The translations under genes were made by a program, and so were the position numbers. A stretch of 64,000 nucleotides of DNA from SAR86 cluster bacterium. Its GTDB lineage: Bacteria; Pseudomonadota; Gammaproteobacteria; Magnimaribacterales; Magnimaribacteraceae. Below, in pieces: positions 1-64,000 of the stretch (the first letter of the stretch is position 1; the number at the start of each line of letters is the position of its first letter). The stretch spans positions 41,029-105,028 of the forward strand of contig JADHSF010000001.1 of the NCBI GenBank assembly GCA_016777005.1. The letters are read 5' to 3'. Below the pieces are notes generated by a model. That model worked only from the letters and a program-made list of their open reading frames with translations. It made no database searches and was not told the DNA's origin.

Positions 1-550
1 TCTCTGCCGAAAGTTCTTCAGACAAAGTATCCAGTAGTTTATTTATGCGTCTTCCGGACTCAAAAAAAATACAAACCGATGAAGAGGAAGATATTTTTTT
101 TAAGAGTATCTTTTTTTCTTTTTCTTTACGTGGAAAAAATCCATAAAAACTTAAGTTTTCTAGATTAAAGCCTGAAACACTAGCAGCAGCTATCACAGAG
201 GTTACGCCCGGAATGGGAATAATAGTTATACCAATCTCTATGGCTGCTTGAAGCAAATAATGACCAGGATCTGAAATTAAAGGAGTTCCTGCATCGCTAA
301 TCAAAGCAATATTTTTTCCTGATTTGAGTTCATTTATTAAAAAAGTAGTTTTGGTTTTTTCAGAAAACTTATGATAGGAAGTTAGTTTTGTATCTATGTC
401 GTATCTACTTAAAAGTTTTCTAGAAACTCTTGTGTCCTCAGCTGCACAAATATCAACTTTATTCAGCACTTCAATCGCCCTTAATGTAATATCATCTAAA
501 TTACCTATTGGTGTAGAGACTACGAAAAGAGAGCCGTAATTTTTACTCAT
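1..550 (-). CDS. rsmI: 16S rRNA (cytidine1402-2'-O)-methyltransferase RsmI, partial
   Basis: This frame is not in the ORF track because it runs off the left edge; I translated it by hand from the ATG at 548-550 down to base 2. It begins MSKNYGSLFVVSTPIGNLDD and contains the RsmI hallmarks VSTPIGNLDD and SDAGTPLISDPG of the SAM-dependent tetrapyrrole-methylase fold. RsmI 2'-O-methylates C1402 in the ribosomal P site. About 183 codons are visible, so roughly the C-terminal third is missing. It diverges from the lpoA-like gene, as in E. coli (rsmI/lpoA), with only 6 bp between the two start codons. Confidence 0.95.
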   Translation of the reverse strand, partial: MSKNYGSLFVVSTPIGNLDDITLRAIEVLNKVDICAAEDTRVSRKLLSRYDIDTKLTSYHKFSEKTKTTFLINELKSGKNIALISDAGTPLISDPGHYLLQAAIEIGITIIPIPGVTSVIAAASVSGFNLENLSFYGFFPRKEKEKKILLKKISSSSSVCIFFESGRRINKLLDTLSEELSAE

Positions 551-556
551 GAATTT

Positions 557-1684
557 ATGAAAAATAAAATTTTAATTTTGCTCATCTTCTTAATCAGCGG
601 ATGTTCTAGCATTCCAAAGAGCGATCAAGAGGAATCAATTGATACGCTGTTTAAGAAACCAGAAATCAACTATAAAACAAACTCTCTACCAAAAGTAATA
701 AAACTATATTACTTAGAAAATAATGATAATCATAGATTGCCTGATGAGGTTAAAGGATTTTTTGAAAACTTATATTTTTACAACTCAAAAATTAATTATC
801 AGCCTAAAATAATATTGTCTCCTCTTAATTCAAAAATATGTGAAAGTAATAAAAATATAGATTTAACTGTAATTTTTGAAATAAATCTCGCCAATGAAAG
901 GCTAAAAGACTTCAGTTGTTTAAGCAGAATCTCGAATACAAAAACATTATTAATATCTAATAATATTAATAGCCAATTAAGGTTTGACAACAATTTCATA
1001 ATTTCTCGAGAACTGGAAAAGGAAAAATTGGTAAATCTTATCTCCTCAACTAAAGGTCTTATTGTTATTGATAGTACTAAAACATTAGATAAATTTAGTA
1101 TTACAGAATCTATTTTAGAGACAAACCAGCGGGTTACTGAACAAAGAACTTATGAAAGCGAACTAAGCAGCCAAGATATGTTTGCAGATGTCTTAATGGT
1201 GAATAGAAGTAAGGAAAGATTAAGAAAATTATCAAGGAGATTATCAAGAGAAATTAAAGGCAACACGAGGACAAGGGAAGATATAGATACATTTTTTCTC
1301 TCCGTAGGCCTAGATGAAGCAAGGAACTTAAAACCAGCGCTTGACTACATAGCAGAAAATGATTTAAAAGTTTTTATATTAAATAGTTGGAAGAATAATA
1401 TTACCTATAAGCTCAAGGATAAAGATTTAATAGGTTCAATTAACTCTGATATTCCTTTCATGATGCCAATTAAAATTCCCTTGCATCTTAACAGCTCAAA
1501 TAAAACAAGGGAGTTCGCCATGGGTTATGACGCTTTTGAAATTATGTTGCTGCGATATGGCACAAACAATAATCAAAAATTTATTTATAAGGGGTTAACT
1601 GGAAAAATAAATCCCAATAACAAGAGGATAACAAGAGAGGCTTATATTTTTAAGATATCGGAAGAAGGCATTGAGATTCTTTAA
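557..1684 (+). CDS. lpoA: LpoA/LppC-like outer-membrane lipoprotein
   Basis: The protein opens with a lipoprotein signal peptide and a lipobox LISGC (Cys16), so it should be lipidated and sent to the outer membrane. The C-terminal half has features of the LppC/LpoA domain (a TFFLSVGLDEARNLKPALDYI-type stretch, then a late GYDAFEIMLLRYG helix and a GLTGKI turn). LpoA activates the penicillin-binding protein PBP1A. At 375 residues it is far shorter than E. coli LpoA (about 680), as if the N-terminal TPR-like domain were lost or reduced. The divergent rsmI neighbour supports the name; the similarity alone is weak. No clear ribosome binding site precedes the ATG. Confidence 0.65.
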   Translation: MKNKILILLIFLISGCSSIPKSDQEESIDTLFKKPEINYKTNSLPKVIKLYYLENNDNHRLPDEVKGFFENLYFYNSKINYQPKIILSPLNSKICESNKNIDLTVIFEINLANERLKDFSCLSRISNTKTLLISNNINSQLRFDNNFIISRELEKEKLVNLISSTKGLIVIDSTKTLDKFSITESILETNQRVTEQRTYESELSSQDMFADVLMVNRSKERLRKLSRRLSREIKGNTRTREDIDTFFLSVGLDEARNLKPALDYIAENDLKVFILNSWKNNITYKLKDKDLIGSINSDIPFMMPIKIPLHLNSSNKTREFAMGYDAFEIMLLRYGTNNNQKFIYKGLTGKINPNNKRITREAYIFKISEEGIEIL

Positions 1685-1689
1685 TTTTT

Positions 1690-2328
1690 TTAAATGTCTC
1701 TTATATCTCTCTCTAACTCAGAGAGACTGTTAATGAAACAAGGCTTAGTAAATACCCTTTGCATATAGGCATAAATTGGCTTGGTTTTAGTATCTTTCTG
1801 AAGTTCAATTTCTATAAGAGGTAATCTCCAAAGAATAGGTGCTATACAACAATCCACTAGGCTAAACTCATCCGACATAAAATAAGGCTTTTCTTTAAGA
1901 ATTAATGACATTCCAAGAATTTGCGATTTTAAATCGGCACGCAGTTTTTTTGCTTTCGCCTCAGTTGGAGTACCGCTGATTAATTCATCAAAAATCCCAC
2001 ACCAATCTCTTTCTATTCTTTGTGTAAATAGTCTTATATGGGCTCTAGAGACTGGATAAACAGGAAGAAGTGGGGGATGCGGAAAACGTTCATCCAGATA
2101 TTCCATTAGAATAAGAGAGTCATATAAACATACATCTCTATCGACCAAGACAGGTAATTCTGCATAAGGGCTTACTTCCAGAATTTCATTACTCAAGTTA
2201 TTAGTATCTGAATCAATTATTTCACTAGTTACACCCTTCTTCTCCATTACTATTCTTACTCTATGACTATAATGATCCATTGGATCTGAAAAAAGTGCCA
2301 TTGACGTTCTATTACTAAGAGATACCAT
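1690..2328 (-). CDS. sspA: stringent starvation protein A, GST-fold RNA polymerase-associated protein
   Basis: This 212-residue protein has the same length as E. coli SspA. It has a thioredoxin/GST-like N-terminal domain (about 10-85) and an all-helical C-terminal domain. The conserved surface motif PHP is present (residues 83-85, in RFPHPPLLPVYP). SspA binds RNA polymerase and modulates transcription in stress. It is last in the minus-strand run rplM-rpsI-petA-petB-petC-sspA, the usual gammaproteobacterial order; sspB, normally next, is absent and the convergent lpoA-like gene ends 5 bp away. A GGAG ribosome binding site sits just before the ATG. Confidence 0.93.
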   Translation of the reverse strand: MVSLSNRTSMALFSDPMDHYSHRVRIVMEKKGVTSEIIDSDTNNLSNEILEVSPYAELPVLVDRDVCLYDSLILMEYLDERFPHPPLLPVYPVSRAHIRLFTQRIERDWCGIFDELISGTPTEAKAKKLRADLKSQILGMSLILKEKPYFMSDEFSLVDCCIAPILWRLPLIEIELQKDTKTKPIYAYMQRVFTKPCFINSLSELERDIRDI

Positions 2329-2347
2329 AAAAACTCCGATTGGGAAA

Positions 2348-3178
2348 TTAGTGAAGATCTTTCTTAAATTCTCTATAGAGAAGATAACTAAGCATTGTGA
2401 AAATAAATAAATACAACAGAGTATAAGTTCCGATTGATTCCCTTTCTGTCTTCATAGGATCTGTCATGTAAGCCAAAAAGTTTGTTAAATCCAGCATAGC
2501 TTCATCAAACTCTTCAGGGTTTAGCTGGCCAGTTCCAGCTTCAACTTCAAGAAAACCACACTGTTCTTGAGTAAGCCTCTCTCCGGTAAGAGGATCTTGT
2601 CTAATCCCTCCATTTTCTGCAACAAACGATACCTGCCTACATACTGATTGAGGAGTTCCTTGAAGATCAACCAAAACATGAGGCATTCCTACATTCTCAT
2701 AAACCTTATTATTTACCCCTAAAGGCCTTGATTCATCAATATAAAAACTCTTCAAATAAGTATAAACCCAATCGGGACCTCTGAGGCCAGCCTCTAAAGT
2801 TAAATCAGGAGGAGTATTTCCAAACCACTCTTTTGCTTCCTTTGGATCCATGCCTACTTGAATAAGATCACCCATTTTTTGATCACCGAAAATGAGATTG
2901 TCTTTAAACATATCGAGAGGAATCTCTAAATCTTCAGAAACCTTTTTATATCTGGCATACTTTAAAGAGTGACATCCCAAACAGTAATTCATATAAATCT
3001 GAGCACCTCTTTGAAGGGAAGGCTTGTCGGTTGCATCAACATAAGCCTTATCACATTCACCTTTGGTAAGACCATCTTCGGACAAATAGTTTCCGCAGGC
3101 CGCTCCACCCGCCGCACTTAAGTTACCCGCAAGTAGACTAACTCCAAGTATAACTATGCTCAGGGAAATATTTCTCAT
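2348..3178 (-). CDS. petC: cytochrome c1 of the bc1 complex
   Basis: The sequence shows a Sec signal peptide (about 1-23), the covalent haem c motif CLGCH (66-70), a GMPHVL region expected to carry the axial Met ligand, and a C-terminal transmembrane anchor (about 248-268) followed by a short basic tail. Cytochrome c1 passes electrons from the Rieske protein to soluble cytochrome c or a terminal oxidase on the periplasmic face. Its start overlaps the petB stop by 4 bp (ATGA), which suggests translational coupling within petABC. Confidence 0.96.
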   Translation of the reverse strand: MRNISLSIVILGVSLLAGNLSAAGGAACGNYLSEDGLTKGECDKAYVDATDKPSLQRGAQIYMNYCLGCHSLKYARYKKVSEDLEIPLDMFKDNLIFGDQKMGDLIQVGMDPKEAKEWFGNTPPDLTLEAGLRGPDWVYTYLKSFYIDESRPLGVNNKVYENVGMPHVLVDLQGTPQSVCRQVSFVAENGGIRQDPLTGERLTQEQCGFLEVEAGTGQLNPEEFDEAMLDLTNFLAYMTDPMKTERESIGTYTLLYLFIFTMLSYLLYREFKKDLH

Positions 3179-4413
3179 GAAAGTTGAATTCTGTCTGGGA
3201 CAGGCTTGCAGGTTTCATATTTGGTATAGATGGGCATCAATAGGAAGTAAGAAAAATATGTAACTGTAAAAAATTGGGCCAGTAAGGTTCCAAGTGGAGT
3301 AGATGCAACTGAACCTAAATATCCTAGAACAAAGAAGCTAATTACAAATAACGTCAAAAAGAATTTGCTGTAGAAGCCTTTGTATTTAATTGATTTGACA
3401 GGACTCCTGTCTAACCAAGGGAGAGCAACGAATATTGCTATACCTGCTGCCATAACCACAAAACCAAGAAATTTAGCAGAGAGTCCAAGAACAGGGAAAG
3501 TAATAGCTCTTAACATTGCGTAATAAGGTGTGTAATACCAAGAAGGAACAATATGTTCGGGAGTCTTTAAATTATCAGCTGCTTCATAATTTACATATTC
3601 GATTACATACCCTCCTCCGTCTGGATAAAAGAACATTATTGCAACAAAAAATATCAAGAAAACACCTATGGCATAGAGATCATGAGTTATGTCATAAGGA
3701 AAGAAAGGTTTAGTGTCCAGAGGAACGCCGTCCTCATCTTTAAATTTTTTGACGTCTACTCCATCAGGGTTATTTGACCCAACTTCATGAAGCGCAAGAA
3801 TATGAACGAAAACGACTGCTATGAGTGCCAATGGTAAAAGGACTACATGAAAAGCAAAAAGCCTAGTTAATGTGATACCAGAGATTAAATAATCTCCCCT
3901 GATCCAGGTAAGTAAGTCTTCTCCAATATAAGGGATAGAGCCGAATAGAGACATTATTACTTGAGCTGCCCAGAAGGACATTTGTCCCCATGGGAGAACA
4001 TATCCAGTAAAGCCTAACATGCAGAGTAGAAGATAAGTTATCCACCCAAGAACCCATAACAGTTCTCTTGGCTTCTGATAAGAACCATACATCATTCCCC
4101 TAAACATATGCAGGAATATCAAAGCAAAGAATGCTGAAGCCCCAGTGGTATGCATATAACGTATAATGTAACCATACTGAACATCTCTCATTATGTATTG
4201 TATTGAAGCAAAGGCTCCCTCGGCAGTAGGTTCATAATTCATTAAAAGCCATATTCCAGAAGCCAATTGAATTACCAAAACAACAACAAGTAAAACTCCT
4301 GCAAGATACCAAATATTCATATTGATAGGAGCAGGATATTTTGTAAGATGCCTTTCGATAGTTGCAGTTAAAGGCAATCTATCATCGAACCAATTCATTA
4401 ATTTTGTGACCAT
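3175..4413 (-). CDS. petB: cytochrome b of the bc1 complex
   Basis: This polytopic membrane protein (412 aa, about eight helices) has two pairs of haem-ligand histidines. One pair lies in HTTGASAFFALIFLH, 14 residues apart; the other lies in FHVVLLPLALIAVVFVH, 15 apart. It forms the quinol oxidation and quinone reduction sites. The Qo-site motif reads PSWY rather than the textbook PEWY. The region HEVGSNNPDG is typical of proteobacterial cytochrome b. It sits between petA and petC and overlaps both neighbours by a few bases. Confidence 0.97.
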   Translation of the reverse strand: MVTKLMNWFDDRLPLTATIERHLTKYPAPINMNIWYLAGVLLVVVLVIQLASGIWLLMNYEPTAEGAFASIQYIMRDVQYGYIIRYMHTTGASAFFALIFLHMFRGMMYGSYQKPRELLWVLGWITYLLLCMLGFTGYVLPWGQMSFWAAQVIMSLFGSIPYIGEDLLTWIRGDYLISGITLTRLFAFHVVLLPLALIAVVFVHILALHEVGSNNPDGVDVKKFKDEDGVPLDTKPFFPYDITHDLYAIGVFLIFFVAIMFFYPDGGGYVIEYVNYEAADNLKTPEHIVPSWYYTPYYAMLRAITFPVLGLSAKFLGFVVMAAGIAIFVALPWLDRSPVKSIKYKGFYSKFFLTLFVISFFVLGYLGSVASTPLGTLLAQFFTVTYFSYFLLMPIYTKYETCKPVPDRIQLS

Positions 4414-5009
4414 TAGACTAATTCTCCATCTTCCCCAATAACTAAAATGTCATCGGATTTAAAATAATGGGGGGGCACAGTCAAATTATCAGGTGCAGGC
4501 ACTCCTGCGTATACTCTTCCAGCTAGATCAAACTTAGAGCCATGACATGGGCAGAAAAAACCTCCCTGCCATTCGGAATCAAAATCTACAACTCCTAATT
4601 GAGGATAGTATTTTGGGGCACATCCAAGATGAGTACAAACTGCTGATAAAACAGATATGCCTACTTTTCGTGATCTATATTTATTTTTTGCATAGATTGG
4701 TTGAGCTTCAATCTCTGAGTCCGGATCAGCTAGTCTTTCTAAATTCATATCTATTTTATCTATAGATTCTTCAGAGTGTTTTACCACATAGATCGGTGTT
4801 CCTCTCCACTCCACAATTATCATTTCTCCCGGAGATAACCTACTGATATCAGCTACTGCTGGCGCTCCTGCTGCTTCTGCTGCTGCGCTAGGGTGAAATG
4901 CACTAATGAATGGTACGGCTGCACCAGCTATACCTACGGCTCCTACTGCTGAAGTAGCACCTATTAGAAATTTTCTTCTTCCTGGATTAGGAGGAGATTT
5001 TGGCTGCAT
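4413..5009 (-). CDS. petA: Rieske iron-sulfur subunit of the bc1 complex
   Basis: The N terminus carries a twin-arginine signal (GRRKFLIGAT, then a hydrophobic anchor), as expected for a protein folded with its cluster before export. The [2Fe-2S] binding boxes CTHLGC and CPCHGS are intact, giving two Cys and two His ligands. The protein oxidises quinol at the Qo site and passes electrons to cytochrome c1. It is 198 aa, a normal length. It lies 1 bp downstream of rpsI and shares a base with the petB start. Confidence 0.97.
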   Translation of the reverse strand: MQPKSPPNPGRRKFLIGATSAVGAVGIAGAAVPFISAFHPSAAAEAAGAPAVADISRLSPGEMIIVEWRGTPIYVVKHSEESIDKIDMNLERLADPDSEIEAQPIYAKNKYRSRKVGISVLSAVCTHLGCAPKYYPQLGVVDFDSEWQGGFFCPCHGSKFDLAGRVYAGVPAPDNLTVPPHYFKSDDILVIGEDGELV

Positions 5010-5010
5010 A

Positions 5011-5397
5011 TTACCTTTTTGAGTATTGAGGTCTTTTTCTTGCCTTCCTTAGACCAACTTTTTTCCTTTCAACTTTTCTTGAATCACGTGTTAAGAAGCC
5101 TTCTGCTTTCAACACAGGCTTTAAGGTTTCGTCATATTCGATTAAAGCGCGAGCAATTCCTAATCTAATCGCACCCGCTTGTCCAAAACTACCACCACCG
5201 GCAACTGTTGCTTTAATGTCAATCCCTTTAACTAGCTCGGTTGTTACTAGAGGCTGTTTTACAACCATCTGTGCAACTTCTCTTCCAAAATAAGTCTCTA
5301 ATTTTTTCTTATTAACTGTAATTTCGCCAGTTCCTTTTTGAAGGAAGACTCTTGCTGTTGAGGTTTTTCTTCTACCTACTGTTATGATTTGATCCAA
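5011..5397 (-). CDS. rpsI: 30S ribosomal protein S9, TTG start
   Basis: This is a 128-residue S9 (E. coli 130) with the conserved early [12 protein letters not shown] and the basic C-terminal tail ending [12 protein letters not shown] that reaches into the P site. The start codon is TTG: no ATG or GTG lies between the upstream region and the conserved N terminus, and an AGGA ribosome binding site is well placed before the TTG. It follows rplM by 9 bp, the universal L13-S9 pair, and leads into petABC. Confidence 0.96.
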
Positions 5398-5406
5398 TTT
5401 ATTTTC

Positions 5407-5835
5407 CTATATATCTAAAGTGACTGGTTTTTGAGCAGCGTGAGGGTGGTTATCATCATTGTACACCTTTAATTTAGTGAACATTTGTCTACCTAATTTA
5501 CTTTTTGGTAACATGCCTTTAACAGCACTTTTAATTGCGTCACTAGCTGAGTTTTCCATAATATCTCTTAAAGGTTTAGACTTTATTCCACCGGGATATC
5601 CTGAGTGTCTATAATAAATTTTTTGGTCTAATTTCTTTCCCGTTACATGTATTTCATTAGCATTGACTACTACGACAAAATCACCGAGATCTGCATTAGG
5701 AGTATATTCAGGTTTGTTCTTACCTGACAATATACTCGCAACTTCAGAAGCCAGCCTCCCAAGGGTTTTACCCTTAGCATCTATTAATAACCAGGATTCT
5801 TCTATGTCGGTTCTTTTGTAACTTTGTGTTCTCAT
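5407..5835 (-). CDS. rplM: 50S ribosomal protein L13
   Basis: This 142-residue protein matches the length of bacterial L13. It has the expected motifs WLLIDAKGKTLGRLAS at the N terminus and YRHSGYPGG in the middle. It is the first gene of the minus-strand rplM-rpsI-petABC-sspA unit and has a good sigma-70 promoter candidate upstream (5874-5902). The roughly 70-nt leader before the ATG could hold an autoregulatory L13 site, but I could not identify one. Confidence 0.97.
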   Translation of the reverse strand: MRTQSYKRTDIEESWLLIDAKGKTLGRLASEVASILSGKNKPEYTPNADLGDFVVVVNANEIHVTGKKLDQKIYYRHSGYPGGIKSKPLRDIMENSASDAIKSAVKGMLPKSKLGRQMFTKLKVYNDDNHPHAAQKPVTLDI

Positions 5836-5873
5836 TAAGATAATTTTTGTTGAAATCTTGCGAAGGCGCCAGC

Positions 5874-5902
5874 ATTTTAATGCTTACAACTATCTTATTC
5901 AA
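5874..5902 (-). promoter_or_regulatory. sigma-70 type promoter for rplM-rpsI-petABC-sspA
   Basis: On the minus strand TTGAAT (-35) is followed after exactly 17 bases by TAAAAT (-10). Transcription would start around 5866, about 30 nt before the rplM ATG. It matches consensus at 4/6 and 5/6 positions. No start-site data are available. Confidence 0.6.
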
Positions 5903-5977
5903 CTAGAACTTTACAAAATTATGCATTCAAGTCGTTAATAATGTATCTTTTCTGTAAATGAAGCGTTAAAAAGAGAC

Positions 5978-7042
5978 ATGTTTAATAACAAAAATATTTA
6001 TTTTTATATAATTTTCTTACTAATTGGAGGTGTTTTAGGTTTTTTTTATTCTTATATCTGCTTAGCAAGTGAAGATGATATATCTAATGGCGATAAAACA
6101 TTAATCAATTTCTCCTATAACCAAGCAATTGCAAGAGCCTCTCCAGCTGTAGTGAATATCTATAGCGAGCAGGTAGTTGGCAAGGAAAGTCAACGAAAAA
6201 CAAGAAGATTTAACCCAATTTTTGATAAGAAAAGTAACAGTATAAAAACCAGTTTGGGGTCTGGGGTTATATTAAGTTCAGATGGGTATATTCTGACTAA
6301 TCAGCATGTAATAGGAGATATATCTTTAAAAATAACGGTTGAGTTATTCGATGGAAAAAAATATAAGGCACATCTAATTGGTATTGATAGAGGTACTGAC
6401 CTGGCTGTTCTTAAAATAAGCAATAGTGAGGCAATATTCCCGTCAATAGAAATAGATAATTCCGACAAAGTTAAAATAGGAGATATTGTTTTAGCTATAG
6501 GCAATCCTTATGGACTAGGTCAATCAGTCAGTATGGGAATTATTAGTGCGACCGGAAGAGAGTTTGAAAATCCTTATTCTAGTTATATTCAGACCGATGC
6601 TTCAATAAATAAGGGTAATTCAGGTGGCGCTCTCATAGACACACAAGGAAGATTAATAGGCATCAATACTTTGATTAGATCTTCAAGCGGAGGCTCAGAA
6701 GGCATAGGATTAGCAATTCCGTCAACAAATGCACTTGAAATAATAAGTGATCTCATTCAATACGGGGAAGTAAGGCGAGGTTGGCTTGGCTTCAGTATAG
6801 ATAAACAGAGTTTAATAACTCTGGGCAAGCTAGTTATTTCGGCAGTTGTTACAAATGGACCTGCCGAAATAGGAGGTCTTCAAAAAAATGATATTTTAAT
6901 TTCAATAAATGACAGCGAACCATCTTACGAAAACTTATATAAGACCTTCGCAAGGTCTAAACCAGGAGATGTAATTAAGCTAGAAATCCAAAGAAAAGAA
7001 GAATTTTTAGAATTAGTTTTTACAGCCAAGATGAAAAGTTAA
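5978..7042 (+). CDS. degS: DegS-like membrane-anchored serine protease with one PDZ domain
   Basis: This trypsin-fold protease has one N-terminal membrane anchor (about 8-29) and the catalytic triad His110 (LTNQH), Asp141 (RGTD) and Ser215 (GNSGG), followed by a single PDZ domain (about 255-350). One PDZ, an uncleaved anchor and 354 residues match DegS (355 in E. coli) rather than DegP/DegQ. DegS senses misfolded porins and cuts the anti-sigma factor RseA. It lies beside rplM-rpsI, as in E. coli. Its stop codon overlaps the convergent hisD stop (shared TTAA). Confidence 0.88.
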   Translation: MFNNKNIYFYIIFLLIGGVLGFFYSYICLASEDDISNGDKTLINFSYNQAIARASPAVVNIYSEQVVGKESQRKTRRFNPIFDKKSNSIKTSLGSGVILSSDGYILTNQHVIGDISLKITVELFDGKKYKAHLIGIDRGTDLAVLKISNSEAIFPSIEIDNSDKVKIGDIVLAIGNPYGLGQSVSMGIISATGREFENPYSSYIQTDASINKGNSGGALIDTQGRLIGINTLIRSSSGGSEGIGLAIPSTNALEIISDLIQYGEVRRGWLGFSIDKQSLITLGKLVISAVVTNGPAEIGGLQKNDILISINDSEPSYENLYKTFARSKPGDVIKLEIQRKEEFLELVFTAKMKS

Positions 7043-8337
7043 ATGTTTAGTCTTTTCTCAGCTGCAATTGCATGTGCGGTTAATCCCTCAGCCCTTGCAA
7101 TCTTAGATGTATGATCTACATATTCTTTAAATTGATTAATATCCTTATTTTTGTTGAGAGATACATAACTGTAACTAATCAAAAAATCTTCAACTGATAA
7201 AGGAGAACTAAATCTTGATGATGAATTTGTGGGGAGAATATGGCTAGGACCCAATACATAATCAGATAAGGAAATTGCTGAATCTTTACCTTTCATTATT
7301 AAGCCTGCGACTAAGCTGCCTTCCTCTTCGTAATGATTGTGGTCAAAGGCAATGTGGAGATGCTCTGGTGCAATCCTATTGATAATCTCTTTTGCCTGCC
7401 CCAAATCATTAATTGAAATAAATAAACCATTGGACTCAATGGCATCTTTAATAATTTGGTGCCTTTGAAGAGACACAATCTCTTTAGTTATTATTTTTTT
7501 CACTTCATCTATCAATTTATCTGAAGATGAAATCATAACAGCAGATGCATCTGAATCATGCTCTGATTGTGCCATTAGATCCCACGCTATTGTTTCAGGA
7601 TCAGAAGTATCATCAGCAAGAATAACAATCTCAGAAGGTCCTGCGATGGAATCTATACCAACCTCGCCAAAAAGTTGTTTTTTAGCTTCTGCAACAAATG
7701 CATTTCCAGGTCCTATGATTTTATCTACTTTAGATACTTGATCTGTACCCAATGCCAGTGCAGCTATAGCTTGAGCGCCACCTATTTTATAAATTTTATT
7801 TACACCTGCTACTTTTGCCGCAGCTATTGTTAAAGAATTCAATATTCCATTTCGAGCGGGAGTTGTAAGTGAAATATCTCTTACACCGCAAGCCAGGGCT
7901 GGGGCCGCTGCCATCAAAACAGTTGATGGATAAGAAGCTTGTCCACCGGGAATATACATCCCCACTGAATCTATGACCCTAAATTTTCTTTTTACATCAT
8001 CATCGGGTGGCTCTAAATTTAAACTTTCATAGCATTTAGACTGGTAATTCGAAATATTTTCAAAAGCAAACTCCAATGATTCAATTAGCTCATGATCCAC
8101 GTCATTGGTGGCTTTTTCGAATTCTTGTTGAGAAATTAAGAAGTTATTACAATCAAAGTTATCAAAATCTTTCGTGAAAGATTTCAGTGCAATATCTCCG
8201 TTGGTCCTTACTTCTGAGATAATTTTCGCTACAGTAGCTGCAACCATATTTGAGCTTTGATTCTTTCGATCGAGATAAGAATTTAATCTTTCATGGAAAG
8301 AATAGTCTTCGTATTTTATGGCACTGAAAGTTAACAT
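7039..8337 (-). CDS. hisD: histidinol dehydrogenase
   Basis: HisD carries out the last two oxidation steps of histidine synthesis (histidinol to histidine) with NAD+ and Zn2+. The family signature IDSIAGPSEIVILAD, the metal-site MAQSEHD segment and APEHLHI are all present; 432 aa is typical. It overlaps the upstream hisG by 7 bp. The rest of the his pathway is not in this window, so the his genes are scattered, as in Pseudomonas-type genomes. Confidence 0.97.
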   Translation of the reverse strand: MLTFSAIKYEDYSFHERLNSYLDRKNQSSNMVAATVAKIISEVRTNGDIALKSFTKDFDNFDCNNFLISQQEFEKATNDVDHELIESLEFAFENISNYQSKCYESLNLEPPDDDVKRKFRVIDSVGMYIPGGQASYPSTVLMAAAPALACGVRDISLTTPARNGILNSLTIAAAKVAGVNKIYKIGGAQAIAALALGTDQVSKVDKIIGPGNAFVAEAKKQLFGEVGIDSIAGPSEIVILADDTSDPETIAWDLMAQSEHDSDASAVMISSSDKLIDEVKKIITKEIVSLQRHQIIKDAIESNGLFISINDLGQAKEIINRIAPEHLHIAFDHNHYEEEGSLVAGLIMKGKDSAISLSDYVLGPSHILPTNSSSRFSSPLSVEDFLISYSYVSLNKNKDINQFKEYVDHTSKIARAEGLTAHAIAAEKRLNI

Positions 8338-8960
8338 GCAGCAAGCGAATCTTTTATTTCATTGATGAGATCAGATCTTGTTTTTAATGAGGCTTTATTT
8401 GCTATTAACCTTGTAGAGATTTCGGAAATAGTTTGAATCTCTTTTAAGCCATTCTCTTTGAGTGTTGCACCAGAATCAACTAAGTCAATAATTGCATCTG
8501 AGAGACCTAATATCGGTGCAATTTCTTGAGCTCCATTTAGATAAATTATTTCTGCTTGTATTCCTATAGAGTTCATAAATTTAGTTGCACTTTTAGGATA
8601 TTTTGTTGCTATTCTTAATTTACTAGAGCCTGAAAGAATATTCTGAGTCCCTGCTAAGGATAGTCTGCATTTTCCTAGGCCTAAATCTGACAGCTCAACA
8701 AATTCTTCTTCTTCTTTTTCCATTAGAATATCTTTACCTACAACTCCTAAATGGGCAGACCCCGAAGTTATATAAGTTGGAACATCCCAGCCTCTTATAA
8801 CAAGAACCTTTACCTTTGGATGCTTGGTATCCAATAGCATTTTCCTAGATTTCCTTGGATCATCTTTGAGCGCAAATTGAGTTTCTTGCAGAGAAGGAAT
8901 AAAGTCGTCGTAGACCCTGCCCTTAGGCAGAGCTAGTATAAATGAATCATTTTCTTTCAT
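8331..8960 (-). CDS. hisG: ATP phosphoribosyltransferase, short form
   Basis: HisG starts histidine synthesis by joining ATP and PRPP. The N terminus LALPKGRVYDDFIP, the middle GVVGKDIL and the PRPP-loop region (DLVDSGATLKENGL) are clear. At about 209 aa this is the short HisG(S) form, which in known systems needs the regulatory partner HisZ; HisZ is not encoded here. The track start at 8966 is a TTG; I prefer the ATG at 8958-8960 (MKENDS), 8 bp after the murA stop. Confidence 0.94.
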   Translation of the reverse strand: MKENDSFILALPKGRVYDDFIPSLQETQFALKDDPRKSRKMLLDTKHPKVKVLVIRGWDVPTYITSGSAHLGVVGKDILMEKEEEEFVELSDLGLGKCRLSLAGTQNILSGSSKLRIATKYPKSATKFMNSIGIQAEIIYLNGAQEIAPILGLSDAIIDLVDSGATLKENGLKEIQTISEISTRLIANKASLKTRSDLINEIKDSLAAC

Positions 8961-8968
8961 ATTCAAGT

Positions 8969-10228
<1,260 letters not shown>

Positions 10229-10837
10229 TTAGACAGACGCCACCCATTTTTTAATTACAAGATCAATATCTCCTTGGTTCTTCTCCATGAGTGAATAAAA
10301 TTGATTTCTGAAGATTTTTCCAAGATTCATTCCATTAATTTCTATATTGATTATTTTCCAACGGCCCTCCTGATCTAAGTACATGCTATACCTTCCAGGA
10401 TAGGTGTTAGATGATGTAACTATCTCAATATAGACTCTCGCTTTAGTTTTGGACTGTTGAGGTTTGGTAGGAGAAAGGACGTTTATCTTCTCATCTTTAA
10501 ATTCCACAAGAGTACTTGAATAAGTCTCCAGTAAACTATTCTCAAAAACTAATGAAAAAGCTTGCATCTGATCAATTGAAGCTGCCTTTGAGTACTTTCC
10601 CATAACATTCTTGGCTATTCTATCGAAATCAACAATTGGTTTAAAAGCATCACTTATTAGTCTCGTGAAACTATCTGGATCTTCTTCAAATAATTCATTT
10701 TGTGTTTGGATAATCTCAATAATATTATTATGAGTCATCTCAGCATACTGATGAGCTAAAAGACCATCGTCACTGGGATACAAGCCTGAAGTAAAAGTTA
10801 AAATCAAGGCAAATATTTTTAATTGGAGAATTTTCAT
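10229..10837 (-). CDS. mlaC: MlaC/Ttg2D-like periplasmic phospholipid-binding protein
   Basis: This 202-residue protein has an N-terminal signal sequence and the MlaC layout: a helical start (ALLAHQYAEMTHNNIIEIIQ-like region), FDRIAKNVMGKYSKAAS in the middle, and a C-terminal WKIINIEINGMNLGKIFRNQF stretch like the MlaC W-V-DV-EG-S motif. MlaC shuttles phospholipids between the outer-membrane lipoprotein MlaA and the inner-membrane MlaFEDB transporter. The usual mlaF, mlaE, mlaD, mlaB and ibaG neighbours are absent here; only the mlaC-murA adjacency is kept. Confidence 0.82.
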   Translation of the reverse strand: MKILQLKIFALILTFTSGLYPSDDGLLAHQYAEMTHNNIIEIIQTQNELFEEDPDSFTRLISDAFKPIVDFDRIAKNVMGKYSKAASIDQMQAFSLVFENSLLETYSSTLVEFKDEKINVLSPTKPQQSKTKARVYIEIVTSSNTYPGRYSMYLDQEGRWKIINIEINGMNLGKIFRNQFYSLMEKNQGDIDLVIKKWVASV

Positions 10838-10865
10838 AAGAGATTAATATGATTTGGTAAATTAA

Positions 10866-10880
10866 AACACTATTATATCA
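10866..10880. promoter_or_regulatory. possible overlapping -10 boxes between mlaC and yrbG
   Basis: The 80-bp divergent gap between mlaC and yrbG contains CACTATTATATC. It reads TATTAT on the plus strand and a perfect TATAAT on the minus strand, shifted by one base. No convincing -35 was found on either side, so this is only a candidate divergent promoter. Confidence 0.3.
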
Positions 10881-10917
10881 TCTGGAAAACTCGTTCTTAG
10901 AACAAAAAGAAATAATT

Positions 10918-11871
10918 ATGATAATTGCAATATCCGCAATAGCTTCTGGGGTTGCCCTAATATGGATTAGCGCTGAACGATTAGAGAAATATTCTGTTCT
11001 TACTGCTAAAAATTATGGGTTATCCCCATTTTTTATTGGCTCTACGGTTATTGCGTTTGGGACCTCGGCACCAGAAATGCTTACTACTTTCTTTGTATCT
11101 CTTGAAAATAAAGGATCAATGGTTATCGGGAATGTGATTGGTTCAAATGTGGCCAACCTGTCATTAGTTTTTGGATCAATGCTGTTAATTGTTTCTTTAA
11201 AGAAACTTACTATCCAACAAAATCTTAATATCTATCAAAATCTATTAATACTTTTAGCTTCTACTATGCTTGTTTGGGTAATTATTGCCACAGATCCGTT
11301 TAGCGTAATTGCTTCCTCAATTTTATTGATTGCTCTTTTTTTAGTGATTATGTTTTGGTACAAAAATAGTTCTATAGAAATTGATTCTGATGAAGAAAAT
11401 GAAGAACAGCCAAAGAATGTAACCTTCAAACTAGCACTATCCCTAGTATTTCTTGTCGGAGCAGCATGGCTAATCACTTTTGGAGCCAATCAAATTCTAG
11501 ATCAATTTAATTTAGGTCAACTTTTTATTGGCTACACTGTTCTTGCCATAGGAACTAGTTTGCCAGAGATTGCGGCTTCAGTTTCTCTTGCATTAAAAGG
11601 AAGGTATGAAACAGTTTCAGGAACTCTTATAGGGTCTAATATATTTAATGGCCTATGTGTTTTAGCTATCCCAGGACTCTTCTCTAATCCCGAAATGAAT
11701 GCCGGCTGGAATTATGTTAGCTGGTCGCCCCTTCTGCTTGTCTTGTTTATAGTAACTTTTCTATTCGCTAGCTTTATTTTTTACATATCAAAGAAAGAAA
11801 GAAAGGCTAGCTTTTTTATAAGTATTTTCTTTTTAAGTTCTTACTTTATTTCACTTTATTTTGCTTATTAG
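10918..11871 (+). CDS. yrbG: YrbG-like calcium/sodium:cation antiporter
   Basis: This is a CaCA-superfamily inner-membrane exchanger (317 aa, about ten helices). The two inverted alpha repeats are visible: GTSAPEMLTTFFVS with GNVIGSNVANLSLV in the first half, and GTSLPEIAASVSLAL with GTLIGSNIFNGLCV in the second. These Glu-containing helices form the ion site. A short acidic cytoplasmic loop (DSDEENEEQ) separates the halves. It precedes kdsD as in E. coli. Confidence 0.92.
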   Translation: MIIAISAIASGVALIWISAERLEKYSVLTAKNYGLSPFFIGSTVIAFGTSAPEMLTTFFVSLENKGSMVIGNVIGSNVANLSLVFGSMLLIVSLKKLTIQQNLNIYQNLLILLASTMLVWVIIATDPFSVIASSILLIALFLVIMFWYKNSSIEIDSDEENEEQPKNVTFKLALSLVFLVGAAWLITFGANQILDQFNLGQLFIGYTVLAIGTSLPEIAASVSLALKGRYETVSGTLIGSNIFNGLCVLAIPGLFSNPEMNAGWNYVSWSPLLLVLFIVTFLFASFIFYISKKERKASFFISIFFLSSYFISLYFAY

Positions 11872-11884
11872 ATAAATTTAACTC

Positions 11885-12853
11885 ATGAAAAAAATCAACC
11901 ACCTTAAATCCGCAAGAAAGACATTAAAAATTGAAGCAAAAGGTTTGGAAGAGCTAGCCAAATTACTTTCAAATGATTTTAATGATGTTTGTAATAAACT
12001 CCTTAAGACTAAAGGAAAAATTATTACTTTAGGCATAGGAAAATCTGGTCATATAGCAAAGAAAATTTCAGCAACACTTTCAAGTACAGGCTCTCCATCA
12101 AGCTTTATAAATGCCGGAGAAGCGCTGCATGGAGATGTTGGAGGTATAAATAAAAATGATAAGGTTTTGATTTTCTCACACTCCGGTCAAAGTGAAGAAA
12201 TAATAAACCTTTTGCCCTATTTAAAATCAGTTGGTTGTGACTACTTCTCAATTACTGGCTCCAAAACATCCGTTATAGCTAGAAATGTATTAATTAATAT
12301 AGATACAGGAGTATCTGAGGAAGCCTGTCCTCTGGATCTTACACCAACAACTAGTACTACAGCAGCCTTAGCTCTTGGTGATGCTATAGCTGTAGCGCTA
12401 TTAGAGGCTAAAGATTTTAAAAGTGACGACTTTGCTAAGTCACATCCAGGAGGAAAACTAGGAAAAAGATTAATAACAAAAGTAGATGACTTAATGACTC
12501 AAGGAAAAAATCTACCTAAGGTAACTCCAAAAACGACATTATCTAAAACTCTTATAGAAATAAGCTCTAAAGGCCTTGGCGTAGCTCTTGTGATAGACAA
12601 CAAATCCCTGAAAGGTATTTTTACAGATGGTGACTTAAGGAGAACACTTAATAACGAGAGCGAACCTTTAAGCGAAGACATATCAAAGTTCATGACAAAA
12701 AAAACTAAATCTATCTCAAAAGATAGCCTAGCCATTGATGCACTTGAGGTTATGCAAAACAATAAGATCTATTCTCTTGTTGTGTTAGATCAGACTAAAA
12801 ATCCGGTTGGAATAATTAGGATGCATGATTTGATCGAAGCAGGATTGGTTTAA
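11885..12853 (+). CDS. kdsD: D-arabinose 5-phosphate isomerase
   Basis: KdsD/KpsF-type isomerase, 322 aa: an N-terminal SIS sugar-isomerase domain (about 30-180; GIGKSGHIAKKISATLSSTG and a SHSGQSEE phosphate loop) and two C-terminal CBS domains (about 205-320). It converts ribulose 5-phosphate to arabinose 5-phosphate for Kdo and lipopolysaccharide synthesis. The next gene begins at its stop codon. The Kdo-8-phosphate phosphatase gene kdsC, normally next, is absent. Confidence 0.95.
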   Translation: MKKINHLKSARKTLKIEAKGLEELAKLLSNDFNDVCNKLLKTKGKIITLGIGKSGHIAKKISATLSSTGSPSSFINAGEALHGDVGGINKNDKVLIFSHSGQSEEIINLLPYLKSVGCDYFSITGSKTSVIARNVLINIDTGVSEEACPLDLTPTTSTTAALALGDAIAVALLEAKDFKSDDFAKSHPGGKLGKRLITKVDDLMTQGKNLPKVTPKTTLSKTLIEISSKGLGVALVIDNKSLKGIFTDGDLRRTLNNESEPLSEDISKFMTKKTKSISKDSLAIDALEVMQNNKIYSLVVLDQTKNPVGIIRMHDLIEAGLV

Positions 12854-13557
12854 TGAAAAATATTTTCCTATTTCCTTTCCTGTTTATTATCCACTTGGCG
12901 TTATCGTATAACTTGACTGGTGAAATTATTGATAACGAATATCAGTCCAACTCATATATAGAAAGACCTAATTTTTATGTTTTTAATACCAATCAGTCTT
13001 TGCAACTTAAGGGAGACCAAGCTCGCCTAAAAGGGGATTCTCAATATTTTATAAAAAATGTTGATGCGTCCTTGGTGAGTGCTTTTTCTGAAAGCAATAT
13101 CACTTCAGAAGAGGCCAATTACGATAAGAATCAAGAGACAATAGAATTTGAGCAATCTGTTAACTTTTCACATAGCAGAGAAAAAGATAATTTCTCTATC
13201 AATACTGAGTTTTTGGGCTTCGATATAGCTAATTCAAAACTTTTTACAGACAAAAGAGCTGAAGTCAACTTTAATAAAATAAAAATTAATTCTGATGGGG
13301 TGATTTTAGAAACTCTATCAGGGATCATTAGTGCAGAATTTAAGAAGGGGAATTTAGAGATTCAAAATTTAGATTCTATTTACAAAGGATCTGCAGATAA
13401 AATAATCATTCTCTCAGAAGACAATACTTTAATTCTGGAAGGTCAGGCTATATTTGATCAAGTGGGTTTAATCCTACAAGCAGATTTAATCCATTATGAC
13501 TATCAAGAAAATAAAATCTTAAAATCTATAAATTCTGAAATTAAAAATCAAATATGA
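12853..13557 (+). CDS. lptC: LptC-like protein with an LptA/OstA-like C-terminal segment
   Basis: This 234-residue protein has an N-terminal hydrophobic segment (about 1-18), then a beta-rich LptC-like region (about 35-175) with the family's alternating pattern (FYVFNTNQSLQLKGDQARL, ITSEEANYDKNQETIEFEQSV). From about 176 to 234 the pattern YKGSADKIIILSEDNTLILEGQA and LQADLIHYDYQENKI resembles the LptA/OstA repeat. LptC and LptA carry lipopolysaccharide from LptBFG across the periplasm. It occupies the place of separate lptC and lptA genes between kdsD and lptB. E. coli LptC is 191 aa and LptA 185 aa, so the LptA part would be short. The gene overlaps lptB by 4 bp. Confidence 0.7.
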   Translation: MKNIFLFPFLFIIHLALSYNLTGEIIDNEYQSNSYIERPNFYVFNTNQSLQLKGDQARLKGDSQYFIKNVDASLVSAFSESNITSEEANYDKNQETIEFEQSVNFSHSREKDNFSINTEFLGFDIANSKLFTDKRAEVNFNKIKINSDGVILETLSGIISAEFKKGNLEIQNLDSIYKGSADKIIILSEDNTLILEGQAIFDQVGLILQADLIHYDYQENKILKSINSEIKNQI

Positions 13558-14276
13558 AACTTGGTATTGAAAACCTTCACAAGCAATATGCAGATAAGAT
13601 TGTAATTGAAGGAATTACTTTTGAACTAAGTCAGGGTGAAACTATAGGTATTCTGGGACCTAATGGGGCCGGTAAGACAACTTTATTTTATATGATTGCA
13701 GGACTTATCAATCCTGATTTAGGAAATATTTATCTAGGTAATGAAATAATCAATAAAGAATCTATATCCAAAAGAACTTCTTTAGGCCTATCCTATCTTC
13801 CTCAGGAATCATCTATTTTTAGAGGACTAACTGTAGAGGAGAATATACTTTCATCGCTGGAACAAAGAAAGGATTTAAATCCAAAAGATAGAAAAGAATT
13901 GTTGGAATCTTTATTAGATGAATTCAATCTTTCAGAATTTTCGAAAACTCAAGGAATAAAGTTATCAGGTGGCGAAAGGAGGCGAACAGAAATTGCGAGA
14001 TCGCTTGCATCCGATCCAAAATTTATATTGTTAGATGAGCCTTTTGCTGGCATTGATCCTCTGGCAGTCTCAGATTTAAAACAAACTATCCAAAAGCTTA
14101 ATCAAAAGAACATAGGTGTATTGATTAGTGACCATAATGTTAGAGACACTATGAATATTTGTACTAAAGTTATAGTGGTTAGCCAAGGTAAGATAATAGC
14201 CAATGGCAATCCTGACGATATTGCTAAAGATCCTACGGTCAAGGAAGTTTATCTCGGACACAACTTCCAGTCTTAA
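13554..14276 (+). CDS. lptB: LPS export ABC transporter ATPase
   Basis: This is a complete ABC ATPase of 240 aa: Walker A GPNGAGKTT (35-43), Q-loop in YLPQES, signature LSGGERRRTEIARSLA, Walker B FILLDEP and the H-loop in ISDHNVRDT, all typical of LptB. It powers extraction of lipopolysaccharide with LptFG. Its ATG overlaps the end of the lptC-like gene, and rpoN follows after 3 bp, as in E. coli. Confidence 0.97.
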   Translation: MKLGIENLHKQYADKIVIEGITFELSQGETIGILGPNGAGKTTLFYMIAGLINPDLGNIYLGNEIINKESISKRTSLGLSYLPQESSIFRGLTVEENILSSLEQRKDLNPKDRKELLESLLDEFNLSEFSKTQGIKLSGGERRRTEIARSLASDPKFILLDEPFAGIDPLAVSDLKQTIQKLNQKNIGVLISDHNVRDTMNICTKVIVVSQGKIIANGNPDDIAKDPTVKEVYLGHNFQS

Positions 14277-14279
14277 GAC

Positions 14280-15563
14280 GTGAAACAAAGTTTAAAGCAG
14301 AAACAGAAACTTTCGCTGAATATTACCGCCAACCTCGGTAATCAAATTAAATTATTATCTCTAAGTGGCTTTGAGATCAGTTCGAAACTTAATGAACTGA
14401 TAGAAAATTACATATTAGAAGATGACAAACAAATAAAATATTTCAAAGATGAATTTTTAATAGATCAATATAAAAATACCCTATATTCAAATGATGGATT
14501 TGAAAATCGATTCTCATTAGATATCAATGAAACAGAATTAAAACAAAAATTATTTGATCAACTTTCAATTGAGTCTTTAAATCAGATTGAGAATCTAATT
14601 GGTGAATTTTTAATAGATTCGATTGAGGACAATGGAAGATTAGATCCAGAGTTAGATTATGAAGATATTAAAAGAATAGTCTTAGAGGATTTTCATACTC
14701 ATATTGAAGATCATGACATTGATGCAGTGCTCTCAATTATTCAAAACCTTGACCCACCAGGATGCGCATTTAGATCAATCGATGAATCTCTAAGTATTCA
14801 AATTGAAAACTTAAATTTAGAAGCCAAAGAAAAGCTCGAATTAAAAGAAAAAATACAAGATTTGGTATCAAATAAAATTTCATTACAGGACTTGCCTGAT
14901 CATTTTAAAGAAGTATTACTTAAGCTGTCTTTAAATCTAGGAGGCAGTTTTGGTCAATCCTCAAAAAATTATATAAGACCTGACCTGATAGCCATAAGAG
15001 ATAAAAATCTTTGGCATGTATCGCTAAATGATGACTTCATGTCTCAAGATCTTCTAGAAAAAATAAAAGACAAAGTTGAATCCTCTAATAAGGATGATGG
15101 TAGCTCTATATCATTCTTAATAGGCCTAGAAAGAAGACAACAAACCCTTTTCATGGTTGCTAAATTCTTAGTTGAAACTCAAGAAAATTTTTTAAACAAC
15201 TTGGCTGAAAAGAGAGCGCTATCTAACAAGCAGGTAGCTAATTATTTAAAAATCAGCGAATCAACAATTTCAAGGATAGTAAGAAATAAATATATTCAAT
15301 TACCAGATAAGATAATTCCACTAAAAGATCTTCTTGAAAAAAGGTTAAATAAGCCGGAAAGAGGAAAGGATGTCACGTTGAGTGATTTAAAATTCCTTAT
15401 TGAAAAATTAGTATCAATGGAAGATAAATTGAACCCGCTAAGCGATGAAAGTCTTAAATTTCAACTAAAAAATGAATTCGAAATCCTTTTATCCCGAAGA
15501 ACTATTGCCAAATACAGGCAAGAGCTGAAGATTCCTCCTTCAAGACTTAGAATCAAAAAGTAA
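14280..15563 (+). CDS. rpoN: RNA polymerase sigma-54 factor
   Basis: The GTG start gives MKQSLKQKQKLSLNITANLG, the expected Gln-rich region I. Core-binding segments follow (FLIDSIEDNGRLDPELDY), then a helix-turn-helix (LSNKQVANYLKISESTISRIV) and the RpoN box SRRTIAKYRQ near residue 405, just before the end. At 427 aa it is shorter than E. coli RpoN (477), mainly in the acidic linker after region I. Sigma-54 needs AAA+ activators, none of which are in the window. The usual downstream hpf/ptsN/rapZ genes are absent; yhdP converges 1 bp away. Confidence 0.93.
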   Translation: MKQSLKQKQKLSLNITANLGNQIKLLSLSGFEISSKLNELIENYILEDDKQIKYFKDEFLIDQYKNTLYSNDGFENRFSLDINETELKQKLFDQLSIESLNQIENLIGEFLIDSIEDNGRLDPELDYEDIKRIVLEDFHTHIEDHDIDAVLSIIQNLDPPGCAFRSIDESLSIQIENLNLEAKEKLELKEKIQDLVSNKISLQDLPDHFKEVLLKLSLNLGGSFGQSSKNYIRPDLIAIRDKNLWHVSLNDDFMSQDLLEKIKDKVESSNKDDGSSISFLIGLERRQQTLFMVAKFLVETQENFLNNLAEKRALSNKQVANYLKISESTISRIVRNKYIQLPDKIIPLKDLLEKRLNKPERGKDVTLSDLKFLIEKLVSMEDKLNPLSDESLKFQLKNEFEILLSRRTIAKYRQELKIPPSRLRIKK

Positions 15564-15564
15564 T

Positions 15565-18500
15565 TTATTCTTTCGATGTCTCAAACCAGCCCGAAAAATC
15601 AGTTTTAGGGTCAGACAAGGTACCCCTTACAGTCCAAGATCCTGAGCTAAGTTGATCTAGATTTCTTTCAAAAGCCTTACCAGCTATATATACAATTCCC
15701 GCTGTTACAGGACCTCCTAATAAGAACGCATAAGCTGGAAGATACTCTCTCAGCGGCAATGTCATCAAAACCTCTAGATTAAGATTAGTAAAGGATCCAG
15801 TGTCATCTTTATCAACTTTTCCTTCCCATCTGAATTCACTTGATCCACTTCTGAATATTAAAGGCTTTGAAATTGAAATTGAAGTTTTAGCTATCTTAAA
15901 ATTGCCACGAACTGAATCTGAGCTAAACCCTGATTGGTATAACTTTCTAAAATCTAAATTAGTAACTTTCTCAAAAGAATCAGTGATGTTGAAAATGTTA
16001 ATGAGCCTCAATAGATTATTAGGTGTGGGCATGTCCTCTCTATCTTGAATTAATAAACCATTAATATTAAGTGATACTTCTCCAAGAATATTTTTGTAAC
16101 TTATCTGCCAAGGCAGAGAGTCCCAATAAATATCTACTTCGGTTGAAATTGTATCCATTTCAAAGTTTGGATTTATTCCAAATTGCTTAAACCCTTTTTC
16201 TGGTGAGCCTGAGTATATTTTTGATTTAAGTGCAGTTTGCCAACCCAAACTTTCTTTTACAATTTCAAGCCTTGAAATGCCATCCCTAGTGCTTGTTAAT
16301 CCCCATTTACCATAAATACCCTCGAGATTATTAAGTTTTAATAAACCGCTTGAAGGCTCCACATCAAATTTCCACTTACCATAGTCATTGGAATTAAGAA
16401 TGAGTAAATCAGTTTCAAAAGAAAAACTGGTATTTAAATTATTAAAAACATTCAAAAATGCAGAATCTCCGAGCGAGTCATTTAAATCAATTTTTAAAAA
16501 TCTGAAGTTTATTTGCGGAAGAAGATCTTTCTCTTTTGGAAGGAAAATCTTGCCTTCAAAATCATCATTTGAAATTTTAAATGCGTAGTTTTCTTTAGAT
16601 TTTTCAGAGTAGATTCTTGTCTTAGGAATAATGAAGTCTGAATACTTAACCTCATTTATGACCAAGTTTTTAATGTTAAAATTGAATGACTGGTCATCGA
16701 ATGTTTGGTTTTCTAAATTTAGCAAACCCAAATCAAATTTCTTAAAGGTACCAATTAGTGAAATGATGCCTGGTTCTGTAGTTATACTTTGCTTATCTAC
16801 ACCCGCTATAAGATAGCCCTGCTTTTTGTCTGACGAAAGATCAAGTTTACCTCTTAGTACGTCTCCATACTTAAATCTTAGTTGAGAATAATCTTTTGTG
16901 TGAGCAGGATAGTATTGAAAATTAAAACCAATCTCTTCATTTTTAAATTTATAAAATGGATCTGAAAGAGAAATATTTGTACCTATTAAATCTGAAGAAA
17001 ATTGAATGAAACTTTTTCTAACTTTTACTCCTTTCTTAAAAGAAGGAATATTGATATCTATAAAAACTTGAGAAGATCCTGTAATTTTATCTTCTAAAGA
17101 TTTAGGAATGAATTTTCTTAGCTGAACTATCTCTGTTGCACTAAAGACTGAATAATCAGGTGAGCTTATATTATTATCAATTTCGAAGGAAAGAGGAACT
17201 GAGTTAAGTTTTAGTGAAAGAAAGGCTTCTTTTAGACCATCTGTACTATCATATTGAATTGAAGAAAATATATTTTTTATATTAAAATCTAGAGGATTTA
17301 TATTAAAACCTCCTTTCTTAATTTCAGTAGAAATCTTTAAATTTGAAGATAAAGACAATAACTCCATCTTTCTTGTTAAGGGTGAATGATAAATGTAATT
17401 AGTAAGATGGAGACCTTCAACATCTGTTAATTGAGATTCCTCGCCTTCAAATAAACCTATAATTGAAGAGAATGGTCCACTTGCATTTCCTTCTATCTGG
17501 AAAAAGTAATTTTCTTTATTTGTATATGTTTGAACTTTTGCATCGATAGCAGAACCAAGAAAATTGCCTCTTTTTAAATCACCTAAAAAATTGAAGTCAT
17601 TAACTTTGAAATCGCCACTAACATCTCCTATTTTATAACTGTTGATGTTGATGCACATATTTTCAGCCGAACCAATCAGGCCAAAAGTAGCAGAGTTATC
17701 TTTATAGATTCTATCAACAGGGCCCCTATAAATTAAATCCGCACCTTCTGCTGAACCACACTCAATAAGACTCTTCAGAGTTTGCTTTGTTCCAGAAAGA
17801 TATGGAGTATTAGGAAATAATAAGAAAGCCGAATTGTAATTTATTTTTTCTGCCCTTACTCTAAGATTAAGATCGCCTAAGCTTGTTACAGGGACTGGTT
17901 TTAAGTCTAAAAGTCCTGTTAACCTCTCTCCATTTAAAACACCAGAAAAGACCGATGGGAAAACCTCTAGTCCTAGAGATGAAATATTGAAATTAATATG
18001 AGAATTAAACTCATCAAAACTAAGTCTTTCATCTAAAAAATCCTTTGAAGCAACAGATAATCGAGGTGAGGATATTTTAATTAAAGATTTACCATCATCT
18101 AATTTAATTTGGCCTGCTAGACCTTGAACATTTATTGCTTCTGAAAGTATTTCAATATCTTTAAATGAGGATCTAAAGAATTCTGAGTTTAGATCTATAG
18201 ATGAATCAATCAACTCTCCTTTGACATTTATATCTAAACCGTAACTTTGAATCAGTAGGTTTATAATTTTAGTTTTTGATAAGTCTATCTTGGGGAAAAT
18301 AAATACGGGATTCTTGAAATCTAAATCAACAAAAAAATCAGGAACTCTAAGGGTATTGTCATAGTTTAAAAAGGAGCTTACTTGCAATAAGTAAGAGTCT
18401 GAATCTTTTAGATTGAAACTCGATGAAAAAGCCTTTATACCCAATAAACTTTTACTCAATGAGGCATCAAAATTTCCTCTAAGATTTAAAAGTTCATTTT

Positions 18501-19176
18501 GAAGAAATGAAAAGTTAATAAATGAGTTAATCTCTCCATCGAAATCGCAATTTTTGCAGAATTGGGAGATTAACTTTTGACTTACTAAAAAATTAGAAGC
18601 GCTTAGATGACCCCTTAAAAGAGCCCCACTTGTATTCTCTTCACTGAGCACTTTTACTAACATGCTATTAGATTTTTTATCCAGCAGACTAAGCTCTAAA
18701 CTAGGACCATCTTTATCAAGAACATAAGATAGCCTGCCTTTCAATAAAATTTTATTACCATCAGAAATATTAATATTTCTCAGATTGAGCTCTGTAATTT
18801 TGGTGAGAAAATTTAAAGACCCTTTGAGATTAAGTGTTTCCTCTTTGTTTCCTTGGAAATAATTAGCCTCTATTTCAGAGATGTTGATTTTTGAAATTAG
18901 ATTACCTCTCAATAAATGCATCAAGGAGAACTCTAACCAAAGATCTTTGACGAAAAGTCTCTGATCTTTATTTACAAGATTAATATCTTTAAAATAAATA
19001 GAGGGCTTTAGAGGGTGCCAGTTTGACTCTACAATGGTGAAGTTTGAATTTGCATCAAAATTAGAAAGAATTAGGTATTTATAAAACGTGTTTTGTAAAA
19101 CAATACTTGAAACAATTAGTATGATCCCTAAATAAAAAGGTAGAATCCAAGCCACTATAGAGGTAATTTTTTTCAT
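15565..19176 (-). CDS. yhdP: YhdP-family AsmA-like bridge protein
   Basis: A very long protein (1203 aa) with one N-terminal transmembrane helix (about 8-30) and then repetitive beta-strand-rich sequence typical of the AsmA/YhdP (TIGR02099) family. The C terminus has the conserved PLREYLPAYAFLLGGPVTAG and SGSWTVRGTLSDP region. YhdP is thought to form a periplasm-spanning groove moving phospholipids to the outer membrane. E. coli YhdP is 1266 aa and likewise lies downstream of mreBCD; rng, usually between them, is absent. It is 7 bp from mreD. Confidence 0.9.
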   Translation of the reverse strand: MKKITSIVAWILPFYLGIILIVSSIVLQNTFYKYLILSNFDANSNFTIVESNWHPLKPSIYFKDINLVNKDQRLFVKDLWLEFSLMHLLRGNLISKINISEIEANYFQGNKEETLNLKGSLNFLTKITELNLRNINISDGNKILLKGRLSYVLDKDGPSLELSLLDKKSNSMLVKVLSEENTSGALLRGHLSASNFLVSQKLISQFCKNCDFDGEINSFINFSFLQNELLNLRGNFDASLSKSLLGIKAFSSSFNLKDSDSYLLQVSSFLNYDNTLRVPDFFVDLDFKNPVFIFPKIDLSKTKIINLLIQSYGLDINVKGELIDSSIDLNSEFFRSSFKDIEILSEAINVQGLAGQIKLDDGKSLIKISSPRLSVASKDFLDERLSFDEFNSHINFNISSLGLEVFPSVFSGVLNGERLTGLLDLKPVPVTSLGDLNLRVRAEKINYNSAFLLFPNTPYLSGTKQTLKSLIECGSAEGADLIYRGPVDRIYKDNSATFGLIGSAENMCININSYKIGDVSGDFKVNDFNFLGDLKRGNFLGSAIDAKVQTYTNKENYFFQIEGNASGPFSSIIGLFEGEESQLTDVEGLHLTNYIYHSPLTRKMELLSLSSNLKISTEIKKGGFNINPLDFNIKNIFSSIQYDSTDGLKEAFLSLKLNSVPLSFEIDNNISSPDYSVFSATEIVQLRKFIPKSLEDKITGSSQVFIDINIPSFKKGVKVRKSFIQFSSDLIGTNISLSDPFYKFKNEEIGFNFQYYPAHTKDYSQLRFKYGDVLRGKLDLSSDKKQGYLIAGVDKQSITTEPGIISLIGTFKKFDLGLLNLENQTFDDQSFNFNIKNLVINEVKYSDFIIPKTRIYSEKSKENYAFKISNDDFEGKIFLPKEKDLLPQINFRFLKIDLNDSLGDSAFLNVFNNLNTSFSFETDLLILNSNDYGKWKFDVEPSSGLLKLNNLEGIYGKWGLTSTRDGISRLEIVKESLGWQTALKSKIYSGSPEKGFKQFGINPNFEMDTISTEVDIYWDSLPWQISYKNILGEVSLNINGLLIQDREDMPTPNNLLRLINIFNITDSFEKVTNLDFRKLYQSGFSSDSVRGNFKIAKTSISISKPLIFRSGSSEFRWEGKVDKDDTGSFTNLNLEVLMTLPLREYLPAYAFLLGGPVTAGIVYIAGKAFERNLDQLSSGSWTVRGTLSDPKTDFSGWFETSKE

Positions 19177-19183
19177 ACCAATA

Positions 19184-19687
19184 TTAAATTCTAATTTTCC
19201 TTCGTCTAAACTCTCTAAGGATGAAAAACATAGGTATCCAAATAAGAGACGAAAGTATAGCGAAGAGAAAAGAATCTAAAAGATAATTTCTATCTGAAAG
19301 ATTAAGACCTGGAGCCATATCATTAAAATCAAAACCAAATGCAAGCTTGAATATAAAAAATAGAAAAAATAGAGTTACCGATTGCTGCCACATTGGAGAG
19401 ACTCTAAATTGATAAAAAAAACGTTGGCAAATGTAAGTTATCAAGACGAATAAAGCAGCATGTAATCCTAACAATGTTCCCGTGGATACATCCAATAGCA
19501 GTCCAAAAAATAAAGCCTCAAAGATCCCCACTCTATCTGGCAAGGCCATATTCCAATAAATTAAAACTAATAAAGTTAAAACTGGTTTCCAGAGTATAAA
19601 CATTTCAGGCGTAACATAAATATCAATTACAAAAGCCAAAAATAAGGAGCTATTAATCCAGAATTGATTCAAGAAAGATCTATTCAT
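19184..19687 (-). CDS. mreD: rod shape-determining protein MreD
   Basis: This small integral membrane protein (167 aa, about five helices) has the MreD pattern: RVGIFEALFFGLLLDVSTGTLLGLHA in the middle and a basic C terminus (REFRRRKIRI). It links MreB and MreC to the elongation machinery. Sequence conservation in MreD is low; position directly after mreC with an 8-bp overlap makes the assignment secure. Confidence 0.93.
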   Translation of the reverse strand: MNRSFLNQFWINSSLFLAFVIDIYVTPEMFILWKPVLTLLVLIYWNMALPDRVGIFEALFFGLLLDVSTGTLLGLHAALFVLITYICQRFFYQFRVSPMWQQSVTLFFLFFIFKLAFGFDFNDMAPGLNLSDRNYLLDSFLFAILSSLIWIPMFFILREFRRRKIRI

Positions 19688-20534
19688 GCTTGTAGATTAA
19701 AAAAAAGTCCTGATTAATGGGAGTCTGAGAAAAGTCTATTTCTATCCTCAAAAATTCACTATCAGCAGGATCGTCTATAGAAATAATTTCTCCAACTAAT
19801 ATATTTTGAGGAAATATACCTCCCAAACCTGATGTAAATATTTTTTCTCCAATGTAAAATTTAGAAGTTTTCTTAACATAACTCAGTTGTCCTGTCCTTT
19901 CTAAGCCAAACCCTTTTAGTGTAGAGTGAATTGAACTGGTCCCTGAAACAACTGGAATTGATGACCTAATATCTTGAATCAAAAAAACTTCTGCCGTAGA
20001 AATGCCTACGTTACTAATCCTACCTACTAATCCCTTCTCGGAAATAACAGAATTATTAATTTTAATATCATGATCCCTTTCTATATCTAAAACTAATAAA
20101 GGCTGGAAAATATTTGAAGATAGAAGATTCTTTTTAGAAATTTTGAAACTTTCTTTATTAAGATTAGATGAAGACCAAAGAGTATTTATTCTTTCTAAAT
20201 CAATAGCGAGTTTTTTTGCCAGCTGGTTAGTGGCTTTTAATTTTAAATTTTCTTCTTCAAGAGTTTTAACTCTTTTATCCAAAGTTACTCTGGCTGAGAT
20301 GAAAGAACTTGTTATATCTGCAACATATCCTGGAAAATCAATTACCAAGCTTATGGGTTTAAGGATTTCATGGCTAACCAATCTCAAAGTAGAAGAAGTT
20401 TCAAACTTCACATCACTTATCATGAGACAAATGCAAAAGATTACAGCAAAAACAACTCTCGAGCGTTTCATAGCGGGGATAGCAAATATCGCCTCGCTAC
20501 TTATATAAGAAACCTTGTGTTCTCGCTTGAGCAT
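19680..20534 (-). CDS. mreC: rod shape-determining protein MreC
   Basis: The protein has one N-terminal membrane helix (about 26-44), a coiled-coil segment (about 85-115, rich in Lys/Glu/Leu: LDKRVKTLEEENLKLKATNQ) and a periplasmic beta domain with the conserved GLVGRISNVG and LGGIFPQNILVGEI. It scaffolds PBP2-RodA on the periplasmic side of the MreB filament. At 284 aa it is somewhat shorter than E. coli MreC (367), lacking the C-terminal Pro-rich tail. Confidence 0.95.
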   Translation of the reverse strand: MLKREHKVSYISSEAIFAIPAMKRSRVVFAVIFCICLMISDVKFETSSTLRLVSHEILKPISLVIDFPGYVADITSSFISARVTLDKRVKTLEEENLKLKATNQLAKKLAIDLERINTLWSSSNLNKESFKISKKNLLSSNIFQPLLVLDIERDHDIKINNSVISEKGLVGRISNVGISTAEVFLIQDIRSSIPVVSGTSSIHSTLKGFGLERTGQLSYVKKTSKFYIGEKIFTSGLGGIFPQNILVGEIISIDDPADSEFLRIEIDFSQTPINQDFFLIYKHE

Positions 20535-20579
20535 AGATAAATGATACTCAGAGAGGATTAATAAAGATATCTTAAAGTA

Positions 20580-21617
<1,038 letters not shown>

Positions 21618-21738
21618 TTAGTTTCCCGTTAAGAATTGCTTTGATTCTATTTAAATGTAACTCTAGCAATAGCATTGTTTTTGAGCAAGCTACAATATGC
21701 TACATTACCCATCTTTTTAAAATAATACATTCAAAAAT

Positions 21739-22035
21739 ATGGCTCTAAGCGACAAAGAATTAAAAGAAATTTCTTACCTTGCAAGGATAAATGTAAAGGA
21801 AGAATCATTTTCTTCATTGAAAAAGGAACTTGAACAGATCTTAACTCTTTTTGAAGAACTCAACGAAGCTGACACGTCATCTGTAGATGCCATGTCGCAT
21901 CCTCTAGATCTATCTCAACCAACAAGAAAAGATGAAGTTACTGAAGAAAATAAAAGAGATGAGCTGCTTAAAAATGCACCTTCTGTTAAATCAGGACTCT
22001 TTATTGTTCCTAAAGTGATAGACGGAGAAGCATAA
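21739..22035 (+). CDS. gatC: aspartyl/glutamyl-tRNA amidotransferase subunit C
   Basis: This 98-residue protein matches GatC: an N-terminal helical [16 protein letters not shown] segment and a C-terminal VPKVIDGE stretch, as in LRVPKVI-type ends. GatC stabilises the GatA-GatB complex that converts Glu-tRNA(Gln) or Asp-tRNA(Asn) to the amide form. It is first in gatCAB, divergent from mreB, an order common in Pseudomonas-type genomes. gatA starts 1 bp after its stop. Confidence 0.95.
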
Positions 22036-22036
22036 A

Positions 22037-23491
22037 ATGGATCTGCACAAACTTTCTCTTAAAGAACAACTAGAAGGCTTAAAAAAAAGTGAATTTACAT
22101 CTGTAGAGCTGACTTCGCATTACCTTAAAAGAATTTCTAAACATGACGAAAAGTTCAATTCATTTATAACAGTAACTGAAGAGAATGCTCTGATGCAGGC
22201 AAAAGCAGCTGATGAGCGCTATAAAAAAGATAAATCTCTTCCTCTTGACGGAGTACCTATCGCTCATAAAGATATTTTTTGCACCAAAGGAGTAAGAACA
22301 ACTTGTGGGTCAAAAATGCTGTCAAATTTCGAAGCTCCCTACTCTTCAACGGTCTATACAAAGCTTGATGAACATGGCATGGTGATGTTGGGGAAAACAA
22401 ATATGGATGAATTTGCGATGGGTTCATCAAACGAGACAAGTTACTTTGGTCCAGTTAGCAACCCGTGGGATACTGAATATGTTCCTGGAGGATCTTCTGG
22501 AGGCTCTGCATCTTGTGTTTCTGCTGAGTTAGCACCGATAGCAACAGCAACTGATACCGGTGGTTCTATTAGACAGCCAGCATCTTTATGCGGTCTAACT
22601 GGAATAAAACCTACCTATGGAAGGGTTTCAAGATATGGAATGATTGCTTTTGCTTCAAGTCTAGATCAAGGCGGTGTTGTAGCGAGGTCGGCTGAAGATG
22701 CTGCATTAATTCTTGAAGGAATGTCTGGGCATGACCCAAAAGATTCAACTAGCTTAAAACTGCCATCGCCAGATCTTACAAAGAATCTTAAGGATTCTAT
22801 ACAAGGCATGAAAATTGGCCTTCCTAAAGAATTCTTTGAACAAGATATGCCATCTTATGTAGAACAATCAATCCAAGAAGCAATTGAAACTTATAAAAGT
22901 CTTGGAGCTGAAATCGTAGAAGTGTCATTAAAAAATATTAACTTATCGCTACCAATTTATTACATTATTGCTCCGGCTGAGTGTTCAGCTAATCTATCAA
23001 GATATGATGGTGTTAGATACGGTTACAGATGTGAGGATCCCAAAGATATAGAAGATCTATACATGAGAACAAGAGAAGAAGGCTTTGGAGCTGAGGTAAA
23101 AAGGAGAATACTAATAGGGACTTATGCCCTTTCAGCTGGTTTCTATGATGCCTATTATCTTAAAGCTCAGAAATGTAGACAGCTTGTGGCTAATGATTTT
23201 ACTAATGCTTTTGAGTCTGTAGACGTTATTTTATCTCCAACCACCCCAGGAACAGCATTCAAGGCTGGGGAAAAAAGCGATGATCCGACAGAGATGTATT
23301 TACAAGATATATTCACTATTCCTGCTAATTTGGCGGGTTTACCAGGAATATCTATTCCATGCGGAGAGCATGGGGGACTTCCCTTAGGAATGCAATTAGT
23401 TGGGAATTCACTTCAAGAAGACAAACTTCTGCAGTTTGCACATTCTTATCAATCTAATACAGATTGGCACAAAAAAATGCCAAATATTTAA
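22037..23491 (+). CDS. gatA: aspartyl/glutamyl-tRNA amidotransferase subunit A
   Basis: GatA is the glutaminase subunit of the amidase-signature family. The Ser-cisSer-Lys triad is intact: Lys78 (VPIAHKD), Ser153 (PGGSSGGSA) and Ser177 ([10 protein letters not shown]). The length (484 aa) is standard. It releases ammonia from glutamine and channels it to GatB. It is tightly packed between gatC and gatB, with one base on each side. Confidence 0.98.
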
Positions 23492-23492
23492 T

Positions 23493-24938
23493 ATGAACGA
23501 AAATTTGAACAACTGGGAAGCAGTTATTGGACTAGAAATACATGTTCAATTATCGACTAAGTCAAAACTATTTTCTGGAGCTAGCACTAATTTCGGTGCC
23601 CTTCCAAATACTCAAGCATGCAATATAGATCTAGCAATGCCAGGCGTTTTACCAGTTCTTAATGAAGAAGTATTGAAGATGGCTATCAAACTAGGGACAG
23701 CTCTTAATGCTGATATAAATAGTCCAACTAGTTTTGCCAGAAAAAACTACTTTTATCCTGACTCACCTAAAGGTTATCAGATTAGTCAAATGGATAAACC
23801 AATAGTAGAAGGTGGATATTTGGATATAGAAACCGAAAGTGGTACTAAGAGAATTGGAGTCACGAGGGCTCATTTAGAAGAAGATGCAGGTAAATCTCTA
23901 CATGATGATTTTGAGGGACAATCGGGAATAGATCTAAATAGAGCGGGAACTCCTCTATTAGAAATCGTATCTGAGCCAGAAATAAGTACTCCAGCAGAAG
24001 CCGTGGCCTATTTAAAATCCATCCATTCCATTATTAGATATCTAGCTATTTCCGATGGGAATATGGCAGAGGGTTCCATGAGATGCGATGCCAATGTATC
24101 CGTCAGAAAAAAAGGAGATTTAGAACTAGGCACAAGAACCGAGACTAAAAATGTTAACTCTTTTAGATTTGTTGAAAAGGCTATTCAGTATGAAATAGAG
24201 AGGCAAGTACATGAAATAGAATCAGGAAATACGATCACACAAGAGACTAGGCTTTACGATTCTCAAAATAATACAACTAGACCAATGAGATCTAAGGAAT
24301 ATGCTAATGATTATAGATATTTTCCTGAACCAGATTTACTTCCTATAACTCTAGAAAAGGACTTTATTGAAAGCGTAATAAACGATATGCCAGAAATGCC
24401 AAATGAAAAAAAAGAAAGATTTGTTTCTAAATTTTCATTAAGCAATTATGACGCTGATCTTTTGGCAGCAGATAAGGATATTGCCAATTATTTTGAAGAA
24501 GTAGTTAAGATTTCAGACTCTCCAAAATTAAGTACAAATTGGATAATGGGAGAACTCTCTGCTCTGCTAAATAATGAAAATTTAAATATAAAAGATTCAA
24601 AAGTTTCTTCAGATAAATTAGGTCAATTAATTCTTAGAATAGAAGATGCAACTATCTCAGGAAAGATTGCGAAAGATATTTTTGAAAAGATGTGGATATC
24701 AGGCAAAGAAGTTGACGAGATTATCCAAGATGAGGGCCTAGAACAGGTAACTGATGATAAGCAAATTGAAGCAATGATTGATGAAGTAATTAAAAGCAAT
24801 CCTGAACAACTTGAGCAATATCGATCAGGAAAAGATAGGCTTTTTGGATTCTTTGTAGGACAAGTAATGCAAGCTTCCAAAGGAAAAGCTAACCCTAAAC
24901 AAGTTAACGATATTCTTAAATCTAAATTAGAAAAATAA
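23493..24938 (+). CDS. gatB: aspartyl/glutamyl-tRNA amidotransferase subunit B
   Basis: GatB activates the carboxyl of the mischarged tRNA and transfers ammonia. The signature [17 protein letters not shown], the [14 protein letters not shown] segment and the C-terminal GatB/YqeY domain (last 130 residues, ending [15 protein letters not shown]) are present. The track's start at 23400 lies inside gatA; I chose the ATG at 23493, giving [17 protein letters not shown], 481 aa, the normal length and 1 bp after gatA. Its end overlaps the convergent TetR gene by 12 bp. Confidence 0.97.
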
Positions 24939-25511
24939 CCTATCTTGTAAGTGCAGATTTATCATATTATTGAAGTCCTTAAGGACCTCTTTTCTTTCTC
25001 TTTTATTTGCTTTTACGCAGTAATCTAGAAAACCATATAGAGAAAGTAAAACTAAATTCGCTTGCCTGTCTAAGACTGAATCTATCTTACCAGGCCACCC
25101 TTTCTTTATTATTATTCTGATTTTTTGTCGATAATATTTCTTTGTACGATCTCTTTCTGCAAGGCACTTAGGTAAGTAAAAAATAGCTGAGTAAACTAAA
25201 TCACTGTAATCAGGCAATAGATCGACCATTTTTAATACGGAACTTTCCATAAGATCTTTAGCATCATTGGGTGTTTTGCAATTTTTTATACCCTTCTCAA
25301 GATGTGCTTCTATTTTTCTGGTTACTCTTTTTTGCTCGTTTAAAAATATATCTTCCACATCAAGAAAAAAATCTGTTAATTCATTGAGGGGCATTTCCAT
25401 TTCGTGAGCCAATTGAATAAAAGATATGGTGTGAACTGTTTTATCCATCTTCCTGATAGAGTCCATGGACTTTTGGATAATCTTTACTTTCTTTTGAACG
25501 TCAACATTCAT
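24927..25511 (-). CDS. TetR-like regulator, tandem copy 2
   Basis: A 194-residue, mostly helical protein with a divergent TetR-type N terminus (helix-turn-helix about 28-50: [19 protein letters not shown]) and a C-terminal ligand/dimer domain. It is a full-length sister of the adjacent 25513-26097 gene: same length, same spacing, shared KTP, KKGWPGK and NLHLQDR-FF motifs. The helix-turn-helix is further from the TetR consensus than in its sister. It is the last gene of the minus-strand acyl-CoA ligase/MaoC run and may control that run; the target is inferred only. Confidence 0.7.
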
Positions 25512-25512
25512 C

Positions 25513-26097
25513 TTAAAAAAACTTTCTATCCTGAAGGTGTAAATTAAGCATGTTTCTAAAGTCGCTAAGAATCTTTAATCTTTCATTTTTAGGAATATGC
25601 ACTACATGATCGATAAAGCCATAAAATAAAACTGTAACTAGTTCAGATTGCCTTTGAATTACTTTCTCATCCTTGCCAGGCCATCCTCTTTTGATAAGTT
25701 TGGTAAACTTTTCTTTAACTTTAATCCTATTTTTATCTCTGAATTTAACACATGCCGGTAAGTAGCAAGATAACTCGAAACGTAAATCAGAGTCTTTACT
25801 TAGCGTTTCTACAAATCTTTCAAAAAATATTTCAAAGGCTCTCATATAGTCTCCAGGAGTTTTGGCTTTCTTAATTTGTTTATCCCAATACCTATGGAGC
25901 GATTCCCAGTCTTTCTTCTGAGCTTTAAGAAATATGTCTTCAGTGGTTGTATAGAATGAACTGAGTTCATCAATACCTACATCTAGCTCTTTAGCAATGG
26001 CTGCAAAGCTTAACAATTCAATTCTTTTCTTCTTCCTAAGAGAATTAATTGCACTATTTACTACTTTTTCCGTAAGAATACTGGAAGTATTTTTCAT
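25513..26097 (-). CDS. TetR-like regulator, tandem copy 1
   Basis: A 194-residue protein with a recognisable TetR N terminus (SFAAIAKELDVGIDELSSFYTTTEDIFLKAQK, about 29-60) and a helical C-terminal domain. It is separated by 1 bp from its sister regulator and by 6 bp from the MaoC gene upstream. TetR proteins near fatty-acid genes often repress them and release on binding acyl-CoA; that role is plausible here but not shown by the sequence. Confidence 0.75.
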   Translation of the reverse strand: MKNTSSILTEKVVNSAINSLRKKKRIELLSFAAIAKELDVGIDELSSFYTTTEDIFLKAQKKDWESLHRYWDKQIKKAKTPGDYMRAFEIFFERFVETLSKDSDLRFELSCYLPACVKFRDKNRIKVKEKFTKLIKRGWPGKDEKVIQRQSELVTVLFYGFIDHVVHIPKNERLKILSDFRNMLNLHLQDRKFF

Positions 26098-26103
26098 AAA
26101 AGT

Positions 26104-26559
26104 CTAAGTCATAAACATAGATAGCGTTTCAGCTATATAGGCTGGTTTCTCAACGCCTTCTATTTCCATTGTGACCTCGGTCTTCATTAGATATCGGCCA
26201 TCGCCTTTATCATCTACAGAAACGCACTTACTGTGAGTCCTGACCTTTGCCCCTACATTGACTGGATTTATGAATCTTACTTTATCGAGTCCATAATTAA
26301 AGACCATTTTTAAATTCTCAGGAGCTAAGACTGCCTGTGATGTAAGATGCGGAAGTAAAGATAAAGATAAAAATCCATGAGCTATCGTTGAGCCAAACAA
26401 GGGTGTGGCTTTTTCTGAATCTACATGGATAAACTGATGATCTAACGTGGCATCAGCAAATGTATTTATTCTATCCTGATCTACCTCGAACCAATCTGAA
26501 GATCCTATTTCTTGTCCTACGTAATCTACTAATTTTTCTGCTGGTACTAATCCAATCAT
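26104..26559 (-). CDS. MaoC-like (R)-specific enoyl-CoA hydratase
   Basis: A single hot-dog-fold MaoC domain of 151 aa. The hydratase motif is visible as FADATLDHQFIHVD, with the Asp and His in the positions used by (R)-specific enoyl-CoA hydratases, and then STIAHGFLSLSLLPHL, the usual second half. It would hydrate trans-2-enoyl-CoA. It lies 10 bp after the acyl-CoA ligase with a strong AGGAG ribosome binding site, so the two probably work on the same acyl chains. Confidence 0.88.
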   Translation of the reverse strand: MIGLVPAEKLVDYVGQEIGSSDWFEVDQDRINTFADATLDHQFIHVDSEKATPLFGSTIAHGFLSLSLLPHLTSQAVLAPENLKMVFNYGLDKVRFINPVNVGAKVRTHSKCVSVDDKGDGRYLMKTEVTMEIEGVEKPAYIAETLSMFMT

Positions 26560-26569
26560 TTCTTTTCTC

Positions 26570-28192
26570 CTATTTATTAATTAAATAATTCTTATATTCA
26601 TCTCTTAAATTTGTTTTTAAAAGTTTACCAGTAGCTGTGTGCGGCAGGTCCTCAACAAATATAACATCATCAGGTAACCACCATTTGGCAACTTTACCAT
26701 CAAGGAAATTTAAGAGGTCTTCTGCTGAAGGATTTCCATCAGAAGTTTTCACTACAAGCAGTAATGGCCTTTCATCCCATTTCTCGTGAAGCACGCCTAT
26801 GACACATGCTTCTGCAACTTCCGGATGACCAACTGCGGCATTCTCAAGATCAATAGAACTAATCCATTCGCCACCAGACTTAATGACATCTTTACTTCTA
26901 TCTACAATCTCCATATAGCCTTCTGGATGGATTTTTGCAACATCTCCTGTATCAAACCAGCCATTCTCATCTTTTGCGCTCTCTTCGGCCTTAAAATACC
27001 TTTCTACAATTGTTGGACCTTTTACAAGAAGTCTTCCAAAAGCGATTCCATCCTTTGGTAATTCATTGCCATCATCATCTGCTATTGTCATATCTACACC
27101 AAAAAAGGCTTTTCCTTGTTTTTGTTGCAGGTCATACCTGTCTTCTAAATCCATATTATCCATTTCTGCAGTCTTCACAGTTGCTGTACCTAAAGGGCTC
27201 ATTTCAGTCATACCCCATCCATGCATGAGAAACACATTGTGCTTCTCTTCAAACTCTTGAATCATGGCTCTTGGAGCTGCGGCTCCTCCAACCAAGGCTG
27301 TATCGACTGAGTCTATAGTTTTATTAGAGCCGCTTAAGTACTGCAGTAGACCAAGCCAAACTGTAGGTACTCCCATCAATAGATCTGGTTTCTCAGATTC
27401 AATAAGTTCATGGATCGATTCTCCATCTAGCTTTGGACCAGGGAATACTAGCTTTGCACCAAACATGGCAGCCGCATATGGGATTCCCCATGCATTTACG
27501 TGAAACATTGGAACTACTGGGAGAATAACTGTAGAGCTTGATACTTTAGCAACATTTCCCGAGCTAACTATCCAAGCATGCAGTACTGTTGATCGGTGAG
27601 AGTACAAAACTCCCTTAGGATTACCAGTTGTACCTGAGGTATAACATAAACTGGAAGCAGTATTTTCATCGAATTCTGGCCAATCAAAATCTTCTGATTC
27701 TTCAGATATTAAATCTTCATAGCAAATAACATTCTTAAGTTTAGTTTCAGGCATATTATCTTTATCAGTAAGAATGATAAAACCTTTAACATCGCTTAAA
27801 TCATCTTCTAATGACTCTACAAGCTCTACAAAAGAAAGATCAATAAAAAGATACTGATTTTCTGCATGATTGATGATGTAGGTTAGTTGTTCAGGAAAAA
27901 GTCTTGGGTTGACTGTATTTACAACACAACCAATTCCAGAAACTCCAAAATAAAGCTCAAAATGCCTATAACCATTCCAGGCCAAAGTCCCTACTGTATC
28001 TCCTTTAGTTAAACCGAGTTTAACCAGTGCATTTGCTAACTTCCTTGATCTTTTAGCCGCATCCGAAAAAGTATATCTATGAATAGGACCTTCAACTGTT
28101 CTAGATACTACCTCAGCATCGCTATGATACTTTTCAGCATGCTCTATCAGGCCTGATATCAATAGCTGGCCACTCATCATGTTTCCTAGCAT
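26570..28192 (-). CDS. AlkK-like medium/long-chain fatty acyl-CoA synthetase
   Basis: An adenylate-forming ligase of 540 aa. The P-loop is [19 protein letters not shown], the A5-type motif [10 protein letters not shown], the A7/A8 hinge [34 protein letters not shown] and the C-terminal lysine region [12 protein letters not shown]. The N terminus [19 protein letters not shown] closely matches AlkK-type ligases as I remember them. It activates fatty acids to CoA esters with ATP. A clear GGAGA ribosome binding site precedes the ATG; the GH84 gene ends 9 bp upstream. Confidence 0.9.
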
Positions 28193-28201
28193 TTTTTTCT
28201 C

Positions 28202-29314
28202 CTACTTTCTTAATATTGTTCTTGTTAAAGGGTCAGAATATCTTCGCTTCAACCACTCTTCAAGACTAAATTCACTCTGCCCATCATTTATTTTTTTTAA
28301 TAGAATTAAATCAAAATAAAAATTCCATAAAAATGGAGCCCATTCAAGTTGCAGTTCACTCTTCCATTCTATGCAAAGCTCATTTTGAGTTGATAAAAGC
28401 TTATCAAGCTTTTTAGCAGTCAGATTTTGATGTTTCTTAAAGGGATCTAAAAAATAAGGAAGAATGAATTTGAAATTCTTGGGAATATTGTAAGAATCAA
28501 TAATCTGATGATCTGTCTTGGATATAGCAAACCTTTCTAAGCAGATACTATCGGTAATTGGCATTCCCGTAGGGTTAATCCCAATTCCTTCAACTACTTT
28601 ATCGAGTAAAGCCCTTCCTTTGTATGGCCCAATAAAAAATCTTGTGGGACAGTAATCATTTGCATAAAAATTATCCCAAATGATGATAGGATTTTTAAAC
28701 AAGCTCTTTAAATCTTTGAGATTTTTTAATGAAATAGACTTACTCACAACCTCATCTCCAGTCCATAAGATGTTTATATTAGGATCTATATTTGCAGCCA
28801 ATACTTGCAAATACTCATTGTCTTTAATCTCCCCTCTGGCAAAACTTTTGCAATAGACTGTTGGACAAATCATCAAGGGATTTTTATTGATATTCTTGAT
28901 AGAAGAAACATGTTGAATAATTTTAAGATGGGTCTCTGCAAGTTCTGCATTTCTTGCTTGATCTATGTCGTCAAAGAGAATCGCAAAATCCTTAAAACCA
29001 ATTTTTTGAGCCTGTAGGATTTTTTTAGTTAAAGACTGTATATATTTATTTGAGAATTTTGTAATGTTCATTCCAGGTGATAAAGCAAAAACAGGTCTTA
29101 CCGAATTCTTTTTGGAATCTCTAATAAAGGACTTTAGAGTCTTTATTTCCGAATCAGGGTAAGGTTTCTCCCAATTAACCCTGTGAAAGGAATCTTCTTT
29201 AGGGCCATATAAATAAAAATCCATATTTAATTTACCCATATGATCTAAAACCTTGCATCTGTCTTGCTCAGAAAAAAATCGACCGTAATAACCTTCTATA
29301 TATCCTTTTAGCAT
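28202..29314 (-). CDS. GH84-type beta-N-acetylglucosaminidase (O-GlcNAcase-like), no signal peptide
   Basis: The protein begins directly with the GH84 catalytic barrel: LKGYIEGYYGRFFS, then LNMDFYLYGPKEDSFHR, and the catalytic pair Asp115-Asp116 in FAILFDDID. These match the NAGidase family (human OGA, bacterial NagJ/OGA). There is no signal peptide and no extra domain; 370 aa is a bare catalytic unit plus a short C-terminal helical part. It would remove beta-linked GlcNAc from a glycan or protein in the cytoplasm. The track start 29335 is a TTG; I chose the ATG at 29312-29314, overlapping prmC by 7 bp. Confidence 0.85.
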   Translation of the reverse strand: MLKGYIEGYYGRFFSEQDRCKVLDHMGKLNMDFYLYGPKEDSFHRVNWEKPYPDSEIKTLKSFIRDSKKNSVRPVFALSPGMNITKFSNKYIQSLTKKILQAQKIGFKDFAILFDDIDQARNAELAETHLKIIQHVSSIKNINKNPLMICPTVYCKSFARGEIKDNEYLQVLAANIDPNINILWTGDEVVSKSISLKNLKDLKSLFKNPIIIWDNFYANDYCPTRFFIGPYKGRALLDKVVEGIGINPTGMPITDSICLERFAISKTDHQIIDSYNIPKNFKFILPYFLDPFKKHQNLTAKKLDKLLSTQNELCIEWKSELQLEWAPFLWNFYFDLILLKKINDGQSEFSLEEWLKRRYSDPLTRTILRK

Positions 29315-30141
29315 TTCTTTATTTTTCCTGAACAAACCCTATCATCTCCATTTAAATCTTTAAACTTTCTTATTTCAGAAAAGTTATATTTTTTTAAGAG
29401 CGATATGACTTCTTGAGATTGCTCATGGCCATGCTCTAAATATAGCGATCCATTCTTTACAAGTCTTTCAGAGCTTTTGCTAATAACTGTTTCAATATCC
29501 TTTAATCCTTTAGATGCAGAGATAAGTGCACTTATTGGTTCAAATCTTAGTCCATCAGAATGAACTCGCGGATCATCAGGATCAATGTATGGAGGATTAC
29601 AAATAATAATATCAAATGTATCTGCTGCAAATGCCTCTAACCAATCTGAGTGAATAAATGAAACACTTAATGAATTAGATTGCATATTCTTTGAAGCAAC
29701 CTTTAAGGCCTTAAAGCTTTTATCAGAGCAAAAAACATCCCATCCGGCCCTTTCTTTTGACAAAGCGAGTCCTATGGCTCCAGACCCAGTTCCTAAATCT
29801 AATACTTTCTTTTCAGCAGTATTAAAATCTTCCAATACTTTCTCAATAATTATTTCTGTTTCGGGTCTAGGGACTAAAACATTCTCATCGACATAAAGGT
29901 CAAGGCTCCAAAAACCAATACTCTTTATAAGATAAGCTAAGGGCTCGCCCCTTTCTCTTCTTTGGACCAGCTCTTTTAGTTCTATTAATTTGTCGGAACT
30001 TAATCTCGGATCATCTCTGTATAAAATATTCTTATCTATACTTAATAGATTTAAAATTAGAAGCTCAATATCTAGCTCTGTGCTTACCTTTGAATTATTT
30101 GATATTAATTTGATTTGATTTAATGATGAACAATCATCCAT
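29308..30141 (-). CDS. prmC: release factor glutamine methyltransferase
   Basis: PrmC methylates the Gln of the GGQ motif in RF1 and RF2. The N-terminal helical domain is followed by the SAM site VLDLGTGSGAIGLAL (113-127) and the catalytic NPPY motif (182-185). The length of 277 aa is normal. Its ATG overlaps the prfA stop by one base (TGATG), the classic prfA-prmC coupling. Confidence 0.96.
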   Translation of the reverse strand: MDDCSSLNQIKLISNNSKVSTELDIELLILNLLSIDKNILYRDDPRLSSDKLIELKELVQRRERGEPLAYLIKSIGFWSLDLYVDENVLVPRPETEIIIEKVLEDFNTAEKKVLDLGTGSGAIGLALSKERAGWDVFCSDKSFKALKVASKNMQSNSLSVSFIHSDWLEAFAADTFDIIICNPPYIDPDDPRVHSDGLRFEPISALISASKGLKDIETVISKSSERLVKNGSLYLEHGHEQSQEVISLLKKYNFSEIRKFKDLNGDDRVCSGKIKKC

Positions 30142-31229
30142 CAGATTGAAGATTCCAAATTAGCTAAAGCTCTGGCTTGATTTTCTTCTAGAAGAGTAGA
30201 AATCATAACTTCCATATCCCCATCTAAAAAAGCTGGAAGGTTATGAACCGAAAATTCTATTCTATGATCTGTAATTCTATTTTGAGGAAAGTTATAGGTC
30301 CTGATCTTTTCAGATCTGTCTCCTGAACCAACCATTACTCTCCTACTTTCCGCCTGCTCAGACTCAGCTTTTTCTTTTTCGGCATTCTGCAGCTTTGATT
30401 GCAGTAAAGATAAGGCCTTCTCTTTATTTTTATGTTGTGACCGTCCGTCCTGACACTCGACCACAAGCCCAGTTGGTATATGAGTTAATCTTACCGCGGA
30501 ATCAGTCTTATTAACATGCTGTCCTCCAGCACCTGATGCTCTAAATGTATCAACTCTTAAATCATTTTTATCTATACTTACCTCTGCAAGATCGTCTTGT
30601 TCAGCCAGAACGGCGACAGAGCAAGCAGAAGTATGAACTCTTCCTTGCGACTCTGTAGTCGGAACCCTTTGAACTCGATGAACACCGGCTTCAAACTTCA
30701 ATTGCATGTAAACATCTGAGCCTTGTATTCTGGTCACAAGTTCCTTAAATCCTCCATGGTCTCCTTCTCTTACACTGACCACTTCTAATTTCCAATTATT
30801 TCTTTCAGCAAGCCTGGAATACATTCTAAAAAGATCTCCAGAGAACAAAGCAGCCTCATCGCCACCTGTACCGGCCCTAATTTCTAAAAAAACATCCTTA
30901 GAATCATCAGGATCCTTGGGGAGAAGTAATCGTTTAAGTTCTATTTCAAGATCTTCTATGATCTTTTTTAAGTCATCATATTCAACCTCAGCCATTTGCT
31001 TAATTTCTGGATCAGAATCCTTCATAAGTATTTTTGCTTCTTCGATATCCTCTTCAGCTTTTTTAAGGCCAATAAAAGCAGTCACCAAAGGAGATAAATC
31101 TGAATACTCCTTGGAAAGTTTAATATACTCGACTTGGTTAGAAGTTACGTCAGGTTGACTTAAAAGTGCCTCTATCTCTTCATATCTTGAAGAAACTTCA
31201 CCTAATTTATTTAAAATACTCTCTATCAT
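30141..31229 (-). CDS. prfA: peptide chain release factor 1
   Basis: RF1 reads UAA and UAG stop codons. The codon-recognition motif is PxT (PTTESQGRVHTS), not the RF2 SPF, and the peptidyl-hydrolysis motif GGQ is in ASGAGGQHVN. The length (362 aa) is standard. It is first in the minus-strand run to prmC and the fatty-acid genes. hemA, usually just upstream, is missing; lolB diverges about 30 bp away. Confidence 0.98.
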   Translation of the reverse strand: MIESILNKLGEVSSRYEEIEALLSQPDVTSNQVEYIKLSKEYSDLSPLVTAFIGLKKAEEDIEEAKILMKDSDPEIKQMAEVEYDDLKKIIEDLEIELKRLLLPKDPDDSKDVFLEIRAGTGGDEAALFSGDLFRMYSRLAERNNWKLEVVSVREGDHGGFKELVTRIQGSDVYMQLKFEAGVHRVQRVPTTESQGRVHTSACSVAVLAEQDDLAEVSIDKNDLRVDTFRASGAGGQHVNKTDSAVRLTHIPTGLVVECQDGRSQHKNKEKALSLLQSKLQNAEKEKAESEQAESRRVMVGSGDRSEKIRTYNFPQNRITDHRIEFSVHNLPAFLDGDMEVMISTLLEENQARALANLESSI

Positions 31230-31259
31230 TTATTTAAATGTTTGCCGATAATGATGTTA

Positions 31260-31772
31260 ATGAAACAAATACTAAGTTTTATTTCTAATCTATTACTCAT
31301 ATCAGCATTATATCTTTTTGCAGGCTGTGCATCAGTTTCGATAGAACCTCAAAAATTCAATGAAAATATTACTAGTATTAATGAAAACTTTAAAATTAGA
31401 GGTAAGTTTAAGCTTTCATTCAAGGATAGCAAGGAGACAGGCTATTTCACTATCGAGAAATATAAAAGTACTGTTTCAATGACTCTTGGGAAAAACTATC
31501 TGCTTCCTGAAAAAGATTTTTTTTTAGATCTAAGGGAAAGCTTTAAATTAGTTGAGTTTTTAGATACCGAGAAAAATCAAATTAGACTTCCCAATATGCC
31601 AGTACAAAGTTTTCTTGAATTATTTTTAGGTATTAATAATTTTAATGCCAATAACGAAGAGTTAGATATAAATTTAGAATATGAAGCAGACTTTACTCAT
31701 CCATCTAAGGTCTTTATTTCAACTAAAGAATTCGAGCTTATTGTTTTAGTTAAGAATATATGGAAGAGTTAA
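31260..31772 (+). CDS. lolB: LolB-like outer-membrane lipoprotein receptor
   Basis: The protein has a lipoprotein signal with lipobox LFAGC and a beta-rich body with ENFKIRGKFKLSFKDSKETGYFTIEKY, resembling the start of the LolB fold. LolB receives lipoproteins from LolA and inserts them in the outer membrane. The match is weak and the protein is short (about 170 aa versus 207), so the name rests partly on its place before ispE, as in E. coli. The track start (31242) is a TTG; I prefer the ATG at 31260 (MKQILSF), which gives a normal signal peptide. It overlaps ispE by 13 bp. Confidence 0.7.
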   Translation: MKQILSFISNLLLISALYLFAGCASVSIEPQKFNENITSINENFKIRGKFKLSFKDSKETGYFTIEKYKSTVSMTLGKNYLLPEKDFFLDLRESFKLVEFLDTEKNQIRLPNMPVQSFLELFLGINNFNANNEELDINLEYEADFTHPSKVFISTKEFELIVLVKNIWKS

Positions 31773-32572
31773 GATTACAAGCACCTGCGAAGATCAATTT
31801 ACATCTTCAAGTTCTGAATAAACGCCAAGATGGTTTTCATAATATTTCCTCGTTATTTACTCTCATAGATTTATGTGACACTTTAAGTTTCAAAAAAAAT
31901 AAAAAAGATATAGAGCTTATAGAGTCAGTACCTTTTGAAAATAATATTGTCCTGAAAGCAGCTAATTTAATAAAAGAGTATTGCTCTGTTGAAAAAGGAG
32001 TAAGAATTGAGTTGAATAAAAATATACCCGATCAAAAAGGTTTGGGAGGAGGAAGTTCGGATGCAGCATCTACCTTGATAGGTCTGAAAAAGTTTTGGGG
32101 ACTAGATATCTCTAAAAAAGAATTACTTGATCTGGCACTCCAACTCGGCTCTGATGTTCCTTTCTTTGTCTTTGGAAAGACGGCATGGGCAAAAGGTAGA
32201 GGTGAAATTTTAAAAGAGATTGACTATAAAGATAGGTTCTTCTTATTGGCTCTTCCGGAAATAAAAATAAGCACAAAATACGCCTTCAACGAGCTATCAA
32301 GATTGAAAGAAGTAACTCCAAAAAGGCCAAAACCTAAGGCTGTTGAATACTATAATTCGTTTGAAGGGTGGTTAAGAAAAACAAAACCTGAAGCGGATAA
32401 TATCTTTAAGGAATTAGAATCAGTAGGCGTTCCTAGATTATCTGGAACGGGATCAGCTATCTTCATGGAATATGAAAACTTAAACGAGGCAAAGTTAGCA
32501 AAAAAACATTTTCCTGAATTAGTTTTAACAAAAAGCTTAGAACGTTCCCCATTAATGCAAATAATAGAATAA
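31760..32572 (+). CDS. ispE: 4-diphosphocytidyl-2-C-methyl-D-erythritol kinase
   Basis: A GHMP kinase of the MEP isoprenoid pathway. The N terminus LQAPAKINLHLQVLNKRQDGFH and the ATP loop GLGGGSSDAAS are diagnostic, and the C-terminal LSGTGSAIFM glycine loop is present. At 270 aa it is near the usual 283. It starts inside lolB and is followed by a tRNA-Gln gene and prs, an order shared with Pseudomonas. Confidence 0.96.
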   Translation: MEELRLQAPAKINLHLQVLNKRQDGFHNISSLFTLIDLCDTLSFKKNKKDIELIESVPFENNIVLKAANLIKEYCSVEKGVRIELNKNIPDQKGLGGGSSDAASTLIGLKKFWGLDISKKELLDLALQLGSDVPFFVFGKTAWAKGRGEILKEIDYKDRFFLLALPEIKISTKYAFNELSRLKEVTPKRPKPKAVEYYNSFEGWLRKTKPEADNIFKELESVGVPRLSGTGSAIFMEYENLNEAKLAKKHFPELVLTKSLERSPLMQIIE

Positions 32573-32591
32573 AATACGCGAATTATATGTT

Positions 32592-32666
32592 TGGGGTGTA
32601 GCCAAGCGGTAAGGCAGCGGCTTTTGATGCCGCCATGCGCTGGTTCGAATCCAGCCACCCCAGCCA
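32592..32666 (+). tRNA. tRNA-Gln(TTG)
   Basis: A 75-nt cloverleaf with acceptor stem TGGGGTG/CACCCCA, anticodon stem GCGGC/GCCGC, loop TTTTGAT with anticodon TTG (32624-32626), T-loop GGTTCGAATCC and an encoded CCA end. It lies between ispE and prs and is probably processed from the same transcript. Confidence 0.97.
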
Positions 32667-32682
32667 AGTTTAGGTGCTTAAA

Positions 32683-33642
32683 ATGATGAATTCTTCTCGA
32701 TCTGGTCTAGTCCTTTTCTCAGGAAATGGTAATACTCATTTGTCTAATAAAATAGCCGAGCAACTAGGCATGAAACTTGGACAGGCAAAAGTCACTACCT
32801 TTAGTGATGGTGAAATAAGTATTAGTGTAGAAGAAAATGTAAGAGGAAAAGATGTCTTCTTAATTCAACCAACTTGTGCTCCTGCAGGCGATAATCTTCT
32901 TGAGCTTATAATCATGGTTGATGCTCTTAGAAGATCCTCTGCTGGAAGAATAACAGCAGTAATTCCTTACTATGGCTATGCTCGTCAAGACAGAAGAGTA
33001 AGATCTGAAAGGGTACCTATTAGTGCTAAGGTAATGGCGGATATTCTTGAAAGGTCTGGAATTGATCGCGTACTTACAGTTGAACTTCACTCAGAACAGA
33101 TTCAAGGCTTTTTTGATATTCCAGTAGATAATGTTTATGGAACAAAAGTAATGAGAGATGACATTCTCAAAACTAATTCTGACAATAAGTTAGTCGTCTC
33201 TCCTGATGTTGGAGGAGTGGTGAGATCAAGGGCATTAGCTAAAGTATTAGGACTTTCTGATTTGGCAATAATTGACAAGAGAAGAGATGAGGCCAATCAA
33301 TCGCAGGTTATGAACGTTATTGGGGATGTGTCGGGAAAAGAGTGCATCATAGTAGATGATATAGCTGATACAGCAGGAACATTATGTAATGCTGCCGACG
33401 CATTAAAAGAAGAAGGTGCCGTTAAAGTATCTGCTTATATTGTCCATCCAGTATTGTCAGGTAATGCAATTGAAAAAATTTCACAATCAAAGCTTGATCA
33501 ATTGGTTGTAACAGATACTATACCGCTCTCAAAAGAGGCGCAAAGCTGCAAAAAAATAAGAATTGTAACTATGGCTCCTACTTTGGCTGAAGCAATTAGG
33601 CGAGTAAATAATGAAGAGTCTATAAGTGCAATGTTCTTATAG
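32683..33642 (+). CDS. prs: ribose-phosphate pyrophosphokinase (PRPP synthetase)
   Basis: Prs makes PRPP from ribose 5-phosphate and ATP for nucleotide and histidine synthesis. Clear motifs: the N-terminal [19 protein letters not shown], the ATP flexible-loop region [10 protein letters not shown], and the PRPP loop [13 protein letters not shown]. The track begins at a GTG (32674); I chose the ATG at 32683 (MMNSSRSG), giving 319 aa, close to E. coli (315). rplY follows after 12 bp. Confidence 0.97.
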
Positions 33643-33654
33643 CGGAGAAAGATT

Positions 33655-34335
33655 ATGTCAGAACAAGTAAATTTAAATGCTGTTGGAAGAGAAACCGATG
33701 GGAAATCTTCTAGCAGACAACTAAGAAGGAATGGTTCGGTACCAGCAGTAATATACGGTGGCGATAAAGATCCTCTTAGAATATCTATTCTAGAAAAGGA
33801 TATAACAAAAGCATCGGAAGTACCTGGTTTCGCAACACAGATATTGAATATTAATCTTTCTGGAGACGAGCAGAATGTTATTGTTAAAGAAATACAAAGG
33901 CATCCAGCAACTCAGCGAGTCCTCCATGCTGACCTTCTAAGAGTTAATCCAGATACAAAAATTAGTCTTTCTGTTCCGGTACGTTTCATCAATGAAGACA
34001 TCTGTATTGGTGTAAAAATGCATGGTGGAGCTATTTCACGTTTAATCAATAATATAGACATCAATTGCTTAGCCTCTAATCTTCCTGAATATTTAGAAGT
34101 TAATGTTGCTGAGCTGGATGTTGGAGATTCTGTCTTCTTGTCTAGCTTAAACTTGCCCGAGGGAGTCGAAATACCTTCTCTAGCACTAGGGGAAGATCGA
34201 GATCAGGCAGTTGTGTCCATCACTGAAGCTAAAGTACTGGATATTGAGCCTGAGATAGTTGAATCTGAAGGTGAAGATGATGCTGCATCAGATGACTCTG
34301 ATGGAACAGAAAGCTCAGATGAGTCTAGCGATTAA
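33655..34335 (+). CDS. rplY: 50S ribosomal protein L25, CTC/TL5 long form
   Basis: The 5S rRNA-binding L25 domain is N-terminal (about 1-95; GRETDGKSSSRQLRRNGSVPAVIYGG), followed by the TL5-type C-terminal beta domain (about 96-185). The last 30 residues are a very acidic Asp/Glu/Ser tail. At 226 aa it is the long form found in Pseudomonas, not the 94-aa E. coli form. A GGAGA ribosome binding site precedes the ATG. The prs-rplY-pth order is conserved. Confidence 0.95.
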   Translation: MSEQVNLNAVGRETDGKSSSRQLRRNGSVPAVIYGGDKDPLRISILEKDITKASEVPGFATQILNINLSGDEQNVIVKEIQRHPATQRVLHADLLRVNPDTKISLSVPVRFINEDICIGVKMHGGAISRLINNIDINCLASNLPEYLEVNVAELDVGDSVFLSSLNLPEGVEIPSLALGEDRDQAVVSITEAKVLDIEPEIVESEGEDDAASDDSDGTESSDESSD

Positions 34336-34352
34336 TCCTTAATCTCATTTCC

Positions 34353-34949
34353 ATGGAACCACTTTTAATTGCAGGGTTGGGAAATCCTGGGGATCAATAT
34401 GTATCTACTAGGCATAATGCAGGTGCGGATTTAATTAATCTCATTTGTGATAGATACTCTCTTTCTCTTAAGAAAGAAAATCAGATTCATGGATTGTATG
34501 CGATATACGAAAGTGAAAAATGCAAAATAATATTTGTAAGACCCTCAACGTATATGAATGAAAGTGGAATATGTATTTCAAAAGCTAGGAAATATTTTGG
34601 GTTAAAGACAGAACAAATATTGATAGCCCACGATGAATTAGATTTACCTAATGCAGAAATTAAACTAAAAGAATCTGGTGGTCATGGTGGTCACAATGGT
34701 CTTCGAAATATTATAGATCAACTACAAGGCGACAAATCTTTCAAAAGATTAAGAATTGGAATAGGTCATCCAGGAAAAGATAAAGATGTTGTATCTTATG
34801 TTCTAAAGAAGGCTTCTGCCAAAGAAAGGCAGCATTTGATTGAGAGCCTTTATGATTATTTAGATATAGGAGAGAAAATTTCTCAAGACGGATGGCAGAA
34901 GACTGTAATGAATTATCACTCAAAAAAGGAGGAGTCTAATGAGTCTTAA
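34353..34949 (+). CDS. pth: peptidyl-tRNA hydrolase
   Basis: Pth releases tRNA from dropped-off peptidyl-tRNA. The N terminus LIAGLGNPGDQYVSTRHNAG contains the substrate Asn and catalytic His (His21); FVRPSTYMNESG and IAHDELDLP, with GGHGGHNGLR, complete the active-site set. It is 198 aa, the usual size. It overlaps ychF by 11 bp. Confidence 0.97.
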   Translation: MEPLLIAGLGNPGDQYVSTRHNAGADLINLICDRYSLSLKKENQIHGLYAIYESEKCKIIFVRPSTYMNESGICISKARKYFGLKTEQILIAHDELDLPNAEIKLKESGGHGGHNGLRNIIDQLQGDKSFKRLRIGIGHPGKDKDVVSYVLKKASAKERQHLIESLYDYLDIGEKISQDGWQKTVMNYHSKKEESNES

Positions 34950-36027
34950 ATGTGGAATTGTGGGCTTACCTAATGTTGGTAAATCTACTTTGTTTAATGC
35001 TTTAACTGCAGCAGGCATAGAGGCTCAGAATTTCCCTTTTTGCACTATTGAACCAAATAAAGGTATTGTTGCAGTACCAGACCCTAGATTGGATGAAATC
35101 TCAGAAATTGTAAAACCAGAAAAAAAGATCGCAACAACTACCGAGTTTGTTGACATAGCGGGATTGGTTAAGGGAGCATCTGAAGGAGAAGGTTTAGGAA
35201 ATAAGTTTCTGTCCCATATAAGAGAAACTCAAGCAATTATTCACGTCATAAGATGTTTTGAAAATCCCGACATCACTCATGTACATGATGAAGTCGATCC
35301 AGTTGTTGACCTAGAGACAGTTGAAACAGAACTTTTACTTTCAGATATAGAAACTTTGTCTAATGCATTATTGAGACTAGAAAAAGCGTCTCGTTCTGGA
35401 GATAAAGAAATTGCAATCCAAAAGAGTAAATATGAAAGCCTGTCAGCTGAACTCAGCTCTGGGGTTTTGGGTAGAAATACGGAAACATTCATCAAAGACC
35501 CAAATGCTTTTAAGGAATTAGGTCTTATAACTGTAAAGCCCTGCCTGTATATAGGTAATGTCGAAGACTTAGATGCAGAAAATGCTCTCTTGAATCAGCT
35601 TGTTAATTATGCCAAAGAAAGAGACTCAATTGTTCTTCCTATGTGCAATCAATTAGAAGCTGAAATTGCAGAATTAGACTTTGAAGAGGGCTTAGAATTC
35701 TTGAATGATATGGGGCTAGAAGAACCAGGTCTCAACAAACTCATTAGAGAGAGTTATAAGATGTTGTCTTTAATTACATATTTCACAGCTGGAGAAAAAG
35801 AGGTGAGGGCTTGGACGGTCAAAGAAGGTTCAACAGCACCAGAAGCTGCTGGAGTTATTCATACTGATTTCCAAAAAGGATTCATAAGAGCTGAAACAAC
35901 TGCTTTCAGTGACTTTATTGATCATCAAGGAGAGTCTGGTGCTAAGGAGGCTGGAAAACTCAGATCGGAAGGTAGCGAGTATATAGTCAAAGATGGAGAT
36001 ATAATGCATTTCAGATTTAATGTGTAA
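34939..36027 (+). CDS. ychF: Obg-family ATPase YchF (redox-regulated)
   Basis: YchF/Ola1 binds ATP rather than GTP and associates with ribosomes. The G1 loop GLPNVGKST, the characteristic NFPFCTIEPN switch region, the DIAGLVKGASEGEGLGN motif and the C-terminal TGS domain (about 275-362, ending DGDIMHFRFNV) are all present. The length of 362 aa is standard. The pth-ychF pairing is conserved; a tRNA gene follows with its own promoter candidate. Confidence 0.98.
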   Translation: MSLKCGIVGLPNVGKSTLFNALTAAGIEAQNFPFCTIEPNKGIVAVPDPRLDEISEIVKPEKKIATTTEFVDIAGLVKGASEGEGLGNKFLSHIRETQAIIHVIRCFENPDITHVHDEVDPVVDLETVETELLLSDIETLSNALLRLEKASRSGDKEIAIQKSKYESLSAELSSGVLGRNTETFIKDPNAFKELGLITVKPCLYIGNVEDLDAENALLNQLVNYAKERDSIVLPMCNQLEAEIAELDFEEGLEFLNDMGLEEPGLNKLIRESYKMLSLITYFTAGEKEVRAWTVKEGSTAPEAAGVIHTDFQKGFIRAETTAFSDFIDHQGESGAKEAGKLRSEGSEYIVKDGDIMHFRFNV

Positions 36028-36034
36028 TACTTAC

Positions 36035-36063
36035 TCGACTTTATCTATACTCATCACTAAAAT
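36035..36063 (+). promoter_or_regulatory. promoter candidate for tRNA-Met
   Basis: TCGACT (-35) is followed after 17 bases by TAAAAT (-10), and the expected start lies a few bases before the tRNA 5' end at 36073. Agreement with consensus is 4/6 and 5/6. Confidence 0.5.
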
Positions 36064-36072
36064 TCCCCACAC

Positions 36073-36149
36073 GGTTGTGTAGCTCAGCTGGTTAGAGCGC
36101 GGCATTCATAATGCCGAGGTCGGTGGTTCAAGTCCACCCACAACCACCA
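36073..36149 (+). tRNA. tRNA-Met(CAT), probably elongator
   Basis: A 77-nt cloverleaf with acceptor GGTTGTG/CACAACC, anticodon stem CGGCA/TGCCG, loop TTCATAA with anticodon CAT, and an encoded CCA. The fully paired 1-72 end rules out the initiator. A tRNA-Ile2 with modified CAT cannot be excluded by sequence alone, but I recall an elongator Met tRNA next to ychF in Pseudomonas. Confidence 0.9.
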
Positions 36150-36154
36150 ATCCC

Positions 36155-36940
36155 TTATAAATATTTACTAAAGAAAAGATTCTGCAGTTCTGCTACGGAT
36201 CTACCATATCCACTTTGAGAATCGAAAGCATGCTCTTCTTCAGAAAATATATGCAATTCTGTAGGGATCTTCAAATGCAATAATTTCTCATATATATCAG
36301 TAGAGTCTGATAATTTTACAACAGAGTCTGACGAACCATGTATCAATAATGTTGGTGGAAAATCACTATCCAGTTGCAATAATGGACTTGCTTTATTATA
36401 TTCTTCTTGCGAAGCATCTGGCCCCATTAGGGCCTTATAGGCATCAGAAATAGGATCAGTATTTTCATATTTTCTGATTTGTGTAGGCGGATAAATTGCA
36501 CAAATAGCTTTTACACTAGAATCTACATCATTATCGCCACCCTCTCCTTCGAAGCTTTTATCTACATCACTAAGAGCAGACATTAAAGCAAGATGACCAC
36601 CAGCTGAATTACCCGATACACCTATTCTATTAGAATCTATATTTAGCCCTTCTGAATTTGCTCTTAAATATCTAATCGCACAATTTACATCCTGTATTTG
36701 AGCAGGCCATACTTGCTCTTGAGATAATCTATAGGAGGAACATAAGCATAAAAAGCCTTCCCTAGCCAAAAGAATGGCATAACCCTTCAGTTGATCCTTG
36801 TTCCCTTCTCTCCAACCGCCACCATGGACAAATAAAATTGCGGCCCCATTAGATTTATTATTGAGTGGAATATACAGATCAGCTAAAAGCTCTGAAGAAC
36901 CTATTTTAATATTTTCTTTTATGTTTACTAATTCTTCCAT
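36155..36940 (-). CDS. alpha/beta hydrolase (esterase/lipase-type)
   Basis: A cytoplasmic alpha/beta hydrolase of 261 aa. The oxyanion-hole motif HGGGW is at about 39-43, the nucleophile Ser112 in GNSAG, and likely Asp205 (HGSSD) and His237 (EEEHAFD) complete the triad. This pattern fits the BD-FAE/carboxylesterase group related to hormone-sensitive lipase; the substrate is unknown. Its ATG sits only 3 bp after the T-tract of a terminator and has no evident Shine-Dalgarno, so expression would depend on readthrough or a promoter I did not find. No signal peptide. Confidence 0.85.
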   Translation of the reverse strand: MEELVNIKENIKIGSSELLADLYIPLNNKSNGAAILFVHGGGWREGNKDQLKGYAILLAREGFLCLCSSYRLSQEQVWPAQIQDVNCAIRYLRANSEGLNIDSNRIGVSGNSAGGHLALMSALSDVDKSFEGEGGDNDVDSSVKAICAIYPPTQIRKYENTDPISDAYKALMGPDASQEEYNKASPLLQLDSDFPPTLLIHGSSDSVVKLSDSTDIYEKLLHLKIPTELHIFSEEEHAFDSQSGYGRSVAELQNLFFSKYL

Positions 36941-36943
36941 TTT

Positions 36944-36970
36944 AAAAAAAAGGCATCCTTAGATGCCCTT
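36944..36970 (-). terminator. intrinsic terminator after the 77-aa membrane protein
   Basis: On the minus strand GGCATC-taag-GATGCC is followed by eight T residues. It lies 15 bp past the stop of the small membrane protein and immediately before the hydrolase start codon. Confidence 0.8.
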
Positions 36971-36985
36971 TTATAAAAGTCCTTT

Positions 36986-37219
36986 TTAAGTCGATCTAGA
37001 ATTCCAAACGCTTAATATTATTATTATAGCTATAATTAGACCTAGCCCCTCAGAACCTAAAATACCAATAACAGTTTGTACGTTTACAAGTATGTTACCA
37101 AAAAATGGTACATTTGTTCCGAATAAAGTGGAGACCAATACCGCCACAGCAACCAATAAAGACAGAAGCTTAGTAAGCTCCCATAGTCCTATTTTTATTC
37201 TTTCTATATAATTCAACAT
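36986..37219 (-). CDS. small two-helix membrane protein, paralogue B
   Basis: I do not recognise the family. The protein is 77 aa: a short charged N terminus (NYIERIKIGLWE), a first hydrophobic helix (about 13-33), a loop with the motif FGTNVPFFGNIL, and a second helix (about 53-72) ending in WNSRST. It is a paralogue of the adjacent 37287-37523 gene; both share the pattern VPF-x-G-x2-L-x-N and LG-x2-GL. The track start (37234) is TTG; the ATG at 37219 has a good GAGGA ribosome binding site 8 nt upstream. A terminator lies on each side. Confidence 0.7.
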   Translation of the reverse strand: MLNYIERIKIGLWELTKLLSLLVAVAVLVSTLFGTNVPFFGNILVNVQTVIGILGSEGLGLIIAIIIILSVWNSRST

Positions 37220-37231
37220 AATACAAGTCCT

Positions 37232-37268
37232 CAAAAAAAAGGGGGCACCTTGAAAAGGACCCCCTTTA
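37232..37268 (-). terminator. intrinsic terminator between the two small membrane protein genes
   Basis: On the minus strand AAAGGGGGTCC-ttttcaa-GGTGCCCCC is followed by eight T residues. The T-tract runs straight into the GAGGA ribosome binding site of the next gene, so the downstream gene relies on readthrough. Confidence 0.88.
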
Positions 37269-37286
37269 ATTAAATAAATAGAGACC

Positions 37287-37523
37287 TTATCTGTTATACA
37301 TACTCATTAATAGAGCAAGAACAAGAAGACCTACTAATCCATTTTCACCAAGCATATTTACTAAATCTAAAAGATTGCTAAGTACGCCTCCTACAAAAGG
37401 AACGCTGTCACCAAACACAACTCCAGCAGCAACTCCTAAAGCAACAAGAGAAACTACCAAAGCAGTAACCTGTCCAATAAAGTCTGTAAACATAGTCATT
37501 ATTCTATCCATCATTTCACCCAT
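37287..37523 (-). CDS. small two-helix membrane protein, paralogue A
   Basis: I do not recognise the family. The protein (78 aa from the ATG at 37523; the track's TTG start adds five residues) has an amphipathic, Met-rich N terminus (MGEMMDRIMTMF), a first helix of small residues (about 14-37, VTALVVSLVALGVAAGVVF), the loop GDSVPFVGGVLSN, and a second helix ending LLMSMYNR. It is a paralogue of the next gene. It lies between pnp and that gene, is followed by a strong terminator and preceded by an 18-bp dyad. The start codon is uncertain because no good ribosome binding site fits either choice. Confidence 0.68.
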   Translation of the reverse strand: MGEMMDRIMTMFTDFIGQVTALVVSLVALGVAAGVVFGDSVPFVGGVLSNLLDLVNMLGENGLVGLLVLALLMSMYNR

Positions 37524-37540
37524 TTTTTTGCTAAACAAAT

Positions 37541-37558
37541 GTCCAAATAAATTTGGAC
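37541..37558. promoter_or_regulatory. 18-bp inverted repeat upstream of the small membrane protein pair
   Basis: GTCCAAAT-AA-ATTTGGAC is an 8-bp perfect inverted repeat with a 2-bp centre; an outer CTAAA...TTTAG pair (37531-37535 and 37566-37570) extends the symmetry. It has no T-tract, so an operator or an RNA hairpin near the ribosome binding site fits better than a terminator. Confidence 0.5.
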
Positions 37559-37628
37559 TAATTCATTTAGCAGGACGATGACAATTAAAACAAACGTATC
37601 ACTAACACAAACTATAAGAAATTACAAA

Positions 37629-39713
37629 TTAATCTTCTAATCCTTTCATTGTAAGTCTGATTTTGCCTTGTCTATCAACTTCAAGAACTTTTACTTTTAC
37701 CTCTTCACCTTCAACAAAGTAATCAGATACATTTTCAACTCTCTCTTCGGAAATCTCCGAGACATGAACTAACCCGTCTCTTCCTGGCATAATTGTTACA
37801 AAAGCTCCGAAGTCCTTAATATTGGCAACTGTACCTGTGTAAATCTTATTCACTTCAGGTTCTGCAGTAATTTCTTCAATTCTTTTTTGAGCAAGTTCCC
37901 TAGATGCAGGAGTATCGCCATAAATTGTAACTTTACCACTATCATCGACTTCAATTATTGCTCCAGTCTCTTCAGTTAAACCTCTGATTGTTTCTCCGCC
38001 CTTACCAATTACGTCTCTTATCTTCTTAGTATTGATTTGGACTACGACTGCTTGTGGTGCTTTATCTGATAATTGTTCTCTAGAAGACGATATCACTTCA
38101 TTCATGCTAGATAGTATGTGTGCCCTTGCGGTATGCGCTTTTTCTAGAGCAACCTCAAAGATTTCTTCTGTGATTCCATCTATTTTGATATCCATCTGAA
38201 GAGCAGTTATACCTTCAGAAGTTCCTGCTACCTTAAAGTCCATATCTCCTAGGTGATCTTCGTCACCTAAAATATCTGTAATAACAGCAAAACCCTCTTC
38301 TTCTTTCACCAGACCCATTGCAATACCAGCAACAGCAGCTTTTAATGGGATACCTGCATCCATTAAAGCTAAACTTGATCCACACACACTAGCCATAGAA
38401 CTAGATCCGTTCGATTCTGTAATTTCAGATACTACTCGGATTGTGTAAGGGAAATCGTCCGGAGACGGCAATACAGCCTCAAGTGCTCTTCTAGCTAGCT
38501 TTCCATGACCAATTTCTCTTCTTTTAGGACCGGACATAAATCCAGCTTCTCCAACAGAATAAGGAGGGAAATTATAATGGAGCATAAATTGATCCTTAAA
38601 TTCACCTTCAATAGCATCTATAAGTTGTGCTTGTCTTGGAGAGCCTAAAGTTGAAGTAACGATTGCTTGAGTTTCACCACGAGTAAATAATGCAGAGCCA
38701 TGAGTATTCTTAAGGACTCCAGTTTCTATGAAGAGAGGTCTTACTGTATCTAAGTCTCTGCCATCTATTCTAGGCTCACCTTTAATAAGTTTCGTTCTTA
38801 CTACTTTTTTCTCAATCTTTTTAACTGCATCAAGTAGATCTGCTCTAGTGGGAGCTCCATCTTCTCCGGTATCATGAGACTCAAGGAGAGACTCTTTTAT
38901 AGCTGATAAGTTTTGGACTCTATCTTGTTTAATCTGAATCTCATAGGCTTCTGCGATTGCTTCAGAACAATTCTTTTCTACAAGTTCTATCACTTCTGAG
39001 CTGATCACTTTCGGTTTATATTCAAAGTCTGGTTTTCCTATATCCGATGCCATTTCTTTAATGGCTTCTATAGCAACTTGCATTTCTTGATGAGCAAATA
39101 ATATTCCACCTAGCATTTGATCTTCAGATAACTCTTTAGCCTCAGATTCGACCATAATTACAGCGGCATCACTTCCAGCTATGACCATATCTAAATGAGA
39201 GTCTTCGAGCTCGCTTCTTGTAGGATTTACACAGTAATTCCCATCTATGAAGCCTACCCTGACTGCTCCAAGAGGACCATTAAACGGTAATCCAGAAATA
39301 GCCACAGCCGCTGAAGCAGCTATGAAAGACAAAACATCAGGATCGACATTCTTATCTGATGAAATAACTGTACATATAACTTGTACTTCATAAAGAAAGT
39401 CATCGTTAAATAATGGCCTTAAAGGTCTGTCAATCAGCCTTGAAGTAAGAGTTTCTTTTTCTGTGGGTCGACCTTCTCTTTTAAAAAAACCACCTGGTAT
39501 TTTACCGGTGGCATATGTTTTTTCTTGATAATTTACAGTGAGAGGGAAAAAGTCTTGATGTTCTCCAGGTGCTTTTCCTACTACTACAGTTGCCAGGACC
39601 TGCGTATCTTCACAAGTTGCAATAACTGCTCCAGTTGCCTGTCTAGCAACTTTCCCTGATTCTAAAGTGATTTCTTTATCGCCTAATTTAAACGATTTTT
39701 TATAACTTTCCAT
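37629..39713 (-). CDS. pnp: polyribonucleotide nucleotidyltransferase
   Basis: PNPase degrades RNA 3' to 5' with phosphate. Two RNase PH domains flank a helical linker (the second with [23 protein letters not shown]), followed by a KH domain (about 555-615; [15 protein letters not shown]) and an S1 domain (about 620-690; [28 protein letters not shown]). The length is 694 aa, near E. coli's 711. It is last in the rimP-nusA-infB-rbfA-truB-rpsO-pnp run. Confidence 0.98.
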
Positions 39714-39781
39714 TTTGATTTCCTATGTTTTACCGAGCCGAATTGCTTAGTAATTAAAAGATTAGATGATGTGGGATTCTT

Positions 39782-40051
39782 TTATCTTCTTAAACCTAGA
39801 TCGGAGATTAACTTTGTGTAAACCTCTGGTTTAGATGATTTGATGTAATCAAGTAGCTTTCTACGTTGATTAACCATGCGAATTAAGCCTGTTCTAGAAT
39901 GATGATCTTTAGCGTTAGCTTTAAAATGTGATTGAAGTGCATCTATATTTGCGGACAATAAAGCGACCTGAACCTCGGGAGAACCTGTGTCCTTTTCAGT
40001 TCTTGCGAACTTTGTAACTATTTCTTTCTTAACTGTATTACTTAGTGCCAA
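39782..40051 (-). CDS. rpsO: 30S ribosomal protein S15, TTG start
   Basis: An 89-residue S15, the same length as in E. coli, with [34 protein letters not shown] and the end LISDLGLRR. The start codon is TTG, preceded by a clear AGAGG ribosome binding site and matching the known N terminus exactly in length. S15 binds 16S rRNA and, in E. coli, represses its own mRNA. It sits between truB and pnp in the conserved order. Confidence 0.97.
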
Positions 40052-40072
40052 TTTTTTTTCCTCTAATTCTAA

Positions 40073-40942
40073 CTAATTTGTAGATAAAAGCCTTTTGGGG
40101 AGCAGTTTATGTTGCTCGCTAACCTCACCAATACCTATAAATATTTTACTTTCAGTATATATTCTTACTAATCTATTTTTTTCTAGTGGCGCATTATAGT
40201 CTATTGCTAAGCCATTTCTAATTTTTTTTGCATCTTCTGAATTTAATTCAATTCTATCCATTTCTTGACACATTACATCACAGGGTAAAATCTTCTTGAC
40301 CAAAGATTCGAGAGCATCATCAATAGTTACTGATTCTTGATTTAATTGCATATCACCAACCTCTAATCTTCTCAATGAAATCATGGTAGCGAGGGACCCT
40401 AGATTTCTGCCAAGAGTCTCAACTAAAGTCCTTATATAGGTTCCTTTAGTGCAAGAGACTTTCATGGTGACTATATTTCCAGACATCTCAATAAGTTCAA
40501 TATTTTTTATTAAAATACTTCTTGGTTCTCGGTGCAAATAAACACCTTTTCTAGCCCAGTGATAAAGCGGATTGCCATTTATCTTAATGGCTGAATACAT
40601 TGGGGGAATTTGATTTTGAGGGCCTTTTAAATTGCCTATAGCTTGCTTTATATCTTGGTCATTTACAATAAAATCAGACTGTGCAACTATTTTTCCGGTA
40701 ATATCGCCAGTATCAGTTTCAATTCCACACTCTAAGCCAACTTCATAAACTTTATCCAGATTAGTTGCATAGTTACTAAATTTTGTAGCTTCTCCGATAC
40801 AAATAGGAAGCAGACCTGTTGCGAGAGGATCAAGAGTTCCGCAATGACCAATCCTCTTAGTGCTAAGTTTTGAGCGTAATTTATAAACACAGTTAGCAGA
40901 AGAAACACCTTCTGGCTTATCTAGAAGTAAAAAGCCATGCAT
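40073..40942 (-). CDS. truB: tRNA pseudouridine55 synthase
   Basis: TruB makes pseudouridine 55 in the T-loop of tRNAs. The N terminus GFLLLDKPEGVSSANCVYKL and the catalytic motif IGHCGTLDPLATGLLPICIG (with the active-site Asp) are diagnostic; CTKGTYIRTLVETLG is present too. At 289 aa it is slightly shorter than E. coli TruB (314). It is 4 bp from rbfA. Confidence 0.97.
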   Translation of the reverse strand: MHGFLLLDKPEGVSSANCVYKLRSKLSTKRIGHCGTLDPLATGLLPICIGEATKFSNYATNLDKVYEVGLECGIETDTGDITGKIVAQSDFIVNDQDIKQAIGNLKGPQNQIPPMYSAIKINGNPLYHWARKGVYLHREPRSILIKNIELIEMSGNIVTMKVSCTKGTYIRTLVETLGRNLGSLATMISLRRLEVGDMQLNQESVTIDDALESLVKKILPCDVMCQEMDRIELNSEDAKKIRNGLAIDYNAPLEKNRLVRIYTESKIFIGIGEVSEQHKLLPKRLLSTN

Positions 40943-40946
40943 GGTA

Positions 40947-41258
40947 TTAAAAAATATCTTCTATCTTAAAGAAAATCTCTGGTGTTCTCCTTAAGTTTAA
41001 ATTGCGACTAAGTTTTCTTCTTATAAAACCCTTGGCTTTTTCAAGACCTATCTTGACTTCTTCTGAGTCAATTTCGTTAAAGCTATTACTATTAGAAATA
41101 AATATGTCTGCCTTTTTCATATCAGGTGTAAGTAAAACGTTCAGCACTGTAATGCCTTGTACGCGCGGATCCTTAACCTCCATTGAAAGTACTTTGGAGA
41201 TCTCAACTTTAATTAGGTCAGCGATTCTGTCAGAGCGCTTAAAATCTTGGGAAGGCAT
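40947..41258 (-). CDS. rbfA: 30S ribosome-binding factor A
   Basis: RbfA (103 aa) is a KH-type small-subunit assembly factor. The N terminus FKRSDRIADLIKVEISKVLSMEVKDPRV and the middle VTVLNVLLTPDMKKADIFIS, then RTPEIFFKIEDIF, match the family. It is shorter at the C terminus than the E. coli protein (133 aa). It starts right at the end of infB. Confidence 0.95.
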   Translation of the reverse strand: MPSQDFKRSDRIADLIKVEISKVLSMEVKDPRVQGITVLNVLLTPDMKKADIFISNSNSFNEIDSEEVKIGLEKAKGFIRRKLSRNLNLRRTPEIFFKIEDIF

Positions 41259-43613
41259 TTAATCTAAGGTTCTTTTTACTTCTATACGATCAAAGACTTC
41301 TATTTTATCTCCTACTTTCACGTCTCTATAATTGGCCACACCTATTCCGCATTCAGTACCCATTGGAACTTCACTAGCGTCGTCTTTGAATCTTTTTAAA
41401 GAGTCAAGTTCACCTTCAAAGATAACTATGTCATCTCTTAATACTCTAATAGGTTTATTTCTTTTGATAGTTCCTTCAATCACCATAGAGCCAGCAATCT
41501 GACCAAATTTGGGAGATTTAAAGATATCTTTAACTTCTGCGGTACCAAGAATTTGCTCTTTGACTTCAGGAGCTAAATGACCTTCAACTGAAGTCTTTAT
41601 TCCATCTATCAAATCATAAATAATACTGTAGTAGAGTATTTCTATAGATTCTTTTTCAGACAATGATTTAGCTGCATTATCAGCTCTAACATTAAACCCC
41701 ATTACAAAAGAACCAGTAGTAAGCGCCAGGTTCACATCATTTGCATTGATTGATCCAACTGATTCATGAACAATATTTATTTTAACTTCTTCATTCTCTA
41801 TGTTCTTTATAGATCCAATTATTGCTTCTAAAGACCCGTGAGTATCTGCTTTTAAGACTAGATTTAAAATTGTGTGATTGCCTAGTTCCGATTCAAAAAG
41901 CATCTCAAGATTTGAGATTTGATTACGGGCTAATCTTTCTGCTCTAGCTTTTTCTGCTCTTGCTCCAGATATTTCTTTAGCCATCTTTTCGCTAGCTACA
42001 ACAACAAATTCTTCTCCAGCCTTTGGTGGCACATCTAAACCAGTAATTGAAGCAGGCACAGATGGTCCAGCTTCCGATAAAATTATTCCATTCTCATCTA
42101 CAAGACTTCTCACTCTTTTAGTCTGCTCTCCAACTAAAATCATGTCACCCTTCTTAAGAGTGCCTTTTTGGACTAGAATTGTTGCAACAGCTCCTTTACC
42201 AACTTCTGTAGTTGAATCAAGAACAACACCGAAAGCAGGGCCTTTATGATGGGCCTTAAGTTCTAAAACCTCAGCTTCTAAATTAACTGCCTCTAGAAGT
42301 TCTTTAATTCCATCTCCTTTGAGTGCAGATATTGGGAGGAATTGTGTCTGACCTCCCCAGTCTTCTGGGATAAGATCTTTATTAGATAATTCTGTTTTTA
42401 CCCTTTCTATATCAGCTTCTTCTCGATCCATTTTATTTACTGCAACAACAATGGGGACCCCAGCAGCTTTAGCATGACTTATTGCTTCCTCTGTTTGAGG
42501 TTGCAAACCATCATCTGCTGCAACAACCAAAATAACTATATCCGTAGAATTTGCACCTCTAGCCCTTACTTCAGAAAAAGCAGCATGACCAGGTGTGTCA
42601 ATGAAAGCAATAGTTCCATGATCTGTATTAGCTTGATAAGCACCGATCTTTTGAGTAATCCCACCATCTTCTCCAGCTGCTACGTTTGCTTCTCTAATTG
42701 AATCTAGAAGTGTAGTCTTTCCGTGGTCCACATGACCAAGAACTGAAACAACAGGATTCCTTGGCTCTTCTTCACCTTCATAGGTAACTAATTCCATGAG
42801 CTGGTCTTCAACCTCTACTTTTACAGCTGGTTCTGCTTCATGACCAAGTTCAGCAGTAACCAGAATAGCTGTATCTTGATCTAATGGTTGGTTTAAAGTA
42901 GCCATAACGCCCATGGACATTAAAAGCTTTACTACCTCTCCTCCCTTCACAGAAAGGCTTTGAGCCAGCTCACTAACCGTTATTGATTCAGGAATTTGTA
43001 TTTTCTTAGTTACAAATTCCGCAGGTCTCTCGAATTCTTGTTTTTCTACGTTAGATAGAAAACTTTCTCCTTCTAATTCTCTTTGTTCTTTTTTTGAAAG
43101 TTCAGCTCTTGTAGGTTTAACAGTTCTTTTTCCTGTAATGACAGATTTTTTTATTTCAGGCTTAGTATCAGTTTCACCACCCGTTTTAGCTTTGCGTCTA
43201 GTGACTAAAGTTTTTTGTTCTTGTTCTTTTTTTCTCTTTTCTTCTTCAGTTTTTTTATTTGCCTCTCCTGCCTGCCTCTTCTTTTCAATCTCATCGAAAT
43301 TGATTGTTGCAGAAGTTCTTTGAGTGTCGCTTGATACGATTCCTGCACTGTCTTTAGAAATAGTTTTACGAGTGATAGAAACTGTTCCTTGTTTTTCCGG
43401 TTCAACCCTTGAAGCAGTTTTATTTAAAGAGATAGTTTTAGAAGATTTTATTTGTTGTTCTTTAAGAAACTCCAAAAGGGTCTTTTTATCTTGGTCAGTT
43501 ACTTCATCACTAATATCAGTATGATTAAGTCCTGCCTCTTTCATTTGAGAAAGGAGGGCTTGACCTTCTGAACCAATGATTTTTGCTAAATTTTCTACTG
43601 TTACTGACGACAT
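41259..43613 (-). CDS. infB: translation initiation factor IF-2
   Basis: IF-2 brings fMet-tRNA to the 30S subunit with GTP. A variable charged N-terminal region (about 1-215, Lys/Glu-rich) is followed by the IF2_N segment and the G domain: G1 GHVDHGKTT, G3 DTPGHAAF, G4 NKMD and G5 SALKGDG. Domains II-IV follow, ending in MGTECGIGVANYRDVKVGDKIEVF. At 784 aa it is shorter than E. coli (890), mostly in the N-terminal part. Confidence 0.98.
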   Translation of the reverse strand: MSSVTVENLAKIIGSEGQALLSQMKEAGLNHTDISDEVTDQDKKTLLEFLKEQQIKSSKTISLNKTASRVEPEKQGTVSITRKTISKDSAGIVSSDTQRTSATINFDEIEKKRQAGEANKKTEEEKRKKEQEQKTLVTRRKAKTGGETDTKPEIKKSVITGKRTVKPTRAELSKKEQRELEGESFLSNVEKQEFERPAEFVTKKIQIPESITVSELAQSLSVKGGEVVKLLMSMGVMATLNQPLDQDTAILVTAELGHEAEPAVKVEVEDQLMELVTYEGEEEPRNPVVSVLGHVDHGKTTLLDSIREANVAAGEDGGITQKIGAYQANTDHGTIAFIDTPGHAAFSEVRARGANSTDIVILVVAADDGLQPQTEEAISHAKAAGVPIVVAVNKMDREEADIERVKTELSNKDLIPEDWGGQTQFLPISALKGDGIKELLEAVNLEAEVLELKAHHKGPAFGVVLDSTTEVGKGAVATILVQKGTLKKGDMILVGEQTKRVRSLVDENGIILSEAGPSVPASITGLDVPPKAGEEFVVVASEKMAKEISGARAEKARAERLARNQISNLEMLFESELGNHTILNLVLKADTHGSLEAIIGSIKNIENEEVKINIVHESVGSINANDVNLALTTGSFVMGFNVRADNAAKSLSEKESIEILYYSIIYDLIDGIKTSVEGHLAPEVKEQILGTAEVKDIFKSPKFGQIAGSMVIEGTIKRNKPIRVLRDDIVIFEGELDSLKRFKDDASEVPMGTECGIGVANYRDVKVGDKIEVFDRIEVKRTLD

Positions 43614-43618
43614 ATATT

Positions 43619-45079
43619 TTAATCCTCAAACCAATGAGCTCTTGCTCTCATTATTAAATCACCGGCATCATCGTCTGATATATCTATAATACTTGTGAGT
43701 TCTTCAATAGATTGTTCAGCCAATTCCTCTCTATCATTGATGCCCTTTTGAGAAAGTTCCAACGCTAAGGTCATTTCCATTCCTTCTACAGACATTAAAT
43801 CACCAGATTCACCATCGTCAGTAGAAACCTCCATTGCCATAGTAATCAAAACCTCTTTAGCTCTATTGATGAGCAGGTTACTTATATCGTCATCAAACCC
43901 TTCTATAGCAGATAGAGACTCCAAAGAAGCAGATGATATTGACTCCAGAGAACTATAACCATTTGAAATTAAGGTTTGAGCTAAGTCATCATCTACATCT
44001 AAATTTTTAACTAAAATACTAGAGATACTTTCAGTTTGTTCTTGACTCTTTTCTTCTGCAGCCGCTTGATCAATAACATTCAATTTCCAACCTGTAATCT
44101 GACTACTTAATCTTACGTTTTGACCACTCTTGCCTATAGCTTGAGCCAAAGTATCTTGTGTAACTGCTACTTCCATGGAACCTCTCACTTCATCTAGAAC
44201 AATAGATGTTATTTCAACTGGGCCCATAGAGTTAATAAGCAACTGAGCTGGATCATCATCCCAAATAACGATATCTAATCTTTCATTGCCGAGTTCATTT
44301 GAAACAGCCTGAACTCTAGAGCCGCGCATACCGACACAAGCTCCGACTGGATCTATCCTATTATCATTTGTTTTAACTGCAATTTTTGTTCTTGAACCAG
44401 GATCTCTTGCTACAGCTTTAATTTCTATAACTTGTTCAGATATCTCAGGAACTTCTAGTTTAAATAGCTCAGCAACCATCTCAGGACATTTTCTACTTAA
44501 TGCTAACTGAGGTCCTCGATTTTCTCTTTCTTCTTCTTGTAAAACAGCCCTCAACCTATCACCTATCCTAAACACCTCACCTGGGATTAATTCAGTTCTT
44601 GAAAGTATAGCTTCAGCTCCTTCTCCTAGATCTATAATAAGAAATTCTCTAGTAACCTTCTTGACGGTACCATTGACCAGCTCTCCTAAGACATTACGGT
44701 ATTTTTCAACGACCTGCGCTCTTTCAGCTTCTCGAACTTTTTGGACTATGACTTGCTTGGCAGCTTGAGCTGCGATCCTACCAAATTCAACATTATCAAC
44801 CTTTTCTCTAACTGAAGACCCTATCTCATTATTTGTTTCATTCTGAATAACTTGGAATCCCTCATCCTCGAAGTCCTCTTTTGAAACAACTTCCCATAGA
44901 CGAAAGGTTTCATATTCTCCAGTCTGTGGGTCAATTAAAACTTCTATGTTTGAGCTTTCCTGATATCTCTTTTTTGTCGCAGTAGCCAAAGCTTGTTCTA
45001 TTGCTTCGAAAATTGCCTCTTTTGGTAAGCCTTTCTCACTAGAAACTGCTTCCGCGACTAATAAAATCTCATTTTGCAT
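43619..45079 (-). CDS. nusA: transcription termination/antitermination factor NusA
   Basis: NusA binds RNA polymerase and regulates pausing, termination and antitermination. Domains in order: N-terminal polymerase-binding (1-130), S1 (about 135-200; GELVNGTVKKVTREFLIIDLG), two KH domains (about 205-345; DPVGACVGMRGSRVQAV and AIGKSGQNVRL), and two acidic helix-hairpin repeats (about 360-486) like the E. coli AR1/AR2 domains. The length is 486 aa (E. coli 495). Confidence 0.98.
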   Translation of the reverse strand: MQNEILLVAEAVSSEKGLPKEAIFEAIEQALATATKKRYQESSNIEVLIDPQTGEYETFRLWEVVSKEDFEDEGFQVIQNETNNEIGSSVREKVDNVEFGRIAAQAAKQVIVQKVREAERAQVVEKYRNVLGELVNGTVKKVTREFLIIDLGEGAEAILSRTELIPGEVFRIGDRLRAVLQEEERENRGPQLALSRKCPEMVAELFKLEVPEISEQVIEIKAVARDPGSRTKIAVKTNDNRIDPVGACVGMRGSRVQAVSNELGNERLDIVIWDDDPAQLLINSMGPVEITSIVLDEVRGSMEVAVTQDTLAQAIGKSGQNVRLSSQITGWKLNVIDQAAAEEKSQEQTESISSILVKNLDVDDDLAQTLISNGYSSLESISSASLESLSAIEGFDDDISNLLINRAKEVLITMAMEVSTDDGESGDLMSVEGMEMTLALELSQKGINDREELAEQSIEELTSIIDISDDDAGDLIMRARAHWFED

Positions 45080-45090
45080 AATATTACCCC

Positions 45091-45531
45091 TTAGATTAAA
45101 AGATTTGCTTTAATAATAGAAGAAAAAGGAATTTCTTGAATTTTATCTTTTACTTCAAGTTTTATACTAATTTCATCCACTTCTTCTAATTGACCTTTTA
45201 TTGTTTTTTTATTCAGGTCGTCAAAAAATGTGACTTTAAGGTTTTCCTTTAAAAATTCTTTATATTGTTCTTTATAAAAAAATTTGCGATCTAAACCTGG
45301 TGAAGAAACTTCTAATAGATAGTTCTCAGAGAAATCGTTTTCTGTATCCAGAACTTTACTGACATGTTTACTGACCAATTCGCAATCTTCAACAGATATG
45401 CCTTCTTTATTATCTATGTATATCCTCAATGTTTGATTAGAGTGCCTACCAAAAAGCTCAAGACCCCAAACCTTACAGCCCAGTCTCTCTATATCCTTTT
45501 CAATAACCTCTTTAATATATTCTGTATCCAT
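45091..45531 (-). CDS. rimP: ribosome maturation factor RimP
   Basis: RimP (146 aa) assists 30S maturation. The N-terminal domain has GCKVWGLELFGRHSNQTLRIYIDNKEGISVEDCELVSKHVS and the domain boundary YLLEVSSPGLDRKFF, the family hallmark. It is the first protein gene of the nusA operon; a terminator hairpin and the fMet tRNA lie just upstream, as in E. coli metY-rimP-nusA. Confidence 0.96.
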   Translation of the reverse strand: MDTEYIKEVIEKDIERLGCKVWGLELFGRHSNQTLRIYIDNKEGISVEDCELVSKHVSKVLDTENDFSENYLLEVSSPGLDRKFFYKEQYKEFLKENLKVTFFDDLNKKTIKGQLEEVDEISIKLEVKDKIQEIPFSSIIKANLLI

Positions 45532-45542
45532 TTTTTACCTAC

Positions 45543-45564
45543 AAAAAAAGCCCATAAAGGGCTT
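45543..45564 (-). terminator. terminator between tRNA-fMet and rimP
   Basis: On the minus strand AGCCC-tttat-GGGCT is followed by seven T residues, ending 12 bp before the rimP ATG. The short stem suggests partial termination that lowers transcription of the nusA operon relative to the tRNA. Confidence 0.65.
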
Positions 45565-45567
45565 ACT

Positions 45568-45644
<77 letters not shown>

Positions 45645-45657
45645 ACAAAGGGAAAGC

Positions 45658-45686
45658 AGTATAGTTAGATGAAGCGAAAGAATCAA
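45658..45686 (-). promoter_or_regulatory. sigma-70 type promoter for tRNA-fMet and the rimP-nusA operon
   Basis: On the minus strand TTGATT is followed by exactly 17 bases and TATACT. The predicted start lies about 7 bp before the tRNA-fMet 5' end, good placement for a tRNA promoter. Confidence 0.7.
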
Positions 45687-45692
45687 GATAAA

Positions 45693-45778
45693 TGGTGCCG
45701 AAGAGAGGATTCGAACCTCCACGAGCTATGCTCACTACCCCCTCAAGGTAGCGTGTCTACCAATTCCACCACTTCGGC
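45693..45778 (-). tRNA. tRNA-Leu(GAG)
   Basis: An 86-nt class II cloverleaf with acceptor GCCGAAG/CTTCGGC, anticodon stem CTACC/GGTAG, loop TTGAGGG (anticodon GAG at 45742-45744), a long variable arm and an encoded CCA. It follows secG by 9 bp, as leuU does in E. coli. Confidence 0.97.
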
Positions 45779-45787
45779 ATAAAAGTA

Positions 45788-46084
45788 TTAATCTTCGGGT
45801 AAGATTCCAGACTCTTCAATTATGATCTCTTCTATTGAAGTTTCTTTATCTAAACTACTCCTAGATATGTAGGTAATGGATAAGCTTAAAATGAGGAAAA
45901 TAGCAGAAAGAACTGCGGTCACTTTAGTCAAAGGATTTGAATTACTACTTGAACCAAACATTGCGTTACTAGAACCACCACCAAAAGCACTTCCAATATC
46001 AGATCCTTTTCCTTGTTGAAGTAATATTATTAAAATTAATGAGATAGAAATGAGTATGTAAAAGAATATAAGTAGATTTTCCAT
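45788..46084 (-). CDS. secG: protein translocase subunit SecG
   Basis: SecG (98 aa) has the expected two membrane helices (about 5-25 and 52-72) joined by the conserved cytoplasmic loop LLQQGKGSDIGSAFGGGSSNAMFGSS, and an acidic tail. It supports the SecYEG channel during SecA-driven export. It overlaps the tpiA stop by one base and is followed by tRNA-Leu. Confidence 0.97.
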   Translation of the reverse strand: MENLLIFFYILISISLILIILLQQGKGSDIGSAFGGGSSNAMFGSSSNSNPLTKVTAVLSAIFLILSLSITYISRSSLDKETSIEEIIIEESGILPED

Positions 46085-46809
46085 TAGCTTAAATTATAAA
46101 TTTTTGAAAAGGTTTCTGAATCCAAGGAAGCTCCTCCAATTAAGAGACCATCGACACTATCTGAAGACAAAATTTCTTCGGCATTGTTTAATTTTACACT
46201 ACCTCCGTAAACAACTGAAACTTTCTTATTGTTCACTATTTTTTTAAGATGGTTTTTGATAAATCCATGAATATCTTCTATGTAAGTTGTTTTTGCACTT
46301 AATCCAGTTCCAATTGCCCATATTGGCTCATAAGCAATTGTAATGTTTGCTAAATCTTCAGAATTTAAAATATCGAGTTGATTTGTAAGGAAATTTTTAG
46401 TGTCACCATTACTATATACTTCAGATGGTTCTCCTATGCAGAAAATAACAGAAATACCGCTATCAATAGCGCTGTCAAGCTTAGCCCTTAAAGAAACACC
46501 ATCTTCATTCAAGTAATGTCTTTGTTCAGAATGGCCTATCAAAACGAATTCAGTTGAGAAGTCATTTAGCATTTGTCCATTAATTCCTCCTGTCAATGCA
46601 CCTTGATGAGTTGAATCTATTTCTTGTGATCCTAACTGGACCGGACTGTTTATTTTAGTAATGAAGCTTCTAGTTGAATCTAGATAACATGAAGGAGGAC
46701 ATATTACACAGTTAACTTCTGTTTTATATTCTATTTTGTTAGAAACTTCGTTAATCCATAACTCGATATCTGCTTTAGTGCCATTCATTTTCCAATTGGA
46801 AACAATCAT
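46084..46809 (-). CDS. tpiA: triosephosphate isomerase
   Basis: TpiA interconverts dihydroxyacetone phosphate and glyceraldehyde 3-phosphate. The active-site set is intact: NWKMNG (Lys), IGHSEQR (His), the signature AYEPIWAIGTG (Glu) and YGGSVKLNN. At 241 aa it is slightly shorter than E. coli (255). It overlaps glmM by 4 bp; the glmM-tpiA-secG order is the Pseudomonas one. Confidence 0.98.
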   Translation of the reverse strand: MIVSNWKMNGTKADIELWINEVSNKIEYKTEVNCVICPPSCYLDSTRSFITKINSPVQLGSQEIDSTHQGALTGGINGQMLNDFSTEFVLIGHSEQRHYLNEDGVSLRAKLDSAIDSGISVIFCIGEPSEVYSNGDTKNFLTNQLDILNSEDLANITIAYEPIWAIGTGLSAKTTYIEDIHGFIKNHLKKIVNNKKVSVVYGGSVKLNNAEEILSSDSVDGLLIGGASLDSETFSKIYNLS

Positions 46810-48170
46810 AGAGTTAAAGCTAATTCTGCTAATGAATTACATAAGTTTTCTGAAGTGCCAGAATCCTTAGACTCTACCATAATTCTTATTAATGGTTCTG
46901 TTCCAGATGGTCTTATAAGAACTCTGCCATCATTACCTAATTTACTTTCTATTTTGGTAACTTCAGACCAAAATTTATCACTAAGAATAATGTTATTGGG
47001 ATCATCTACCTTAAGATTTATTAATGTTTGTGGAAACTTTTTGAAATTATTGAGTGTTTTATCTATAGAAAAATTATCGTTCTTGACGGCATCTAAGAAC
47101 TTGAGCGCGGCGATGATAGCATCACCTGTTGGAGCAGAGTCTAAACATATAATGTGGCCTGATGGCTCTCCCCCTAACAACCAATTTCTTTCTACAAGTT
47201 TTTGTAAAACATATTTATCGCCAACATCTGATCTATAAAAATCAATATTGTTTTCTTCAAAATGAATTTCAAGTGCTTTATTTGTCATCAGAGTCCCAAT
47301 AACTCCTGACCCTTCTGTAAGATTTTGAGAAAGAATATAAAGAATATCATCTCCATCAAGAATATCTCCGTTAGAAGATACTATTAGAATCCTATCTCCG
47401 TCTCCATCAAAAGCTATACCGAGGTCATATTCCCCTTTTGCAATCTCTTCTTTTAAAAATTCTGGGCTAGTAGAGCCACAATTTTGATTGATGTTAATAC
47501 CATCTGGTGACGATCCAATTGCGTGTACTTCTGCGCCGAGTTCTTCAAAAACTTTTGGTGCTACTGAATAAGTAGCTCCGTTAGCACAATCCAAAAGGAT
47601 TGATAATCCAGTCAAATCTAAACCTAAGAAAGTAGATTTACAAAATTCAATATACCTTCCTTGAGCATCATTCATTCTTGCAGCCTTACCTAGATTAATT
47701 GAGTCTACAGCGACCATATCGTGATTAAGTTTACTTTCAATTCTTTTCTCTAATTCAGCAGAAAATTTTTGACCATCTTTATTGAAAAACTTAATTCCAT
47801 TATCTTCGAAAAGATTATGTGATGCACTGATCACTAGGCCTACTTGGTTATTAGAATTTGCTAAGAAGGAAACCCCTGGAGTGGGAAGGGGCCCCAATAA
47901 GGTGACATCCATACCAGAAGAGATAAAACCTGCCTGCAAAGCTGATTCAAACATATATCCTGATATCCTTGTATCTTTACCAATGAATACTTTGGATATA
48001 CCCTCTTCTTTTAAAACGCAACCTGCTGCCCATCCAAGTTTAGTGACAAAAAGCGGATTCATGGTTGAGGTAACAGGACCTCTTATTCCATCGGTTCCAA
48101 ATTTACGATCACTTCTTAATGGTGAAAGGCTTGAAATTTCTTTTTTTCTTATGGGTAATAATTTACTCAT
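46806..48170 (-). CDS. glmM: phosphoglucosamine mutase
   Basis: GlmM converts glucosamine 6-phosphate to the 1-phosphate for UDP-GlcNAc. The N-terminal FGTDGIRG, the phosphoserine loop SASHN (Ser117), the metal loop DGDGDR and the phosphate-binding RPSGTEPLIRI are present. It has about 17 extra residues before FGTDGIRG compared with E. coli, with no closer start codon. The loop reads HNLFEDNG where HNPYYDNG is usual. folP, usually between ftsH and glmM, is missing. Confidence 0.96.
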   Translation of the reverse strand: MSKLLPIRKKEISSLSPLRSDRKFGTDGIRGPVTSTMNPLFVTKLGWAAGCVLKEEGISKVFIGKDTRISGYMFESALQAGFISSGMDVTLLGPLPTPGVSFLANSNNQVGLVISASHNLFEDNGIKFFNKDGQKFSAELEKRIESKLNHDMVAVDSINLGKAARMNDAQGRYIEFCKSTFLGLDLTGLSILLDCANGATYSVAPKVFEELGAEVHAIGSSPDGININQNCGSTSPEFLKEEIAKGEYDLGIAFDGDGDRILIVSSNGDILDGDDILYILSQNLTEGSGVIGTLMTNKALEIHFEENNIDFYRSDVGDKYVLQKLVERNWLLGGEPSGHIICLDSAPTGDAIIAALKFLDAVKNDNFSIDKTLNNFKKFPQTLINLKVDDPNNIILSDKFWSEVTKIESKLGNDGRVLIRPSGTEPLIRIMVESKDSGTSENLCNSLAELALTL

Positions 48171-48188
48171 TAAGAAAGAATTCTAATC

Positions 48189-48218
48189 TATATAGAAAGA
48201 ATCAACAAAAAAACTCAA
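48189..48218 (-). promoter_or_regulatory. possible internal promoter for glmM
   Basis: In the ftsH-glmM gap, minus strand, TTGAGT is followed by 18 bases and TATATA, about 20 bp before the glmM ATG. The match is moderate and the region is AT-rich, so it may be chance. Confidence 0.35.
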
Positions 48219-50116
48219 TTCTGCTCTGCTGCGTCACCGACTTTATTATCATCTTCAGGTGTTTTTGGCTTTGAATCTTGACTAGATTTAGGAGCCCTAG
48301 GCTCTCCTCCGGCCATAATATCTTCGATCTGATGAGTATCCAGAGTCTCATAGTCCATCAAGGCTTTTGACATACCATGCAGAGCTTCTAGATTTTCAGA
48401 TAATATATCTTTTGCTAGCTGGTAACAGCCTGAAAGGATTTCTTTAACTTCATTATCAATTTCATGAGCTGTGTCATTTGAAATTCCTTGTTTAGAGGAT
48501 CCAGCTGAACGACCTAAAAAAGGCTCATCCGTTTCATCTCCATACTTAATAGGTCCAAGTTTTTCAGAAAGACCCCATTTGGTGACCATATTATAAGCAA
48601 GCTCTGTAGCTCTTTCTATATCATTTGAAGCACCTGTAGTTACACCCTTTACTCCATAAATCAATTCTTCAGCTATCCTACCCCCGTATAGTCCACAAAT
48701 TCTGTCTAAAATACTTTGATGACTGTAACTATATTTATCTTCTTCAGGGAGGAACATAGTCACTCCTAAAGCTCTACCTCTAGGAATTATTGTAACTTTA
48801 TAAACTGGATCATGCCCATCAAGACTTCTTCCAACAATAGCGTGACCTGATTCATGATATGCTGTTTTTAGTTTTTCTTCTTCAGACATAACCATTGATC
48901 TTCTTTCGCTTCCCATCATGACTTTGTCTTTAGCAAACTCGAGTTGCTCCATTCCCACAAGTTTCTTTGAAGTTCGGGCAGCTACTAAGGCGGCTTCATT
49001 TACTAAATTTGCAAGGTCAGCTCCTGAAAAACCTGGCGTTCCTCTTGCTATAAGTGATGCATCAACATCTTGAGCAATAGGTACTTTTTTCATATGAACT
49101 TTTATAATTTGTTCTCTGCCTCTTATATCAGGTAAGGGCACTACAACTTGTCTATCAAATCTTCCGGGTCTCAGTAAGGCCGGGTCTAAAACGTCAGGTC
49201 TATTTGTTGCAGCTATAATTATGATGGCTTGATGATCTTCAAAACCATCCATTTCAACTAAAAGCTGGTTTAGAGTTTGCTCTCTTTCATCATTACCTCC
49301 ACCCATTCCAGCACCACGATGCCTTCCAACAGCATCTATTTCATCAATAAAAACAATACAGGGAGATTGCTTTTTTGCTTGTTCAAACATATCTCTTACC
49401 CTTGAAGCACCAACACCTACAAACATTTCTACAAAATCAGAACCTGAGATTGAAAAGAACGGGACACCTGCTTCGCCGGCAATCGCTTTTGCTAATAATG
49501 TTTTACCAGTACCAGGAGAGCCTGTCATTAAAATGCCCGTGGGTATCTTTCCTCCGAGCTTCTGAAATTTTGTAGGGTCTTGTAGGAAATCTACAACTTC
49601 TTGTACTTCTTCTTTCGCCTCTTCAATGCCTGCTACATCTGCAAAAGAAGTTTTAACTTTGCCTCCTTCAAGCATCTTAGCTTTACTTTTTCCAAAACTC
49701 ATTGGGCCGGACTTACCGCCCATTCCACCTTGCATCTGCCTCATGAAGAAGATGAAGACTGCCAATATAATTAAAATTGGAAAGCTGGCTATAAGCAGTT
49801 GTTTTAGAACAGATTGTTCTTCGGGTTTTTCACCAGTGACTGACACCCTATGATCACTAAGTATTTCACTTAAGTCATCTTGTAAGAATGGAGGTCTAAC
49901 CGTCTCGAAAGACTCGCCATTAACTGTTTTTCCTTTGAGTGTGTAATTGTCGGATGCAAACTCAATACTTAAAACCTGATCACTTTCGACTTGGGAAATG
50001 AATTCTGAATAAGACAGCTCGTTGACAGAAGATTCTGTATTGAGATTGTTGAATACCGAGAAAACCGTTATTGCAATAAACAACCACATTAGTAAATTTT
50101 TAAGAAGTTCGCTCAT
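48215..50116 (-). CDS. ftsH: ATP-dependent zinc metalloprotease FtsH
   Basis: FtsH is a membrane-anchored AAA+ protease (633 aa). Two membrane helices (about 5-22 and 108-127) flank a periplasmic domain; then the AAA module with Walker [14 protein letters not shown], Walker [13 protein letters not shown] and the SRH region, and the zinc site HESGH. The C terminus is rich in Lys, Asp and Glu. It degrades LpxC-type and misassembled membrane proteins. It is preceded by rlmE (1-bp gap), as in E. coli. Confidence 0.98.
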
Positions 50117-50117
50117 A

Positions 50118-50714
50118 TTATTTTAATTCCTTTCCAATTATGTATATTTCATTAGAGTTTGGTCTTGACGCTTTAGGTTTAGATATTTTAATCTTTGCAA
50201 ACCTTTTTTTGAGGGCAGTTCTAGTATAATCCAAACTTTCTCCTTGGAAAACTTTTATTAAAACCGAACCTTCTTTCTTGAGAAACTTATCCACCATCAA
50301 CAAGACGTTATCCACCAAATCGATCATTAATGCGTTATCTCTTTCCTTTATACCACTTATATTGGGGGCCATATCAGATAAAACAAGATCAAATGGTAAA
50401 AAGTCTTTAATTTTTTTTAAATCAACATCCCTGATATCTTCGATTTTTTTTTGAATAAAAAAACAATCTCTTATTTCTTTCATGGGCTGAATATCAACAG
50501 CCGTAACTTTTCCTTTAGGCCCAATATATTCAGTAACTACTTGTGTCCAGCTACCTGGAAATGATCCTAAATCAATTACAGATGATCCTTTATGGATCTT
50601 AATATCCTTCTCTAGTATCTCTTTAAGCTTAAAAGATGCTCTAGATCTATAACCTTCTTTTTTTGATTTTCTTGTATAAGAATCACCATCTCGATAATTG
50701 GTTTTGTGTGGCAT
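50118..50714 (-). CDS. rlmE: 23S rRNA (uridine2552-2'-O)-methyltransferase
   Basis: RlmE/FtsJ 2'-O-methylates U2552 of 23S rRNA. The basic N terminus with [13 protein letters not shown] supplies the first catalytic Lys, the SAM site is [17 protein letters not shown], and the motif [12 protein letters not shown] supplies the catalytic Asp; the late Lys (LIKVFQG) and Glu (NEIYIIG) complete the K-D-K-E set. It is 198 aa (E. coli 209). yhbY, often next to it, is absent. Confidence 0.96.
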
Positions 50715-50722
50715 TCAAAAAT

Positions 50723-51193
50723 TTACAAGTACTCTACCTTTTCAATTTCATATTCAGTTAAACCCCCTGGGGCCTCAAGTTTTATAACATCATCCTCAAA
50801 TTTTCCCATTAATTGCCTTGCCAAAGGCGAAGCAAATGAGATCATGCCCTTACTTGCATCAGCTTCATCCTCTCCAACTATCTTGTAGGTTATAGATTTT
50901 TCCAGTTCTGAATTGAAAACAGTTACCGTAGTGCCAAAAATGACTTTATCGGATGGGTCCATGTTGAGGATATCGATAACCTGAGATGAAGAAAGTTTTG
51001 ATTCTATATCTCTAATTCTTGCTTCGGTAAGACTTTGTTGTTCTTTCGCAGCATGATATTCGGCATTCTCTTTCAAATCTCCGAATTCTCTTGCAGTTGC
51101 TATGTCATCAATAATTCTTAGACGGTCTTCTGTCTTAAGTTTTTTTAACTCATCTCTTAAGAGTATCTCTCCTTCTTTAGTTATTGGATTCAT
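50723..51193 (-). CDS. greA: transcription elongation factor GreA
   Basis: GreA (156 aa) rescues backtracked RNA polymerase by stimulating transcript cleavage. The N-terminal coiled coil contains IATAREFGDLKENAEYHAAKEQQ, with the acidic tip (Asp-x2-Glu) that reaches the active site, and the C-terminal FKBP-like domain ends with ISFASPLARQLMGK and GLTEYEIEKVEY. It follows carB by one shared base region, the Pseudomonas order carA-carB-greA. Confidence 0.97.
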   Translation of the reverse strand: MNPITKEGEILLRDELKKLKTEDRLRIIDDIATAREFGDLKENAEYHAAKEQQSLTEARIRDIESKLSSSQVIDILNMDPSDKVIFGTTVTVFNSELEKSITYKIVGEDEADASKGMISFASPLARQLMGKFEDDVIKLEAPGGLTEYEIEKVEYL

Positions 51194-54100
51194 TACAATC
51201 TAATTCTAGCATGAAGATCTTGAAGTCTTTCAACAGACCACAAATCTTTATTCCTTAATACTGAGCAAACAGCTCTGCCACCTTCTAAAGTAGTAGTACA
51301 GTAGATTTTTTCTTCTAGAGCAGTTCTTCTTATGGAAGCTGAGTCTAATATAGATTGTCTGCCTTCTGTGGTATTGACTATAAGATTTACCTCTGAATTT
51401 TTCATAGCATCAACAACGTGTGGCCTGCCTTCTGCTACCTTCTTAATTATCTCTACTGGTATGTCTAACTCAGCAATACTCCTTGCCGTACCCTTTGTAG
51501 CAATAATTTTAAACCCTAAATCATTAAACTCTTTAGCTAAATCAGCAACAAATGGTCTGTCTGAATCCCTTACACTCAAGAAGACTGAGCCTCTCTGAGG
51601 TATAGTTTCTCCAGCACCCAACTGTGCTTTAGCATAAGCCTCAGAAAAACTTGGACCAATTCCCATCACTTCGCCCGTAGATTTCATTTCCGGACCTAGA
51701 ATAGGATCAACTCCTAAAAATTTATTGAAAGGAAATACTGCTTCTTTCACAGAGAAGTATTCCGGAACTATTTCTTTAATAAAATCTTGTTTTTTCAAAG
51801 AAATTCCTGCCATGCATAAAGCGCCGGCTTTAGCCAAAGAACGTCCTATACATTTAGAAACAAAAGGTATTGTTCTTGAAGCTCTAGGGTTCACCTCTAG
51901 CAAGTAAAGCTCTTTATTGTAATAGGCTAGCTGCACATTAATTAAACCTATGGCACCTATCTTAATGGCAATTTTCTTAACCATAACGGATATTTCTTCA
52001 ACCAGGTCTTCAGAGAGGCTATAAGGCGGTAAAGAACAAGCTGAATCTCCAGAATGAATTCCCGCTTGTTCAATATGCTGGAGAATTCCTCCTATTACAA
52101 CGCTCTCTCCGTCACATACTGCTTCGATATCTATCTCTATAGCTTGATTAAGAAAGCCATCTAGAAGAACCGGACTTTTAGCACTGGCCTGGACAGCCTC
52201 AACTAAGTAGTTCTCCAGATCAGTTTTCTTATAAACCACCTCCATAGCTCTTCCTCCTAATACATAAGAAGGTCGAACTACTAACGGGAAACCTACTATT
52301 TCTGAAACCTCTAAGGCTTCTTCAATATTAGTGGCAATACCATTTGGAGGTTGTTTTAGATCATGTTGGTTAACAAAATCTTGAAAACGACCTCTATCTT
52401 CAGCTAAATCAATTGAGTCAGGAGATGTCCCTAAAATAGGCACTCCATTTCTTTCTAATTCTTGCGCAATTTTTAGAGGAGTCTGGCCACCATATTGCAC
52501 AATAACTCCTTCAGGATTTTCAATATCAGTAATTGAAAGAACATCCTCAACTGTTATTGGTTCAAAATAAAGTCTATCGGAAGTATCAAAATCGGTTGAT
52601 ACAGTTTCTGGATTACAGTTAACCATAATTGTTTCATAACCTTCGTCTCTAAGTCCTAGAGAAGCATGCACACAACAATAATCAAATTCTATACCCTGAC
52701 CTATTCGATTTGGCCCTCCACCCAGAACCATTATCTTTCTTTTGTTACTAACGCGAGCTTCGCATTCCTGTTCATAGGTTGAATACATATATGCAGTAGA
52801 TGATTCAAACTCTCCGGCACATGTATCCACTCTTTTATATACTGGTTTTATATCTAGGGACTTTCTTGTTTCCCTAACCTCTTCTTCCGAGGATTGAATT
52901 AAGTCAGCAATTCTAGAATCTGAGAATCCCTTTCTCTTAAAATAGAAAAGGTTTTCCTTATCAAAGTCAATAAGAGTTAATTTCTGAATTTTTAATTCAT
53001 CTTTAATTAAATCTTCTATTTGAACTAGAAACCATGGATCAATTTTTGAGTAATCAAATACTTCTTCTACTGACAGGCCGTTTCTAAATCCGTCTGCAAC
53101 AAACCAAAGACGATCAGGACTTGGAATGCTTATTTTTTGTTTTAGAGTTTCGAACTCATCTTCTGGATTAAATATAGGATTTAAACCATCTCTACCTGTC
53201 TCAAGTCCTCTAATCGCTTTTTGTAATGATTCTTGAAATGTTCTGCCTATCGCCATGACTTCACCAACAGATTTCATTTGAGTAGAAAGCACCGGCTCTG
53301 CTTGTGCAAATTTTTCAAAATTGAATCTAGGTATCTTTGTTACAACATAATCTATGGAAGGCTCAAATGAAGCAGGTATGATTCCTCCTGTGATGTCGTT
53401 ACTTAATTCATCTAATGTGTACCCCACAGCTAATTTTGCTGCTACCTTAGCAATTGGAAAACCTGTGGCCTTAGAAGCTAAGGCAGATGATCTAGATACT
53501 CTTGGATTCATTTCAATTACTAACAACTCTCCATCTTCTGGATTAATTGTAAATTGTACATTTGAGCCCCCTGTCTCGACTCCAATTTCCCTTAAGATAT
53601 CAATCGAGGCATTTCTCATTATCTGATATTCCTTATCCGTAAGAGTCTGTGCTGGAGCAACAGTAATAGAGTCACCTGTGTGAACTCCCATTGGATCAAG
53701 ATTTTCTATACTACATATGATGATACAGTTATCGTTCTTATCTCTTACGACTTCCATTTCATACTCTTTCCAGCCACCTAAAAATTTATCTATGTAGATT
53801 TCTGAAGTGGGTGAAAGATCAAAGCCTCTCTTACAAATTTGATCAAATTCTTCTAGGTTATAAGCAATTCCACCTCCAGAACCACCCATTGTAAAATTAG
53901 GTCTCAAAACACAAGGAAAGCCTATTTTTTCTAAAAGAACATGAGCTTCATCAAAATTATGAGCAAGACCAGATTCAGGCACTTGCAAACCTATCTTTTC
54001 CATAGAAAATGCAAAAAGCTCTCTATCTTCAGCTTTATCAATAGCTTCTTTAGTAGCCCCTATCATCTCTACAGCATGTTTTTTAAGAATACCCCTACTA

Positions 54101-54408
54101 TCGAGGTCCAATGCAGCATTCAAAGCGGTTTGTCCACCCATTGTAGGTAACAAGGCATCAGGTTTTTCTTTTTCGATAATCTTTTCTATAGTCTCCCAGT
54201 GAATGGGTTCTATATAAGTAGCATCAGCCATACTCGGATCAGTCATGATTGTGGCAGGATTTGAATTGATTAAAATAACTCTATAACCATCTTCCTTTAA
54301 AGCCTTGCAAGCTTGAGCTCCGGAATAGTCAAATTCACAAGCCTGTCCTATTACGATAGGACCAGCACCAATAATTAATATTGAATTTATATCTTGTCTT
54401 CTAGGCAT
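51193..54408 (-). CDS. carB: carbamoyl-phosphate synthase large subunit
   Basis: CarB (1071 aa, E. coli 1073) makes carbamoyl phosphate for pyrimidines and arginine. Two homologous ATP-grasp halves are visible ([22 protein letters not shown] near the start; [19 protein letters not shown] at about 555), and a C-terminal MGS-like allosteric domain (about 935-1071) that in E. coli binds UMP and ornithine. It overlaps carA by 8 bp. Confidence 0.99.
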
Positions 54409-55516
54409 TTTTTTTCATATTTTCTTCGAATCTTTCAAATAAATATTTAAGATCATGGGGACCTGGACTTGCTTCAGGGTGGCCCTGAAAACTGAACAAA
54501 GGAAGAGTTTCATGCTCTAGTCCTTGGACTGTTCCATCAAATAGTGACTTGTGAGTCACTTTTACAGTTTTTGGTAAGGAAGTCTCTTCAACAGTAAATC
54601 CATGATTTTGTGAGCTAACCGAAACTTTTTTAGTATTAATATCTTGAACAGGATGATTGGCGCCATGATGTCCAAACTTCATTTTTGAAGTCCTGCCTCC
54701 TAAAGATAGGGCCAGCAACTGATGTCCCAAACAGATACCAAATAATGGCATTTTTTGTTCTGAGAGTTTTTTTATCGTCTCTATAGCATAATCGCAAGGT
54801 TCTGGATCTCCAGGACCATTAGACAAAAACACACCGTTAGGTTCCATTTCTAGAATCTCCTCAGAAGAAGTCTGGGCAGAAACAACTTTCAACTTGTAAC
54901 CTCTGTCAGCCAAAATTCTCAAGATATTCTTTTTAATACCAAAATCAATAACTGTGACCTTGAATTCTGAATCTTTTATATCCCCTCTCCAGGTTCCTTC
55001 TGTCCAATGATAATTAGCTGAAGTAGTCACCTCCTTCGCTAAGTCTAGTCCAGCCAAGCCTTCAAAGGCTTGAGCTTTTTCAATAACTTCATTTTCAATA
55101 ATAGATTGACCAGCAAAAATAGATGCACCTTGAGCACCTCTAGAACGAATAATTCGAGTGAGTTTCCTTGTATCTATGTCAGAAATTCCAATAATATTAT
55201 TATTTCTTAAATAGTCCGATAAGCTATTTTTGTTTCGCCAGCTACTTTCAGTTTCAGAAAGAGATCTAATAACGAGTCCTGAACTCCATATATTATCTGA
55301 TTCTATATCTTCATCATTTGTTCCGGTATTGCCTATATGTGGATAAGTTAGAGTAACAATCTGTTTAGCATAAGACGGGTCAGTGAGTATTTCTTGATAA
55401 CCTGTCATTGAAGTATTAAAAACTATTTCACCATTAACTTGACCCAATGCACCAATACTCTTGCCTTTAAAAATTGTGCCATCAGCTAATGCCAATACTG
55501 CTTGTTCTTGTTTCAT
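54401..55516 (-). CDS. carA: carbamoyl-phosphate synthase small subunit
   Basis: CarA (371 aa) is the glutaminase. The N-terminal domain ([18 protein letters not shown]) is followed by a class I amidotransferase domain with nucleophile Cys in [16 protein letters not shown] and the His-Glu pair in GHPEASPGP. It feeds ammonia to CarB. Its ATG overlaps the pyrF stop by 4 bp, so pyrF, carA and carB look co-translated. Confidence 0.98.
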
Positions 55517-56196
55517 AAAATTTGTTTATAAATATCTTTTAGTGCACCAGCAGGGTCATCCGATTCTGTTATAGGTCTGCCAATAACTAAAAAGTCTGAA
55601 CCATTCTTTATGGCTTCACTAGGAGTAGACACCCTACTCTGATCATTTATGTTAGATTGATCTGGTCTTATACCTGGCGTTACAGTAATAAATTCTTCAC
55701 CAAACTCTTGCTTAATGGTCGCTGTATCGGATGAAGCACAAACTACGCCATCAAGCTCACATTCGTGTGATAATTTTGCCAATCTAAGAACTTGCTCCGA
55801 TAGATTATTTAACCCTATTTCCTCGAGAGAATCTTCAGAAAGACTTGTAAGAAGTGTCACAGCTATTAATAGTGGGGGCTCATTGTAACCAATCAATGCA
55901 TTTTTAGATGCCTCTAGCATTTTCTTGCCGCCTGAAGCATGAACATTGATCATCCAAACACCAAGATCAGCAGCTGTTCTTACAGCCTCATAAACAGTAT
56001 TAGGAATATCATGAAATTTTAAGTCCAGAAATATTTCAAATCCCTTTGAGTCAAGTTCTTTGATGATCTTTGGCCCAGATGAAGTAAATAGCTGACTGCC
56101 TATCTTTAATCTACAATGACTTGGGTCAAAATTACTTGCCATATCAATTGCAGCTGAGTACTCAAGATCTAAAGGTATTATTACCCTGTTATCCAT
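55513..56196 (-). CDS. pyrF: orotidine 5'-phosphate decarboxylase
   Basis: PyrF makes UMP from OMP. The catalytic motif [13 protein letters not shown] (Asp-Lys-Asp), the N-terminal [10 protein letters not shown] and the C-terminal [21 protein letters not shown] are present; 227 aa is normal. Being first in pyrF-carA-carB couples the last and first steps of pyrimidine synthesis. Its start overlaps the end of a 37-codon leader ORF, and a terminator hairpin lies 34 bp upstream. Confidence 0.97.
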
Positions 56197-56294
56197 GAAA
56201 ATTTAGTGATTTGTAGAGTAAATTTGGATGAAAAAAAAGCGAACCAGAGTAAGATCTGACGTTCGCAATTTTGTTTTTTAAGGCCTATGGGCAT
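56181..56294 (-). CDS. candidate leader peptide of the pyrF-carAB operon
   Basis: A 37-codon ORF, too short for the track, starts at an ATG 6 nt after the predicted transcription start and reads MPIGLKKQNCERQILLWFAF and on to GTAA-type ending ITG. It runs through the whole terminator hairpin and its T-tract and stops 13 nt inside pyrF, in another frame. This is the layout of the E. coli pyrBI leader peptide (44 aa, through the attenuator). A GTGG before the ATG is only a weak ribosome binding site. Confidence 0.5.
   Translation of the reverse strand: MPIGLKKQNCERQILLWFAFFSSKFTLQITKFSWITG
56231..56266 (-). terminator. candidate attenuator hairpin upstream of pyrF
   Basis: On the minus strand GCGAAC-gt-CAGA-tcttac-TCTG-GTTCGC is followed by eight T residues. 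It ends 34 bp before the pyrF ATG, and no other gene precedes it on this strand within the gap, so it would stop transcription of the pyrF operon itself. Confidence 0.75.
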
Positions 56295-56305
56295 TAAAAC
56301 CACAC

Positions 56306-56311
56306 TATAAT
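56306..56311 (+). promoter_or_regulatory. perfect -10 box for map
   Basis: TATAAT on the plus strand overlaps the minus-strand -10 of the pyrF promoter almost base for base. No clear -35 is found 16-18 bp upstream. It would start the map transcript near 56318. Confidence 0.4.
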
Positions 56312-56336
56312 AAACGAAACATATTGTGTCCATCAA
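56307..56336 (-). promoter_or_regulatory. promoter candidate for the pyrF-carAB leader
   Basis: On the minus strand TTGATG is followed by 18 bases and TATTAT. The predicted start is G56300, giving a transcript beginning GUUUUAAUG, with a run of four U right at the 5' end, as in UTP-sensitive promoters of pyrimidine genes such as E. coli carAB P1. Confidence 0.55.
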
Positions 56337-56359
56337 AACATAAGGTTATTAATAAGAAA

Positions 56360-57121
56360 GTGTTAAAAAATATTGAAGAACTCAATGGGATGAGAGAAGC
56401 AGGTAAGCTTGCTTCTGAAGTCCTAGAAATGATTGGTAGTTTTGTTAAGCCAGGTATATCTACCGGAGAATTAGATAAAATCTGTAATGAATACATCATT
56501 GATATTCAAAAAGCCATTCCAGCAAATGTAGGCTATAGAGGTTTTGAAAAAACTCTGTGCACAAGCATCAACCAGGTAATTTGTCATGGCATACCTGACT
56601 TCAATAGAATTCTTAAAAATGGAGATATCATGAATATTGACGTAACAGTCATTAAAGACGGCTGGCATGGTGATACATCGAAAATGTTCCTAGTTGGCAA
56701 GACTCAAGCCCATAACGAAAGACTCATAAATATTACTCAAGAATGCCTTTACAAAGGAATTGAGGCGGTTAAGCCAGGTGCAAGACTGGGAGATATTGGG
56801 CATGCTATACAAACACATGCAGAAAAAAATTATTACTCAGTTGTGGAGGAGTATTGTGGTCACGGAATCGGTAAAATCTATCATGATGAACCTCAAATAC
56901 TTCACTATGGACTAGCAAATAGCGGACAAGAGATTGTTGAAGGTATGTGTTTCACAATTGAACCTATGATCAATATAGGCTCTAAATTTACTAAACTTCT
57001 TTCTGATGGCTGGACAGTAGAAACACAGGATGGAAGGAATTCAGCACAGTGGGAACATACAATTTATGTGAATGAGAGTGGAGCTGAAATTCTTACTTTA
57101 AGAAAAGAAGAAAATTTGTAG
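56360..57121 (+). CDS. map: methionine aminopeptidase type I
   Basis: Map removes the initiator Met. The pita-bread fold is clear: the N terminus MREAGKLASEVLEMIGSFVKPGISTGELD, the metal ligands in NIDVTVIKDGWHGDTSKMF, the His in EYCGHGIGKIYHDEP, and the Glu in CFTIEPMIN and WEHT. The track start at 56324 is a TTG; I chose the GTG at 56360 (253 aa), which aligns with the E. coli N terminus. It lies 6 bp before glnD. Confidence 0.93.
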   Translation: MLKNIEELNGMREAGKLASEVLEMIGSFVKPGISTGELDKICNEYIIDIQKAIPANVGYRGFEKTLCTSINQVICHGIPDFNRILKNGDIMNIDVTVIKDGWHGDTSKMFLVGKTQAHNERLINITQECLYKGIEAVKPGARLGDIGHAIQTHAEKNYYSVVEEYCGHGIGKIYHDEPQILHYGLANSGQEIVEGMCFTIEPMINIGSKFTKLLSDGWTVETQDGRNSAQWEHTIYVNESGAEILTLRKEENL

Positions 57122-57127
57122 ACACAG

Positions 57128-59719
57128 ATGTTTGATTACCTCTTAAAACAAAAGGAAACTGACAACAAAATTTTATCAAAAGAATTTGATAATTGGCTTT
57201 TCAGGGATAGAGGTCGTCAAGTAAAAGGAATTAAATATTTCTTAAATAAGAGATCAGAAAATATTGATAGATTGATTATAGATGCAGCAGGGGAAAGCAA
57301 TCTAAATACAATCAATAATTTTGGTATTTTTACAGTAGGTGGTTATGGTAGAGGTGAATTACACCCATACTCCGATATAGATTTACTGCTTTTATCAAAA
57401 GAAAACCTGTCTAGGGTAGATCAAAAAAAAGTAGAAACCTTTATCAGCCTGCTTTGGGATCTTGGTTTAGATATTGGTCATAGCGTGCGAACTCTCGAGC
57501 AAGTTATAAGCCATGCGAGAGATGATGTCTACACAATGACCAATATGCTCGAATATAGAATGATCTATGGAGATGATGTTATCCATAAAGATTATATAAG
57601 CGTTATAGATACAAAAAATCTTTGGAGAAATAAACCTTTTATTCAAGCAAAAGTTTTAGAGCAAACAGAAAGACACCAGGCATTTAATAATACTTCGTTT
57701 AATCTTGAACCAGATATTAAGTCCTCTCCGGGCGGATTAAGGGATATTCACACTATAGACTGGTTGATAAAAAATTCTTTTAGAAATGTATTGAAAGATA
57801 AGAAAAATCTTTTGAGTATTTTGACCGATGATGAATACAAAGAACTGAATAAGTCTAAACACTGGTTATGGGTCATAAGATATTTACTACATATAGAGGC
57901 TAAAAGAGAAGAAGATCGACTTTTATTTGAATATCAGATTCCAGTAGCTAAAAAATTATTTCCCTCCATCAAGAATCCCAATCAAGCTGCAGAGAAGTTA
58001 ATGCATAGATATTACAGATCTTCACTCAATATCTCTGAAATAAACTCTACTTTCATACAAAGCCTAAAAGAAGAATCCGGACTGTTTAAATATTCACGAA
58101 AAAAGAGAATTGATAATAATTTTTATATAAAAAATAAACTTATTCACCTCGAAGATTTAAATGGCTTTAAACATGATCCAAGCCTTCTTTTAGATCTCTT
58201 TATTAAACTTAGTGAAAATTCTGATGTCGAGGGTATAGGATCAGAAACATTAAGATCCCTTAAAAGAGACAGAAACTTGATTGATTCTGAGTTTAGAAAA
58301 AGTAAAAAAAATATAACTCTTTTCTTAAAGCTCCTTAAATCAAAAAGATTGCTTGTAACTCAACTAGAGAATATGAAAGAACTTGGCATTTTAGGGAGAT
58401 ACTTGCCTGAGTTCGGAAGAATTACAGGACAAATGCAATATGATTTATTCCATATCTATACAGTAGATGCTCATACGCTCCAGGTTCTAAGAAATATGAG
58501 ATGGATGACACTTGGAAAATCTAAGGAAAATTTTCCTCTTGCATCTCAGCTAATCGACGATTTGCCTAAACTAGAAGTACTTTATATTGCTGGTCTTTAT
58601 CATGATATTGGCAAAGGCAGAGGGTCAGATCATTCCAATCTAGGAAGATCTATAGTTAAGAAATTCTGTAAGAAGCATTTATTCTCTGCCGAAGACACTA
58701 AATTAATTGAATGGTTGGTAGAAAATCATCTTTTAATGTCTGTTACTTCACAAAAAAAAGATCTAGAGGATAATTTCGTAATAAAGGAGTTTGCAAATAA
58801 GGTAAGCAACTTAGAGAATCTAAAATATCTTTATTGCCTTACCGTTGCAGATGTAAGTGCAACCAACCCAAACTTATGGAATTCTTGGAATGCTTCACTT
58901 TTAAAACAACTCTACGACCGAACTAAACTATATTTTGAAGACGAGATATTACTTAATAAATCTATTGCCGATGAACAACTAAAAGCGATCAAGATTATTA
59001 AAAATCATAAAGCGGTCGATGTACAAAAATTATGGGAGAAGTTTTATCCTGATTATTTCAAAATGTCTAATTGCAACGATCTTTCCATGCATGCTGAGAT
59101 TATTTTAGGTTCAGCTAAGAAAACAATCATTAAGTTGATTGAAAAAGATCCTGATTCTCTAACTTCAATATTTATCCATACAAAAGATCGTAAGAACTTA
59201 TTTGCAACAATAATTGGTGTTCTAGATTCTGAAAATATCAATTTCAAGGATGCCAAGCTTTTTGGCATGAAAGATGGATATTGCACAGATTTGATCACAA
59301 TCAGTGACAAAGAAGAAAAAGTTATCCTTGATTCTGAAAGAGCTCGAAGCCTTATAGAAAAGATAGATGAAGCTCTAAATCAAAAAACTTTAAATCCAAA
59401 AATTGTTAGAAGAAGACTACCCAGACACTTAAAACATTTTAATACTGAAACCAAGATAGATGTTAAACATGATATGTTGAATAGATGGACGGATATTGAG
59501 ATAGAAACATCGGATAGGCCTGGATTACTGGCTTCTATTTGCCAAGTATTCTTAAAACATGGCGCAGTAATTAAAAAAGCCAGAATAGCTACCTACGGTG
59601 AAAAAGCCGAAGATAGATTTTGCATTACCTCTATACAAGATACGCCTTTTATTAAGAAAAATGAACTGAATGGCCTCGTTGATGATTTAACAAACTCGCT
59701 AAACGGAGAACTGGAGTGA
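57128..59719 (+). CDS. glnD: bifunctional uridylyltransferase/uridylyl-removing enzyme GlnD
   Basis: GlnD modifies and demodifies the PII nitrogen-signal protein. The nucleotidyltransferase motif GGYGRGELHPYSDIDLLLL (about 73-91), the HD hydrolase domain (LYHDIGKGRGSDHS, about 495-510) and two C-terminal ACT domains (the second with EIETSDRPGLLASIC) that sense glutamine are all visible. It is 863 aa (E. coli 890). Its TGA overlaps the GTG start of dapC. Confidence 0.97.
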   Translation: MFDYLLKQKETDNKILSKEFDNWLFRDRGRQVKGIKYFLNKRSENIDRLIIDAAGESNLNTINNFGIFTVGGYGRGELHPYSDIDLLLLSKENLSRVDQKKVETFISLLWDLGLDIGHSVRTLEQVISHARDDVYTMTNMLEYRMIYGDDVIHKDYISVIDTKNLWRNKPFIQAKVLEQTERHQAFNNTSFNLEPDIKSSPGGLRDIHTIDWLIKNSFRNVLKDKKNLLSILTDDEYKELNKSKHWLWVIRYLLHIEAKREEDRLLFEYQIPVAKKLFPSIKNPNQAAEKLMHRYYRSSLNISEINSTFIQSLKEESGLFKYSRKKRIDNNFYIKNKLIHLEDLNGFKHDPSLLLDLFIKLSENSDVEGIGSETLRSLKRDRNLIDSEFRKSKKNITLFLKLLKSKRLLVTQLENMKELGILGRYLPEFGRITGQMQYDLFHIYTVDAHTLQVLRNMRWMTLGKSKENFPLASQLIDDLPKLEVLYIAGLYHDIGKGRGSDHSNLGRSIVKKFCKKHLFSAEDTKLIEWLVENHLLMSVTSQKKDLEDNFVIKEFANKVSNLENLKYLYCLTVADVSATNPNLWNSWNASLLKQLYDRTKLYFEDEILLNKSIADEQLKAIKIIKNHKAVDVQKLWEKFYPDYFKMSNCNDLSMHAEIILGSAKKTIIKLIEKDPDSLTSIFIHTKDRKNLFATIIGVLDSENINFKDAKLFGMKDGYCTDLITISDKEEKVILDSERARSLIEKIDEALNQKTLNPKIVRRRLPRHLKHFNTETKIDVKHDMLNRWTDIEIETSDRPGLLASICQVFLKHGAVIKKARIATYGEKAEDRFCITSIQDTPFIKKNELNGLVDDLTNSLNGELE

Positions 59720-60900
59720 ATAATTATTTAAATAATTTAACCGAATATCCCTTTTATTATCTGTCTCAATTGCTGAAGGATATTAAAAAAAGTCCTAATG
59801 AAATCACAGGACTTCATATTGGAGAGCCTAAAGGAAAAGCTCCTGATGAAGCGATTAGTATTTTGAATAAGAACTCTTCTGGCTATTCAAGGTATCCAAC
59901 TTCTAAAGGAGAATTATCGCTGAGAAAATCTTACACAGACTGGCTATCCGATAGATTTTCTACAAATAATATAGATCCTGAAAAACATGTCTTGCCTGTC
60001 TCAGGCTCTAGAGAGGGTATCTTTTCATTTATACAGGCTGCGATAGATACCAGCAAGGACAATCCTGTGATCATGATGCCCAATCCTTTTTATAAAATTT
60101 ATGAAGGCGCTGCTATTATGGCTGGCGCTAAACCTTATTACATAAATTCTACTCATGAAGATGGATTTAAGCCAAATTTTAATGATATTCCTGAACAGGT
60201 TTGGCAAGATTGTCAGCTTTTAATACTCTGCTCTCCTTCGAATCCAACTGGTTATTGTCTTGATAAAGAAGAATACCTATTAGTGATAAACAAAGCTCAA
60301 CAGTATGATTTTCTTTTGTGTTCAGACGAATGTTATGTCGATATTTACGAAAGCTCTTCCAAACCACCTGTGGGACTTTTGGAATGTGATGATATTACAG
60401 AGAATAACTCGAGATCTGTTGTGTTCCATAGCCTTTCTAAGCGCTCTAATTTAGCTGGATTAAGATCAGGTTTTGTTTGTGCAGGAGAAAAAGTTATAGA
60501 AAAATTAGCACTTTATAGAACCTATCATGGAGTAACACTTTCCTTGCCTACTCAAATGGCAAGTAGCTGGGCCTGGAAAGATAGAAAGCATGTAGAAGAA
60601 AATAGACTCGAATATGATAAAAAATTTAATACTGCTATTTCTTGCTTCGATAATGCTGACATAACAAGACCTGAAGGCGGTTTTTATATCTGGTTAAAGC
60701 TACCTTGTGATGACGAGATTTTTGCAAAATCACTTTACCAAGATACTGGTATTCTTAGTCTGCCAGGCTCTTACCTTGGTAAAGAAGAGGATGGAGTTAA
60801 TCCAGCAAAAGGTTTCTTGAGACTGGCAGTAGTCCATGATGTTGATACAATAGACTTCGCTTTTAAAGCCGTAAGCAAGACATTATCAAATTTTAGTTAG
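59716..60900 (+). CDS. dapC: succinyldiaminopimelate transaminase
   Basis: A PLP-dependent fold-type I aminotransferase (394 aa). LCSPSNPTGYCLDKEE binds substrate, CSDECYVDIYE carries the ring-binding Asp/Tyr, and SLSKRSNLAGLRSGF contains the Schiff-base Lys. Its place between glnD and dapD identifies it as the lysine-pathway DapC type. The start is GTG, with a GGAG ribosome binding site, and overlaps the glnD stop (GTGA). Confidence 0.9.
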   Translation: MNNYLNNLTEYPFYYLSQLLKDIKKSPNEITGLHIGEPKGKAPDEAISILNKNSSGYSRYPTSKGELSLRKSYTDWLSDRFSTNNIDPEKHVLPVSGSREGIFSFIQAAIDTSKDNPVIMMPNPFYKIYEGAAIMAGAKPYYINSTHEDGFKPNFNDIPEQVWQDCQLLILCSPSNPTGYCLDKEEYLLVINKAQQYDFLLCSDECYVDIYESSSKPPVGLLECDDITENNSRSVVFHSLSKRSNLAGLRSGFVCAGEKVIEKLALYRTYHGVTLSLPTQMASSWAWKDRKHVEENRLEYDKKFNTAISCFDNADITRPEGGFYIWLKLPCDDEIFAKSLYQDTGILSLPGSYLGKEEDGVNPAKGFLRLAVVHDVDTIDFAFKAVSKTLSNFS

Positions 60901-60937
60901 TCTCTTCCTTAAAACTATCACTTTAAAAAACTAAAAC

Positions 60938-60943
60938 TATAAT
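60938..60943 (+). promoter_or_regulatory. -10 box for a possibly leaderless dapD transcript
   Basis: A perfect TATAAT ends 6 bp before the dapD ATG, so transcription from it would begin at about the A of the start codon. No ribosome binding site precedes the ATG. The -35 (CTATCA, 17-bp spacing) is poor. Confidence 0.35.
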
Positions 60944-60949
60944 AACGAA

Positions 60950-61942
60950 ATGAGTATTTTTCCATTAATCGCAATCGGTTCTGCTTCATTAAATGATGAA
61001 GGTGAGGCTCTGGATATCAGATATCACTTAATAGTGACTAAAGAAAATAACGAACTCCTAAATACAGTCAACTTAAGTTACAAAAATTATGAAAATCTAG
61101 AAAGATTGCTATCTGAATCTTTGGAGTCAAATTCATTGGAGAAAGATTTTGTTGACAAGCTATCTATAAATAAAAATCAAAAACTTATTATTCATCAAAT
61201 AAAAGCTGATGAACCTATTAGAGACATTAAAGATTCTTACTTGAAGCTTTACCTTATGTCCTTAAGGAAAGCGGAACCAAATTCACTCAATCTTGACGGA
61301 TTATTTGCAACATTACCAAATAATGCATGGACCAATTATGGTCCCATTGATCCAAGGGAATTAGAAGCCTTCAGAATTAAGAATGGCCATGTTTTTGTAA
61401 AATCAGTCGATAAATTTCCATGCATGACCGACTATATTGTGCCTTCAGGTGTAAGGATAGCCGATGCGTCTAGGGTTAGATTAGGCGCTTACCTTGCAGA
61501 AGGTACTACTATCATGCATGAAGGGTTTGTTAACTTTAACGCCGGAACTTTAGGCACTGCCATGATAGAAGGCAGAATTTCAGCTGGGGTTGTGATTGGA
61601 AAGAACTCTGATTTAGGAGGGGGCTGCTCAACTATGGGAACACTTTCTGGTGGAAATAATATAAAAATATCAGTTGGTGAAGATTGTTTGCTGGGAGCCA
61701 ATTCAGGATTAGGAATCCCACTCGGCGATAGGTGTACTGTTGAGGCAGGGTTATATTTAACCGGGGGAGCTAGAGTTGAAGTCTTAGATGAAAATGGAGA
61801 AATAATTGAAGTGACTAAAGCGTCCAATTTATCCGGAAAGAGCAACCTTCTATTTATAAGAAATTCTCTTACAGGCGCTATCCAATGCAGACCAAACCTA
61901 AAAAGTATTGTCTTAAATGAGACTCTGCATGATAACGATTAA
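60950..61942 (+). CDS. dapD: tetrahydrodipicolinate N-succinyltransferase
   Basis: DapD succinylates tetrahydrodipicolinate in the lysine/diaminopimelate pathway. The C-terminal half is a left-handed beta-helix of hexapeptide repeats (VRIADASRVRLGAYLAEGTTIMHEGFVN and on). The 330-residue length, with an N-terminal domain of about 170 aa, is the Pseudomonas-type form, not the 274-aa E. coli form. It lies between dapC and dapE. Confidence 0.95.
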   Translation: MSIFPLIAIGSASLNDEGEALDIRYHLIVTKENNELLNTVNLSYKNYENLERLLSESLESNSLEKDFVDKLSINKNQKLIIHQIKADEPIRDIKDSYLKLYLMSLRKAEPNSLNLDGLFATLPNNAWTNYGPIDPRELEAFRIKNGHVFVKSVDKFPCMTDYIVPSGVRIADASRVRLGAYLAEGTTIMHEGFVNFNAGTLGTAMIEGRISAGVVIGKNSDLGGGCSTMGTLSGGNNIKISVGEDCLLGANSGLGIPLGDRCTVEAGLYLTGGARVEVLDENGEIIEVTKASNLSGKSNLLFIRNSLTGAIQCRPNLKSIVLNETLHDND

Positions 61943-61951
61943 CTTTATTGT

Positions 61952-63085
61952 ATGAGTAAGACGCTAGATTTAACAAAAGAATTAATCGCTAGAAAGTCAC
62001 TCACACCTGAAGATGATGGTTGCCAGAAACTAGTTGCTGAAAGACTCAGTAAAATAGGATTTTTGATAGAAGATCTTCAATATGGTGATGTAAAAAATCT
62101 ATGGGCAACAATTGGTAAATCAGGACCTTTGTTTGTATTTTTAGGACATACTGATGTTGTTCCAACTGGACCGATTGCAAGTTGGGAAAGTGATCCTTTC
62201 ACGGCTACTGAAAAAGATTCACTACTTGTGGGTCGAGGTGCTGCTGATATGAAAGGCAGCGTTGCAGCCTTTGTGACTTCAATAGAAAAATTTATGGAAA
62301 AAGAGCCTAATCTCATTGGAAGAATTGGTGTCCTCCTCACGAGTGATGAAGAAGGACCAGCAATAGATGGTGTGACTAAAGTTATAGATTATCTTGAGGA
62401 TAAAAATGAAAAAATTAAATGGTGCCTGGTAGGTGAACCGACTTCAGATAAAAAAATAGGTGATGTAATAAAAATAGGCAGAAGAGGCTCAATATCTGCA
62501 AGGATCAATGTTTTAGGCACACAAGGACATGTAGCATATCCAGACAAAGCCGATAATCCGATTCACAATTTTTCTGCTCCTCTAGCTGAGCTTTCAAGCT
62601 TAAAATGGAAAGATGAGACTGGAAAGTTTCAAGATTCTGTTCTCCAAATATCAAACATCAATGCAGGAACAGGTGCAACAAATGTTATTCCCGGGAATTT
62701 AACTTTGGATTTGAATGTGCGTTATTCTCCCTCAACTTCAATAGAAGATATAAAAAAAGACATTGAATCCATCATCCAAAAACATGACATTACTTATGAA
62801 ATTTCATGGAATATTGGCGGAAGACCTTTTCTAACTAAGGAAACAGAACTTATAAATGCTGTTGAACAATCAGTTATACAAATCACCGGAATGTCTCCTA
62901 AATGCACCACCGATGGTGGAACATCAGATGGCAGGTTTGTAGCGCCTACTGGTGCTCAGGTTGTTGAGTTAGGACCTGGAAACGCATCTATACATAAGGT
63001 AAATGAGAGTGTAGTCATCAAAGACTTAGAGCACCTAAGCAATATATATAATGCCATCTTAAACAGACTACTGACTTCTTCTTAA
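61952..63085 (+). CDS. dapE: succinyl-diaminopimelate desuccinylase
   Basis: DapE, a dizinc M20 hydrolase (377 aa), releases LL-diaminopimelate for peptidoglycan and lysine. Metal ligands are seen in FLGHTDVVPTG, GRGAADMKGS and TSDEEGPAIDG; the late TTDGGTSDGRF and ELGPGNASIHKVNE are family hallmarks. It begins 9 bp after dapD, and its stop overlaps that of the convergent transporter (shared TTAA). Confidence 0.97.
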   Translation: MSKTLDLTKELIARKSLTPEDDGCQKLVAERLSKIGFLIEDLQYGDVKNLWATIGKSGPLFVFLGHTDVVPTGPIASWESDPFTATEKDSLLVGRGAADMKGSVAAFVTSIEKFMEKEPNLIGRIGVLLTSDEEGPAIDGVTKVIDYLEDKNEKIKWCLVGEPTSDKKIGDVIKIGRRGSISARINVLGTQGHVAYPDKADNPIHNFSAPLAELSSLKWKDETGKFQDSVLQISNINAGTGATNVIPGNLTLDLNVRYSPSTSIEDIKKDIESIIQKHDITYEISWNIGGRPFLTKETELINAVEQSVIQITGMSPKCTTDGGTSDGRFVAPTGAQVVELGPGNASIHKVNESVVIKDLEHLSNIYNAILNRLLTSS

Positions 63086-64000
63086 GATTCCTGATTTGCC
63101 TCTTTTATAGGGGTAGCCTTAACAAATCTGTTTGCAACCAAAAGGAATACTCCCACAGCGCATAGGGCAATGATGATTTGATAAAATAAATCTGGCATAG
63201 AAGATATTCCTGATTCAAAAGATCGACTGGCTATTAAACCTGCCAAGCCTGCAGCTAAAGAAGAGGATAAGAACCATATACCCATCATTTGACCTCTGTA
63301 TCTTATAGGTGAGTATTTGGCAGTTGCAGAAAGCCCTACAGGACTTAGGCATAATTCCCCTAAAGTATGAAACAGATAAGTGATAAGAAGGAACTGGACA
63401 CCTGCCTTGCCATTTTGCATAGCAGCCTCAACTCCAAATATAATCGCAAGAAAACCTATGGCCATTAAAAAACAACCTAGCGCAAACTTTTGAGGTGTAT
63501 CCGGATCTAGATTTCTTTTACCTAATGTAATCCAGAATGCAGCAAAAAAAGGAGCAAAGATTACAACCATCAAAGGGTTGGCTACCTGTAAGAATGTAGC
63601 TGGCATTTCCCATCCAAAAACATATAAGTCTGTGAAGTCTTTAGCAAATAGATTTAAGGAAGAGCCTCCTTGATCAAAGCCAGCCCAAAATAAAACTGAG
63701 CCAAAAAAGAGCAGTAAAAGCATTTTAATATTATTTTTTTCCTCATCACTTAACCCAGCAAAAGTGAAAAGATAAATGAAATAAGATGCTGCAACTATTA
63801 ATATCAAATAAACGGTTAGTTGGTTAAGTAGTTCGGGGTCAATGCTCCAGAGACCCAAGAAACTAGTAATTAATATTAAACCTATTATTGCTGAAGCATA
63901 CTTAAATAAAGAAACATATTTAGCCCTATCTTCATTAACTGATAAATTTGGTTTTTTTCCTGCTTCCCCTAATGAATCTTTAGTAAAAATATATTGTAAA
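63082..64000 (-). CDS. POT/PTR family proton-dependent oligopeptide transporter, partial
   Basis: The track lists only the part from a TTG at 63858, but I translated the same frame upstream and it stays open to the window edge (LQYIFTKDSLGEAGKKPNLS and on), so the gene continues to the right. The visible 306 residues are the C-terminal half: several membrane helices with FWAGFDQGGSSLNLFA and HTLGELCLSPVGLSATAKYSP, typical POT-family motifs. These symporters import di- and tripeptides with protons. Confidence 0.9.
   Translation of the reverse strand, partial: LQYIFTKDSLGEAGKKPNLSVNEDRAKYVSLFKYASAIIGLILITSFLGLWSIDPELLNQLTVYLILIVAASYFIYLFTFAGLSDEEKNNIKMLLLLFFGSVLFWAGFDQGGSSLNLFAKDFTDLYVFGWEMPATFLQVANPLMVVIFAPFFAAFWITLGKRNLDPDTPQKFALGCFLMAIGFLAIIFGVEAAMQNGKAGVQFLLITYLFHTLGELCLSPVGLSATAKYSPIRYRGQMMGIWFLSSSLAAGLAGLIASRSFESGISSMPDLFYQIIIALCAVGVFLLVANRFVKATPIKEANQES

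Follow-up and report, generated by a model that had tools for sequence, protein, structure and literature searches.

Two adjacent genes encoding small membrane proteins occupy positions 36986 to 37523 of the window (the whole 64,000-nucleotide stretch of DNA analyzed here, from a SAR86 cluster bacterium). As the original prediction had described, the two open reading frames lie next to each other and share sequence motifs; both are on the minus strand. They are termed P2 and P1 below, P2 being the first gene of the unit. Family labels f1 to f4 refer to four taxonomic families of the SAR86-type order, with f1 including this window. The genes and the features around them, in the direction of transcription, are as follows:

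37629..39713, minus strand: pnp (polynucleotide phosphorylase), the upstream neighbor, outside the unit; the neighbor differs in f3 and f4
37600..37631, minus strand: putative promoter region, with ATTTGT and TGTGTTA/TATGCTA blocks conserved across f1 (from alignment only)
37529..37572, minus strand: two-stem structured 5' leader of P2, with inner stem 37541-37547/37552-37558 and outer stem 37529-37535/37566-37572 (from covariation)
37515..37520, minus strand: Shine-Dalgarno sequence of P2 (GGGTGA), lying inside codons of the 78-aa call
37287..37523, minus strand: P2, first gene of the unit, two-helix membrane protein (78-aa call; likely true start 37511, 74 aa)
37233..37268, minus strand: intercistronic terminator-like hairpin and T-run (AAAGGGGGTCC..GGTGCCCCCTTT-T; from folding and comparison)
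37228..37232, minus strand: Shine-Dalgarno sequence of P1 (GAGGA)
36986..37219, minus strand: P1, second gene of the unit, two-helix membrane protein (77 aa, ATG at 37219)
36944..36967, minus strand: terminator-like hairpin after P1 (GGCATC..GATGCC and T-run)

Paralogy and architecture of the two proteins

Products of 78 and 77 aa had been predicted, and the second length stands for P1. For P2, a start at 37511 and a length of 74 aa are most likely, because the codons of its apparent first residues (MGEM) correspond in relatives to ATGGGTGAAAT, the ribosome-binding site of the later start codon; comparison with relatives likewise places a conserved ribosome-binding sequence (GGGTGAAAT) over the first four apparent residues. 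Both proteins carry the FG-x2-VPF-x-G-x2-L-x-N motif (FGTNVPFFGNILVN and FGDSVPFVGGVLSN) and an LG-x2-GL pattern. They align at 33% identity over 60 aa (BLASTP, E 8e-9), and the two orthologue sets, compared profile against profile, match at 99%, in agreement with the proposed origin of the pair by tandem duplication. Where computable, dN/dS was 0.01-0.24 for both genes, which indicates that P1 and P2 are both under purifying selection, and a chance origin of the frames is excluded because the adjacent pair recurs across the SAR86-type order with these dN/dS values.

AlphaFold modeled each protein as a helical hairpin, with helices at residues 2-40 and 45-77 in P2 (pLDDT 90) and at 2-36 and 38-76 in P1 (pLDDT 84), which bears out the two-helix membrane topology that had been proposed; the suggestion that the helices are rich in small residues was supported as well. 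Across 69 aligned sequences, the family columns run from an amphipathic segment through a hydrophobic helix, a loop (G38-x4-F43), another amphipathic segment, and a second hydrophobic helix to a basic end, with G62, L63, and G65 of the second hydrophobic helix near-invariant. The basic C-terminus suggests that both ends of P1 and P2 face the cytoplasm. At column 21, the wide family has a conserved acidic residue (99% polar); it is gone from P2 of the SAR86-type order, and an acidic residue there is kept in many P1 proteins. N-terminal charge was rejected as a discriminator of the two paralogues, P1 being basic only in the SAR86-type order and not elsewhere.

Two kinds of related protein were seen in addition. 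A relative in another member of the class (G285, f113; L055:1153-1704, minus strand) ends at its predicted cytoplasmic side in a long lysine-threonine tail (KTKTKT..) that resembles an H1-type tail. Some genomes of the order encode weakly similar membrane proteins (L045:1557-1911, L046:1479-1755, L048:1532-1808, and L043:1532-1922, all minus strand, in reverse-complement positions) that match the family profile at E 5e-6 to 0.02, share a related second helix, and have additional helices; these are possible distant third paralogues.

The original prediction could place the proteins in no known family, and this held in every collection searched. Pfam, NCBIfam, and PHROGs returned only sub-threshold matches and did not identify the family, a profile search of PDB chain sequences gave only chance hits and no related chain, and Foldseek found no match for the P2 model in PDB or BFVD. 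Thus, no strong match to a characterized family came out of the profile searches, and literature searches found no description of this family.

Expression signals of the unit

The unit is laid out as a structured leader, a strong ribosome-binding site, P2, a terminator-like hairpin, and P1. A single strong hairpin, usually followed by T residues, lies between the genes in every SAR86-type pair examined. Hairpins of -12 kcal/mol or lower were present in 42 of 42 pairs, which come from related genomes and are not 42 independent events, versus 4 of 19 control gaps, a small set of same-strand gaps of similar length drawn from 14 stretches of related genomes. The stems are unrelated between families (GAAAGGGG/CCCCTTTC in f1 and GAGCCGGAG/CTCCGGCTC in f3), so it is the structure and not the sequence that has been kept. 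About 13 nt separate the end of the T-run from the P1 start codon in this window, and in one f4 genome (L033) the P1 ATG directly abuts the T-run; because the T-run nearly or directly meets the start, P1 has no room for a promoter of its own in SAR86-type genomes. The intercistronic hairpin is absent from the MarineAlpha5 and G398 pairs, and SUP05 pairs have ~215 nt between the genes, which leaves room for a second promoter.

Upstream of P2, a strict sigma-70 scan found no promoter at 37600..37631, the region that alignment marks as a putative one. In f1, the P2 leader forms a nested pair of stems in which six base pairs show compensatory changes, and its covariation score (0.237) exceeded all 500 shuffles (mean 0.152) as well as slid controls. 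Rfam matched only tRNAs in the window, with no family matching the leader at 37529-37572. This leader may be a regulatory or stabilizing RNA element in its own right.

Ribosome-binding energies of the first gene had family medians of -8.3, -11.0, -12.9, and -8.4 in f1 to f4, against a background with a median of -2.5 and a 5th percentile of -9.3. In f2 to f4, a site is essentially missing from the second gene, with energies near -1. Both genes have a site in f1, where that of P1 at least equals that of P2 in most genomes; the asymmetry between P2 and P1 in f1 therefore rests on the hairpin and on synonymous divergence. High expression usually shows as low synonymous divergence, and this divergence was lower in P2 than in P1 in 20 of 21 non-overlapping genome pairs (Wilcoxon p 7e-5); in 17 of 18 pairs it was also lower than in the ORF upstream of P2, which is pnp in f1 and f2. 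These signals in the genomes make higher expression of P2 than of P1 well supported, and from synonymous divergence, the hairpin, and the ribosome-binding sites together, we infer a very abundant major protein in P2 and an ordinary or minor paralogue in P1.

Distribution in cells and viruses

The family is common among aquatic bacteria. Within the SAR86-type order, it is present in 49 of 61 genomes (own genome included), across four taxonomic families and nearly always as an adjacent pair. Neighborhood comparison found the P1 and P2 frames present in close relatives, with the pair adjacent there too. The pair sits between pnp and ychF in f1 and f2 (with a hydrolase gene in between in f1) and elsewhere in f3 and f4, and no recurrent neighbor was seen outside the SAR86-type order in the loci read. 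Judged from these gene orders, the pair itself is the unit, and its neighbors give no functional clue.

The original prediction missed that the family occurs in several phyla, has been duplicated in tandem more than once, and is carried by tailed phages. With a wider profile, matches were obtained in 8 of 369 genomes sampled from the class, of which five lie beyond the SAR86-type order; additional genomes sampled from the phylum gave no match other than the own genome. Relatives occur in 31 of 60 genomes of Thioglobus/SUP05 (the order of G382, recognized by proteins identical to those of named records). A scan of genome contigs returned 165 loci, and among the best 80 of these, which were read, the taxon labels (mostly from MAGs) included Nitrospina, Nitrospirae, Opitutae, Planctomycetota (including Sedimentisphaerales and Phycisphaerales), Rhizobiales, Rhodospirillales, and single-cell Alphaproteobacteria. 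Among 61 genomes from the family to which one Rhizobiales carrier belongs, 13 have the gene, always as a tandem pair, and single copies were found in Planctomycetota and Opitutae. Profile-profile comparison linked two SAR86-type groups, Planctomycetota, both Rhizobiales copies, and the f105/f135 group at 92-99.6% probability. The family tree, built on 77 columns and with only some forks resolved, places the SUP05 pair in one clade (100/97) and the Nitrospina copies in another (100/91). Because each forms a clade of its own, tandem duplication is, to judge from this tree, independent in at least the SUP05 and Nitrospina lineages.

When viral contigs were first scanned with one SAR86-type sequence as the query, nothing matched. 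With a bridging alignment of SUP05 and SAR86-type sequences as the query, 428 IMG/VR contigs were found to encode a relative, 80 of which were analyzed, and later viral scans added 4 and 1 further loci. The viral scan for the MarineAlpha5 type gave no match, and tblastn searches of plasmids and INPHARED phages found no relatives. In 69 of the 80 viral loci, ORF calling gave a family member, always as a single copy, and phage copies lie on the same strand as their neighbors in most groups. The four viral-collection loci that the first of the later scans added resemble SAR86-type P2 at 44-54% identity. One contig (L223) carries Terminase_6N/6C and Phage_portal (Pfam) next to the family gene, and by this gene content its identity as a phage is settled. 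The PhoH and ribonucleotide reductase genes of L239 and the PhoH and ATP-dependent DNA ligase genes of L293 are supportive, although not exclusive to phages; L284 has a weak, sub-cutoff match to a gp19 tail tube, and some phage contigs are T4-like by gene content. The carrier phages probably infect chemolithotrophs.

In the tree, viral group C falls inside the Nitrospina clade (97/90), and viral groups A, B, and D form one clade (92/84) whose join beside SUP05 is weak (82/5). With one viral clade nested in Nitrospina and another grouping beside SUP05, the tree suggests at least two captures from hosts by viruses.

Several neighbors of the viral copies were recorded along the way. Two other small membrane proteins (phrog_2524 and phrog_38283) are encoded near the family gene at L223:2153-2898 and L288:4132-4566 and could be lysis proteins. 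On one contig of the viral collection, the gene immediately upstream of the family gene encodes a Gram-negative porin (Porin_4, E 9e-23; L288:2063-2899), and on two putatively viral contigs of that collection (L292:1212-3981 and L295:1244-3979), a SAR86-type copy is found near a Gcw_chp protein and a ferredoxin-NADP reductase-like gene.

Candidate roles and likeness to known systems

The reading that we prefer, with a probability of about 0.4, is that P2 and P1 together make up a self-contained unit of two genes whose products are helical-hairpin proteins of the cytoplasmic membrane, P2 being the major and P1 the minor version. Each protein would consist of an amphipathic segment, a membrane helix, an amphipathic segment, and a membrane helix, and P1 would be made in smaller amounts, mostly by transcription through the intercistronic terminator. 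P1 and P2 are plausibly subunits of one oligomer, in which they would assemble with unequal stoichiometry. The points in the sequences that support this reading are the homology of the two proteins, the conserved pair, the intergenic hairpin, the ribosome-binding asymmetry that three of the four families show, the synonymous divergence of P2 below that of P1, and the copies on phage contigs. The modeled hairpin folds, the lack of room for a P1 promoter, the covarying leader, and the separate tandem duplications in SUP05 and Nitrospina also speak for it. Because Planctomycetota and Opitutae have single copies, the family as a whole cannot depend on an assembly of two subunits. We further hypothesize that the oligomer keeps or shapes the membrane or its energized state in the living cell, and that phages would bring their own copy for the same reason as they bring other highly expressed host membrane proteins, to the benefit of the infected cells; this role and the matching reason for phage carriage are the weakest step of the proposal, and a doubtful one.

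The two genes could instead be side-by-side paralogues that form independent homo-oligomers, the hairpin ending the first transcript and P1 being expressed by read-through or from a start that escaped detection. Such independence would fit the terminator-like hairpins flanking each gene, the single copies of many lineages, and the long intergenic gaps of SUP05. Nevertheless, adjacency has been kept across four families despite changed chromosomal neighbors, and P1 lacks room for its own promoter in SAR86-type genomes, so that we regard this arrangement as rather unlikely. Another candidate is a holin- or antiholin-like permeabilizer, serving phage lysis and programmed permeabilization in cells; a holin-like complex was among the roles on which the original prediction had speculated. 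In size and topology, the proteins are like holins and other small phage membrane proteins with two helices, the family occurs on tailed-phage contigs, and one phage group (other groups differ) has a membrane protein with predicted hydrophobic helices upstream of the family gene and the large terminase downstream. Against this candidate, no holin profile of Pfam, NCBIfam, or PHROGs was matched, phage copies fall inside or beside host clades, the gene is broadly conserved in cells (order-wide and under purifying selection), and it shows signs of constitutive high expression, under which a pore would be lethal. A permeabilizing role thus seems improbable.

Superinfection exclusion or another membrane-level defence, T4 Imm-like in phages and blocking DNA entry in cells, would account for a small two-helix membrane protein that occurs on phage contigs, some of them T4-like, and also in hosts. 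Yet order-wide conservation with signs of constant high expression is unusual for defence genes, and in Pfam, P1 and P2 matched no family at E 1 and eight relatives no immunity family at E 0.1, which makes such a role quite improbable. Finally, single members gave sub-threshold hits to type IV secretion pilins or similar proteins (TrbC, E 0.009; TIGR03745, E 0.004; DUF2976, E 0.03), and two hydrophobic helices with an amphipathic N-terminal segment are also found in VirB2/TrbC pilins. A pilin or a conjugative-element membrane protein is nonetheless very improbable: hhalign probabilities were at most 3.1%, near the reversed control (1.1%), and this comparison ruled out a VirB2/TrbC (PF04956) or DUF2976/TIGR03745 identity. 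Moreover, neither PF11190 (DUF2976) nor PF04956 (TrbC) was matched in the own genome, secretion genes are not nearby, and P1, P2, and their relatives, inspected by eye, have no leader peptide and start directly with the amphipathic segment, whereas TrbC members have leaders.

If the unit is indeed one for a major and a minor membrane protein, it would represent a membrane component widely shared by abundant, uncultured bacteria of the ocean (SAR86-type, SUP05, Nitrospina, and MarineAlpha5) and also found in Planctomycetota, Opitutae, and some Rhizobiales, from a family that Pfam, NCBIfam, and PHROGs leave unnamed and that lacks a structure. That phages have captured it would indicate a role of importance during infection, and the small single-copy versions should be easy to express and purify. 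A more far-reaching picture, of a multi-phylum family among the most abundant SAR86-type proteins that forms a new major/minor membrane assembly, was duplicated in tandem independently, and was captured repeatedly by marine phages since infected cells need it, is tentative and somewhat unlikely; if true, it would add a cell-membrane component that is absent from the curated family libraries searched.

Two known systems offer the closest parallels. Cyanophage psbA is an example of an auxiliary host gene carried by phages, and, as with such phage-carried host membrane genes, the family described here combines signs of very high expression in the host, a single copy in tailed phages, and viral copies inside or beside host clades; unlike for the psbA class, the label "auxiliary metabolic" is not established for it. 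The arrangement of the pair itself recalls the Rhodobacter puf operon (pufBA, intercistronic hairpin, pufLM). We know of no sequence relation of P1 or P2 to the puf proteins, and, unlike in puf, P1 and P2 are paralogous to each other and pigment binding is not suggested. In puf, abundant small membrane proteins are encoded before the hairpin and less abundant partners after it, as we propose here, and a stable hairpin likewise stands between the proposed major and minor genes in all 42 SAR86-type pairs.
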